In this document: positions 1 to 64,000 of the stretch, piece after piece
Layout of the letters: every line of letters begins with the position of its first letter
Numbering within the stretch: the first letter of the stretch is position 1
Origin: Leucosporidium creatinivorum
Taxonomy: Eukaryota; Basidiomycota; Microbotryomycetes; Leucosporidiales; Leucosporidiaceae
Direction: 5' to 3'
DNA length: 64,000 nucleotides
Assembly: GCA_001600635.1 (NCBI GenBank)
Contig: BCKL01000005.1
Coordinates: 677,886-741,885, forward strand
Made by a program: the position numbers and the translations under genes
The notes under the pieces: generated by a model
Database searches by the model: none
What the model was told of the DNA's origin: nothing
What the model saw: only the letters and a program-made list of their open reading frames with translations

Positions 1-1808
1 TCGTCTCCTCCTCAGCATCCGGCCCACTACCCCTCCGCTCCGAACTCTCCGCCTGGCGGACCATTCCAGCATAATGCGCTTCAGCGCCTGAATGCTGTAG
101 TTGTTGGGGCTGGTACCTCTGCCTCTCGCGATCCCACGAACCGCTCGTGCTCTGCTCGGGCGAGCGGGAAGGAGTCGACGGGAAGAGAGCACCTGTGACT
201 GCTCCAGTGCCGGCTCCTGCAGTGACAGGGCGGGATGAGACGTCGGGCTGATGGCTAGTAGCAGAGGTGGAGGCGGTGGAGCGTGCCGAGGTGGAGAGCT
301 GGGAGGCCGAGGTGTCGGAGGGAGCTCGGGCGTGTGAACGAATGGGAGCGAGGACGGTGGGAGGCTCGATGGGAGGAGGAGGTGCGAGCGGGCGAGAGTG
401 ATGGTGATGGTGAGGAGTACCGTACGAGTCGGGAGCGTAGTAGTAAGAGTTTGAAGGAGGGGGAGGAGGGCCCTGTCGGTAGCCAGGTGGAGCAGGTCCA
501 GCGTCAGGGTGGAAGCCAGTAGGAGGGCGAGTGGGGTAGGAACCGTAGGAGGGGTAGACTTGAGATCCTCCGTAGGGTGCGGGTGGCCGTGGGCCATCTC
601 GAGAGCCGGGGGCCTCGGCGTAAGCGCGAGGCAGGCTGGCGATTCGGCGCTGAGCGGACGTCTGAAGGGAGGAAGGGTAGGAGGGGTGGTAGGAAGGCCG
701 AGAGAAGTGTTCGTCATGCTGAGGAGTCGCGGCCAGGTCGTGCTGGGAGCGCTTGCGAGCGGCGAGGGAAGGTAGCGAAGCGGAGGAGGAGAGCGACGAA
801 GGGGGTCCGCCGGACCGTCCGGTCTGGCCATGCGAAGGCCTACGCTGGCGACTTGAAGCACCGTCTTCCATCATCTCGACGTCCTCGTCGTGTCTGTCGG
901 CGGGTATCGGCAGTGCATTGGTCAGTTCGGCTGCGCAAGCTGCGAAGGTTCGGCGAAGGTTGCCACTCACTTTGGCAGAGGACCCGGTCGCCTGATCCTG
1001 AGGCGAAGACCTTGCTGGGCGAAAGACTTGGACAGCTCGGTAGATTGACCCATTCCTGGGAACCGCTTGCTGGAGTAGACCGTGAACGGCTCGGTGAAGA
1101 TTGAAGCGCAGAAGCGCACCCCATCCCTGTAGAAGCAACCAGGCGAGTCAGCAGGCGAGATTGTAACGAGAACAAGAGAACGGGCGACGCACTCGACGAT
1201 CTCGTACATGCTCATCTTGAACCGCCATCGCCCCTCGGTACGGACGCTCAGGTCGGGAAAGACAAAGCACGACTGGTCCTTGAGGTGGAACAGGCTCGAC
1301 ACGACGCTGCCTGTAACGTGCTTGCTCCTAGATCCGGAAAGTAGGTAAAGCTCCTTGTCGTCCTTCTCGCCTACGAGCGAGGCGAAGCAGAAGAGCGTAT
1401 GGGTGAGCGTCGGCGAAGTGTACTCCGAGTCGGTGTTGTTGGTGGTAGTCGTAGTGCTAGTAGCAGTAGCTGCTTTGCGCTTCTTGCTGGTCGTTGCGGC
1501 GGCCTTGGTCATGCTGCTGCTGTTCGGCGGCCGCTTGATCCGAAGTCTCACGATGGGCGGAGGGTCGACCGGCCTTCTGTCTGCCTTCTCTCCCGACCCA
1601 CACATCCGAGCTTGACGTGGCTGCTGCCTGATGTCCAACACGTACTCCCTGTAGCGAAGCGAGCCCAAGTCTCAGCTCACTGCGACTGACGCTAAACACA
1701 AAACGCGGGACGGGGAACTGACGGTTTGGAAGGAGCTTTGGGCACAGCGAGAGGCTCTTGTGGCGCCTTGGGTAGCTCTGCATTCTGCTGTCGTAGTACA
1801 GCGGTCAT
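1..1808 (-). CDS. Velvet-domain transcriptional regulator (C-terminus beyond window)
   Basis: Fungus-specific nuclear regulator of development and metabolism; velvet proteins bind DNA through an NF-kB-like fold and form homo- or heterodimers. The velvet domain is clear: an RQQPRQARMCGSGEKADRRP segment followed by VDPPPIVRL, then SSLFHLKD, FPDLSVRTEGRWRFKMSMYE and EPFTVYSSKRFPGM. I start at the ATG at 1808. Intron 1 spans 1722-1649 (GTCAGT donor, CTACAG acceptor), intron 2 spans 1192-1127 (66 nt, stop-free) and intron 3 spans 970-894. After intron 3 the frame stays open to base 1 and encodes a Pro/Ser/Tyr-rich low-complexity tail, so the stop lies outside the window. A Ser/Thr/Lys-rich insert (a TTTTT run and KKRK) interrupts the first half of the domain. 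An in-frame ATG at 2003 would add 65 residues but is less likely. VosA, VelB and VelC classes cannot be separated by eye. Confidence 0.88.
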
Positions 1809-3422
1809 ACGGTGGCGTATTGTCGAGACGAAAGCGTCTAATGTGAACGGCGGGAGGCCAAAGAGCGAGCGCTGCGCGGCGGAGGGGGCGACCGGTTGAG
1901 AGGAGCTTTGAAAGTGGCTCCTGCTGCGCTTCTTTCTGTAGTGAAACAGAGAGGTAGGAAGAGAACGGAAAAGGCAGAAAGTCAAGCTGCACGAGCTTGT
2001 CACTACTGTCTAGCTTTGAGCTTCAAGAAAGCCGAAGCTAGCAAGTCAAGCGCCGAAGTTGCCCTCTGTAGCACGACACGCGAGGCACTGGGCTCCGAAA
2101 TGTGTTGTACTATTCTCACATCACTACTGACCTGTCAGCTGCTCCCTACGTCTCTCTCTCGCCTCTCTCTCCGCCGACGACAGCTCGCCGAGACACCGCG
2201 AGCGAGATCGCCTCTTTTCCCAATTGAACCTTGCTCTCCCCAATTGACTGCGTGGCGCCCTTGTTGCAGCTGTTGCCCTCCTGCGAAGCTCACAACCAAC
2301 TTTTCCAGCGCCGAACGAACCTCCGAGGATCGCAAGCCATCCTTCTCACCTTCTGTAGCTCGTCAAGTGGTGAACTCGTTCAGCTGAACTGCGTCGCGTG
2401 TCACTCAAATCATCAGGGCGTCACGTAGAATCCGGAAGAAGAAGCACAATAGAACTTTGACCATGTTCCGCCCTTCGGCTTCGGTCGCCCCCTTGACGTC
2501 GTGTACTGTGAGCCCGAGCAGGCTCGTCCGATCCTCTGCCTGCTCACCTGCACCAGATAGAGAGCGAGGAAGCGCAGCGACTTCGTTTTGACCCCAGGGT
2601 CGCCGTCACCTCGTCAGCCGACTTGCGCTGCATCTCCCCTTGATCTCGGCGCTTCCGAGCTCGATCCAGCCAGCGCCCGTCTACTGCTTGGCGGGGAGGG
2701 CCATCGTAGTGAATGTGTCAGGGTGGCTAGTCTTCCTCGTATGTATGCCCAGCGTCCAATCATGCGGAAAAGCTGCCAGCGCCGAGGAAAGCGGGACGAA
2801 ATCGCCGAGCGGGCGTTCCCAGCGCTACCAGCTGAGGCTGATGGCTCGCAGAAGCAATCGATAGCAGCTATAAAGAAGAAAGAAGAATCCGAGACCTGTT
2901 ACTCTCGCTGATCTTGTCCCCAACACCCTCCCAAGAGTCGAGGCGAAGCCAACGCCGAGCGCGGAACCCGCTACGTTTCCTGACCTGTGAAGGGGCTCGT
3001 TGCCAAAGCGTAGGGTATCTTGAGCGGAAGTGCTCGCTACGGAATGTTCGATACGGCGCCCAGCTTCGGATCGGGAGCGAGGGAGGCAAGAAGGGCGAAG
3101 GGCAGGCGCGCGCCGATCGAAGGGCTCGGGCGCCGTCGAGTGCTGCTTTTGCAGCTGTGCAGGGAGTGCACGACGATGTCGCTGGTACGCTTCTTCTTCG
3201 ACGTCTCTTCCTAGTGTCCAGTCCAGCCCTCAGAGGCTCTTGTAGTCGAGAAAGCTCGCCGGCTCGCCCTAGCTCACTCGGCGCCATAAGTGCACGACGA
3301 AACGACGAGAGTCCGGTACAGAAAGCAAGAGGGAGGAAGAAGGGGGTACAAAAATGCTGGATGGCTGTGCTAGGAGTTGCTTGGTTGCTGAGAGAGGGAG
3401 GTAAAGCGGTAGTAGGGGGAGA
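1809..3422. other. Intergenic region upstream of the velvet gene (about 1.6 kb)
   Basis: No gene is supported here. It lies between the velvet start and the 3' end of SPT2, both on the minus strand, so it should hold the velvet promoter and 5' leader. Open frames occur on both strands (for example 2868-3287 minus and 2914-3477 plus), but they overlap each other, are Arg/Ser-rich, and show no family motif or convincing exon structure. A TATAAAG word occurs near 2868 on the plus strand with no gene to go with it. The length is unusual for this compact window and would fit a long regulated leader. Confidence 0.5.
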
Positions 3423-5066
3423 TCAGCGAGACTGCTTCGCCAACTTGGCGAGGCGCTTCTTTTCGGCGGCAGCTTGAAGTCGGGCTTGCTCCTCGACATC
3501 TTCCCTCGCCGCTAGTCGAGCACTGTAGGAGAAGACGAAGGTCAGTCAAACGCAGAGGAGCGACGAGAGCCCTGGGCATCGGCAAGGGAGGACGGCCGGA
3601 GGAAGGGTGAGAAGACACTCACGCTCGCTGCTCCTCCCTGAGCACATCCGCACCCGACGCCTCCATATCGTCATCACTATCCTGATCCCTCATTACGTCC
3701 CGATCCCTATCCCTGCCCATGAGCTTCCAAATCTCGTCCCTCGTCGAGCCGTCCAAGCCATACCCTCCACGCCCTCCACGACCACCGCGTCTGCCTCGGT
3801 CGTCCGAATCGTCCGAGTCGTAGTCTCCCGAGTCCGAGGTGGACGTAGAGTCGCGACGACGGTGTTTTGAGGTGGAGGAGGTGGAAGGGCGTTGGTCCAC
3901 CTTCGGTCGCTTTGGGAGGTCGCGAGAACGAGAGTCGTCCTGATCGGGCTTGCGTTTGGTAGAGGTAGCGGCGGAAGTGGATCCCGACGCTCTGCTGTTT
4001 GCTCCGCTGCCGCTTGGACGACTCGTCTCGGACGCCCTCCCCTTGCCGCTGGACGATGGCTTGCTGTCTGGCACGGGCGAGTCTCCTCCAGTACGCTTCC
4101 TACGCATATCGGCCTCAATCTCCTCAATAGTGCGGACGTCGCGCTTGTCGGTGTTGAGGCGAATGAACTTGGTCGGGTCGAAGCCGGCCTTGAGACGATC
4201 CTTCGCCGAGTTGGCTGCCGACGCCTTGCCGTTGCTGGTAGACTGGAGGGTGGAGGAGGAGCGACCGAGGGATGATTTGGGTTTGGTGGAAAAGCCGTTG
4301 GAGGATTTGAAAGGGCCGCCGCTCGAGGAGGGCCGAGGCGAGCCAGAAGGCCTCGGCGAAGCTGATCCGCGCTCACTCCCGCTGAAGCCGCCGGCGCTGG
4401 CCTTCTGCGCACGAGCGAGCGCCATGCTGCCCGAGATGGCGTCGTCGTCGTCGTCGTTGAACATCGCCTTGCGCTGCCTCGCCGCCTTCTCCTCGCGCGA
4501 GACGTAGGCGGTTTTCTCCTTTGGTGCCGGTTTTGAGCTGGCCTTGGCGCTCGAGCCTGAGGTTAACCTTGTGAGAGTTGAGACAGCGGATTTTGGGGTG
4601 CTCTGAGGTAGAGCAAGAGGTTCGGAGTTGCCAAGCGAGGGTGCAGGTCAGCTCTCGGCGCTCCCAGCGAGTGGTCCCTCCGACTTGACTCACCTTTCCG
4701 CCCAGCAAATGATCATCACTACCATCCGGATTCAACCCACGCTTGATACGCTCCTGCTTGAGAGCGTAGAGGTTCTTAGTCGCGGGGAGAGCTGACTTCC
4801 TCCGAGCTTCCTCCTCCTGGTACTTGCGATCGCGCTCCTCGCGCTCCTTCTTGCGCTGATCCGCCGCCTTCTTGTCCGCGGCAGCCTTGCGAGCTGCTGC
4901 AGCCTCTGCTTCACGAGCAGCAGCTTGGCGGGCCTTCTCCTTCTGCGCAAGCTCGGCTTGGCTGGCCGCCGTGTTCTTCGCTGCTGTCTTCAGCAGCTTT
5001 GCGAACTGAGGTACGAGCGGTCAGCGGGGCTCAGCTCTGCTGCAGGAGGCTCGCACTCACGTCCAT
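3423..5066 (-). CDS. SPT2: SPT2 family chromatin protein / histone H3-H4 chaperone
   Basis: SPT2 proteins bind DNA and histone H3-H4 and help keep chromatin intact during transcription. The C-terminus carries the SPT2 signature: IWKLMGRDRDRDVMRDQDSD, then DDMEASGADVLREEQRAARL and a basic helical tail. The N-terminus MDFAKLLKTAAKN matches the family start. Next comes a Lys/Arg/Glu-rich helical region and a long Ser/Pro-rich linker. Four exons: the first codes only ATGGAC (5066-5061), then 5005-4694, 4602-3623 and 3522-3423, giving about 465 residues. All junctions use GTGAGT donors and YAG acceptors and keep frame. The gene is divergent from VTI1 across a 336-bp gap that must serve both promoters. 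Confidence 0.9.
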
Positions 5067-5402
5067 CTCGTGACCGGTGGCGCAGGCCGCACAGGCGCCT
5101 GCTGATGCTGATGGAAGGGCAGAAAGAGGCGACGGCCTGGAGGCGGAGCACGCTGCAGAAGTCTGATGAGGTGCAGAACTGGCGCGCGTAGAGTCGAAGC
5201 TGTAAGACGAGAAGCGAGTAGCAGGAGGCCAAGAAGCGCGCTCGACTCTTTCGCTCTTCCTCGTCAGCTCACTTTCGGCTCTCGCTTGGCCGTATTGCCG
5301 CTCCGTGTATCCCGTACGAATCACCTACAGACGCGCCCCACCGTTTTCCAGCTTCCAATCCACCTCGTCAGCTCCGAGTGCCCCTCGTCGCCTCTCGCGT
5401 CA
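5067..5402. promoter_or_regulatory. Shared divergent promoter region, SPT2 / VTI1
   Basis: This 336-bp gap separates two start codons facing apart, so it must contain both promoters and 5' leaders. No clear TATA box stands out. The VTI1 side is rich in CT and CTCG words, as is common just upstream of starts in this window. Confidence 0.5.
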
Positions 5403-6509
5403 ATGGCCACCTCACCCAATCTCGGCGACTCTGTCTTCTCCGAGTACGAGACGGATCTCGAGACGTTGACGACTAGCATCGCTAGCAAGCTCGCCAAGGA
5501 TGCCCGGGAACAGCGAGGAGGTGCGCCGTCGAGCTGTCGCTTGGGCTGTGCTTCGTCGCCTACCTACTAACCCGCGCTCCTTGTTGCAGAGGATCGTCGG
5601 ACGCTGCTGAGGAGGATAGAGATGGAGTTGGAAGAGGCGGATGAGATTGTATGTGCTGTCCTGCCGTTCAGCCCAGCTCGGCGAAAGCTGACCACCTTCG
5701 CGCTCACAGGTGGGCCAGATGGAGATTGAGGTGCAGACCGCCGACCGCGACGAGAAGCCTTTACTGCAAGGCAAGCTTCGCCAATACAAGTCGACACTTT
5801 CCCAGCACAAGTCCGAGATCGTAGGTCGCTGCTCGGCGCTCCCTGCTCCACCTCCGCTGACCCATTCCCCACCTCCTCAGAACACGCTCGCCTCAACAGC
5901 AGACCGCGACGATCTCCTCTCCACCTCCACCTTTCCTCACGTTACCCTCGAGATGGAGGATCGCGCCGACTCGCCTTCCGGAGTCTCGCAGGCGCAAGCT
6001 CAGCGCTCTCAGCTTCTTTCGGCGACGGACAAGTTGACGGATGGGCAGAGGCGGCTGGAGGAGAGTCATCGAGTAGCGTTGGAGACGGAGGATCTTGGAG
6101 CGGGGATCTTGAGGGATCTGAGGGGGCAGAGGGACACGTTGGAGCATACGAGGGATAGCGTGAGTCGCTGCTTCTCGGGTCTGCTCGATGACTCCGGATA
6201 GTTGACATCCTTTCTCACTTCTCCAACAGCTCTTTGAAGCAGACGGATCTATCGACCGCGCCTCCAACACCCTCAAGAAGATGGTCCGCCGGTGAGCGTC
6301 TCCTGGCGTCACCTCGCCGAAGCTTCGAGACTGACCTTCTGACGCACTCTGCAGAGCATATCAACAGCGAGCAGTCACCTACGCCATTATCGCTATTCTT
6401 GTCTTCTTGATGTGAGCTGCCCTCTTTGAGCTTGCTAGTTCGTTGAGCTCGGCGCTGACCTTTCCCTCCGTTCGGCAGTCTCTATCTGCTCTTCTCCAAG
6501 CTGTTGTAA
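5403..6509 (+). CDS. VTI1: Vti1-type Qb SNARE
   Basis: Vti1 is a tail-anchored SNARE for Golgi-endosome-vacuole fusion. Seven exons (5403-5520, 5590-5648, 5710-5820, 5881-6159, 6230-6291, 6355-6411, 6479-6509) join in frame into a 238-residue protein, a little longer than the yeast protein. The N-terminal part is the three-helix vti1 domain (MATSPNLGDSVFSEYETDLE, then RRIEMELEEADEIVGQMEIE). The SNARE helix begins at about residue 150 and includes RGQRDTLEHTRDSLFEADG, SIDRASNTLKKMVRR. A single hydrophobic tail anchor (AIIAILVFLILYLLF) is followed by SKLL and the stop. The last 85 residues are split over three small exons. Confidence 0.9.
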
Positions 6510-6658
6510 AGCGGAACCCTTTGTAATACTCGCATCAGCAGTGACCACCTCGCGGGCCCACGCCAGAGTCTTCCTCGCCCTCGCCCGAGAGTAGCGAAGC
6601 GGAGCCGAGTTGAGCTTCCCCTCCTTCGTCTGCCACCCCCAACGACCCGACTCCAGAG

Positions 6659-7149
6659 ATGGCCTCGCTTCCTCTCTCAGCCTTCAAGGTCTCGCTCCTG
6701 CCTGTAGCTCTCTTCCCCTCATCGGATGACAGCGCTGTAGCTGACCTGCTTCGCCTGCAGCGCGCCCTCCGGCGCGGCTCTCGCTACCACTCGCACTCGG
6801 CGCAAGCTTATCCTCTCTCCATCACCCCTAGCCCTGGACCCTCTATGACGCCCTTCTACCTCGCCTTCACCCTCCCTTCCTGCATGCTAGCTGAGGTCCT
6901 CGGCGGAATGGTGAGCTGTCTCTCTTGCCTCGGCGATCGCCTCTCCCTTCGCCTGGAGAGCTGCAGCTGACGAGCGGATCGCAGCACGAGATGAACACTC
7001 CTGCGATGCGTAGTATGGATCATGCTGCTCGTCCGAAGACCAAGGAGACTTGGGAGGCGAGGTTCGATGAGGAGCTCGCCAGGGAGAAGGGCGCTGGAGG
7101 AGCGAGGCGAGCTGTCCGTCGTGGAGGGTACAGCTCGGTTCAGGAGTAA
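6659..7149 (+). CDS. Small unknown protein, possibly mitochondrial
   Basis: I do not recognise this family. The reading frame starts at ATG 6659, 150 bp after the VTI1 stop, and has a clear intron near 6912-6984 (GTGAGC donor, GATCGCAG acceptor) before the second half beginning HEMNTPAMRSMDHAARPK. A second likely intron at 6689-6760 (72 nt, AAG before GTCTCG, a GCTGACC branch site and a CTGCAG acceptor) is stop-free and a multiple of three, so it is invisible in frame. Removing it gives an N-terminus MASLPLSAFKRALRRGSRYH, basic and free of acidic residues like a mitochondrial presequence. A hydrophobic stretch follows (MTPFYLAFTLPSCMLAEVLG), then a charged C-terminus. Length is 138 residues unspliced or 114 spliced. 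It converges on the SPF45-like gene. Confidence 0.65.
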
Positions 7150-7297
7150 GAGAATAGGGCTGGAAACTCGTTGGATGATCAGACTAAGAGGAGCGAGGTC
7201 TTCGCAAGCTCGCAGAGAATTCTCTCGGCATTCGATGTTCGGCGCACTGCTATCGACATCGACTGCATTACTCGGCTGGCCGCATAAACACACTGCT

Positions 7298-9901
7298 TCA
7301 TAGCTGATGATGCCCTGCGTTGAAGGCGGGTTCGTTGTAAAATCTGCGGAGAGATCTGCGTCAACGAGCAAGCTCGGCAGGAAGCGGGAGAAGGATCGCT
7401 CACCTTGCTTTGACGACTCGACCGCCGAAGAAGCGGCCTTCGAACTGTCGGACGGCGTTGTACCCTCCGGCGAGTCTGAGGAGGGGTTAGACGAAAGGGA
7501 AGCGCGCGGGGAAAGGTGGAGGAGAGCCAACGGTCAGCTCGGGCGCTCAAGAGCCCCCGAAGAGAAACAGCGAGACTCACCCGCTCATGACAAGGAAGAT
7601 CCTGACAGCCTCATCATCCCTCGTCTCCCCCGGTACAACATAAACGAAGCACCTCTCCACCACTCCAAACTTGTTAGCCTCCTCGGCGACCTCTCCTCCC
7701 AAATCATCATCCACATCCTCCACTCCACACAGATTCGTCAACAGTACGACCCTACTCGGATCCCCACCCCTCGCCTCCCTCTCCGCCTCCAACCTCTTCT
7801 CCCTCGTAGAATCGACGACCTTGGCCCTCGACGCTGCCATGCCCTTCGCTTCAGAGTCGGCGGGAGGCTCCTCCCCCTTAGCTTTGGCTTTGGCGGCGGC
7901 GCGCTTGCTCGTAGCGGCGGAGGGAGCGCGAGAGACGGAGAGTGCAGTAGTCATGCCTGACTCGGAGGCGCCGAGCCCTTTGCCGGCTTCCCAGCCGAAT
8001 TTCGACATCATCCGGTCGGCGAAGGAGCGGTTGTCGGGTCTGATGGAGTGGAGCAAGGGAAGAGAAGTGTCAGATCAGCAAACGCTGGGCGAAAGAACAT
8101 GAGAGGCAAAGCGACTCACTCCTCGTTGCTCGACGCTTGAGGTGGAGGCGTGGGAGTCGCAGTCTCCTGCATCGGCGCCGGAGGAGCGGGAGGCTGAAGT
8201 CCTTGGAGCTTGCTCAATCGCTGCGCAATCTCCCTCGCCTTCGCCTGAGCATCGGCCATCGCTTGGCTCGGCGCAGCGATTGGCGCAGGAGGTTGAAAAG
8301 GCGGGAAGTCGTCTGCTCCGATACCAGGAGGCGCGAAGAAGGTGGGTGGGATGAAGCCTGGTGGTGGTGGAGGAGGAGGCGGGTAGGGGGAGTGCTGCGA
8401 GGGAGCGAAGCCGGGAGGAGGGGGATAGGTCGACGAAGGGCCCGACGAAGAAGACGAGACGAAGGAAGGAGGCTGTGAGTGAGTGGCTGGGGTGAAGGAA
8501 GGGGGCTGAGAGTGCGTGGCTGGGGCGAAGGTGGGGAAGGCCGGCCGCTGCTGAGGAGCAGGAGCGGCGGGAGCGGCGGGCTTGGAACTCATCGCGAGTC
8601 GGCGGAGGTAGGCTTCCTCGCCAGTTTCTGCCACGGGCGCTTGACTGCGGTCGCCTCGATCTGCTACAGTGTACTCGAGTAAAGGAGGAGCGGTCGGGGT
8701 GAAGGCTGGCGGAGCGACGAAGGAGGGTTGTGGAGGGTCGTCGTAGGAGGTGGGCGGGGCAAAGAAGCGTGGTTTCTTGTTGCCTGTTGAGCCACGAAAG
8801 GCAATGGGAGACGATCAGTAATGATCTCATATCAGCGTGAAGCATCGACGACGCACTCTGCTCCTGGTCGTCCTTTCGGTCCTCCTCCGAGTCCGACTCG
8901 TAGCTGCTGGACTTCTCGCGACGGCGTTGCTCCTCCCGGTCGAGACGGCGTTGAGTTCGGACCGCTTGCACGTGAGCTTTGTAAGCCGACTGGAGGAAGT
9001 TGAAGCGTTAGGATGCTGGTTGAGAGGACCGAGAGTTGCTGCGAAGCGTTGACGGCGTCCTTCGTAGCTCCCACCGAGTGATGCTCCCTCGAGCGCTCCG
9101 CCCCGTCATCACATAGCTTCTCTCATGCACCTTCGTCATCCTCAAACACCTCGCACGTACATAATCGCAAGGCCTGCTCGGCTCATACGGCGTGTCGCCA
9201 AACGCCAACGCCGGATCGTCCCGCTTCCTCCCCTTGCCCTTCCCATTGCCAGAAGCGTGCGCCTTGCGCTTCTCGGCCCTCTTGCCGACCGTCGTCTGCT
9301 TGAAGCCGTTGACGTCCTCTTCGTCGTCGAGAGTCATTGGCGGAGGTCGAGCGAGGGTGCGGCCCATCCTGAGGGGCTGAACTTGCGCCGGGGGAGCCGG
9401 TGGGGGTCCTGCTGAAGTAGGTACTGAGGAAGCGGAGGAGGTTGTCGCTACGGGTACAGGATCGGCGGTCGACGAAGCGCTGCCCCAGCGACCCTTGGGA
9501 ATGGCGACTGGTGCCGTCGAGAGAGCGGCCTTGGCTCGTCCGACGATGCGAGGGGCCTGTAGGGGAGGTGCTGGAGGTGCTCCATCGTCTGCAGCGAAGG
9601 CGGCGGTGAAAGCCGAGGGGATGGACGTGCTGGGCGGCTTGACGGGCTTTTTGCGCTGTACTGGAGCGAATCGAAGAGCTGCTGACCAGGTGGCTGTGGA
9701 GGAGTAGGTCTGAGTGACATTGTACTCCAGTAGAGACGCGCTGAGCAACTCACGTTTGCTCTTGTCGGCCGCTGAAACGTCGGCCGGTGCTGGTGAGGCG
9801 CTAGCTGAGGCTGTAGGGGACGCCGAGACAGGCGCTGAAGCTGCCGGGACTTCTGTAGAGTTCCCTGGCTTCGAGATCGAGATTCCAGCGTACAACGACA
9901 T
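7298..9901 (-). CDS. SPF45/RBM17-like splicing factor (G-patch + C-terminal RRM)
   Basis: SPF45 proteins act in 3' splice-site choice through a C-terminal UHM-type RRM that binds U2AF- and SF3b-like ligands. The N-terminus MSLYAGISISKPG resembles the family start, and TWSAALRFAPVQRKK is the conserved block after it. A Pro/Ala-rich middle carries many PPPP runs. A G-patch follows (RMMSKFGWEAGKGLGASESG, then MTTALSV), and the RRM/UHM comes last (SRVVLLTNLCGVEDVDDDLG, DDEAVRIFLVMSG, FEGRFFGGRVVKARFYNEPA). The protein ends FNAGHHQL. Introns include 9753-9694, a stop-free 60-nt intron, and one of about 150 nt around 9150-9010 whose branch sequence resembles CTAAC. The gene is divergent from the F-box-like gene at 10113 across 211 bp. 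The UHM domain is complete. Confidence 0.88.
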
Positions 9902-10112
9902 GGTGTATTGGAGGCGAGAATGTAGCAAGAGCGAGAGCTGGAATCCACGGCTCTCCCTCCTACGCTCCACTCGTTCTGCTTCAACATCGCACTTTCGGCT
10001 CGGCGCTCGACCCAACTGGTCAGCTACAGCTTCCAGCACATACCACACAGCATTACACCCTTTCCCCGAGCTCGTTTCCCCCACTAGAGCTCACGCCTCG
10101 CGCTCATCGCCA
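9902..10112. promoter_or_regulatory. Shared divergent promoter region, SPF45-like / F-box-like genes
   Basis: A 211-bp gap lies between two start codons facing apart, the tightest divergent pair here. An open frame from 9714 runs in phase through this gap into the downstream gene. Its upstream part is antisense to SPF45 coding sequence, so I keep the start of the downstream gene at 10113. Confidence 0.45.
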
Positions 10113-12909
10113 ATGTCTGGCTCGGGCTTCACTACAGAGGAGGAGTACATGGAGGAGGACTACGACGAGATTGCCATCATGTACGGCCCTTACAGCCCTC
10201 CTCACTATCTCCCTCAAGCGAGAGCCCTCCCCGTGCCCGAAGCTCCACCTGCCGCCAGCTCGAGCTCGGACAAGGGCAAAGGGAAGGCCAAGGAGGATGG
10301 AGCAGAGGAGCTCGATGCAGAGATCAAGGAGCGCAAGGAGGAGGAAAATACGCCCGAGCGACAAGCTAACAAGGAGCAGCTCACGAAGCTCGCCGCGGTA
10401 AGTCAGCTGCGGCGAACGAGGACTGGTCTGCGATGATATGGAGGCTAGGAGTAGTCTCAAGATACTGACGAGTCTGCTGCTGCCGCCCTACAGGTCGACG
10501 ACTTCACCGTCGAGTCCCTCTTCCGCAACGACCCCACGCCAACCGCCTCCCTTCCCACCTCGACCAAGCTCGTCAAGTCTCTCCACCTCCTCCAATCCAT
10601 GTTCCAACAGGCCAACCCCGACGCCCCCTACCCCGGCCTCGCCAGCGCCATCCCCTCGTTCGGCGGCGGAGGCTTCGGCGCTCGCACTCCCAGCCCTTTC
10701 CCTCTCGAGAACTACGCCAGCCTTCTCGAGCTCCTCGGTTCGGCGCTCCAAGACATCAACTCGAGCCCTCTCGCTTTCACCGGCGGCGCATCGTCCTCGT
10801 CCAAGGCCAAGAAGACGATCTGCGAGCTGCAGCTTGAGAGGGCTCGCCTCGCGTTGAACCCCGAGAAAGGTTGGGTCTCCCCTCCGACCGTCATGAACAA
10901 CTGGGGGACCGTAGCTCCTCCCACCGAGTTGACGAAGGAGGAGAAGCAAATGCTAGACCTCAGCCATCTCTACGCCGACCAAGCTCGCGCCGCTCTCCTC
11001 ATCCTTCGTCCTCCTCTCTTCCCTCCCTCCCCTCCCGCCAAGCCTTCCGCCAGCGTCCACCCCTCGACCTCCACCAACGGTCAAGGACCCTCTTCCTCCT
11101 CCACTCCCTCCTCCACCGCCTGCTACATCTGCCTCCTCCCGCCCGAGCTCCTCTCCCACATCTTCTCCCTCGCCCGCTCCCTCTCGGCCGAACGTCTCCC
11201 TCCCATCGGCGGAGCTGGTAGCATCGGAGGCTACCCCGGCGACCCTTACGACGACTATGGACCCATCCGTCCGAGCCAGGCTCGGCGTCGTCCGCCTGGC
11301 TCGTCGCCGCTCGAGGGATCGAGGAGCTCGGCGCAACGGTTCGCGTTGAACTTGGCCCTCGTGTGCCGAGATTGGCAGGCGCCGGCGAGGAGGATTGCGT
11401 TCAAGTCGCTCCATGTTAAGAAGACGGGGCAGGTCGAGAAGCTGTTGAAGCTGTTTGAGGAGAAGAGAGGTCGCCCTGTGGGGGAGGGCGAGGAAGGCGA
11501 GGAGGGAGGAGGACAAGAGGGTCTCGTGGGATGGGTGCGCAAGATTGATGCCAAGGTGGTCAAGACGCCCGACCTCGGTGCTGGCGCGTTGGGAGGGATC
11601 GGAGGAGGCCGAGCGCGAGGATACGCTCGCTTCGCTGCTGCGGGCATGGCTTGGGGAGTCGGAGGAAGCAACGGTGTCGGAAGTAGTGGAGCGGTAGCCA
11701 AGGCGTTGGAGCAGGAGGAGGAGACCCCCGCGGCGCTCTTCGCCAAGCTTGTCGGCAAGGCTCGCGGGTTAAAGCAGCTCGCCCTCTGCGTCGTCGGGAA
11801 CCCTTACTCGGTCGGCTTCGGCGGAAGGGCTACAATCGCCGAGTTTTTGGAGCCTGTGAGTTTACCGTTCTCTCGCTCCTCCTTCCCTTCGGCGCTCGCC
11901 GTTCTCTTCTCTCTCTGCGCTCGCTGACGAGTTGCTTATCGTCGTACAGCCCGTCCTCGCCGCTCTTTCGTCTCTCGCATCCCTCACGTCGCTCAATCTC
12001 GATTTCCCCATCGATTTTGAAGAGCTTGAAGTCGTCCTCCTCGGCCTCCCCGCTCTCGAGAAGCTCCGCCTGCAAGCCGTCGACTCGATTAGCGGATCGT
12101 CGGGCGTCGCCTCTTCCTCTCCTCACTCGGCCACTCGCCTTCGCAAGTTCACCATGGGCAACTCGCAGCAGTTCCGCGACCTCACCGCCATCACCGACGT
12201 CCAGCTCGCGTGGCTGCTCGACCCGAGTGCGAGCGCCGGCAACCTGCAGGAGGTCGACATCACTACCATGTCGAGCAACGCGCACTGGGGCGGCATTGGA
12301 GGAGCGAACCCTCCTCAGCCTCCTCCCTTCGCGTCGGGATTGGTGGCGGACCTGCTGCTGAGGACGGCGCCGAACTTGACCAAATTGGCGCTGAGGGACG
12401 TCTCGCTGGGCAATCCCGGGGTGAGCTTTCGGTCAAATAACTCTCGCAGAGCTCCTATTGACCTCTCTGCATATTTAGTCTCACGCTTCTTTCGGCAACG
12501 CGCCTCACAGTTCGTCTCTCTCCTTCCCTCGGCGAAGCTGACCCTCGCAAATTTTCCCTCAACAGACGGCAACTTCGACCATCTCCTCGCCCACTGCACC
12601 TCTCTCACCGACCTTACCCTCCTCTTTTGCTACACCGGCCCCGCCTTCCTCAATTCCCTCCGCTCGACCTCCTCCCTCACCTCTCTCATCCTCCTCGGCA
12701 CTCCCGAACACACGCGCGCCGAGGATCTCGCGTCCCGCCTCGAGGGTCCCGTCGATGGAGCTGAGCAGTTCAAGAAGCTAGAGAGGCTCATCGTCCAGGG
12801 AGCTTGGTATAGAGGTGTTCAGGGGGGCGGATGGTCCGGCTCGGCGGTGAGGAATCTGAAGGCGGTGGCCAAGACGAGGGGAATTTACTGCAGCTTTTCT
12901 AGTGGATAA
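10113..12909 (+). CDS. F-box-like protein with a leucine-rich C-terminal half
   Basis: Probably a substrate-recognition protein of an SCF ubiquitin ligase; this follows from architecture, not from a recognised orthologue. The N-terminus is acidic and basic low-complexity sequence. A helical region rich in Pro and Ala follows, then an F-box-like segment, CYICLLPPELLSHIFSLARS, continued after a disordered loop by LNLALVCRDWQAPARRIAFK. The second half has irregular leucine-rich repeats such as LTSLNLDFPIDFEELEVVL, LPALEKLRL and NLTKLALRDVSLGNPG. Introns lie near 10396-10494 and 11857-11949. Two more, at 12421-12478 (58 nt) and 12510-12565 (56 nt), flank a 31-nt exon. They are open in frame and their lengths sum to a multiple of three, so a single continuous frame hides them. 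Splicing gives the smoother sequence GSHASFGNAPHNGNFDHLL. Confidence 0.75.
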
Positions 12910-13050
12910 GACTAGCTTTTAGTGCCTCTTGGTACAGACTCCGAGCTCTACTGTAACCAGATAGCCTAATCTCGACAGTCTCGAGGACAGGCCTCAGCTG
13001 CGAAGCGAGCGCGCTCACCTCTTGATCTCCTTCGTCTCGCTTCGGCCACC

Positions 13051-14103
13051 ATGGCAGCCCCGCTGGACCGACAACAAGCTACACCTCTCACTCGCACGCT
13101 CACACCAGACTCCTCGAACCCCTCCGACTTCCTACTACTCACGACTGCACGCGCCTCGCCTCATCCGACGACCGCCGGCGCCCTTCCTCGCCCTCGCTTC
13201 CTCCCCATCCTAGTAGGTGCCGCTTTCCTCGACGCTGCCTGGACCCTATTCTATGCTGTACCTCTTGCTTGGGAGGCCAAGACCGGGCTCTGGGCAGCGG
13301 TCGCGGGGGTGTACAGGCCAGCACTCGTTCTCGCCGTCGTTACGAGCGTGAGGGTCAGAGAGCGGAGCGCGTGGATCTTGGCTCAATTGATGGTGAGGTC
13401 TAGCCCTCCTGTGCTGCAGCTGAAGCTGACCCACTCGCTCGTTCAACGCGCCTTCGCTTCTCGAGCAGCTGAGCGTCCTCGTCCTCTTGTACCACGTCAA
13501 CGAGCTCGTACAGTACAGCGGACCTTCAGCTCCTACATCACCACCAAAGAACCTCCCTACACCTCCCGCCAAACCTTCCAGCCGCTTCGCCTCCGCTCCC
13601 CCCTTCGGCTTCTCTGTGCTCCACTACCTCCTCTACGCCATCTTTGTCGGCATTCGGCGCAAACGGAACCCGTTCGTTGGGCGCCGAGGTGGATCAGTCG
13701 GCGGACGCCGGGCATCAGGATGGGGAGAGCAGAGATGGGAGGGGTACGAGGAGAGTGTTGCGGTACCGGGAGTGGAGGAGCTTCTGGCGGGTCAAGGGCA
13801 AGGAAGCAGCGATGAGGAGTTCGGCAATTCGGAGGAGGACGATGAGGACTTTGATGAGAGCTCTGAGGACGAGGACGATATTGTCGACATTCCTCGACCT
13901 TCACTCAGGAGTAGAAGGAGTACCGCCAGCTTCTTTGTCAACGGGGAGGGCGAGGGGAGCAGTCGGCCCCGAGGGGAGGCGAGTGGACTGCTGCCTCGCA
14001 GCGGTTCTCAATATGGCACAATCACTTCTCTGGGTGAGTAGGGGAGTCGTGTGAGCGCTGTGGGGGCTCTGCTAACATGTTCGATCTCGCAGCTGGAATC
14101 TGA
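13051..14103 (+). CDS. Unknown membrane protein with about four transmembrane helices
   Basis: No family is recognised. The start has a strong context (CCACCATGG). Three coding exons: the first ends before the GTGAGG donor near 13393, the second runs from about 13467 to the GTGAGT donor near 14034, and the third adds only AGI before the stop. Hydrophobic segments are FLPILVGAAFLDAAWTLFYA, WAAVAGVYRPALVLAVVTSV, WILAQLMLSVLVLLYHVNEL and FSVLHYLLYAIFVGI. The C-terminal half is hydrophilic, with a very acidic stretch of Glu/Asp/Ser (residues roughly 210-240), and is probably cytosolic. The gene converges on XRN1. Confidence 0.72.
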
Positions 14104-14362
14104 CGTGCTCGGTCCTCTCTCGTCGCTCGTTTCGCAATGCATCTGTCGTCGTTCAACCCTTTCAGAGTCCCAGTGCAGAGAGAGAGAGAGGCAGGGAGAG
14201 CAGCTTTCGCATGGGAGCACACAGTTTGTCACTTTGCTCGATTACTTGGAAGTTGCGCTACTTGAATGCTCGCTCGACCGAACCCTGGATCCTACGAATT
14301 TCGATATTGACTTGCACAAAGCTCCTTCCTACTCTCTCAAGCAACGACTAATAGCCAAGAGC

Positions 14363-17300
14363 CTAACCCTCTACAGGCGTAGCACTCGCACTTCCTCCGC
14401 GCGCCGCTGGCGGTCCTCCTCGTCCACCTCGAGGACCACCTCGTCCACCTCGGCCGCCCCTACCTCCCGCCTGAGTGAGGTGAGGAGGAGGGGGTACATT
14501 GACGCCGCTGCCGTTCGGGGTTCCCCTGAAGCCTCCTCTGAAGCCTCCTCGGTCGGCGGCAGTGTAGACGGGCTGAGGCGCCATCGCTCCCCGAGGGAAC
14601 TGGGGTCCGCCTCGGTGAGGGTGGGCGTGAGGGTGCATGCCTCCACGAGGGGGTGCTCCCGCTTGGTGATGTCCTCGGTGGACGTGAGGAGGCTGAGGAT
14701 GGTGAGGCTTGGCCGTTGCGGTGGTGGGGATGCCGAGCAGCTGGCCGAGCTGCTGCGCTTGCGAGAAGTTGTCGGGGGTAGACGAGTTGACGGGCTTGAC
14801 GGGAGCCTTGCCGCTCGCGACGGCGCCGTAGGCAGTCTGAGGCTCGACTGAGCGAGCAGGGTTGCGAAGAACTTGAACGCCGTTGCTGCGAAGGTCGGGA
14901 AGTCAGCTCGGCGCGAGTGTGGGTTCAGGGAGCGCTCATAACGCACTGGAGGCTACGTCCTCGACTGCTGGCGTTGGTCGCAGGAGCAGGGTGGAATCCT
15001 CCAGCGGGCAAACCGCGAGCTGGGAGGATGGCGGGTCCTCCTCGAGGGCCGCGCGTGAAGTGGGCGTTGCCGTTCGAGGCTCCGCGTCCACGAGTAGGGG
15101 TAACCGACGGAGGAGCTTGAGGACCGGTCGCGGTGGTGAATTGAGGATCGGTTAGGTTGAGGATGGTCGTGGGGCCGACGGTCGCTCCACGGTGAGGCGA
15201 GCAGCTGTAGGAGCCGAGGAGGGTCAGCCAGGCTCGAATCGAGAAAGAGCAGCAAGAAGCTCACCGATCACTGAGAGTCGAACCGCCGATGAACTGCACG
15301 TCGAAGACGACGTCGATGAAGCCAGACTGGATGCCGACGACGACTCCCTTGGCCGAGAGAGGGACGCTGCCAGCGTCGGTGACGGTGATGACTCGGTCGC
15401 CGAGCGCAAAGTGCTGGTCGCGAAGACGACTGGCCGAGTGAGCGGGCTTGAGGAGGGCGCTGCGAGGGATGCCCTTGATCACAGCCTGCTTGAGGTTGGC
15501 GATGACCTTCTGGCCGTTGAGCTGGTCGGCGAGCTTCTCGATGATGACAACGGCGTCCTGTAGAGTGAGGAGCGTGAGCGAGAGCTTGCAAGACAGCAGC
15601 GAGTCCAGCCTACCTTGTCGAGCTGCTCCGACCACAGCGGCACCTTCTCGAAGTCGCGCACACCCTTCTTCGAGATCCACTCCTTGATCTCCTTGACGCG
15701 CTCGTTGCAGTTCTCGCCAAAGAAGTCGGAGGCGCGAGTGAGGTCTGCGGAAGAGGACTCGATCAGCTCTCCTTCCTCGCCGAGACGAGCGACAGAGGCC
15801 AAGACTCACCACCGCGACGTCCATCGAGCGCGTCGATGATCTCGGGGAACTGGCTCCTGAACTCGAGGATGAGCTCGACGGCCTTGTTGCTGAACTCCCA
15901 TCCGCTGTCGCCCTTGCGCGAGTAGCCGAGGACCTTCTGGCTCTTCGCCTCGAACTTGAGGTTGAGGCCGACGTTGACCTTCTGGTCGCCGTTGGTGATC
16001 ATCATGCTCGAGGTAATCTTGGAGAGGGTGAGACCCGACATGGAAACTTGGCGACCGAGGGCGTGAGCGGGCGTGTAGTGCGCCTCGCCGGCGTTGGCAA
16101 CGCGAGTCCTGAAGGCGCGGTTCTCGATCTTGTCGTTGGGGAAGAACTGCATGGGAGCGAGCGAGTCAGCTCTGTGGCGCTCAGATGAGAAGTCCACAAC
16201 GCACGGCAATGCGAATTGCGAGGTTCTCATCGTCGTGGCCGACGACTTGAGCGGGCACTCCGTAGGCAGGAGCGCCGAGGAAGAAGACCTTGGCTCCCTC
16301 GGGGAACTCGAGCTCGACGGGGATGGCGGGTCGTTCCTGTAGAAGCGTCAAAGTCAGTCAAGTGGTCTCTGGAAGCGAGCGGCATCAACGCACCAAGTAG
16401 CGAACGTCCTCGTTGGAGACATCGGCGACAGTCGCCTGCACGGCGAACTCTTGCTCGCGCTCCTCGAACTCCTTAATGGTCGATCCATCGTCGAGACGAG
16501 CGATACCTGAGGGCAGCAGAGGGTTAGCGATACTTGAAGGGGAGCGACAAGCGAGGCGACCCACCCTTGAGCGTCTGAGCGTGCACGACGAGTCCAACGT
16601 GACCGATGATGACACCTTGCTTCTTGGAGTGAACAAACTCGAGGCGGTCGGCCGTCCTCTTCCACTGCATGACGGTGGGTCCCGAGTGAGGAGTGGAGCG
16701 AACCCTTCCGGCACCCTTGCCTCCAGGGATCTCCTCCACCTCGTAGCGGAAGAGCTCGTCCGAAACGGCGGTAACGAGGGCCTCCTGCAGGTAGGGGTAG
16801 CCGACGTAGATCCTCTTGCCGACGAGGAGGAGCGCGACATCCTCCGACTTGAGGCCGTCGTAGTTGTCCTCGATGCTGATGACCATGGTCTCCTTGCGCG
16901 AGTCCGACTGGAAGACGCTGACGCCGTGGAAGCCGAGCTGGCCGGTGAAGGGGATGGTGTGGAGGGAGGGGAAGCCCGAGATGGCGTCCTTGCCGAGCAA
17001 GACGCCGGGCATAAGACCCTTGACGAGCGTCAAGCCGCCCTCGAGAGTGGGGAGGTGGAAGGGCTCGAGCTTGGTGTGGCAGTGGTGGAGGTCGGGGAAG
17101 AAGCCGGGGAGCGACGAGGGGTAGGTCGACTCGTTCTTCTCGTCGTAGGTGAAGCGCCAGCTGTCGCCGAACTCGTTGCGACGGCGCTCCTCGTCGCTGA
17201 GGCGACCCTCGCGCGTCGCCATAGTCTTGAGTAGGCGCTTCTCGTCGATGAAGGGAATCTTGACGATGGCCTCCCAATCCTGCTTCTTGCCGTTGAGGTC

Positions 17301-19898
17301 CTGGATGAAGTCGACGGGGTAGAAGTCGATGATGGGCGAGGTGGGGTCGGAGAGGAGGTCGCGGAAGGCGAGAGGAATGTGGGAAGACGAGAGGTCGGGC
17401 AGAACTCCCATGAGCTGCTCGTAGGGATGGAAAGGCTTGCCGATGTCGAATTTGAACTCGTAGGAAGCGGCGTCCTTGAGATCTGCGCATCGAATCAGGG
17501 TGAGATTCGTTTCGAGATGGAAGGAGAAGCAGGCGAGGCCTACCAGAGATCTTGGGAGCGTAGTGGTAGTTGTAGAACCATCCCCACGAGGCAACTCCCG
17601 AGTAGTAGTAGTGCAGGACCCATTGGAGGCCCTCGATGTAGCGGTAGGCGAGGTTGTGAAGCGAGTCCTTATCGCTGAAGGGGAACTCGAGCTTCTCCTG
17701 TGAGGCGCAAGGGAGGGTCAGTCTCGCGCCTTCAGAAGCTCCTCGGTCTGCACGCACCCTGTAATAGTCATTCTTCCAGGTCGCCATCTTCTCCTCCAAC
17801 ACCTTGGCGTGCTCGGCCTCCCAATCATCCTCGTCAAAGTCCTTGGCCGTCTCGGCCTTCTCGTACTTCTTCAACACTCGACCGATAGCCTTCTGCCACT
17901 CGGCCTCTCCCTCCTTGGTCTCCTCCTCGGCGCTCTCCTCGCGCGCCATAGCCAGCATCTCCTCGTCGAAAGAAAGGACGATGAGGGCGTTTCCGTCGAC
18001 GTCGAACTCGTCGTAGGTGAGCTCGAGACGGAGCGCCTCGCCGAGATCGGAGAGGAAGCGACGGTCTCGGGCGGCGAGAGTCGCAGGGAGCTCGAGACGG
18101 GCGTTGGGAGAGAGGGCGGTGAGGTTCTCGTTGACGAAAGTCTTGACGAGACCGAAAAGGCGGCGCTGCTCCTTGGTGAGGACTGGGGTGAAGGAAGGTC
18201 AGCGGGAAGAAGAAGCGCAGGAGAGTCTATGTGCTCACTAAGCTTGTTGCGAGCGCGGGCCTTCTCCATAGCGTCCGAGGGCTTGCTCTGCTTGCCCTTG
18301 AACCAATTCGAGTCGGCGAACTCGTCCTCAAAGTGCTCGGTCTCGAATACGGTGAGCTCGTCGAGGACGAGCTGGAGACGCTTGACGTTGAGTACACCGT
18401 GCTCGTTGAGGTATCCGCCTATATCGGAAGCGGGGTCAGCCTCCTCCTTTTCTCTTCTCCCCGAGTCGACTCACCAGCGACGGGCAGGATCCTCTTGTAG
18501 ATTTCGAAGAGCCGTCCGAGGGCTCCTTCATTGATGTGCAGCCCGGGTAGATGGGGCAGGAAGTCGTTACCGACGAAAATGTTGAGTAGGATGAAGTCGT
18601 CGATGATACGTTCGAGGTCATATTCGAAAGGAAGGGGCGGCGAGGCGACCTTGAGGGATGAGAACTCGAGGTCGAGGTACTCGCGGAAGAGCGAGAGGTG
18701 CATGAGGAAGAAGTTTTGGGTCTCCAAGCTGCGATGAGATGAAGAACGAGTCAGCTCGAGCGTTCATCCGCGTCGACCGAGCGCCGAGATCGAGCTCACC
18801 CCTTTGCCTTGCCCTTCTGAGGGCCAAACTTGACTTCTTCTCGGAGGAGACAGAAGTGGGGGTCATGACTCAGTAGTCCGAGCATGATCAGGTCGGCGTC
18901 GAGGCCGTAGAGACAGTGCCGAACGTTGGCGTCGTAGTCGGGTTGAGCCTTCTTGAGGCGAATGTACTCCATGATCTTGTGCTCTCCTTCTCCAGGGACC
19001 TGTAAAGCGAGGTCAGCAGTTGTTCCCGCCCATCTGTACTCCTGCAACTCACCTCGTGTCCCGACAGCACGATCTCGACTCCACGCCAGTCTGCGTCCTC
19101 CGAGACCTTCTTCGCGATGAAGTACTTGAGTTGCTCCGACAACCTCGCCATGAAGGGAGTTCCTGTCGTAGACGGGTCAGCTCAGTAGTTCCACAGCGCT
19201 GCAGAGACAACTCACCGGGCGTAATACAGTTGGAATCGAAGCCGTCTCCCTCGGGGATGTCCTCGCCCTTGGCCCTCGCCTTGTCGACCGTCTCCTTCAT
19301 CTCCTTGGCGGTCCTGAAGCGCCTACTACGCTGCTGGTTCATCTTGGCGCGAGGCGCGACTCCATCGACAGCGAGGAAGAAGAGCTTCTGGGGTTTGATG
19401 ACGCTGAAGAGGTGCGAGATGTAGGCAAAGACGGCAAGGAAGATGGCCTCCTCGGTGATGCGAAACGACGCGTCGTTGTCGTTCGGATGGGAGCAGTTGT
19501 GGATGATACCATTCATGTCCAGGTCTGTTGGCAAGGCGAGCGGTGAGCGACGAGCGGGGAGGTCAGAGATCAGCTCGTTCTGCAGCGATTGAGCGCTACG
19601 ACGACGTACAGAGAGCATCGAATTCGGGAATGCGGTTCTCCTGGATCAGCTGCGAGATGAGAGGATACCGCTCCCTGTAGAACAAGCTGAGTTAGCTCTC
19701 CGCTGAGGATCGAACGAGACGGTGGCGGGGACACGCACGACATGAAGCGGAAGAACTGCAGTAGGAGAGTATCGGGCGTTAGCTAGCAATCTTGGCCACC
19801 TCTGGAGACCAGCAGCGCACCTTGGGAATTCCTGCAGGGAGCAATCCGAGTCAGTTGAACGCGCGTCGTTGGCAGGCGGTGAGGAGCTGCTCACCCAT
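14363..19898 (-). CDS. XRN1: 5'-3' exoribonuclease 1 (cytoplasmic mRNA decay)
   Basis: XRN1 degrades decapped mRNA from its 5' end in the cytoplasm. The protein starts [20 protein letters not shown] and continues [19 protein letters not shown], which is XRN1-like rather than the nuclear XRN2/Rat1 type. Conserved nuclease blocks follow: [56 protein letters not shown] and [19 protein letters not shown]. Next come the large middle domain ([20 protein letters not shown]) and the SH3-like and PAZ-like C-terminal regions, ending in an RGG-rich tail. I estimate about 1,450 residues. The 5' end is cut into tiny pieces: 4 coding nt at 19898-19895, then exons of 11 nt (19831-19821) and 17 nt (19755-19739). 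About a dozen or more further short introns follow. Confidence 0.95.
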
Positions 19899-20370
19899 AG
19901 TGCTAGTGTGTTACGAGGCTCGTGTAGTAGAAAAGAGAGTGATATCTGAAGACGAAATACAACAGTTGCCAGGCCAGCCGAGTCGAAACGGGGGAAGCGA
20001 GGTATTGGTTGAAGGAGAAGGGGGAGAGCGCTGGAGAGCGACAGGACTTGAGTCCTCAGAAATGGCCAAATATCGGTAAAGTTACTATGAGTAGGAAGCA
20101 GAGAGCTTGTTCGGTGTACTATAGCTTCTGCAGCCTCCAGCGATGCCCTGTTAGCGTTCCAGGGGCCGTGAGCTTTGCGCCGAGCCGCCGAAGGCCTCTT
20201 GCTCCCTCGCTCAGCTTCCAGTGTTCTGCAGGCGCTCAAACATCGCTCTCAGCACTATAAGCTCTCTCTGAGCTCGCTGCGACCGGCCTACTACTGAAGC
20301 ACAAAGCTCAATCGTTACAACAGCCTTCCGCCGAGATCCCCGAGAATGTCCATGCTCTGCCTTCTCTTCC
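19899..20370. other. Intergenic region between XRN1 and the GT71 gene
   Basis: About 470 bp between two minus-strand genes: the XRN1 promoter plus the 3' end of the mannosyltransferase. Nothing else is recognised. It is somewhat richer in A/T than flanking coding sequence around 19900-20110. Confidence 0.4.
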
Positions 20371-22408
20371 TCATCTGAACCCATGACCATTGGCCTTCCC
20401 GCCTGCCTTGTAGAAAGCAGCCTCAAAATCTTTGAGCACCGAATCCTCCTCCCACGGCACCACCTCCATTGCCGCCGCCTCATATCCCAGATCGCCGACG
20501 GCACTCGTCGGTCCACACTGCTCCGTCCTCGGCACCTCCAACTCCTCGCCATCAATCCTCCCAGCCAGTTCTTCATCCGTCCATCTTGGGTCGGTCCACT
20601 TGGTTTCGACGCAAAGGACATAAGCCGATCCTCGGTGACCCTGATGGAAGTGAGTGTTGAGGCCTCGCTCGAGGGCGGCGCGTTTGCGGATGTGAGGAGG
20701 AGCGGGGAGGAGGGCGAGACCGAGGGAGTTGGCGTTGGCGAGGTGGTCGGCTGAGGTGGCGAACTCGCTGGCGGAGGAGGGGGAGAAGGCCGAGACGAGG
20801 GGGAGGCGAGGGAGGGAGAGTTGGCGAGTTCGGCCCCAGGTTCCACCCGAGTTGAAGTTGCTGTGGAGGAGTAAAGGTCAGTTAAATGTTCGGGCAAGGC
20901 GTGATCGGGTCACGACTGAAGCTGAGGAGCTCACCCTGCGATCCGCTTGAGGAGATTGGCGTGAACGAATCGAGGCTCGCCTCGCTCGTTACTCTGTAGC
21001 ATAGTATGCCCGCAGAACTCGCCCTTCTTATCGTCTCCGAGCTCCGCCTCATTCTTCCAGGATGCCGAAGCGATGGTTCGACCGGGGACGGCCCAGCGCT
21101 TGCGAAGAGCCAGGAAAGCGTAGCCTGCAAGAGCGAAGGATCAGCCCTCGCTCGAACACTGACGAATGGCTGACGAAGCTCACGAAAGAGATCCTTGTCT
21201 CCGTCTGATATTCTGAACCAGAAAGGCCAGTCCTGCAGCATGTGCTCGACGAGGAGAAGAGCGTCGAGGTGTCGTCGCTTGTCGATGAGGATCTGACCCG
21301 ACTCCATCGTCCACTCGTCTCGACACTGAACGCCGAGGATGCGCCAGATGGCGTTCTCCGGTCCGTCCTTCCAGAAATCCGGAAAGAACATTGCGCCGAG
21401 CTCCTTGAAGCCCTTCGACTCGAACAAGCTCTCGACCGAGCTCGTTGGGATGGAGTCCGAGTCGAGGTAGAGAAGCTCGTCGAACGAGCTCTGCACTAAA
21501 GCAGCTCCCTTGATGTGGAACGACTTGGTACGAGAGTGGTCCTCGCCCTTGTCAATTCCGTCGACTGTTCGAACGACGGCGTTGAGAGATTTGAGGGTAT
21601 CGAGGTGCTCGTTGGCGGGGGTTTCGGAGGAGAAGTGGAAGACTTCGGCGGGGAGGGTGGAGCCATACGAGCGAAGGAGACGAAGGGAGACGATTGCGCG
21701 CGAGACGGTGTCCTGCCAAAGCCGAGGTGTCAGCCTGTGAACGCCGAGCTGCCGAAGGTGCAGACTGACGGCGTTACCAGCGGTAAAGACGATACCTCGC
21801 TTCCTTTCCTTTGCACTCTCATCGAACCTGCCCCCCTTCTCGGCCTTCTTCAGCACCTCCGCCATGCCCTCTCGCAGCTCACGAACGCGGTCCTCGCTCA
21901 GCTGCTCCCATGTCTCCCTCGAGTTGCGCTCGTGTACGACGTTGACGGTCCTGAGTACAGAGGGGTTGCCGCACGTCTGATTGTTGAACCTCGTCCAGTT
22001 GCCATGTGAGCTGGACGGCGCGTCGAGCCAAGCGAAGAGTCGTGAGGAGAGCGAGGCGTCAGCCGGGAGAGCTGGCGAAGGGGAGGTCCAGATTTGATCT
22101 TCGAGGACCGTAGTGGTGAGCCTGTTGCAAGGCAGCGGCTCGACGAAAGGAAGGAAGACGGGCGGTTCGAGTTCGGGCGCTGGTGTCGAAGCGGGCGCGA
22201 GGGCGTCGACGATGGAGGATGGTTCTACGGGTAGGTCGGTAGTGGTGGTGATAAGCTCCTGCTGCTGCTGTACGTCGGCATCTCGAGGCGTCGATCTGGT
22301 CGTCCAGAGAAGCGCGAGCAGGACGAGGGGTATGAGGAGCAGCAGCCGCCGGTTGAGACCTGGCCGAGGTGCCCCTCCACCACCAGGTAGCAGCTGGTAC
22401 GCCGCCAT
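20371..22408 (-). CDS. GT71 mannosyltransferase, type II Golgi membrane protein (MNN1/MNN2/CMT1-like)
   Basis: GT71 enzymes transfer mannose from GDP-mannose onto glycoproteins or capsule and cell-wall glycans in the Golgi lumen. A short cytosolic N-terminus is followed by one signal anchor (RRLLLLIPLVLLALLW) and a Ser/Pro/Thr stem. The catalytic domain has KRGIVFTAGNADTVSRAIVS, the metal-binding DXD motif in LLYLDSDSIPTSSVESLFES, and the family block MFFPDFWKDGPENAIWRILG. The intron at 21769-21713 (57 nt, GTCAGT to GGCAG) is stop-free and a multiple of three; splicing it restores the family sequence between TAGNA and DTVSRA. Two later introns precede the exons with GEFCGHTMLQSNERGEPRFV and GGTWGRTRQ. 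It ends YKAGGKANGHGFR. The linkage made cannot be told from sequence. Confidence 0.85.
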
Positions 22409-22736
22409 GCACGCCTAGCCGATGTCGAATCCAAGACGAGTGAGGCGGAGGAGGGAGAGCTTCGAGAGCTGCGGATGTCGGTTTCAACCTCGCAGGCGCG
22501 GCGGTTCCGAACATGCTCATTTTGCTGTAGGCGAGCAGGCAAGCCGTCTTGCAGCGCCTTGAGAGCGATCTCGCAGTATCTTGCCACGACTGAGCCTTTT
22601 TGATTGCGCTTGGAGGCCAAAGCCGAGGTTGGCTCCGAGACTCGGTCTGCTCTCTTCCACGACTGCGCGGTACTATCGAGGCATTCCATATACGTACAGA
22701 GGGAGAACTAAAAGTGTGTATCATCGCCTGCAGCCT
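22409..22736. other. Intergenic region between GPx and GT71
   Basis: A 328-bp gap between two minus-strand genes. It should contain the GT71 promoter and the GPx 3' end. No gene or obvious site is seen. Confidence 0.35.
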
Positions 22737-23779
22737 CTATTCCTGCTCGACATCGGGGGTAGGAGGGGCCGAGCCAGTGGCGCCGAGCAGCTTCTCGATA
22801 TCGGCCTCGAGAGCCTGAGGAGTGGTGGTCGACGAGTACCTGCCGGTAACCTTGCCGTTCTTGTCGACGAGGAACTTGCTGTGGACGCAGAAGCGAGTCG
22901 GGACGGGATGACGAGAGCGAAGAGGGAGCGTAACCCGAGGAGGGAGAGCGGGATGAGGAGGGCGAGGCGAGCGAGAAAGAGGTCAGCGCATGATAGTAAC
23001 ACCAACCACTCGTGCTGCAGACGTACGTGAAGTTCCACTTGATGCTGGTGGTGCCGAGAAGCCCGGGCTTCTCCTTCTTAAGGTAGCGGAACACCTCATT
23101 GGTCGAGTCTCCGTTGACGTCCGACTTCTTCATGAGGGGGAAGGTCACCCCGTGGTTGAGGGTGCAGAACGAGGCGACGTCGTCGTCGGTTCCGGGCTCT
23201 TGGGATCCGAACTGGTTGCAGGGGCTGTTCGCCGAGAAGGAGTCAGCGAGCCGTCATTCGCCGAGATCGGAGGGGAGAGAGTTGTAGGTATATGGACGGA
23301 GACTCTGTTACTCACAATCCGAGGACGACGAGGCCCTGGTCCTTGTACTTCTGGTGGAGCGCTTCGAGCCCGTCGTATTCTGCGGAAGGAGGTCTCGGTC
23401 AGCTCGGTGGTAGTTCAGTACAGAGATCAGCTCGGTCGTGATTCAGTGCAGTGGTGCATCGCTTTCAAGTTTCTTACGTTTTGTGAATCCACACTTGGAG
23501 GCAGTGTTGATTATTAAGACAACCTTGCCGGCGAGCTCCTGCGGGCGAGCAATTCGGATCAGCGCTGGTGCGAGTTGTAGTGACATATCACACTCTCTGC
23601 AAGGCAGCAAGTCGTCGCAACGTCCTGCACCTGAGCCAGTGTGGCTGCCGAGCATTGAAACAGGTGCTCGGACGAGCGCTCCTCTGTCCGCTACATTAAT
23701 AAGACGACTATACCTTGAAGTCGATGGAGCCCTTGGGCTTCTCAGCCTTGAGGTCGTAGAATGATGCAGCAGAAGACAT
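22737..23779 (-). CDS. Glutathione peroxidase / thiol peroxidase (HYR1/GPX3-like)
   Basis: Reduces hydrogen peroxide and lipid hydroperoxides. Fungal members use Cys rather than selenocysteine, usually take electrons from thioredoxin, and some act as peroxide sensors. The peptide starts [20 protein letters not shown]. The peroxidatic Cys sits in [20 protein letters not shown], and the family block [20 protein letters not shown] follows, its Cys being the usual resolving position. Then comes [12 protein letters not shown], and the conserved [20 protein letters not shown] near the end. It ends TPDVEQE. There are at least five coding exons. The first intron, about 23703-23545, is longer than most (roughly 160 nt). 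Confidence 0.9.
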
Positions 23780-24223
23780 GGTGCTGTTGCCGAGAGGGAG
23801 AGAGCGACGATCAACACCGTCGTCAGAGCACGCGAGCAGGGGCGGGAGACATACCGATGTGTAGGTTGTGTGTAGGAGCGTAGAGCGCGGAACGAGTTAC
23901 GGGTCAACGACAGAGCAAAGAAGCAGAGGTTGAGGCGGGAGAGCAAGAGCGGATTCGGCCAACGCGCCAACGCCATCGAACGAGCGGTCTTGAGCCGAGC
24001 TGCTCAGCGAGATCCCGTAAGCTGATTAGAAATTGGGAGCAGGTGCAGAATCTTGGAGCTTTGCAGCTGAAAGAAGGTGCAGAAGAGGAGGTTCGACCTT
24101 TCGGGGGCAGCGCCGAGGCCGAGTTCACTGCTGTCCTTCTGTAGCTGACCCTCATCACTCTGAGTCTATGACAAGCTCCCTTCGTGGGGGACTCTATTCC
24201 AATATTCCTGTCGTGCTATCAGC
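23780..24223. other. Intergenic region upstream of GPx
   Basis: A 444-bp gap holding the GPx promoter and the 3' end of the deubiquitinase. A GCTACAG word on the GPx strand near 24138 could be the acceptor of a 5'-leader intron, but no donor was pinned down. Confidence 0.35.
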
Positions 24224-27200
24224 TTACAACTTGCCCCCCTTCGCCTCCTCGGCGGCGAGCTCCTCTACAGTCGCGGCCGAGCCTGTCACTACATGAGGCT
24301 GGGGCTTGACTCGCTCATAGAATCTAAGGGAGCGAATGAAGTAGATCAGCGACTGGTGAGCAAAAGATACGAGAGAAGCCAACTCACAAGATATAAGCCT
24401 TGGACCTCAGCACCTCGTCCAGCGAGCAGGCGCGCACATCCTCGTCCGAGCAGAAGAACCACTTGCGCTCACTCGATCCTCCAGGTCCTTTGCCATGCCG
24501 ATCCGACTTGACGTACGCCGAGTAATGGCCCGTGACGAGGGTACCAAAGTGGACGACAACAGCGTAGAGCGAGTACTTGGCCTCGCCGACAATGTACTCG
24601 CTTTGCATGGGAGGAGGTGAGGGTCGGTGATGATGCCGAGGAGGAGGAGCGCCGGCCGGTCGGGGTGGCTTCTCGGTGGGAGCGAGGAAGGGCGTGAGGT
24701 CGAGATCCTCGGGGAAGGAGAGGTCGTCGTCGCGCTTTTTGAGGTTGATGAAGGAGGATCCAAAGAGGGAGGACTTGGAGGTCTGCTGGAATCGCTTGAG
24801 GTGGATGACGAGAACGGGAGGGAGGTCGGGTGCGGAGATGAGGTAGCGCTTGTGGGCGCGGCGGAGGATGTGACGAGCCGTCTTGGGAACGATGGGAGAA
24901 GGCTTGGAGGCGGTAGAGAAGGCGGTGGAGAGCGAGGCGACCGACTCGGACGGCGCGAGTTGGTTGATGGAAGCCGACTCGGCGTGGTGAAGCGAAGGGG
25001 CGGCCGAGGCGGAAGGGGTGATGGAGTCGTCGAGGGCTTCGACGTTGGCGGTGGTGAGAGGGATCTTGGCGCGCGAGTCGAGCGAGGTATCGGTGATGTT
25101 GCCGTCCTCGATGTCGGCGAGGGCGCTACGGTCGTCGTCGGTCGTTCCAAAGTCGGACAGCGAAGGCGGCTCCGAGTGCAGGGAGACGCTCGAGTAGGTG
25201 GCAGGGGAAGATGCCACGTTGTCGTTGTAGCTCGAGAGCGTCGAGATGGTGGCATTTGAGGGTCGGCGGTCACCATTGGTGTAGGGCTGCTCCTCGGCGC
25301 CGCCGTTGGCACGGATCGAGGGCAGGGGCGTCGTCCCAGCGGGGGGCGAATCGGGCGCCAAGCTGGGCGAAGGGGTGACCTCTTCCATCGCTGCTTCCTC
25401 GGCATCCTTGCGAGCCCTCTTGTCCGCTCCCTTCTTTGCTTTCCTCAGCAACCGCTCGCGCTTCTTGTTGTCGCGGGCTACTCGCCGCTTCTCGACGAGG
25501 TCGGGGTTGAGGTGCTTCCAGCAGTTGTGGCAGGCGAACATGTTGTCGCCTTCGAGGACCTCGACGCTGGTGAATTGACGGAAGCATTCGTAGAGGTCGG
25601 TCGACGTCTGATCTGGGCCGAGGCGAAGGGTGGAGGAGTTAGCGGTGGATGAGGGCGATGGAGGAGCAGGGGAGCCAGGAGGACGAGCGATTCGGATGGG
25701 AAGAGGGGCGGAGGCAGCGGTGGGGATCTCGACGAGTAGGCGTCGGATATAGGCGATCTGCTCGGCGGTGGGCTTGGGAATCTTGGTCTTCTTCTTCTTC
25801 CTCCGTCCGCGCGACACGGCCGAGCTTGCTGTGGTGGTCGAGCCAGCGCCCGAGGTCGAGCTGAGCACAGAAAGGGCGCGACCGAGAGGCGAGTGGTCGC
25901 GAGCACGGCCGTTGGGAGCGTTCGGCGCGTTGATGGCGCTGAGGCCACTGTTGAGGCCGCTGAGGAAGGCAGCAGGTCGTTGTCCGCCGAGCTTGGAGGG
26001 GTCGAGCGAGTTGTGGCGAGAGCGACCTCCCATGAAGTGGGGGTCGTGACCGTGCGGCTCGTTGGGGTGATGAGGGTGCTCCTCGTCAGTCTCGTACTCG
26101 GACGACGAGCTGGCCTCGTTCTCGCTGAGGGAGATGGGTTGGTGGCGAGGATGGGTGCTTGAAGACGAGGACGAGCCGTTGGAGGCGGTGCGATCGCTGC
26201 TGGACTTTTTGGAGAAGAAGCCCGACTGGAGAGTCTTGCGAATGCGGTCGCGCTGTAAAGGTCGAAGGGGTCAGCTTATCTGAACTTGCTCGAGGGCGTA
26301 CGCAAGGGCTCACCTTGCGCATCTTGTTTCCAACATCATCCCTCAGCGAAAGCGAGATGTCCATGAAGTCCTCGGTCGTAGCGGAGACTGGAAACGATCA
26401 CCGAAACGGTCAGCGGCGCCTCCTTCCTCCCAAGGCCTTCAAGAACTCACCGTGCTTGCACTCGTCGCAAATCACCACACTCGCGAGCTTCCCATCAAAG
26501 ACACTGGCGATGAAAGGCTTCATCCTCGGCTGGGGGTTGCCCTGCGCATCGACATCTTGATGTTCCTCGTCCTCCTCATCCGCCGACGACTCGGACGAAG
26601 AAGAAGAGCTGTCGTTATCGCTGCTGGTCTCTTCCTCCGTCTCGTAGCCTCCAACACTGCTGTCCTCCTCGTCGGTAGAGGCAATCTCGGGCGGCTCTTC
26701 GGCGACCGGCGTCATGGCGTTCATGCCAGTCGATGATCCACGCAGGGTCTTGAACGTTCCTGCGCGACTGTTCATACCAGGACGACGACGAGCGGGTTTG
26801 GGTGCCGCTGCCCGGACTTTCTTGATGAGCTGGGGTCGGATAAGCGTCAGCAAGAGGTCGGTCGGCCAGGTCTCCCGCTCGTCTCCTGAGGTGCGACCTC
26901 AACACTCACGTCAACTTCCTCCATCATGATGCCGTCAATCAAATGCCTTAGCACTTCATGCGCATCCTGCTGCGTTGCCTGAGCGTACTCCTCATGCTTC
27001 GAGCTGAGATGGCGAAGCAGGGTCTTGGGGTTGAAGACCTTCTTGCCACGAGCAGGGTCATTCGAGACGTCCAGATTCTTGAGCAGGGTGATGAGCGCCT
27101 GGGTGAGGGGCAGCGGCGAGAGCAGCGCTTCGGGGTCGGGATTATAAGTCTCGGACGCGGGGGAAAGGCTGAGGAGGGCGGGCGAGGTGATGGGAGGCTT

Positions 27201-27487
27201 GGCGATGATGTCGTTCAGCGGGTGCGAAACGGCGAGCGCCTGCAGGATCGTGTTGTAGAAGCATCTGCGGAACGAGATCCTGGCATCAGCCGCGCTGCCC
27301 ACCTCACGTCGGCCGTTTCGGCGCTCCCGCGGGCACTCACGAGTTGCCCAGGTTAACGAGACCGACACTGTGAAGATGCAGTACATTAGTAGTGATCGGC
27401 GCTACGTCCTTAGGCCGAGAGAGCGTACTGGTAGATGTCAGCTACAGGCTCTGCGCGCGCGGTGAAGGTGTTGCGGCGGGCGCGCAT
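24224..27487 (-). CDS. Ubiquitin carboxyl-terminal hydrolase, USP16/USP45-like
   Basis: A cysteine protease that removes ubiquitin. The Cys box GLVNLGNSCFYNTILQALA and the QQDAHEVLRHLIDGIMM block are near the N-terminus. A Ser/Asp/Glu-rich linker and the CDECKH segment come next. A second domain half carries PPVLVIHLKRFQQTSKSSLF, and the His box lies in YAVVVHFGTLVTGHYSAYVK. The last exon adds FYERVKPQPHVV and ends EEAKGGKL. A long disordered insert rich in Ser, Pro and Lys splits the catalytic domain between the CDECKH block and the His box, as in USP16/USP45. The FACHNCWKHLNPDLVEKRRV segment supplies Cys pairs for a Zn ribbon. I start at ATG 27487; the Cys box is encoded by a 27-nt exon. 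No upstream exon could be joined in frame. Confidence 0.85.
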
Positions 27488-29416
27488 GGCGAGAGGGCTA
27501 GACGAGCAGGACCGGCCTGCTACAGATGGTGATCAGACGGTGGTCAGCCTGAGTCTCGCACAAGAGCAGCCTCCTGCCTAGCAGTACGCCCCGCGACCCC
27601 AGATGGCATCCCCAAGCTAAGCGTCGCCTTCGGCCTCTCTCTCGCCTCATCTCGCGCTTCTCCTGCCGTCGGAAGCGGAGAAAAAAGACGTACAGATGTA
27701 GATCCAATTCCTGCGCTTGTGCTGTACTGTCCTGAAGGCTCAGAAACTTGATCCGGCGGGGTGGGGGCCTCGAGAGTCGCGAGGAGAAGCGAGAAGGGGG
27801 GCGGAAGGCGGGGCTGACCGTGTACACGAGAGTCGAAGGTTGTAAGTGCTGGTCGTAGATACAAGTTTAATGCTGCACGAGCTGCCTCCGGGTTGAGCTA
27901 GAGGCGCGGCGAGTTGAAGGCGGGAAGCGAAGGAGCAGAACGTCGCCACGGGGCGACCTTCGCTCTTCTCTGAGTCGGGCTACAGCTTCTCTCAGCGGCT
28001 CAATGCCTCTGTATGGTATCATTACACTCGCTGCAGCTCAGCCGAGCCTGCTGCCTACTCTTGGAGGACTACAGACACCCGCAGCGACCACTTCCGAGAG
28101 ACTTGAACTCCGCTCTCCCTCTCAGTCGCTTCTGCACATTACTCGGTCAAAGCAATACTTTTGGGGGTCGAGGAGTGAGTTATGTATCTTAGTACACTGC
28201 TGCATTACCGCCACTCGGTGCCCAACAGTCAGGACCAGCCTTCTCGCCTGCTATGACATCGGCTCGCCCGGTGCCGACTCTAACGGGCGCGTGTAAGAGA
28301 TGAGAGGCAGCAGATTGATTGCGCCTTATACTTACTCAGCGTTAAGAGGGTGTGGGCGAGACGGTGTTCAGCGCGCGCCACTCGCGTTGACCAGCTTCAC
28401 CGAAGCCACCGCTCGGAGATGGGCTCTCCCTCCGAGCGAGCGTGCAGACCTGGAGACAGGATGGGAGCACGGGCAGATGACTCGATACTGTATTCACCGT
28501 TGATGGGTCCGATGTGCACGAGAAAGTATGCTAGACGGGCTGTCGCAGAGCATTCGAGAGCGAGGAGACGAGCGCCGAGCTGCTCGTGCAGGCGAGCAAG
28601 CGGGGTTCAGATCTCGAGTCGCGACTGCATATGTAGCATTACCTGCTTAGTCTACCTTGCAGCGCCACTGAGCGCGATGTGGGCGACAGAGCCGTCTTAA
28701 AAGAGGGTGGACTCGGAGCAGCTCGGCGATGAGCAGGCAGCGAAGTTCGACGGAGAAAGGCGGCCGTGGATAGACGTTAGGGTATATCGGGACTCTTTAC
28801 AAAGTCAAGTTTGCCTTCACAGATGACCTGTGTCCTTGCAAGACTTGCAGCTGCCTCATCTCGGTGCAGAAGCTCCGCTCCTCTTCCGTCGACCTTTCTC
28901 TCCATCAAGCAGCGCCGAGCAATGCGCCAAGTCATTTTCTGTTCCGTTCCAGATGAACCCGAGAAGCTACATCTTGACTTGTGTACCTCTGGACTTCTGC
29001 TCACAAGTGAGTGTACGCAGCCGAGAGGACGAGAAGCTCGAAGCTCGAACTCGGCTCTTTCTCGGTCACATCAAACATCACCAACAGGTGAGCTTCGGTG
29101 GCATTCCTGACGGCAACACGAGTTCCTCGCTGCGCTCTACACCCTACTACACTTCCCGCTACACCCAAGCTCGCCCAGCACAAGCGCCAGCAGCTCCACC
29201 TCTCGAAGCTGCCCAGCCGACTCTCGATCCCAACAGCCAGCTTTCAAGCATGAGAAAGCCGTACACAATCGACCGGGAGCTCTGTACCACCCTGCAGGCG
29301 ACTCCCCTCGATGTCACTACTCTTCTCGCAGCGCTTCAGCTCGCTGGCATGACGTTGAAGATGAGAGAGCTAACACTTTCTCTCGCTCGTCGCAACAGGC
29401 TACAGCACAGCAACAC
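27488..29416. other. Divergent intergenic region, deubiquitinase / neutral trehalase (about 1.9 kb)
   Basis: The longest gene-poor stretch of the window. It separates two divergent starts and should hold both promoters. Open frames occur, notably one from 28830 that runs toward the trehalase start and a minus-strand one at 27544-27864, but neither shows a family motif and neither joins a neighbour in frame. The CGCAACAG just before the trehalase ATG looks like a splice acceptor, so a 5'-leader intron is possible. GCTCGGCGATGAG near 28723 repeats a word common in other spacers. Confidence 0.45.
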
Positions 29417-32400
29417 ATGGCCCCAGTCATCGATATTCCTAATACTGGCGCCCCTCCTCCCGAGGTCGCCGTCTTTTCGCCTACATCTCACTCGTTCACG
29501 GACGACGAGAACCCCCTGCGCCGTCTTCCCGGAGCGCAAGAGGATGCTTCCATTCTGTACGCGAGGCCGCAGGCTAGGCGCAACAAGACGAGGACCTTCT
29601 CTGAGGTATGTAGTCTGGTCCTGCTCCCCCGACTGGTAGCTGATGTAGGACTTTCGGCGCAGAGCGGAGGCTTCGCTGCTATCGCCAAGCAGCGCAACGT
29701 CTACGCGGATGATTCGACACCTCGCTCGAGGAGGATGTCTCACGGTGCGCTCTACTTGTCTGGATGTGCTGCAGAGCTACCTGCTGACCCATTTCGAACA
29801 GACGAGGCGTCGCAAAAGCCTCGCCGATTCTTGGTTGATGTCGAGGAGACGATGAAGCTCGTTCTGGAGCAGGAGGACACTGATGGCAACTTCCAGGTGA
29901 GCAGGGGTCTGCATCTAGCGTTATAGGACACCGCTGATGTGCTCTGACGCTCGCAGATTGCCGCTACGGACAAGGGTCCCAAGGTCTTCTCGCTCGGCAC
30001 CGCCTCCAGCAACGGCTACAACTCGTTCGACGTGAGTTGACGCGATAGAGCCAGCGTCTCGAGCCTATCTAACCCTCTCAACAGATCCGTGGAACCTACA
30101 TGCTCTCCAACCTCCTCCAAGAGCTCGCCCTCGCTCGCGACCACGGCCAGAAGTCTATCGTCCTCGACGAGGCTCGTCTGTCCGAGAACCCCGTCTCGCG
30201 ACTGAGCAGGATGATCCGACACTCGTTCTGGAGCAACCTCACTCGCCGCATCGACGGTGATGGACTCGAGGCCATTTGCGCCGACCCCAAGGTGAGCCGT
30301 CGACCGTCTCGGGCCCTTCTCGGCGCTGAACGAGACTGACCGGTCCGTACGATTTCCGCTCCCTCTTCGCCGACCCAGAACCGCAACAAGAACCAAGCAC
30401 CTCGCGTCTACGTTCCCGAAGCCGAGCCCGGCATGAAGAAGTACTATGAGCGGATCGCCCAGCTCAAGCCTCACCTCGGCCTCATCGTCGACACCGTGCC
30501 GACCAACTTCACCGCCGAATGGGTCAAATCGAGGAACGAGCAGCCTGGTATTCTTGCATTGGCGATGAAGGAGATCAAGAAGGATGGCGAGGACTCGGAC
30601 TTCGAGGGCATCCCGTTCGTCGTGCCCGGAGCGAGGTTCAACGAGCTCTACAACGTGAGCCTGTCACACTTTCTCGCGCTGAGCAGCATGTTGACCACCT
30701 CTTCTTCGTACAGTGGGACAGCTACTTCATCTCCCTCGGACTGCTAGCGGACGGTAACGTCGACCTCGCCAAGGGCATCGTCGAGCATTTCCTCTTCGAA
30801 ATCAAGCACTACGGCAAGATCCTCAACGGCAACCGCAGGTGCGTTCGATGCCAGAGACCTCTCGCTCCTGCGCTAACGTCGATTATCACTACAGCTACTA
30901 CCTCTGCCGCTCTCAGCCTCCCTTCCTCACCGACCTCATTCTCCAAGTGTACGCCCAACTCGATCCCGCCAACGCCGAGGACAACAAGGCATGGCTCAAG
31001 CGGGCGATCCAGGGCGCCATCAAGGAGTACCACACCGTTTGGCAAGACCCTCGCCGTCTCGACGAGGTGACCGGACTCTCTCGCTACCGCCCCGACGGAC
31101 TCGGCATTCCCCCCGAGACGGAGGCCTCTCACTTCACCGCCGTTCTCCAGCCCTACGCCGACGAGCTCGGCATCAGCGTCAACGAGTTCAACGAGAAGTA
31201 CAACGCCGGCGAGGTGGACGTTCCCAAGCTCGACGAGTACTTCTTGCACGACCGCGGAGTCAGGGAGAGTGGACACGACACGACCTATCGCTTCGAGAAG
31301 CGTTGCGCCAACCTCGGGACGATCGACCTGTGCTCCTTGCTCTACAAGTACGAAATCGACATCGCCGCCACCATCAAGGAGCACTTTGACGACTCGCTCG
31401 AGCTGGTCGAGGACTACGAGATCTCGGCGTTCCCCTTCGGAACCGAGATCAAGTACATCGGACCCGCCGACTTCAACACTGGAGAGCACGGCACCAACTC
31501 GAGTCTCGGCAAGGTGCAGACTTCGGCCGAGTGGACCGCTCGCGCCGAGAGGAGGAAGGTCCTCGCCGATTACTACCTCTGGCACGAGGGACGTGGGATC
31601 TACACCGATTGGGATTGCGCCAAAGGCAAGCAGAGCCTCTACGATTCGGTCACCACCTTTTGGCCGATGTGGGCGGGAATGGCGAGCGAGGCGCAGGCCG
31701 AGAAGGTTACGTGAGTTGAACTCGCTTCGTCGACTCCTCGCATGAGATGCTGACCGTCCTCTCCTCTCTCATAGCCAACGCGGCCTTCACCTGTTTGAGG
31801 TCGCTGGTGGACTCGTCTCTGGTACCGACTCTTCGAGGGGACGTGTTTCGCTTCAGCGACCGAACCGTCAGTGGGAGTGAGTCGCCGTTCCCCTTCGCTG
31901 CTGCTGCTACTCGACGCTGATGCTCCTTCTTATCAAAGCTACCCTGCTGCTTGGGTGCGTCGACTCGAAACGCCTATGCCGAGACCGAGCTGACCCTGAC
32001 TTCTCGTCCTTCCTCTCGCGCTCACAGCCTCCTCAGTATGTTTGTTTCCCTCCTGCCGTTCGTCGTTCTAGCACTCACCGTTCCTCTCTCTCTCTCGTAG
32101 CCAAATCATGGCCTGTGCGTCTCGCTCACCGCCCTTCTCAGTGAGCCATCGCTGACCTTCTGATTCTCGCCGAGCAGGGGGCGGACTTCAAAAGTACGGA
32201 CACCACCACGAGGCTCAGCGTGTTGCTTACCGCTGGCTCTACATGTGAGTTTGGCTCGATCCACTTCCCCTCGGAGCAACAGCTGACTCGTTCGCCATAC
32301 AGGGTCACTTGCGGATTCGTCGAGGCCGGGTTCGTCTCCCTTCGAGGTTGGCGCTGATTGCCCTTGCTGACTTCTCGTTTCAACAGTGGCTGCGTTCCCG

Positions 32401-32692
32401 AGAAGTTCAACGCCGTCGAGTCCTCCTCCAACATTGACGCCGAGTACGGCAACCAGGGAACCGACTTCACCTTGATCCCTCGCGAAGGCTTTGGCTGGTT
32501 CGTCGCCTTCCTCCCCTTCCTCGCCATTCTCGCAGCTGGTTAACTTTCTTTGTCTAATACAGGACCAACGCCAGCTACCAGCTCGGCCTCGAGGTCATCA
32601 CTCAGTTCCAGCGCCGCGCGCTCGGCGCTCTCACCCCTCCCGATTCCTTCTTCTACGGCCCCAGGAAGGGTCAGCAGCAGCCCGCTCCCTGA
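29417..32692 (+). CDS. NTH1: Neutral trehalase (GH37) with N-terminal calcium-binding domain
   Basis: Cytosolic hydrolase that splits trehalose to two glucoses on recovery from stress or dormancy. The regulatory N-terminus holds basic-Ser sites suitable for protein kinase A (RNKTRTFSE and RRMSH) and the calcium-binding domain ([20 protein letters not shown]). The catalytic domain has [20 protein letters not shown] (signature 1), [14 protein letters not shown], and signature 2 QWDYPAAWPPHQIMAWGGL. It ends [13 protein letters not shown]. Signature 2 is assembled from five exons, including micro-exons at 31939-31954 (16 nt), 32028-32035 (8 nt) and 32101-32114 (14 nt). The intron before 31939 ends in AAAG, not the usual pyrimidine-AG. 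The roughly 800-residue size fits the family. The start at 29417 is the first ATG in the family frame after a likely leader acceptor. Confidence 0.94.
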
Positions 32693-33036
32693 ACGGACCC
32701 CACACCAACCAATGTACAAAGTCGGTTCCCTCCTGTAGAAATCGCTTAACCCCCCACGAGACTGTGAAACTCAAGCATGATCATCCCATCTCGAGGCGCT
32801 CGGCGAAGGAGTCGAAAGTATACTGCAGCTTCTTCGTCGGACTCGCTCTGCAAAAGATTCGTTTGACCTCTCGCTGTGCAATACTTTCGGCCGACGGCAA
32901 GCACAACTCGACTTTCGCCGTCTCCGCTCACAACGTCAGCGCTCGGCGGCTCGCGCTCGACACAGGTTGCCTTCGCCATCTTTCCTCGTTTCTCGCTTCG
33001 ACTCGTGTACCGACCTTTCTCAACGACTTGAAGGGC
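32693..33036. other. Intergenic region, trehalase to MGM1
   Basis: A 344-bp gap between tandem plus-strand genes: the trehalase 3' end and the MGM1 promoter. An open frame from 32491 runs in phase across this gap into MGM1, but its upstream part overlaps trehalase exons, so I reject it as an extension. Confidence 0.4.
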
Positions 33037-36000
33037 ATGTCTGCACTCTTACGACGAGGCAGTCGCCTCCGCCCTACGCCTTTACGCCTCGCCGCTCTTC
33101 CCTTACACCCCTCACGCCAGCTTCACGTCCGCTCCGTTTCGATCTTGAGCGGGCTCGGCAAGCTCGCAGGCAGGACAGCAGGTCGAGGGGTAATTGGGCT
33201 TGGTGTAGGAGCAGGTACATTAACTTGGGCAGAGTGGAAAGTCGACGGTAAGCCCTACATGACGCTCGTCCTCTTGTTGATTTTAAGACGAACGAGCTGA
33301 CCGTCTGTCGAGCTACAGGTTTCAAGCAGAATGCTGTAGGCGCATTGAGCGAGATCAACGGGAAGCTCGGACAAGCCTACGACTCGCTCTCGACTACAGC
33401 AGCCTCCACCTTCTCCTCCGTCTCATCAACCGCCACAGACCTCTCGCAGACGGCCGCCGAAGCGTGGGCCGACGCTGCACTCGGCGCAGGAAACAGGTTC
33501 GACCTATTGAGGAATAGGTTTAAGGAGGCCTTCGCCGCTCGCGAGGGAGCCGAGGAGGAGCACGAGCAGGAGGAGCAAGGAGCGCCCGAACCGCCCAAGG
33601 ACAAGAAGGGACCGCTAGCGTCCATCGCTGCTGCCATGGCTGCTGCAGCACCGGTCCTCGTCGATGCGGAGGAGCACCGCGCGGGTGGAGGAGACGATCC
33701 GACGGGCGACCTGATGCTTCTCACGCGCAAGCTCATCGAGATTAGGTCTATCCTCCTCAGCATCGGCGAGGAGGCAGGGCTTACTCTGCCTAGCATCGTC
33801 GTCATTGGAAGTCAGAGCAGTGGAAAGTCGAGTGTGCTGGAGGCCATTGTCGGGAGGGAGTTCTTGCCGAAGTGAGTGGCTCTCTTCTTCTCCTTGCGCC
33901 GAGCTGACCGCCGTCGTCAATTGCGCAGAGGAGACAACATGGTCACTCGTCGACCGATCGAGCTCACACTCATCCACACGCCCTCCTCCCCCTCCGACCC
34001 CAATCCCAAGACCTTCGCCGAGTTCCCCTCCCTCGGCCCTGGGCACATCACCGACTTCTCGCTCGTCCAGCAAACCCTCGTCGACCTCAACCTTTCCGTC
34101 CCCGCCGCCGAGTGCGTCTCCGACTCTCCCATCCACCTCCGCATCCATTCGCCCAACGTGCCCGACCTCTCCCTCGTCGACCTCCCCGGCTACGTCCAAA
34201 TCAGCTCGATGGACCAGCCCGAGGAGCTCAAGGAGAAGATCAACAAGCTTTGCGACAAGTACATCCGCTCCCCCAACATTATCCTCGCCGTGTGCGCCGC
34301 CGACGTCGATCTCGCCAACTCTCCCGCCCTTCGCGCCAGCAAGAAGGTCGACCCTCTCGGCATGCGTACCATTGGCGTCGTTACGAAGATGGATCTCGTT
34401 CAGCCCGAGGTTGGAGCCGCAATCCTGGCCAACGGCCGCTACCCTCTCGCCCTCGGCTACGTCGGAGTCGTCTGCAAGGCGGCCTCCAAGGGCCGCGAGG
34501 GCCGCCTCATGAAGAGGGACGCCGACGGAGGCAGCCTCATCGCCCCCATCAAGGCGCAGGAGGACGCTTACTTTGGCTCGAACGTCGAGGTCTTCTCGCA
34601 GGAGAACATGCTCGTCGGCACGGGCACGCTCAAGCGGCGCCTGATGCAGGTCCTCGAGGAGTCGATGGCCGCTTCCCTCCACACCATCTCCAACGCCGTC
34701 GCCATCGAGCTGGAGGAGGCTTCGTACCAGTTCAAGGTCCAGTACAACGACCGCTCCATTTCGGCCGAGTCCTACGTCGCCGAAACGATGGATCACCTCA
34801 AGGCGCGCATCACGGAGCTCGGCAAGGGCTTCAGCAAGGCCGAGGTTCGCAGGATGCTCAAGTCGGCCATCGACGAGCAGGTCCTCGACCTCCTCGCTCA
34901 GCAGTATTGGGCCGACCTCAAGACTCCCGAGTTGAGCAAGCTCGGCGACAACTCGAAACTCTCGCCGGAGGACCTCGACCTCTACTGGCAACGCAAGCTT
35001 GACGCCATCTCCTCGTCCCTCACCAAGTCGGGAGTCGGTCGCGCCTCCACTCAACTCGTCGTCGATGCCATTCGGGCCCAGCTCTCCCAACTCGCAGGCG
35101 AGGAACCCCTCACCTACCACCCCGAAGCCTCTGAGCGAGTCAACGCCACCGCCGACGCCCTCCTTCGCGAGCGCTTCTCCCTCACCTCCGACCAGGTCGA
35201 GAACTCGGTCAAGCCGTTCAAGTACGAGGTAGAGGTCGATGCCAAGGAGTGGGATCAAGGACGCGAGCGGTCGGTCGAGTTGGTGCAGAGGGAGATGAAC
35301 ATGTGTGAGGGCGCCTTGGATAAGATCAAGGATGCGGTCGGGGGAAGGAAGTTGAGGGGTGCGATGGAGTATGTTGGGGAGTTGGAGGAGAAGGAGAGGA
35401 GAAGGAGGGAGAGGAGGAGGGAAGCGAAAGCGGGTGGGGAGGAGTGGGTTGAGGAGGACGACGCTAGCGATCCGACACGGCCAGCCTACAACCCAGCACT
35501 TCTCGCCAAGGGTGCGTTGTTCTCTCGAGGTTTGTTCTGAGTGCTTTCGCTCACTCATCGTTCCCTCGCAGCTCGAGAGGCAATGTTCCTCACTTCGCGG
35601 AGTCAGATCCTTCGACTTCGCATGCAGGCGCTCAAGTCGCGTCGCTGCAAGATGGGACCGGATCAGAAGGCGTTCTGTCCCGAAGCCTTCCTCAACGTTG
35701 TCGCCGACAAGCTCTCGCACACCGCCGTGCAGTTCATCAACGTGAGTTTTCGGCTCTCGGCAGTCGATCATAGGACGCTTGCTGACCCATGCCTCTCCTC
35801 AAGATCGAGCTGCTCGTCGAGTTCTTCTACCAGTTCCCTCGGGAGATCGACACTCGCCTGGGCTACGACCTCGACCGCTCCGAAGTACAAGCCTTCGCTC
35901 GCGAGAACCCCGCCGTCCGTACCCACCTCACCCTCCAGGATCGCAAGGAGAAGCTCGAGATGGTGAGTTGCCCTGGCTCCATACTAAGACCTCGTCGCTG

Positions 36001-36124
36001 ACTCGTCCCCCCTTCACAGGTCGCCGAGAAGCTCGACAGCCTCGTCAAGCTGCAGCGCGAGAAGGCCTCGCAGAGCCCCCTTCGCCGACATGAGCAGCGC
36101 CGAGGTCTGTTCGGCATGTTCTGA
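33037..36124 (+). CDS. MGM1: Mitochondrial inner-membrane dynamin-like GTPase
   Basis: Mgm1 (OPA1 orthologue) fuses the inner membrane and shapes cristae. The N-terminus is a presequence ([20 protein letters not shown]) followed by a hydrophobic segment ([16 protein letters not shown]) that would anchor the long form. An Ala-rich stretch [12 protein letters not shown] precedes the GTPase domain and is a candidate for the rhomboid-cleaved segment. The GTPase motifs are [18 protein letters not shown] (G1), DLPGYVQ (G3) and TKMDL (G4). The middle and effector regions follow. A charged Arg/Glu-rich insert (around 35383-35470) lies before the C-terminal helical part, which ends RRGLFGMF. Most of the protein comes from one long exon (33930-35512). 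The intron before 35804 ends in AAG. About 930 residues. Confidence 0.93.
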
Positions 36125-36485
36125 TTGTCGCTCGCTGTCCTCTCCTCGCCTGTACATCACCATCGTAGCTTCTCTTCACGATACCCTGCCCCGCTTCCTC
36201 CGTTCGTTATCCGTCTTGAGCCTTTTTGTAGTAGACCCTCAGCAACCACCAGTCATAATTTTTACGATACGCGCCTGATGTCAAGAGAAGCGAGAGCGTT
36301 GCGGGATCCACAGAACAGGCATCGACGAGGCAGCGGTTCAGCTCGACCGAGCTCGGCGCTAGCTGGCTTTGTCGTCTCCCTTCGCTCTACTCGGTCGGCT
36401 TGTGGATCGAAGTGTCTCGTTTCAGTAGCCTCTTCCCCTGCCGCTTCCGCACTATTGACAAGCTCCAAGCAAGCAAGCTCCACCT
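36125..36485. other. Convergent intergenic region, MGM1 / F-box gene
   Basis: A 361-bp tail-to-tail gap that should hold both polyadenylation regions. It has A/T-richer patches such as CATAATTTTTACG near 36254. No gene is seen. Confidence 0.35.
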
Positions 36486-37875
36486 CTATGGCTCGTACCT
36501 CAGCTGAAAGGAGCACGGATCTCGGCTCGGCCGCCCCCTTCTGATCTCGGCTCGGCTCGTCGAAGCGTGCTCCGTCTCTTTCTGTGGGGTGAAAGCGGTC
36601 AGCAAGGGGTCCAACTTGCGCAATAACAGTTACGAAAGCCTACCTTCTTACTCACGAACTCGAGCGCCACTTTGGCAGCTCCGGTCGCTTGCTCAACTTC
36701 GATCCGCTCGCCGTTTGTCCAGGGGGTTACGAGGCTGGACGAGATCTCGATACGGGAGAGTCTGGGAGGGGGAGTCTCCAGTATCTCAAGCAGACGGTGT
36801 TGCAGCGACGATGGCGTAATCCCTCGACCGGCGGCGGACTCGCAAACCTCCAGCTTGCTGAGCTCGGTGAGGTGCTCCAGAGTGGTGGCAGAGAGGAGCT
36901 CGAGTGAGCTGAGGCCTACTGTCAGGGACTCGAGAGACTTCATCGAGCCCAAGAACTCCTGGAACTCAGGTGTAGCGTGCCATCCGTCGGGGGCCGAGAA
37001 GCGACGAAGGCGGTCGGCGAAGGGCTTGAGTGCTGCGATGGCGCTTCCGTCCGGGGGCAGGAATCTCATCTGCCGCGAAGGATCAAAGAAGTCCCAGAGC
37101 ATGTGTTTACGGACGACCAGCGAGTCGAGAGAAGTGGCTCCTCGGAGGATAGGCTCGAGGGGTTGACGAAGCTCGGGGTTGGCGGTGATGTCGAGATGTT
37201 GGAGAGACGCAAGGGAGACTGGGCTGATCGTGACGCCAGTTCCGAGCTGTACGCTAAAGGTGAGCGACCGGAGACTTTTCCAGCTGCTCAGCAACCTGCG
37301 AAAGCTGAGTTCAGCTTGGGCTCGGCGCCAGCTCGGGGACGCAGAAGAACTCACGCCTCCATGTGACTCGCGTCTACATAAGCCTCCCCACTGATTTGAA
37401 CCGTGTGCAGCTTGTCGAGTTCTTGGAGAGCGAAGAGGAGGGATGTTGGCATCTTGAGTCTAGAGTGTTGCAGGACCAACACCAAGTGCAGCCATTCCAC
37501 TGAAGGACACGCGCTCAGCAAGCTACTCCCCGAATTCTCCTCGGAGCAGGATCCATTAGCCATGAACGTTGTCCTCAGGTAGCGAACTGGGCCACCTCGG
37601 TTCGTCTCGACGAGGGATTTGGCGAGTCGCCACGCCTGCCTAGAGCTATCGACGCCGTACTCGCTTGGGCTGCGAGCAACTTGCCACCACCCGTAGCAGA
37701 CCTTAACGAGTCGAATCCTCGTCTTCTGGCGCTGGAAGATGTCCTGTCCTTCCATCGCGAGCTCGAAGATCTGAAGGAGCGTTTCGGTGGGAAGAGCAGC
37801 GGCGGAAGGGTCTGTAGGCTGCTGAGGGCGAGTGAAGGAGGTCGTAGTAGGTTGCTGTAGAGCTTGTGCTTCCAT
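36486..37875 (-). CDS. F-box domain protein with leucine-rich C-terminal part
   Basis: Likely an SCF ubiquitin-ligase adaptor of unknown target. The F-box is near the N-terminus: LPTETLLQIFELAMEGQDIF, then QKTRIRLVKVCYGWWQVARS. Leucine-rich segments follow (SVEWLHLVLVLQHSRLKMP, KSLRSLTFSVQLGTGVTISP, LSSLELLSATTLEHLTELSK). Intron 1 (GTGAGT donor near 37353, CGCAG acceptor) joins HMEALLSSWKSL. Near the 3' end a GTGAGT donor after GCGCTCGAGTTC, with a GCTGACC branch site and a CCACAG acceptor, gives the ending KETEHASTSRAEIRRGRPSR and a stop at 36486. If that intron is kept, the protein ends at a stop at 36599 instead. The family resembles the many single-copy F-box proteins of basidiomycetes. 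Confidence 0.78.
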
Positions 37876-38264
37876 CGCGAGCTGCTGGAGGTGAAGCGAC
37901 GAGAGCGAGCAAGACGAGGCGGGAGGGAAAGAGCAACAAGGCTCGAGCTCGAAGAAGGGGGGTCGAGCGAGAGGGGTCGGAGGGTGACGGTGAGGTGCAG
38001 AAAGCGGCTCTCGTCACTGGACTAGCACAAGGAAGCCATCAGCTCTCTCCGGGTTCAGTCGCGACTCGTTGTTTCGCTCTGGGTCACCCAAGCCAGCTCG
38101 ACCGAGCTCCAGCACTGCTCGCTGCTCTCTCGCGAAAGTCCACAGTCATGTAAATGGTGCTGCTGCTAGTTGCTTTTCATTCAATCAATACAGGGTTAGG
38201 CCTCGCGCCTTCTAATAACGGGGGTTTGCAGATCTTCGTCGTCGTCCGTCTCCCTCCTCGATAT
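37876..38264. other. Intergenic region between Lon and the F-box gene
   Basis: A 389-bp gap between two minus-strand genes, holding the F-box promoter and the Lon 3' end. Nothing else is recognised. Confidence 0.35.
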
Positions 38265-41200
38265 CTACCTCTTGGCCTCCTCGAGTGGCCGCAGGACCTC
38301 GTTCAGTCCACTGAGCTTCTCCACGATGGGGTGTCCCGCGAACGCCTCCTCGATGACCTGTGAAGCGGAGGAAAGAAAGTTAGCGAGAGGATCGCCGAGC
38401 AGCGAGCGACCCGGATTCAAACGCACCTGAGCCACGTTCTCAACGTAGACGATGTTGATGCCCTCCTTGACCGAGTCTGGTACGTTGTGCTCGATATCAG
38501 GTCGGCAGGCGGCAGGAGCGATGATCTTCTTGATGCCCGCGCGGTGAGCGGCGAGAATCTTCTCCTTGAGTCCGCCAACGGGGAGGACCTGTCCTGCGAG
38601 AGTCATCTCTCCGGTCATGGCTGTTGCGGGAGAGAGAGAGTGAAAGTCAGCGAGCGAGCGAGGAAGCGAAGCGAAGCGAGAAGGCGAAAGCGCACCGAGA
38701 TCCGACGAGATGCCGCGCTTCGAGAAGAGCGAGACGAAGGCGGTGAGGATGGCGATTCCTGCTGAAGGTCCCTCCTTGCCGATGGAGCCTTCTCTGTAAC
38801 GTTTGAAGAGAGAGGAGCGTCAGCGGACGAGCGAGGAGCGATGGGAGGCGAGGATGAGAGAACGTACGGCATGTGCAGATGGATGGCACGCTTGTACAGC
38901 AGGTCGTGGTCGGCATCAGTCGTAAGGCCAAGGGAAAAAGCGTTGGCCTTGAGGAAAGACAGCGCAATCTGAGCCGACTCCTTGATGACCTCGCCGAGCT
39001 TTCCGGTGAGCTGGATGCCAGAGCCGGGCATGCTCTTCAGAACGGCGGGAGAGGGGTCAGCTCGAGCCATCACGATCGATGAAGGGCGGAACAACGTACG
39101 GTGACCTCGATGGGCATCACAGCTCCGCTACCGTTTCCGAGGTAGCCCAGTCCGCATGAGACTCCGACGGGGCTCGTCTTGGTGTACATGCGATCCTTCT
39201 GGTACATTGGAGGTCCAACATACTCGAGGAGGTTGTCGGCGCCGATGGAAACGTGCACGGAGGAAGGGATCTCGAGAGGTTTCCGGACGCCGGTGGTGGT
39301 CTTGCGATCCTCCTCGGCTGCGGTCTCGGTGGCGGTGGATGAGGGAGAGGTAGCCTCTCCGTCCTGCTTCTCGACCTTGTCCTCGACAATGGGGGCGGCG
39401 GGTGACTCGGAAGTGGCAGCGGCGGCGGGAGCGCCTGCTGCTGGAGGAACGACCTCGGCGGCCGACTCGGACAGAGCGGGCTCTCCGATGTCCTGGACGA
39501 TCTTGAGTGCGGCCTTGCGGTATACCTGAGAGGATATAACGAGTCAGCTCAGCGCACCTCCGGTCACCCTCGACATCAACGCTCACCTTCTCAATCTGCT
39601 GCTTGAGCTTCCTGACTCCCGACTCGCGGCAGTAGTAGCGGATGAGCGCAGCGACGGCGTCCTCGGTCAACTCGACATCGACGTCCTTCAGTCCAGCGCC
39701 GTCCTTGGCCTGAGGGGCGAGGTAACGACTGGCGATGGCGGCCTTCTCCTCGGTGATGTAGCCCGAGACCTCGAGGACCTCCATACGATCCAGTAGAGGC
39801 GCGGGGATGGTGTCGAGGGTGTTGGCTGTGCAGACGAAGAGGACGCGGGAGAGGTCGACGGGGACGTCGAGCTGTCGTTGCGAAAGGAGGGTCAGCTTCT
39901 GCAAAGGAGAAGGAGGGAGAGAGAGACGCACGTAGTGGTCGAGGAACTGGGAGTTCTGCTCGGGATCGAGCATCTCCAGTAGCGCACTCGATGGGTCGCC
40001 GTTGTGGCCACGACCGATCTTGTCCACCTCGTCGATGAGGACGAGCGGGTTCTCGGTCTGCACCTTCTTGAGCGCCTGGATGATCTTTCCGGGCATGGCT
40101 CCGACGTAGCTGTGGTCGTGAAGAAAGGGTCAGCTTCAGGGAAGTCCGCATCTGTATAGGTCAACTCACGTTCGGCGGTGACCCTTGATCTCGGCGACGT
40201 CCGAAAGACCTCCGACCGAGAAGCGGAAGAACTGGCGGTCGAGTGCACGAGCAATGGACTTTCCGATTGATGTCTTTCCTGTAGGCGTGAAAGTAACGGC
40301 CGGGGTCAGCGAGCGCTCAGAGCCAGCGAAGCGAGGCAAATCACTCACCGACTCCTGGTGGTCCGACGAAGCAAAGAATCTTGCCCTCGACAGTACCCCT
40401 CAGCTTTCCGACAGCCAAGAACTCGAGGATACGATCCTTGACGTCCTTGAGTCCGTAGTGATCCTCATCGAGCACCTCGACGGCGTGCTTGAGGTCAAAG
40501 TTCTCCTCCGAGTGGCGACCCCACGGGATCTGCGTGAGCCAGTCGAGGTAGTTGCGAGTAACGTTGAACTCGCTCGCGGCGGGCTCGAGGTGCTGGAGCT
40601 TGTTAATCTCCTCGTCAAAGACCTTGCGAACCGCCTCGGGCATGTTGAGCCCCTCGACCTTGTCCTTAAACTTGTCGACGAGCTTGTCCTTGCCGTCCGA
40701 CTCGATGCCCAACTCCTTCTTGATGCCCTTGAGCTGCTCCATGAGGTAGTACTCGCGCTGGCGCTTCTGGATCTTGTTCTCGACGTCCTTGGAGATCTTG
40801 CTCTGAAGCTGGGCGTTCATGAGCTCCTTCTTGAGGACGAGGAGAGACTTCTGTAGCCGCTCCTCGAGCACGACGCTCTCGAGGACGTCCTGCAACTCGT
40901 TGACCTCGCCCGTCGAAACGGCTGCGGCAAAATCGGCGAGCTTCTCGGGCTCCTCGAAGACGTTGCCGGCCGACTGGCTCATCGAGAAGTTGGCGATTTG
41001 GTCGCGGAAGAGGGGATTGAGTTGGGCGATCTCCTTGAAGACGGAGATGATCTCGGAGGCGACGGCGCGGGCGACCTGGGACTTCTTGTCGAACGGCTCG
41101 AGGGCGACGTTGTCGACGTTGACGATCGAGACGGCGTAGTCGTGGAGGAAGGCGGTTTGGAAGGGAGCGGGAGAGTCGGATCCATCCTCGGAGTTGATGG

Positions 41201-42328
41201 TGTTCTCTGCCTCGCTCGAAGAGGCGACCTCGGACTGCTCGGTCGAAAGCTCGGGAGCGGCGACGGGCTCGGGCGCCTCGGGGACGGCGGGAAGGATAAC
41301 AACGGTGGGCTCCTCGGTGGGGATGGCATCCTTTGTGGGCGTAGGTGCAGGAGGAGCGCGACCCTCGGGAATGGGGAGGAGCTCGTTGATGCGGATTCGT
41401 CGGTGGGGGTAGAGGACGGCGGTAAGTCCAGGCTCCTCGGTCTTGTCCTTGTCGTTGGAGGGCGCAGGGAAGACCGAGGTGATCTGAGCAAAGACTCCGA
41501 CCGAGTGTACCGAGTTGGAGTCGGTGATGCTAGTGAGGGAACAGGCAGAAAGGACGCGAAAGGTCAGCTTCCTCGGTCGTCTGACCTGCTAGAGCCACAC
41601 CCAGCTCACATGTCGCTATCGGCGTTCTCATCCTTGAGGAGGAAAGCACCAATGTACGGCTGTCCACGCGCCATCGACTCCTTGATGGCAGCAATGACGG
41701 CGGCATTGCGAATTACGACGGCCTTGTAGAAGCCAGGGAAGAGTGGTCGGCGGGTGATGGGAAGAGCGAGCACCTGAGGGTATACCTCTGGTACCGAACG
41801 CTTGGAAATCGAGTGGTTGGGAGCGTCGTTGCCGTTGTCGGAGGAGGGCGGCGTCGACGATTCGCCTCCGTCCGAAGCGGAAGACGCACTCGCCGAGCCC
41901 GAGGTTGCAGAGGTGGACGTAGAGCGTCCCTCGGCCTCAGCGGGAGTCTCTGCTGGCCGCTTGCCAATGTCCTTGCGCTCTGGCTCCTCGGTCTCGCCCT
42001 CCTCGCGCTCTTGCTCCTCCTCCTCCTTGCGCTTCAGCAAGTCGTGCTTGCGGGGATACAGGCGCGGCAGGGAAGGGTGGAAGAGCGAAGTAGCATCGAC
42101 TGCTGCCGACGAGGCGAAGGCGCGCGAGTGGCGCGAATTGAACGTCGATGCGGAAGGGAGGGCGGAGGTGGAGGCGAGGAGAGACCGCGAAGTGGCGGCG
42201 TACGAGGAGAGCGAGCGCGAAGGGTACAGACTACTGCTGCTCGATGGTAGGAGGCGCCAACGAGCTACAGAAGCGCGATGGGTCGACGAAAGCGAGGCGA
42301 TGGAGCCGGCTGGCAGCTGGCGGACCAT
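38265..42328 (-). CDS. PIM1: Mitochondrial Lon ATP-dependent serine protease
   Basis: Degrades misfolded and oxidised matrix proteins and helps maintain mitochondrial DNA. It starts with an Arg/Ser-rich presequence ([20 protein letters not shown]). The Lon N-domain ([20 protein letters not shown]) holds a Pro/Glu/Ser-rich insert. The AAA+ module has Walker A split by an intron (FVGPPGVG, then [20 protein letters not shown]), [20 protein letters not shown], and Walker B in [20 protein letters not shown]. The protease domain carries the catalytic Ser in [17 protein letters not shown] and the catalytic Lys in [18 protein letters not shown]. An insert of about 70 residues rich in Ala, Glu, Pro and Thr separates the AAA+ and protease domains. 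It ends [10 protein letters not shown]. About nine introns; roughly 1,150 residues. Confidence 0.95.
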
Positions 42329-43819
42329 GACGGACGACTGGCGGCTCAGCTAAAGCTGAAGCGAGGTAGGGGAGGTGCGAGGAGTGCCGATGAGCTGTGT
42401 CGGAGAGCGCTTAACGAGCTACAGCTGGTAGATCTGCGATCATTCGGAGTTCGATTTGGTCAGCACTCGACGACCGGGCAGAGAGGCCTTTCCAGCGGCT
42501 TCGACAGATGAGCTACAGATTAAGACAGCTCACCTCTTGACTGAGAGCGTTGAGTACTCGAATCTGGTGCTTCCGGAGCTGCGAACGGGATGGCGACGAA
42601 GAGGCAAGGTGAACGTCGAAGGCAGAGAGCCGCGCACCCCCTCCGCTCGGCTCTTTAGACTTAGGAAAGCTGCTGATCGTCCACGTGCGTTGGCTTCTAC
42701 TAGCCATAGCGCTGATAGCGGTACATTTGTGCCCTGTGCCGAGTGCTGCAGTAGCAAATATCGATTATCCTGAAGAGCTGCAGCAGTCTTCGGCCGGCCG
42801 GAATGGCCAGCTCACGCGAGCGAGCCATCCAAGCGGACTAAAGAGCAGGATCGAGTCGGTACATCACTGAGAAAGTTCCCATTGTGTATTGAGCCACTCC
42901 CACGCCGCACCCGAGCTGCTCTGCTCGAGCTGATCCTCTCGGCGCCGAGAAACGGCTGAGGAAAAGCGAGCCTAAGCCGTTCTCGAGCACAGCACAGTCG
43001 AATGCTGCCGTAGCAGAGCTGACAGCTTTACAGTACTTGACTTGCGAGTGGGGAGCTGACGAGGTACTCTGAAGAGCTCGCGGCGGAGCTCAGCTCCTGC
43101 TCGGCGCTCGTCTCGGTCGGGGCTGCTCCTCTCTCTCGCACCGTGCAGACGCTCGGGCTTAACGAAAGCATTCCGGACTTTTCTCGGCACACTCCTCCCG
43201 GCGGTCTCTGCTCATTTCCTAGACAGCAGAGAGGTGCCGGCTCGGTTGGCAGCTGGGGGATCCGAGCTGAATTCGGCGCCGAGCGAGCTGCAGGGAGCAA
43301 CGGGTAAAATGTGCTTTCATGCAGCAGGGATCAGCGCACGCTCTACGTAAAGATCTTCGCCCTAAAATAGGCAGGAAAGGCTACAGTTCTTGGAACCTCT
43401 CTTTCGCGCATAGGCAACGATGCTCCGCGACTCAAGCGCTCAGCAGCTTCTCCTCTTCCCGTCTCGCTCGCTCCGACGCTCGTCTCGACTTTCTGTAGCC
43501 GATCAAGTCCCTCGCTACACCTCGACTACCTCGCCTGTCGATTATACCCACCTACAGCATCAGGAAGCCAGGCCCCCGCCTCCTCCTTCCTCCCGCCCCA
43601 CCACTCTCGTTTCCAACGCATCTCGTCCCAGCTTTTGCTTCGGTTCAGCAGCAGCAACTACATACTAAGGAGCCGCTCTGCACGCCAGCCGACTGTTACA
43701 GAAAAGACCTACAGCGCTCGGTCCCTCAACCTCCTCCTCTCCCTCTCCTCTCGAGCCGACTCCCTCTTCTCCCGCTCTTGTCTCGCTTTCGAAGCGCTCG
43801 CCGTCTTCTGTAGACTGCT
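42329..43819. other. Divergent intergenic region, Lon / YANK kinase (about 1.5 kb)
   Basis: Holds two divergent promoters. An open frame at 43420-43668 begins MLRDSSAQQLLLFPSRSLRR and then runs out. It is not in a position to join the kinase, whose true start has a family-typical lipidation signal, so it is at most an upstream reading frame. GCTCGGCG and CTCGGCGCCGAG words occur near 42937 and 43096. The end of the gap has TTCTGTAG at 43806-43813, a few bases before the kinase ATG, which could be a leader-intron acceptor. Confidence 0.42.
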
Positions 43820-45903
43820 ATGGGAGCTCTCTGCTGTCGACCAGAAGTACGTTCTCCTTCCCTTGTCTTGCCGCACTCCAGCCTCGATGCCTTGCGTGGA
43901 GGGGCGCGCTCACTCGCTGATCCTCGTTTCGCACTGCTCCAATCGCACAGGAAATCGACTTTGATGGGCCAGTAGATCTGTGGCACTTCTACCTCCTCAG
44001 ATCTGTAGGCAAGGGAGCGTTCGGCAAGGTACAGAACTGCTGCTCGACCCATCCCGCCCCGTCAACAAAGCGCTGACCCTCGCTCTTCTCGCTGGACAGG
44101 TGCGAGTGGTGCAGCACAAGCAGACCAAGGCGCTGTATGCACTCAAATACATCAACAAGGCTCGGATATCCAAGCAGCGCGCCGTCAACAACGTGAGCCT
44201 TCGATTCGCTTTCGGTTCACTCGGCTCGAGCTGGCGCCCCATCCTCTTGCCCCGCTCTCGCACCTTCTCGTCGGCGCACCGTACTGACGACAATTCGCCT
44301 TTATCATCCTTCTGTCACTCGTACACAGATCATCCAAGAACGCCGTCTGCTGGAAGAGATCGACTCCCCCTTCGTTTGCAACCTCCGCTTCGCCTTCCAG
44401 GACGATGAGAACCTCTTCATGGTCCTCGACTTGATGCTGGGCGGCGACCTGCGGTTCCATCTCGATCGACTAGGCGGATTGAAGGAGGAGGTCGTCAAGT
44501 TTTACGTGGCAGAGATGGCATTGGCGCTCGGCGATCTTCACAAGAGGGGAATCGTCCATCGGTGCGTTGCGCTGCTCGGGACGATTGAGGCGGTTGCTGA
44601 TGGGTTACGCACACTCTAACAGGGATCTCAAGCCCGACAACATCCTGCTGGACGAGCGAGGTCACGCCCATTTGACCGACTTCAACATCGCCGTCCACTT
44701 CACCGAACGGAGAGCTCTCACCTCGGTAGCAGGTTCGATGGCCTACATGGGTGCGTCGCCATCTTCTCCGTTCATCTCGCCTGCTTCCCGCTGACCCCGC
44801 CCTCCCCTTCACAGCTCCCGAAGTCCTCGCAAAACGGGGTTACTTTGCTACGGTCGACTGGTGGTCCCTCGGCATCGTCGCCTACGAGCTCTTGTTCGGC
44901 AAGCGACCGTACCGAGGCAAGACCAACTCGAGCTTGACCCAGTCGATTCTCAAGGACCACATCAAGTTCCCCGACAACGCCGAGCAGATCGTCAGTCCCG
45001 AAGGGTTGGATTTGCTGAAGGGGGTGAGTCTCTCGCTGTGCGGTCGGACTTGAGTGCTCAAACTGATGCATCCGACTTGGTCTCCCGCAGCTACTGCAAC
45101 GCGATATTCGGAAACGATTGGGATGCCGGCACATGGGCGGATTGGAGGCGTTCAAGGCGCATCCTTGGTTCGCAGAGTACGATTGGGAGAAGCTGGAGCG
45201 CAAGGAGGCGACCCCACCGTTTGAGCCAGACGTGCGTACTTCCCGTCTCGCTCCGCGCTACTTCCCTTCCGTCCAAGGTGAATCGCCGAGCTGACCCTCC
45301 CCCCTTTGCTACCATCTACAGTCCAAGAAGGCCAACTTCGACGCCACTCACGAGCTGGAGGAGCTGCTACTAGAGGACAACCCGCTCAAGGCCAAGAAGC
45401 GGAATCCCAACATCGACGTCTCGCAGCTCTCGGCCGACTACCGGCTGATGGAGCAGAGGTGGGTATTCTTCCATCCTTCCATCCTTCCGCTAGTCGAGCG
45501 TCGAGATTGATCTTCTTTCCTAACGCGCATCAGCTTCACGCCGTACGACTTCACCCGTCAACCTCGCAAATCCTGGTTCGTCGCCGATGGCTCGGGCGCC
45601 GACTCGACGACCGCCTCCGCCGACGCCTCGACCTCCATCAGCGGGTCCGCGCCCATCGTCCCGGTGCACACTCAGGCGTTGGCGTTGGACGAGCAGCCGA
45701 TGGCGGATATGACCTCGAGTGGAGTGAGGGCCGGTTCGGCGATGGGGAGTAGGCTGGAGAGGGCCGATACGGGGAGTGAGGTGGGTGTTACGCCGGTGGG
45801 TGGGCAGGGTCAAAGCTTTGAGATGGGGGAGAGGAGAACGACGGGCACGACGGCGGGGCAGAGCTCGGCGACGGCGGCGGGTGAACTGGGTCAGGCTTCG
45901 TAA
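43820..45903 (+). CDS. AGC-type protein kinase, YANK/STK32 family, probably lipid-anchored
   Basis: Ser/Thr kinase of unknown pathway. The first exon codes MGALCCRPE and splices to [16 protein letters not shown]: Gly2 suits N-myristoylation and the Cys pair palmitoylation, as in animal STK32, which supports this start. Kinase motifs: VGKGAFGKV (glycine loop), [10 protein letters not shown] (catalytic Lys), [11 protein letters not shown] (catalytic loop), [11 protein letters not shown] (metal motif DFN in place of DFG, typical of YANK kinases) and [20 protein letters not shown]. The conserved tail follows: [36 protein letters not shown] Ser/Thr/Gly-rich region ends the protein. About eight exons. 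The activation-loop and tail order match STK32 over nearly the whole length. Confidence 0.92.
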
Positions 45904-46697
45904 GGGCGTAGGTGAGTCAACGATGCGCAGCTCGAGTCGTGCGATCAGAGCCCTAATGAGTCGATACTCGAGCAGATTATACGACTATTCTCCTCTCGTC
46001 CTCGCTCTCGGCTTTCTACCCACTCCGTCCGCTCGTCTCTCCCGCCTCTCGGTCTTTCTGCATGTCTCGTTCTGTGGATCTCCTTCTCGCACTCCCTATA
46101 CCCCTTCCTAATCGGACAAAACGCGACCGTCTACCATCGCGGCCGCTGCTCCCCCTTTCCCCCTCCTTCGCCTCCCACCCCCAATTTCCACATTTAATCG
46201 TAGTCCTACGTCTTCCTTCTTCCTCTCTATGCATGATTCGTATGTGATACCCCTTTCTCTTCCTTCTTTTGATCTAGTCTCCCCCCTCTCCCTCTCTCGT
46301 ATTGCGCTCTCTCGGTCTCGGTTTTCGGTCGGTGGTCAGGTCAGTGGTCAGGGCGGGAGAGCGTAGTAGCACACAGGGATAATGGCGGCATGAGGTTTGT
46401 GTGATTTTCGAGGCTTGTGGGGCTTAGCGAGCTACATCGAGCTCTCTAGGAGCGAGGCTAGAGCGAGCACGTGAAACGGGGCTCGGCGATGCTGGCGAGG
46501 GAGAGCTGGGAGTAGAGCCGTACAGATGCTGTGAGCTCAATGGAGGCTGCTACGAGCTGATCTCGTCTCTCATCCTGTACCCCTCTGCTCGAGACGTCTC
46601 GAACCGCCTTGGTCCTCCTCTTGAGCGAGCGAGGACGAACTCTGCTCTTGCCCTCCCACTCCTCACTGCTCCTCGACCTCGTTTCTGCACCTTCACC
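45904..46697. promoter_or_regulatory. Upstream region of the peroxidase gene, pyrimidine-rich
   Basis: A 794-bp gap between tandem genes. From about 45970 to 46330 the plus strand is strongly C/T-rich with runs such as CCCCCCTCTCCCTCTCTCG, common in fungal promoters and leaders. GCTCGGCGATGCTGG lies near 46481. No gene is supported. Confidence 0.45.
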
Positions 46698-48712
46698 ATG
46701 TCCAGCCCTGCCGAAAAGATTCCTGGTACTCCTAGGCCTATCCCGGAGATGGGTGAGTACTCCTGTACCCTTTCACTGCACCTTTACGGCGACGCCGAGC
46801 GGTGCGAGCTGACGATTAGCCGCTCTCCGATTGACTCTCGTTCCAACAGTCAACCCTGCGGTCAACCAGCCCATCGTATCGCCTTACATGTTCCCTCTCA
46901 GCGGACTCTGGCGTATGGTGCGTACTCCGCTACAGAGCAGCTCCCCCCTCCCCTCGCACGCCGAGCAGCAGCTGACCCTCGCACTCTACACTCGCACAGC
47001 TCACCTCCCTCGGCAAGCTCGCCTTCACCATCATGTTCATCCTCGTCTTGCACACCGTCGACACTGGCTTCTTCCTCCTCAACCTCATCTGGCCCTCGCG
47101 CAACAGGTATGCTCTCGTCCCTCGCGCCTACTCGCCCGAGCACCCTCCCGTTTTCACCGAGAGGCCGGGGACTTGGATCTTGTGCATGTGGGAGAGCTTC
47201 CTCGGCCCTGGATTGACGCCCGAATGTGAGTCTGAGCGTGTGGAGATGCAAGGTGGTTGGAGGAGGCAAGGAGCCGAGATAGAGCGAAGCTTGAGCAGGA
47301 CGGCTCGGCGATGGCGTGTCAGAGATGCAGAGGGCTTCGATGCGTGGTGAATCGACGCGCTGACATTTCCTCACCCCTCTGATACCACAGGGATCACCTA
47401 CATCACTCACTGGGAGGGCATCGGCCACGACGGTCGCTGGGAGTACTCGTTCGAGGCTCCCTCCGACTCGTCCACTAACAACTGGAGTCGCTGCCCTTGC
47501 CCTGCGATCAATGCGAGTGAGTTGGAATTATTCTAGCGCCGACGAGCTCGCGTGCGACGACTCTGAGTTGACTCTTTGCCCTTCTCGGCGTTCGCTCTCC
47601 TCGCTTCAAGTGGCCAACCACGGCATCATCCCTCGCAACGGCCGTCACATCACTCCCGTCCAGCTCGCCGCCGCCGTGCACAACACCTACAACCTCAGCC
47701 CCACCCTCTCGATCCAGCTCCTCGCCGCCTTCTACCCCTTCTACCTCGAGAGGTGAGTTACTCGGCAACTCCTGCTCGGCGCTCTCGTCGCTGACCTCTC
47801 TTCGCTCTCTCTTCACAGGGGATGGTTCGATATTGAGGACCTTGGAGGCCAAGGTGTCATCCAGCACGACGGTAGCTTCCTGCGTGAGTCGCTCCTGCTC
47901 AATCCCCTCCGCCGAGCTGACCTCTTCACCGCTCTGCATACACAGGCGAGGATGTCAACTCGCCTTGGGCCTTCCCCACCGTCATCGCCACCCAGGCGAG
48001 GCCTTCTCAACGTCTCATCGAGAGGTACTTCCCCAANGCCAACAGGCAGGACTACACCTGGAAGAACCACTCGGCGATCCTCGCTCAGTGAGTTCTGCTC
48101 CCCTCTTCGCTCTCTCGCAGGGTCGATGGCTGACCCTNACTTCTCCACCACAGCCGTCGCGCCGACTCGCGCAACCACAACGGCACCTTCGTCCTCAACC
48201 CCCTCCAGGTAAGCTCGGCGCTCTCCGCTCGCCCTCTCACCCAAGCCGATCCCCTCCCCACTCCTCTCACCTACAGTACGTGTTCTCGTCCGGCAACTCT
48301 GCTTTGATCCACGAGGTCGTCGGAGGCAAGATGAACGAGCGTGAGTNNAGCTCGNCCNNTCGACGCTCGACGCTCGGCGCTCTTACTGACCTCGCCCCCC
48401 GCCTCGCCCATAGTCCGCCCCTGGATCGGCGCTCAAGGCTGGGAGAAGCACATCGACGGTTTCATGCCCAAGTGCACGCAAGGCTGGGGCATGGTCAGTC
48501 GTCTGCTCTCGCTTCTCTCCCTCGCTCGGCGCTGACTCCACCTTCCCTGCCAACAGTCCATCCTCCAACTCCAAATCTGGACCGCCATCATCGAGCTCGG
48601 CTGTGGACCCCTCTCTGGCCACCGCTTCCCCTACGAGAACGACATCGACGCCTACGAGGGCTGGAACGCCGATTTGGCGCAGGCGAATGCTCAGCTCGAG
48701 CTCAAGAACTGA
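46698..48712 (+). CDS. Heme-thiolate peroxidase (chloroperoxidase/peroxygenase family), membrane-anchored
   Basis: Members use a heme bound by a Cys thiolate to oxidise or halogenate substrates with peroxide. The Cys ligand lies in SRCPCPAINAMANHGIIPRN, a good PCP motif. The distal acid-base motif of the family (EHD or EGD) reads QHD here, in GVIQHDGSFLREDVNSPW. The C-terminal block is LRPWIGAQGWEKHIDGF. Instead of a cleaved signal peptide there is one internal hydrophobic segment, KLAFTIMFILVLHTVDTGFF, around residues 55-75, suggesting a membrane anchor. About ten introns; one ends in AAG at 47610. Undetermined bases occur at 48036, 48138, 48347-48358 and 48713; the one at 48036 hides a residue after RYFP. 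It ends ANAQLELKN. Confidence 0.85.
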
Positions 48713-48799
48713 NGAGGGGTGCTGGGAGGACGTGCTTTTGCTTGAGCTTGATGTCTTGTGTAGTGTGTAGGATGGAGCTGGAAAGGATGTGACTCGACN
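48036..48799. other. Scattered undetermined bases (N) in the assembly
   Basis: N characters occur at 48036, 48138, 48347-48348, 48355, 48358-48359, 48713 and 48799, and nowhere else in the window. They fall in the last exons and introns of the peroxidase gene and just after its stop. They leave one residue unknown but do not break the frame as read. Confidence 0.95.
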
Positions 48800-49145
48800 C
48801 TTCACTAGCGCTACAGAGAGTGCGAGGGAGAGCACACGAAATGAGCGCGCCGAGCCGCCGCCGAAGCATCGCAGTCTTTCCACACTCATCGCTCGCTCCC
48901 ACGCTAGGCGCCGTCGGCAGCAGCCTACATGATCTCAGGTCGACCTGCAGCGAATGCTTGCAGCCCACTACAGGTGTAGGAAGGGCCCTCGAGATGACAG
49001 CTCAACGCCGAGCAGACTGTGTTCGCCGAGGCAGGGTCTCTAGTCCGCCAGACCACTCCGAATTGAGCGGCCGATGCCCCTAAGGGCTCAATTTGCAAAA
49101 AGGGAGCTCTTTTGCACCCTGTACGGCTACAGGAGGCTGCAAAAA
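48713..49145. other. Intergenic region, peroxidase 3' end to tRNA 3' flank
   Basis: About 430 bp downstream of the peroxidase stop. It should contain that gene's polyadenylation region. No gene is seen. Confidence 0.4.
49141..49145 (-). terminator. RNA polymerase III terminator of tRNA-Val
   Basis: Five T residues on the minus strand directly after the tRNA 3' end, the standard Pol III stop signal. Confidence 0.8.
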
Positions 49146-49235
49146 TGATTTCATGCGGGATCGAACCGCAGACCTTATCCGAATCAGTTCCGAGGAATGT
49201 TAAGGATACGTGATAACCAACTACACCATGAAACC
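49146..49235 (-). tRNA. tRNA-Val (anticodon AAC) with a 16-nt intron
   Basis: Read on the minus strand, the acceptor arms GGTTTCA and TGAAATC pair with one G-T wobble, followed by the discriminator A. The D arm is GTGTAGTTGGTTATCAC. The anticodon stem TATCC/GGATA encloses a loop TTAACAC (anticodon AAC) after removing the intron at 49182-49197, which sits one base 3' of the anticodon as in other nuclear tRNA introns. The T arm is TGCGG-TTCGATC-CCGCA. The whole closely resembles eukaryotic tRNA-Val. A run of five T follows directly on the transcribed strand. Confidence 0.93.
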
Positions 49236-49774
49236 GCTTCGTTTTTTTTTCGAAGACCTTGGGTCAATCTCATCCTGCTCAGCTGCCAACCTCGAGAGTC
49301 GAGCCGACCCTGCTCGCGGCGCTCGCCGCGCTTTACCCTCACCTCCGCCGAAGCTCAGCTGCCGACAGCGACATAGCGCCACGAGGGAGCACGAGAACAG
49401 GGCCCCATAATGACAAGGCTCAGCTCGAATCTTAGCTGACCCTCCCTGGCCCCACAGCCACGGTACAGGCTCTCGGCGCTTCCGAATCCGCTCGGCGAAG
49501 GTGGCTCGGATGGTGTTCGGAGACAATTCGAGTGCTTGCGAAGGTGCCGAAATATCAGCCGATTAGAGGAAGCGTCTCTAAACCTGATCCGCTACAGAAA
49601 CCGGGAAAGGAACCGAGCGAAACCTAAATCCCTGGGCCAAGGGTGAAGCGCAGCTCGAAGAATGCCAGCAGATCTTGGAGACTGCACTTCTCCTTCGCTC
49701 GCAACATCTACCTCAACAAGGCTACACCACAAGGCTACCCAGCACTCTCGCATCAGCCTGCACAACACCCAAAG
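49236..49774. promoter_or_regulatory. Intergenic region, tRNA upstream flank and promoter of the GPI protein
   Basis: About 540 bp. It begins with an eight-T run on the plus strand (about 49243-49250) next to the tRNA 5' end. CTCGGCGCTTCC and CTCGGCGAAGG words occur near 49473 and 49492. No other gene is seen. Confidence 0.4.
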
Positions 49775-51012
49775 ATGCTCTCTTCTCTCGCCCTTCTCGC
49801 TCTCGCTGCCGCCTCGCCCGCCGTGGCTCAGCTCTCGGTGATGCGCGCGACCAGTGAGCTTGCCGACGCGTCGTTTGTTGTACAGAAGCTGATTTACTGC
49901 TCTCCTCGCTCCCCTACCCCTCTGCATCCTCTCAACCCATCTGCATCGGTCTCCGACCCTCCGCACCGCCTCTCCTACCCGCTCGCTCGCCTGCAGTCCC
50001 CGGCGCGCTGCACCAGTGCGAGAACACCAACGTCGTCTTCTTCCAGACCGGCTCGGACCGTCCTCTCGACTTGCTCTTCCTTCCCAGCTCGAGTGTACCC
50101 GATTCACTTCGGACGGGCACCACCACCATCGAAGAAGCCATCGCCTACAGTCCTTTGCAGGCCATCGACGGCATCACCACCGCAGACAATGCTGCCTATC
50201 CTTTCGAGCTACAGATCGAGGAGGGTACCGTTTTCGAGGTGAGCTACGTGACAGCTTCGTCGCGTCCGGAACCGAGAGCTCATGTTGTGATCCTCGTTTC
50301 GCAGGTCTTTGGCTTCCTCCCCGATGGATCTGGCAAGGCTCTCAGCCTTACTCGTACCGTCATGACCCCTTTGCCCACCGCCACCAACTGCCTCACTGGC
50401 GTGCAGACGACGTGAGGTAGTCGAGGGCTCCTTCGCGAACTCCGAGACGCGCTGAAAGATCGTCGCTGATACTTTTGGCTCCCTTCCTGTAGTATTCCTG
50501 GCGTCGGCGCTGCTGCTGCTACCACCACTGCCGCTCCTAGCAGTGCTGAGGAGACTACTCGTGGCTCGACTCGCACTCGCTCTTCCGCCTCCGAGGCTGT
50601 CGCGTGAGTTCTACCTTCCTCACGGCTCTGGTTGCCAGTCGCTGTCGGGAGCATTCGCTCCTCACGATGTAGAGCAGATACTCCAGCATTCTGCACCGCT
50701 CGGCTGTAGCCTCCCAGCTGCGCCGAAAACGTACCCTCGGCGCCGAGCTGATTCCCCCCTCGTTCACCTCCCCACAGCACCTCCGTCAAGTCTCGCGCAA
50801 CCGGCGCCTCGGACTCCTCCGCTTCGGCTACCTCCTCCGCCACTTCCGCCGCCTCAACTTCCGGCTCCAACACCGACTCGGCCGCCGCTTCCTCCTCGAC
50901 CACCCCTTCCTCGGCTGGCATCCTCAGCAAGGCCATCTCGGGCGATGGCATGTACGTTTGGGCTACAATCATGGGTGGCCTCGGGGCTGCTGCCGAGTTT
51001 TTGCTGTTCTGA
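49775..51012 (+). CDS. Secreted, probably GPI-anchored Ser/Thr-rich surface protein
   Basis: Family not recognised beyond its layout. A signal peptide (MLSSLALLALAAASPAVAQ) is followed by a small globular region after intron 1: GALHQCENTNVVFFQTGSDR, PLDLLFLPSSS, YPFELQIEEGTVFEVFGFLP, then MTPLPTATNCLTGVQTT. It has two Cys, which could form one disulfide. A Ser/Thr/Ala-rich stalk follows and suits heavy O-mannosylation. The C-terminus is hydrophobic, GMYVWATIMGGLGAAAEFLL, after a small-residue region, as expected of a GPI attachment signal. Five exons, all GTGAG donors, joined in frame. It lies upstream of the chitin synthase gene, so both products may serve the cell wall, but the link is only proximity. 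Confidence 0.78.
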
Positions 51013-51897
51013 ACGAGTAGGACTTGGGAGAGGCAGGACTCGACGTCGCGGGCTCGACTTTGACGGCGGGGAGAGAGGGAGAGATGGTCGCGTTGCTTCC
51101 AAGTGGACGCTTGCTTGTAGTTACAGTTTATTTATTTATCTCATTTATCCGGTTGTTCCCAGACTGACGAGTGGTCATGAAGGAGAGCGACGAGACGAGC
51201 GAGGGAAGCTCGGCGATGGCTTAGCTGATAAGAGCTGGCCCGGGAGCTTGCGATTTGGCGTGCAGAGGTACAAAGGACAACACCGGTGGATCTGACAAGC
51301 TTGCAGGACGTTACTGTACGCTCTCCTGGCCCCTTCGAGACGACTTGACGAGGGGAGAGATTGAAGATGGGATCTCCGAGCGCCGAGCAAAGGCAGGCGA
51401 GCTGCAGTGGAGCAGGCTGCCGCTCAGTTCGAAGAGAGCCCGAACTTCGTCCACAGTAAGCTCGGCGAGTCCCCCCTCCAGATGCAAAAAGTCTCCCCCA
51501 AAAGCTCGGTCCCCGTCTCGGTCGCTCGTCGCCCTCTGGAGCAGGGTCGCGCGTCTGAACCAGCTTGTCGTCCGTCCACATCACTCGTCGTTTTCCCTCT
51601 GCAGCTTTTCACGACCAGCAGCTTCACGTTTCACGACCCTATCAGCTAGCTTCTGTAGCTCTTCACGACTCTCGACCCTCCACCGCCTCGCTCAACCTCG
51701 TCGCCCGCGCTCTCTCATCGTCGTCACTCGGCCAAACCTCGTGCAGGACCCGTCGAGGCGTGCAGTCGAGTAGAGCAGTACCGCTTGAGACTCTAGTGCT
51801 CTCGGTGAGTTGACCAACCTGTACCAAAGCGCGCGAAAGAGCAGCGTGTTGACAAAGTCCTTGCTCTCGTCGCAGCTGCTCAGCTACCACCGAGCTC
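51013..51897. promoter_or_regulatory. Upstream region of the chitin synthase gene
   Basis: An 885-bp gap. An A/T-rich patch (TTTATTTATTTATC near 51127) sits just after the GPI-protein gene and may belong to its 3' end. Further on, GCTCGGCGATGGC lies near 51210 and TTCTGTAGCTC near 51652. Open frames on both strands are short, overlapping and motif-free. Confidence 0.42.
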
Positions 51898-54800
51898 ATG
51901 TCCAACAACCCGTTCGCTGGGGCGATGGCAGCAGCTAAAGAGGAAGAAATCATCGACCCTCTCGCGCTGTCGGACGTTACCGATTTGCCCGACTCGACCG
52001 TCCTCACGCCCGACGAGTTCCTCCCCATCCTCCGCGCTCGCTTCCTCGAAGGGTTGCCCTACACGGCAATCTCACCTCGCCTGCTCGTCGCCGTCAATCC
52101 TCATCAATACGTGGTCACCAACTCGGATGCCACCTTGGTCGATTGGGGGCTGGAGTACGCCGATTGTGGGACTGAAGGGGTGCGCGGTCGGCTGGGGCCT
52201 CACGTCTGGGCGATGAGCGGTCGTGCATACTACTACATGCGGAGGACAGGTCAGGATCAGGCTATCGTGCTCAGGTGAGCTGCACTGTCTTTCTTCTCGA
52301 GTTTACCGCCGAGCGCTGATTTTCGATGTTGTCGACTCGCTTCCCTTCGCAACCCTCAGCGGAGAGACTGGATCAGGCAAGACCGAGACGAGCCGACTTC
52401 TCCTCAAATCCCTCATCGACCTCTCCTCTCCTCCCCCCGGCAAACGCGGCTCCAAGCTGTCCACCTCGATCCCCGCCGCCTTCTTCGTCCTCGACACCTT
52501 CGGCCATGCGACCACCATCCAGAACACCAACGCCTCGCGCTTTGGACGCTACACCGAGCTCCAGTTCTCCGACAAGGGTCGCCTCGTTGGAGTCAAGGGT
52601 CTCGAGTACTACCTGGAGAAGTCCCGAGTGACCAACACGGTCGTCGGCGAGCGCAACTTCCACGCCTTCTACTACCTCGTCGCAGGCGCGACTCCCGACG
52701 AGCGCTCCCACCTTCAACTCGAGGACGCCAACACCTTCCGCTACCTCTCCCACCACCGCTCCTCCGCCTCGTCCGTCTCGCAGGATGCGCTTCGCTTCGC
52801 CCAGCTCAAGGAGGCCTTCAAGGCCGTCGGCTTTCCCAAGAAGGCCGTCGCATCCATCTGCCAGATCCTCTCCGCCATCCTCCACCTCGGCAACATCGAC
52901 TTCCACGTCGACCGCAACCGCAACGCCGACTCGGCCGTCGTCAAGAACCTCCGAGTGCTCGAGGTCGTCGCCGAGTTCCTCGGAGTCGAGCCCGCCGATC
53001 TCGAATTCGCCTTGACCAACAAGTCGACTATGGTCAGCGGAGAGGTCTGCGCAGTCTTCCTGGACGCAGACGGCTCGTCTGCCAACCGAGACGATCTCGC
53101 CCGCGCCCTCTATGGCCTCCTCTTCAGCTGGATCGGCGAGTTCCTCAACGACAAGCTGTGCCGGGACGACTTCTCCACGTTCATCTCCCTCGTCGACTTC
53201 CCTGGCCCCTCGCAAGCCGCCGGCTCCCATCGTGATGGCTCAGGCATCGACGCTTTTTGCTTCAACCTCGCCGCCGAACGGGTCCACGCCTTTACCCTCG
53301 AGCAGCTCTACGAGACCAGCAAGGCCGAGTACGCAGCGGAGGGCCTCGACAAGCTCCTCCCCGGCTACGAGACCAAGTACAACTCGAACGCCGAGTGCGT
53401 GCGCCTCCTCACCAATCAACCCGGAGGACTCGTCCACATCATCGACGATCAGAGCCGGAGGCGCGGCAAGACGGACGCCAGCATGCTCAAGGCCATGACG
53501 AAGCGATGGGGTAGCCACAGCAGCTTCCAGAGTCGCGATGGAGACGATTCGCTCGGTCGGCCTGGAGCCTTCACCTGCTCGCACTGGGATGGACCCGTCA
53601 CCTACTCCGTCGAGAACTTCATTTCGGACAACTCGGCCGCCCTCTCGCCCAACTTTGTCACCCTCCTTGGCGGCAGCACTCCCAAGGTCGGCGTCGATGG
53701 CAGGACCACTCCCGGCGCGAGGGATCAGCTTTCCACCGGCGGATCATCGCTCTCCTTCGTTCGCCAGCTCTTCACCAGCGGAGCCGTCGAAACCACCGCT
53801 CACCCGAGAAGCGAGGAGACGATCGTCGGCGCCAACCAAAAGGTCGGACCTCGTCGCGCTCCTTCCACTCGTCGCCCCCGAGGCAAGAAGCCCGCGGCGG
53901 TCAACCCTTTCAGCGACAACGTCGACGAGGACGAGGAGGAGAGCACTAAGCGACCACCAGGCGACGGCCGCTCGATCGTGCAAGAAGTGGACGACTCTCT
54001 CTCCCTCCTCCTCACCACCCTCGGCGGCACCAAGTCGTGGAACGTCTTCTGTCTCCGCCCTAACGACGCTCAGCTCCCAAACCAGGTCGACGCCAAGCTC
54101 CTCAAGCATCAGATCCGCGCCCTCGGCCTCGCTGAGCTCTCGCAGCGCCTTCGTGGCGAGTGGTTCGCCAACCTCGAGCTCAAGGAGTGGTGGGAGAGGT
54201 ATCAGGGCGTCCCCGTCCTCGCCAACGAAGGGGCGACACTCGCACATCTCGCCTACCGCGACAAGGCGTCCAAAGTCAAGGAGCTACTCGGATTCTCGGA
54301 TCGCGAGATGGCTGTCGGCAAGAGCAAGGTGAGCCTCGTCGTCTTCGCCACAGCCTCGACGCGACTGACTCTTTACCTCCCCCACAGGTCTTCCTCAGCG
54401 ACGGCGCTTTCCGTTACCTCGAGGACTTCCTGCGCGCTGAGGATCCGGAGGAGCAGCAGCGCAACATCGAGAAGACGAACCGCGACGTCGTCGCCGCCAG
54501 CGACCCCTACTCCCCCTACGTTCTCCCCGACACGCCGCTGCAGGGCTACAGCGCCGACTTTGCTCGCACCACCTCGACCGCCGCTCTGCCCCTCGTCCAC
54601 AAGCAAGGCGGAGGCTTCAACGTCCCCAACACACCCGGCGCCTACGACGAGTCGGAGCTCGATTTCGATCGCAAAACGTTCTATACCGATAACGACGATT
54701 ACTTCGCCGCTGGTGGCGCAAGAAGTACAGCCTACGACGAGGAGCGCTCCATCGCCCCCTCTGGCTACACCCAGTCGCGGCCCATGTTCGACAGTCGGAC

Positions 54801-57800
54801 CGCCGAGAAGGATTCGCGAGGAGCGGCGGGACCGGAGGGAGTCGAGGTCGTCGAGGAGGTCAAGAACAGCAAGTCGAGGAGGCGGTGGGTCGCCCTCACC
54901 TGGCTCGCGACTTGGTGGATTCCTACTTTCGCCCTGCGCTACTGTGGTGGCATGAAGCGGCCGGACGTTCGGATGGCTTGGCGAGAGAAGGTCCTCATCA
55001 AGTGCGCTTTCTCCTCTCGTGTCGATCTCCATGAAGAGGTCGCTGACGTTCTCTACCTTACTGCAGCATGATCATCTGGTTCCTTTGCGGGTGCGCCGTC
55101 TTCGTCATCGCCATTCTCGGCAACCTCATCGTACGTCTCGGCGCCGACGGTTCTCCCTGTGCAGCGGCTGACCTGCTCTTCTGACTTATACAGTGTCCGA
55201 AGGAGTACGTCTACTCGGCGAACGAGCTCTCTTCAGGCTCGTACGCCAACGCTCCCGACAACATGCTCGTCGCGATTCGTGGTGAGGTCTTTGATCTCAC
55301 CTCGTTCGCTCCTCGCCATCAGCCTGGAACGGCCGTCATCCCCATCGTACGTAGAGCCAGGCTTCTTGCAGAGAAAGCTCGCTGATCCTTGTCGACACCC
55401 ACAGCGCTCGATCCAAAAGTACGGAGGAACCGACGCGACGAGCATCTTCCCCGTCCAGGTCAGCGCGCTCTGTAACGGCATCGACGGCAACGTCAGCCCT
55501 TGGGTCACGCTCGAGTCGGAGAACGTCACCGCTTCCGTCTCCAAGTACCACGACTTCCGCGCCTCTTCGACCGACGTCCGAGCGGATTGGTACACCGAGT
55601 GTGAGTTTTTGACGCTCTCTCGATTACTGACGGACCCTCGCTGACGAGCTTTATGGCCCAACAGCGATAATCTACCTTCGTTACAACTTCCGCAAGGGCT
55701 TCATGGGCTTTGAGCCGAAAACGGTCAAATCTCGCGGCAAGTCGGGCGACAACACGGTCATCTACGACGGCGGCGTCTACGACATGTCGACCTACATCAC
55801 CAACAATGGGTGCGCTCCCTCGACCGCTAGTCTGAGGCGCCTCACTGACCTTCTTTACCTTCGCAGAGGAGGAATCAAGATGCCCGACGGCGCCGAGACT
55901 CCCACCGGCATCGATCGCAACTTCATGCAGAGCGACATCGTCTCGCTATTCAAGACGAACGCTGGAGAAGACATCACCACCACGCTCAACAGCCTCAACC
56001 TCGACGCCGACACGCTCGCTCGCCAGAAGGTCTGCCTTCGCAACCTCTTCTTCATCGGCAAGGTCGACAACCGCCAGTCGGTGCAGTGCCAGTTCTCGCA
56101 GTGGATCCTCATCGCCCTCTCCATCTTCATGGTCGCCATCATCGGCTTCAAGTTCCTCGCCGCCCTCCAGTTCGGTCGTCGTCGCAAGCCGGAGGACTAC
56201 GACAAGTTCGTCATCTGCCAAGTGCCCTGCTACACCGAGGGGGAGGAATCGCTTCGCAACTGCATCGACTCGCTCACCAAGCTCAAGTACGACGACAAGC
56301 GCAAGCTCTTGTGCATCATTTGCGACGGTATGATTGTCGGCTCTGGCAACGACCGCCCCACGCCGACCATCGTCCTCGACATCCTCGGAGCCGACCCTTC
56401 CCTCGACCCCGAGCCTCTGTCGTTCCAATCGATCGGAGATGGCGCCAAGCAGCACAACATGGCCAAGATCTACTCGGGTCTGCACGAGGCCGCCGGCCAC
56501 ATCGTTCCCTACATCGTTCGTCCTTGCCAGTCTTCGCTCTCCCAGGTCTCTCGCTCACCTTCGCTTGCACATAGGTCATCGTCAAGGTCGGCAAGCCCAC
56601 CGAGCGCTCCCGCCCCGGCAACCGAGGCAAGCGTGATTCGCAAATGATGCTCATGCGCTTCCTCAACCGCGTCCACTTCGACTCGCCCATGGCTCCCGCC
56701 GAGCTCGAGATGTACCATCAGATCAAGAACGTCATTGGAGTCAACCCGTCCTTCTACGAGGTGGGTCGTCGCTTACAGGCTTCGCTCGCCGCTCTCGTTG
56801 ACCTCTGCTTCGGCCAACAGTACATGCTCATGATTGATGCCGATACTGTCGTCGACCCGTTCTCGCTCAACTACCTCGTCGGATCCTTCGTGCAAGACAA
56901 GAAGGGTGAGTTGAACGGCTCGGCGATGTTCGAACCTCGCTGACCCCTCGGTCGCAGTCGTCGGCCTCTGTGGAGAGACCTCGCTCAGCAACGCTAAGGC
57001 TTCCTGGACTACCATGATGCAGGGTAAGTCGTCATCGCTCTCGTGGGCGACACAGCGCTGACAGCATGCCTCGTGCAGTCTACGAGTACTTCATCTCGCA
57101 TCACATGGCCAAGGCTTTCGAGTCGCTCTTCGGTTCCGTCACCTGTCTTCCTGGATGGTGAGTTGATTCCCCCCTCACCTCAGCCGAGCTACAGCTGACC
57201 CGTCCGTACAGCTTCACGATGTACCGCATTCGGTCGCTGGAGCACAAGCCGCTGATCATCGCCGACGCCGTCATCGCTGAGTATGGAGAGAACAAGGTCG
57301 AGACGCTCCACGTCAAGGTAAGAGAGCGCGACTTTTCCCCTCGCCCGAGCTGAGCTGACCTCACCCCTCGAACAGAACCTGCTCTCGCTCGGAGAGGATC
57401 GTTACCTCACCACCCTCATGCTCAAGGTGGATGCTCTCCTCGCACACCACCAAGCGCAGTCACTGACACTCAACTTACTACAGCGATTCCCCGAGTACAA
57501 GATGAAGTTCTGCCCCGACGCCCACGCCAAGACGATCGCGCCCGACGACTGGAAGGTGCTCATGTCGCAACGTCGTCGCTGGATCAACTCAACCATCCAC
57601 AACCTGATGGAGCTAGTCTTCATCGATCGTCTCTGTGGATTCTGCTGCTTCTCCATGCGCTTCATCGTCTTCATCGGTGAGCCTTCGTCTTCGCTCGGTC
57701 CGCCAACTCGCGCTGACCCTCACCTCCCTTGATCAGATCTGCTCTCGACCGTCATCTCGCCCGTCACTGTCGCGTACATCGCTTACGTATGTGCTCATTC

Positions 57801-58973
57801 GTATGCATCCATCCCAGCTCGCTGACGTCCTCTTTGACAGCTCATCTACGAGGTCGCCGGCGCGCACAAGGCTCTCCCTACTTTCGGTCAGCTCTTGCTC
57901 CCTCGACGATATGCGCTCTGAGCTCACCACTACCTTCTTACACAGCCCTCATCATGCTTGGAGCAATCTACGGATGTCAAGTCGTCATCTACATCCTTCA
58001 CCGTCGCTTCGAGCACATCGGTGAGCCCTTCTCGGCGGGAACAGGCTTTGAGCTCGACGCTAACAGCTCTCCCTGATAGGATGGATGATCCTCTACATTC
58101 TCGCCATTCCATTCTTCTCCTTCATCCTCCCCATCGTCAGTTTCTGGCAGATGGACGACTTCTCTTGGTGAGTCCTCATCTGGCTCCCCTCCCCACCTCG
58201 AGCTGATGATTCGCTCGCAGGGGATCTACTCGCGAGATTGTCGGAGAGAAGGGCAAGCGCCTAGTCGTCCACGACGAGGGATCCTTTGACCCCGCCTCCA
58301 TCCCGCTCAAGACATGGCAAGACTTCGAGAACGAGCTGTGGGAGCAGGTGAGCTCGGGCTTCATGCTCGTCGCCGAGAGGTGCTTGCTGACCTAGCAACA
58401 CCTACAGGGATCTAACCAATCCATCGGCGAGATCGTCGCCAAGCGGGAAGAGGCAGAATCGCAATACGGATACGAGACGCACGTCCCTCCCTACGGCGGC
58501 TCCGTCCGCGCCGAGTCGCCTCGTCGGAGCCTCTTCGACCAGCAATCGCAGTACGGCGGTATCGCACAACAGCAGCACGGTGGCCACAACTCGCTCTACG
58601 ATACGGGCATGGGCGGTGGAAGCCAGCAGTACCTCGGCGGAGGAGGAAGTCAGCTCGGCTTGCAGGAGTACATTCGCGCGGGGTCGTCGACTTACTCGAG
58701 TTCGCCGAGGGCTCTCAGTCCGACGCGCGGTGGAGGACTGCCTGACGATGCTCAGATTGTGCACGACGTTCAGTCGAGTGAGTTCAGCGCTTGCTATCGC
58801 CTTCGCCGCTCATCGCTGACCTTCCTCTCCCTCCCTCAGTCCTCGCCGTGGCCGACCTTTCGACCCTCACCAAGAAGGGAGTCCGACAAGAGCTCGAAGC
58901 GAAGTACGCCTGCGAGTTGGGCGACCGCAAGGCTTTGGTCAACCAGACCATTTCGCAGCAATTGGGCTTATAG
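51898..58973 (+). CDS. Chitin synthase with N-terminal myosin motor-like domain (class V/VII)
   Basis: Polymerises UDP-GlcNAc into chitin at the plasma membrane; the motor-like domain helps place the enzyme at sites of growth. Motor domain: P-loop [14 protein letters not shown] (split from the first exon by an intron), switch [11 protein letters not shown], and VDFPG at the switch II position instead of the conventional DxxGFE. Membrane segments and a cytochrome b5-like region follow ([18 protein letters not shown]). The GT2 catalytic domain has [70 protein letters not shown] and [18 protein letters not shown]. Three or more C-terminal membrane helices come next. A Gln/Gly/Ser linker precedes a DEK-C-like end ([20 protein letters not shown]). 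About 1,900 residues and some 20 introns. Complete in the window. Confidence 0.94.
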
Positions 58974-59493
58974 AAGGCTCGGGATGTGGTGGTGCTCGAG
59001 TAGCGGCAGTTTGTGATAGACCTCCCTCGATATACTTCCATTTCCTTAGTGTAGTATGATGCGTTCAGACGGACAATGGACATTCGATTTGCAGGACGGT
59101 CGGCGCTCAGCTGCTCGGCGAAGGTGGTGAGTGCGAGAGAAACTGAGATCGCGTTTTCAATGAAGAAGGAGGTGCGGTGCGATTAGATAACGCAGCATGT
59201 CCTCGAAGCTTGCGCTCTGCTCAGCTACATCTTCCTCGCAAGCGGGGACGCTCGTCGTGTCGGATTGCGAAGGAGAGGTTCGCCGACATTGCCGAAAGCT
59301 GACGCTGGAGCAAGGCAAGAGTCATAACACAATTATGGAAAGCTACATCGGTAGCCCGCGGTGCTCTGCACGTTGTTGGTGAGGTGCAAGAGAGGAACGC
59401 AGGCTGCCCTCTCCTGCGATTTCGATTGGAGCGAGTCCAAGCCTCGCGTTTGCTGGCTCTGCTCCTCACCTCTCTTCTCTCAAAAGCTTTGCC
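58974..59493. other. Intergenic region, chitin synthase to QCR2
   Basis: A 520-bp gap between tandem plus-strand genes: the chitin synthase 3' end and the QCR2 promoter. GGCGCTCAGCTGCTCGGCGAAGG occurs near 59103, holding two copies of the spacer word. No gene is seen. Confidence 0.38.
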
Positions 59494-61197
59494 ATGTCGT
59501 TCGCCCTTCGTAACGCCTCGCGCGCTGCTCCCGCTGTCGCCAGGGGTGCTCGCTCCTACGCTACGCCCGCCAGCCTTTTCTCCGTCGCCGATGCGGCTGG
59601 TGTCAAGGTCGCTTCCTCGGACGAGGGCGCTACTACTGGAGCCATCTCGGTCGTCGTCAAGGCTGGATCGAGGTACGAGTCCGCACCTGGACTCGCTCAC
59701 GTCCTCAAGCACCAGGTCTTCAAGGTAAGAGCCCTACAGCAGCTTGGAATCGCGCCCGCCCTCAGCCCTTTGCGTCGGCCAGACACGGGCGCACGCATAG
59801 GCTGAGCGGGCTACAGAGCTACAGCTGAAGCGCCGAGCATTCTGGACATGTAGCTGATCTTTGCTTTCCATATCACAGGGAACCAGCAAGAGGAGCGCGA
59901 TTCGCTTGACCCGGGAAACTGAGCTGTTGGGAGGTGTCCTCTCCTCGAGCCTCTCGAGGGAGCACCTCATCCTCACCGCCGAGTTCCTCAAGGGTGACGA
60001 GTGAGTTTCTCAGTGTATCAAAAAGCACCTGCAGAGCTCTCGCTGATCCTTGCGCCGATTCGCAGGGCCTATTTCGCGGAGGTGCTGGGAGATGCTTTGA
60101 CCCAGGCCAAGTTCGCCCCTCACGAGTACAACGAGGAGGTCATCCCCGCCGTCGCTGCCGAGTACGAGCAGGCCACCCGCGACACCGTCACCCAGGCTCT
60201 CGACCTCGCCCACGGCATCGCTTTCCGCTCGGGTCTCGGCAACTCCCTCTTCGCTTCCCCTCACACCGCCGTCGACTACTCCTCAGCCGTCTCGTACGCC
60301 AAGTCGGCCTTATCCCCTTCCAACATTGCTGTCCTCGGCTCCGGAGTCGAGAGCGGCCGCCTCCAGTCGCTTGTCTCCGAGTTCTTCGCCTCCTCCGCCT
60401 CTTCCTCCCTTTCCGCCCCTTCCACCACTTACTTCGGTGGAGAGACCCGCGTCGCCGGCCACGGAGCCCTCGACACCTTCCTCCTCGCCTTCAAGGGTGC
60501 TTCGTATTCTGAGGTCGAGCTCTCCGTCCTCCGCTACCTCCTCGGCGGCGAGTCGTCCATCAAGTGGTCGGCTGGCTCCTCCCCTCTCTCCAAGCTCGCT
60601 TCGGGCTCGGCGAGCGCCAAGGCGTTCAACCTCGCCTACTCGGATGCCGGACTCTTTGGATTCCTCATCCAGGCTCCTTCCGCCCAGGTCTCGCCTCTCG
60701 CTACCTCGGTCGTCTCGGAGCTGAAGAAGGCTGCCGGTGGAGTTGATGCTGAGGCCCTCAAGCAGGCTATTGCCAAGGCCAAGTTCGCCGCTGCTTCGGG
60801 TCTCGAGTCGGGTGTTGGAGCTCTCGAGATTGTTGGAGCTCAGGTGAGCCTTGAAGCGGGCTGCTCGGTTGGCGGGGCAGATGCTGACGTTCGCTCTCCC
60901 GCCACAGGTCGCCTCCTCGGGATCGGCTCTTTCCCTTGAGCAGATCTTCTCCAAGCTCGACAAGGTCACCGTCGAGTCGGTCTCGAAGGTGAGCTACGAC
61001 GCCCGCTAGCGGCGAACACCCAAGCTAATCTGTCTCTCAACTGCACAGGCTGCCGCCCAGCTCCTCAAGAGCGCCCCCACCACCGTTGCCATCGGCAACA
61101 CCCGCACCCTTCCTTGTACGTTATGCCTCCCCCTCCCCAGAGCTCACATCGCTGACCTCTCGGCTCTTCCTTAGACGCCGATGGACTCGGCCTGTAG
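59494..61197 (+). CDS. QCR2: Ubiquinol-cytochrome c reductase core subunit 2
   Basis: Core subunit of respiratory complex III on the matrix side of the inner membrane, related to processing peptidases but without the zinc-binding motif. The presequence is MSFALRNASRAAPAVARGAR followed by SYATPA. Conserved parts: VVVKAGSRYESAPGLAHVLK, VFKGTSKRSAIRLTRETELL, GGVLSSSLSREHLILTAEFL. Where active peptidases have HxxEH, this protein has HVLKH, consistent with a core subunit. Six exons; the first intron (59726-59879) is about 150 nt, longer than most here. It ends LPYADGLGL. The roughly 440-residue size fits the family. Confidence 0.93.
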
Positions 61198-61423
61198 ACG
61201 CGAGTTTTGATTGTTTAAGGATAGAAGAGGGATTGTGTTGAAGGTGTTGGTCGATGGGCCGTAGAGGACGCGGCTGTCTGATCAAGAAAACCCAGGGCTT
61301 TGCAGTATCGACTCGAGTCCGGTCCGCTGCGAGAGGCCAAGTGCGAAGGCAGCGTGGCTTTCGCGAGTTTCTCTCCTCCACTTCACCTCGTCCTCACTTC
61401 GACGTCGACTACACGGGCTACAA

Positions 61424-64000
61424 ATGTCTCACTTACAACCTTCGCAAGGCCAAGATTCCCTACGAACACGTCGCCTGTCGACTGCAAGCGAGCGACCAGC
61501 GACTGGCGGCGCCCCTCCCTCGAGCTCACGACCTCAGCAGCAGCAGCCGCAACACCCTCCGAGCAGCGCTGGGCCATCATCCAATGTACCATCATCATCT
61601 CGCCCTTACAAGGAGAGCAGCGGCCCGCCTCCCTCTCGTTCAGCCGGCGCTGGGACAGCTCGCCTCGACCCAAACATGGCCAACAACAGCGCCCGAACTC
61701 AGAGCAACGTCGGCGCCAAGCTGCTGAAGAAGCGTCAGAGCGTCAGCTATCAGCAAGCTGTAGTGGATGGATATCCTACAGGAGGGAGGGGAGGGCCTGT
61801 GCCCGCTATGCCTGCTATGCCGGTCGGGATGGGAGGCCTGGGACCAGTTGTTGCTGGAGGAGGCGGAGGAGCGGGAGGAGTACCGCCAGCACTCAAGCTC
61901 GGATCGACTACGCTCAGAGGAGAAGGAGAGGATCAGCTCATGGCGACCGGACTCAACGTCGACGAGCTGGCCAGCGAGAGCTTCAAGCCCGAGGACTGTG
62001 AGTGGTATCGCTACGTCTGAGAGGTGGAGAGAGTGCTGACGATGTTTGACACTATGCGGTCACAGTCCTCAAGCACAATGTCGCTGGTCCAGCTCAGATG
62101 GAGGAGCTGCGCCGACTACGAGCTCGTCTCGAGGGCGCTATGAAGATCACCGAGGGCGAGTTGCAGAGGAGTGTATTTGAGTGAGTTGTCTCCACTGTCT
62201 CCGACGCATGAAGGCCCCCTTCTGACCTCTCTTGCCGAGCAGGAACTACGCCGACTTCGTCGTCATCTCCAAGGAGATCGCTACGCTCGAGAACGAGATG
62301 CTGGAGCTCAAAAGCGTACTGGAGGAGTGGCGAGCAGTACCCGAGTCGCTCGAGGGCGGATGGGGTGACGATGATCTACTCATTGGCGGTGAGTAGCCCC
62401 TCGCCGAGCTCGCCCTGCAAATGCTGACTCGAGACCAACCTCTCGCAGGTGCCGGCGGACCAAATCGACGTACCCAGCGCAACTCGCTCGCCGACCTCGC
62501 CACCCTCTACAAGTCTCAGCTCTCAGCCCTCTGGGACGGCGTCGAGGGTGCGCAGAAGTTCCTCCCCTATGTTCCCGGTCGGCACATCATCACCGAGTCG
62601 GCATCCTTCATCGAGCTCAACTCGGCAACCTACAAGCCCAAGCAACAGGTCCACCTCTTCCTCCTCAACGACGCCATGCTGGTCAGCGTCAAGAAGCGGC
62701 GAGGGACGGGCGTCGGTGGAGCGATGAGGCTCGTCGCTGAGAGGTGCTTCAACTTGAGCGAGATTGTCGTGGTAGATCTCAAGGACGGTGGAGGTGAGTG
62801 GTCGAGGTCTGTGATCTGTGACTGGCTCGATACCTTAGCTGACCATCGCCGAGCGCAGACCTCACCAACGCCGTCAAGATCAAGCGAGGCAAGGAGACCA
62901 TCATCTTCCGCACCGACAAGCCCGAGGACAAAAAGGTGCTCCTCCTCGCTTTCAAGAAGGTCGCCGAGGATCTGATGAACAAGAAGCGCAAGGAGATGCT
63001 CAACGAGGCCGAGGCGCGGAAGGGAGACGTGAGTTGCCCTCTTCGCAGATGTCGAGCTGTCTCGCTGACTCGACCCGTGTGCAGATCGCTACTCTACGAG
63101 GTTCTCGACAAGACTACGACGGCGCCCTCTCCTCTTCTGGCTTCAGTCCGTCTCAGATCCTTGGATTCGGCAAGGACGACCCCACGGGCAAGGACCTGTC
63201 CTGGATCGGAGACTACTCGGATGAGCTAGCGGTCAGCATCGCGACGCGCATGTTCGAGGAAGCCACAGACCTCGTCGAGAAGGGTGCGTTCGACTCGTGT
63301 GCTGATTCGGCCTCGCTGATCTTCCCTCTCTCGCTGCACAGGCAAGACCATCATTCCTCACCTCGCCGGCGACCCGCACGCATCCGCGCTCTTCCGCTCC
63401 AAGCTCGACCAGCGCACCACCGAGCTCGTCAACGCCCTCCTCCAAGACCTCTCCGACCACTCCATCCGCAAGACTGGTGTCGTTCGGACCACCGCATGGC
63501 TCCTTCGCTTAGGTCAAGGCGAGCGGGCTCGCGAGACCTTCCTCACTGGCCGAGGGACTCTGGTGCGCAAGCGGGCGAGGCAGATCAAGTTCGAGGGCGA
63601 CATCAGCATGTACATCTCGGAGCTGGCGATGGTCTGCTTCACGCTCATCAAGAATACCTGCGAGTGGTACATGGCGGCCTTCAAGGATAATCGCATGGCT
63701 TCTGGTGAGTTTCTTTCGCTCTTGCAGTGGTCTGGCTTCCCCCTTACCGACGTTTCGCAATCGCAGGCTTCGTTCGGTGGGCGAGCGAGCAGGTCGAGAT
63801 CTACGCCGAGACGTTCCGGCGACAAGTCTACGGCGCCGACCAGGATGGCAAGGTCATTCAAGAGTCGCTGGAAGTAACCAAGGGACATGGAGCCATGGTT
63901 CGTCTCCTGTTCCTCCTCATCGCTCGAGCTCGCGGCTGACCCTACCTTGCCCTGCCCAGCTCCGAGACGTCGGCCTCGACTTCACCTTCCTCCTCGACGG
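61424..64000 (+). CDS. EXO84: Exocyst complex subunit Exo84 (C-terminus beyond window)
   Basis: Exo84 is part of the exocyst, which tethers secretory vesicles to the plasma membrane. A long Ser/Pro/Gln/Gly-rich N-terminus precedes the conserved helical part: FLKHNVAGPAQMEELRRLRA, ENYADFVVISKEIATLENEM, LELKSVLEEWRAVPESLEGG. A PH domain follows (RHIITESASFIELNSATYKP, QQVHLFLLNDAMLVSVKKRR, then IKRGKETIIFRTDKPEDKK). The C-terminal helical cusp (ATRMFEEATDLVEKG, LRLGQGERARETFLTGRGTL) is read to the last base with the frame still open. At least nine exons. The gene starts 226 bp after QCR2. Confidence 0.88.

Follow-up and report, generated by a model that had tools for sequence, protein, structure and literature searches.

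Can consecutive exons of 16, 8 and 14 nt together spell the signature of a family 37 glycoside hydrolase (GH37) and, if these exons are genuine, does their splicing set the amount of enzyme? Both questions are raised by a trehalase gene in a 64,000-nt stretch of Leucosporidium creatinivorum DNA (contig BCKL01000005.1, positions 677,886 to 741,885), referred to here as the window. The genome comprises 27.7 Mb in 63 contigs, and the G+C content of the window is 59-63%. Micro-exons are defined as internal exons of at most 30 nt between spliceosomal introns.

Identity and overall structure of the gene

By its domain content the gene is a GH37 neutral trehalase and is predicted to hydrolyze trehalose. 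The refined model has 16 exons and encodes 779 amino acids, or 798 if a 57-nt stretch (29745-29801) is retained. The Pfam scan was run on the 798-residue version. The Trehalase domain (PF01204) scores 502.6 bits and extends over profile positions 3-510 of 512, covering most of the profile's length, as in the NTH type of GH37. The N-terminal calcium-binding domain (Trehalase_Ca-bi, PF07492) is present at its full length, with 57.1 bits over positions 1-30 of 30. The match to yeast Nth1 (PDB 5jta) has an E value of 1e-216; we take 5jta, 5n6n, 5nis and 5m4a all to be the Saccharomyces cerevisiae neutral trehalase Nth1. A family-specific search of the genome, in which the best candidates were scored, gave three matches, all inside this gene. 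The model holds 14-15 introns, all of which are GT-AG. Coordinates are given in Table 1.

Table 1. Coordinates of the trehalase features and of supported short exons in other genes. Positions are those of the window unless prefixed C5. Percentiles refer to 418 predicted introns. Letters in parentheses are residues whose codons are split.
Feature	Position	Strand	Description	Support
Neutral trehalase gene (GH37, NTH type)	29417..32692	+	coding span	assembled exon model, Pfam, yeast Nth1 match
Probable extra in-frame intron	29745..29801	+	57 nt, within by-eye exon 2	ab initio model, spliced alignment, splice-site percentiles
Exon 9	31775..31876	+	102 nt, closes with ...RPNRQWD (two of three D-codon bases)	
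Intron	31877..31938	+	62 nt; donor 52nd percentile (average), acceptor/branch 14th (weak)	
Micro-exon 10	31939..31954	+	16 nt, (D)YPAAW	path scoring, leave-out model, spliced alignment
Intron	31955..32027	+	73 nt; branch-like site CTGACCC, acceptor/branch 86th percentile	
Micro-exon 11	32028..32035	+	8 nt, PP(H)	path scoring, leave-out model, spliced alignment
Intron	32036..32100	+	65 nt; donor TCA/GTATGT 11th percentile, acceptor/branch 16th	
Micro-exon 12	32101..32114	+	14 nt, (H)QIMA(W)	path scoring, leave-out model, spliced alignment
Intron	32115..32177	+	63 nt; branch-like site CTGACCT	
Exon 13	32178..32244	+	67 nt, opens with GG of W codon, then GGLQKYG...	
Short exon 14	32303..32329	+	27 nt, (M)VTCGFVEA(G)	leave-out model, spliced alignment
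Exon 15	32387..32497	+	111 nt, carries VPEKF	
Xrn1 exoribonuclease start	19610-19898	-	4-nt coding piece ATGG, then 11 nt (19821-19831) and 17 nt (19739-19755)	
PP2A catalytic subunit (L008), micro-exon	C5:44112-44128		17 nt, LVMEGF	gap-free alignment to PP2A-C 2ie4
Guanine deaminase (L019), micro-exon	C5:154534-154555		22 nt, (G)LIDTHTH	

The stretch 29745-29801 is probably an intron rather than coding. In a first model made by eye it was coding, which gave 15 exons with the micro-exons numbered 9-11 and 13, but the ab initio model, the spliced alignment and site strength favor an intron: the donor is at the 42nd and the acceptor/branch at the 86th percentile, with a branch-like CTGACCC. Because of this likely intron, the micro-exons are numbered 10-12 and 14 of 16. 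Retention of the stretch would insert 19 residues beside an RRMS motif, possibly a PKA site.

A further 31 residues (545-575 of the 798-residue version; window 31421-31513) are unmatched in yeast Nth1 and lie between two aligned stretches. A lineage insertion would explain them, and an unrecognized in-frame intron is less likely. The spliced alignment placed an intron at 31453-31551, which was rejected; it would delete residues matching Nth1 and probably results from the linear gap cost.

We take D312 and E496 to be the catalytic residues of the Escherichia coli trehalase. If a numbering offset of 30 is applied, the Nth1 alignment places the glutamate within VPEKF of exon 15, and the Glu of this motif is the probable catalytic base. 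With the same offset, the aspartate falls in the exon 30895-31710, in an unaligned part where its position is only bracketed by aligned stretches. Neither residue is encoded by a micro-exon.

The next gene downstream (window 33259-36124) resembles by eye a mitochondrial dynamin-family GTPase. Two predicted genes farther away, L015 and L016 (C5 about 114455-117073 and 124064-125355), resemble retrotransposon reverse-transcriptase pieces, also by eye.

The micro-exon stretch and its junctions

The initial annotation had spread GH37 signature 2 over five exons, three of them the consecutive pieces listed in Table 1 as micro-exons 10 to 12. Their coordinates proved exact, and every piece stands between an AG and a GT (ag-CTACCCTGCTGCTTGG-gt, ag-CCTCCTCA-gt and ag-CCAAATCATGGCCT-gt). 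The spliced product contains QWDxPx[GAV]W[PAS]P, which we take to be signature 2 of trehalases, and among the paths scored the micro-exons are required to spell it. Joined, the micro-exons align gap-free with yeast Nth1 QWDYPFGWAPHQILAWEGL. Together with exon 14, the gene has micro-exons of 16, 8, 14 and 27 nt, all with GT-AG borders.

Open intron paths that connect exon 9 (start 31775) with exon 13 (end 32244) were listed and scored with BLOSUM62 against yeast Nth1. The first listing allowed GT-AG introns of 45-130 nt and gave 7,420 paths, which were scored where their length differed from that of Nth1 by no more than 40 residues; a wider listing with introns of 40-260 nt gave 17,116 paths (14,176 scored), and one that included GC donors gave 228,226 (191,410 scored). 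In all three listings the micro-exon path stands alone at the top, with a score of 181 versus 159 for the next. GC-AG introns, admitted among the 191,410 scored paths, gave nothing that beats 181. The initial annotation's statement that only these three pieces restore frame and motif exactly holds among the paths scored. In a shuffle control the dinucleotide content was kept and the anchor exons, 8 nt at the first donor and 9 nt at the last acceptor were fixed. The best path per shuffle had a mean of 110 (sd 12.6, maximum 132, n = 311).

A homology-free gene model, built on codon use, splice sites, branch site and intron length, was trained on the window plus 200 kb of the same contig. For leave-out training window 31400-32700 was hidden, the first seed being the trehalase's own first six exons. 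The leave-out model finds all four introns around the micro-exons at each of six intron-cost settings; at the loosest it overran into the next gene. Masking an exon costs 0.3-4.7 nats for the 16-nt exon, 6.5-11.0 for the 8-nt exon, 3.9-11.1 for the 14-nt exon and 6.6-10.8 for the 27-nt exon. An ordinary run with the trehalase included gave the 16-, 8- and 14-nt exons at two of three settings and, at the strictest, a single 12-nt exon instead of the 16- and 8-nt exons, which counts mildly against the micro-exons. Protein-to-DNA spliced alignment with Nth1 places identical borders at four of four settings. The C-terminal 239 residues score 186.8 bits against Pfam trehalase when complete, 151.7 without the 16- and 8-nt exons, 141.6 without the 16- and 14-nt exons, and 95.3 without the 8-nt exon.

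Two readings would deny these junctions. According to one, short AG...GT strings spell the motif by chance in a broken or differently built gene. The strings are only 8-16 nt long and the introns here are rich in AG and GT, so that such coincidences are conceivable; however, none of the 311 shuffles attains even the runner-up score of 159, the remainder of the trehalase gene reads as full length and the homology-free model concurs with the micro-exons. We consider this reading almost certainly wrong. According to the other, splicing in vivo relies on another set of junctions, such as the +4 donor at 31959 together with the donor at 32044. This set is the runner-up itself, the best alternative open GT-AG path, but it drops PPH of the motif at a cost of 22 points and is chosen neither by the unmasked homology-free model (0 of 6 settings) nor by the spliced alignment (0 of 4), which makes it very improbable. 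Path scoring, the skip tests described below and the Pfam scores all indicate that the trehalase protein requires the micro-exons, and their borders, frame and splice-signal fit are confirmed at the sequence level.

Skipping, splice-site strength and mechanism

Skipping any one of the 16-, 8- and 14-nt exons shifts the frame (3 of 3). The initial annotation's claim of a frame shift inside the catalytic core therefore stands for single skips, but does not extend to pairs, two of three of which keep the frame. These are the 16-nt exon with the 8-nt exon (24 nt) and the 16-nt exon with the 14-nt exon (30 nt), both at the loss of motif residues; the second yields RPNRQWDLLRGGL. Skipping the 8- and 14-nt exons shifts the frame, as does skipping all three. 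The 27-nt exon can be skipped in frame because its length is a multiple of three. If any one of the last seven introns is retained, the frame changes or an early stop arises (7 of 7).

Splice-site strength was ranked against 418 introns from other predicted genes, taken with no score threshold and themselves predictions. Their median length is 65 nt, and by this measure the trehalase introns are unremarkable. Both ends of the intron that follows the 8-nt exon are weak (Table 1), and against the score-filtered training set the donor and acceptor/branch of this intron fall to the 5th and 8th percentiles. The acceptor/branch before the 16-nt exon falls to the 7th against the same set. The donor that follows exon 14 (27 nt) ranks at the 18th percentile; in the last trehalase intron (32498-32562) donor and acceptor/branch are both at the 21st.

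The gene is very probably an ordinary fungal neutral trehalase with constitutive micro-exons that are spliced by intron definition. The 3' half of the gene appears to be densely cut by short spliceosomal introns, so closely spaced that exons of 16, 8, 14 and 27 nt remain between them. Each intron of 57-73 nt would be recognized as a unit through its own 5' splice site, branch site and 3' splice site. Because introns would be recognized singly, no minimum exon length would be needed; under intron definition, splicing efficiency is set by intron length and not by exon length (PMC8624252, a review). The introns that flank the 8-nt exon are probably removed one after the other, in order, because two spliceosomes cannot sit 8 nt apart simultaneously. 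Splicing of the micro-exons in most transcripts and by intron definition is most likely, and ordered removal is probable.

Regulated splicing is the principal alternative. The 8-nt exon, or the 16- and 8-nt pair, would be included to a degree that varies with growth or stress and sets the amount of active trehalase; skipped forms would be destroyed after the frame shift or, if in frame, would probably give an inactive protein. Several observations are compatible with such a switch. All seven retentions tested and all three single skips of the 16-, 8- and 14-nt exons disrupt the frame or stop early, the two in-frame pair skips remove motif residues, and the 8-nt exon is followed by a weak intron. 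Elsewhere in fungi a 20-nt micro-exon of Trichoderma Xlr2, not a multiple of three, is reported to be glucose-dependent (PMC11121469), and more than one transcript is reported for 10.6% of Cryptococcus genes (PMC3990503). Inefficient splicing is possible because of this weak intron and because the 16-nt exon adds just 0.3-4.7 nats, and the weak intron may be regarded as the sole positive hint of leaky splicing. The weakness is, however, not special to the micro-exons, since the intron 32498-32562, which lies away from them, is weak too. Micro-exons are also usually, though not strictly, multiples of three (PMC11121469); 27 is, whereas 16, 8 and 14 are not. We consider regulated splicing quite unlikely.

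The proposal of the initial annotation that splicing fidelity tunes the trehalase level is possible but unsupported, and we give it a low probability. A more specific version, in which the three micro-exons act jointly as a fidelity gate, is just as doubtful. The fraction of correct trehalase mRNA would drop under splicing stress such as heat or starvation, because the intron following the 8-nt exon is weak and would have to be removed in order with its neighbors. If this were true, trehalase would be cut exactly when trehalose must be kept, and the in-frame skip of the 16- and 8-nt exons would leave a trehalase protein without its pocket.

The gene offers a clean, checkable case of a fungal enzyme core built from consecutive exons of 8-16 nt. 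Annotators should also take it as a caution: if these 38 nt are overlooked, a pipeline would label the trehalase as truncated or as a pseudogene.

Short exons in other genes of the genome

Short exons were surveyed over 264 kb at one gene-model setting, with about 100 codons as the minimum gene length. Among 367 internal exons, these predictions, which include errors, contain 28 of at most 30 nt, in 21 genes. Support was tested by comparing the short-exon form with the model's next form when the exon was masked, or by alignment to solved structures. Nine of the 28 are supported, across the five genes tested of the 21; four of the nine are those of the trehalase. Eight of the 16 other predicted genes with short exons were scanned against Pfam in the exon-containing form only, which is no test of the exon, and five of these were above the cut-off.

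The supported cases outside the trehalase are in different families. The 11- and 17-nt exons of the Xrn1 exoribonuclease encode the conserved N-terminal MGIPKFFRFMSERYP, and the Pfam score is 280.9 bits with the short exons versus 258.7 without. For guanine deaminase the scores are 68.8 bits with the micro-exon and 39.1 without; its DTHTH motif is presumably metal-binding. Elsewhere on the contig, the gene of an ankyrin protein includes a 13-nt exon (Ank 53.6 versus 35.0 bits). The PP2A exon lies at the end of the profile and changes the score only from 131.9 to 132.5 bits; there the alignment to the solved structure discriminates instead. The predicted last coding exon of the PP2A gene is 12 nt long (YFL stop).

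A predicted 27-nt exon of a ubiquitin-specific protease (27341-27367, minus strand) encodes HVGLVNLGNS, the start of the catalytic-cysteine box; the form with this exon, the only one scanned, scores 58.5 bits against Pfam UCH. A predicted 1-nt exon at 48121, with a 96-nt and a 155-nt intron on its two sides in the gene 46698-48712, may be an artefact. It and exons of 2 and 3 nt predicted elsewhere are without homology support and are not claimed. For the loci L024-L035, 7 of 12 were spliced-aligned, and the L024 alignment was unusable. Additional short exons that spliced alignment placed towards the ends of loci resembling tubulin and actin are uncertain and were left out of the counts.

With Xrn1, PP2A and guanine deaminase as further examples, micro-exons look like a habit of this genome. 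Because of this, the ordered removal of neighboring introns would be better studied genome-wide than in the trehalase. The trehalase case is neat but ordinary, given similar genes in the same genome and the smaller fungal exons already known.

Comparison with known systems

A search for 'microexon' together with 'trehalase', in this unhyphenated spelling and with most subscription journals outside its reach, found no paper, so the micro-exons of this gene seem undescribed in the literature searched; a search of the same literature for short exons in Rhodosporidium toruloides likewise found none. Micro-exons are typically 3-15 nt long (PMC13149111, a review). The initial annotation had put an 8-nt exon near the lower limit for eukaryotes, and this is contradicted by published exons of 1, 5 and 6 nt (PMC12940212, PMC9142197, PMC1184071).

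The 1-nt exon is in the Fusarium P450 CYP621A and is backed by RNA reads; another, in Arabidopsis APC11, is cited in the same paper (PMC12940212). The CYP621A exon lies within a conserved motif and restores both frame and motif, as do those of the trehalase, but it is 1 nt rather than 8, single rather than one of three in a row, and from an ascomycete. In Phanerochaete chrysosporium, close to a third of the P450 genes contain exons of 2-10 amino acids, the shortest exon being 6 bp (PMC1184071). These are likewise basidiomycete genes with very short exons; they differ in belonging to another family and in that alternative splicing was suggested by the authors. Trichoderma virens Xlr2, with its 20-nt micro-exon and glucose-dependent expression, shares with the trehalase a fungal micro-exon inside a functional domain (PMC11121469). 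The glucose dependence is a feature of Xlr2 that is not known for the trehalase.

A close parallel is bglA of basidiomycete yeasts. Comparison with cDNA revealed many introns and several micro-exons (<30 bp), putatively common in such yeasts; the shortest exons are 5 bp in Sirobasidium magnum and 6 bp in Rhodotorula minuta, the latter with ten exons below 30 bp, and bglA of Sterigmatomyces elviae is given as having no micro-exon (PMC9142197). Like the trehalase, the genes of S. magnum, R. minuta and Hamamotoa singularis encode glycoside hydrolases and have short introns (bglA means 59-81 nt). They differ in being GH1, and in R. minuta and H. singularis a single intron per gene departs from GT-AG (PMC9142197); the trehalase model contains GT-AG introns throughout. 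With yeast Nth1 the trehalase shares the calcium-binding domain and the GH37 domain; it differs from Nth1 in its 14-15 introns and in the 31 unmatched residues (545-575).
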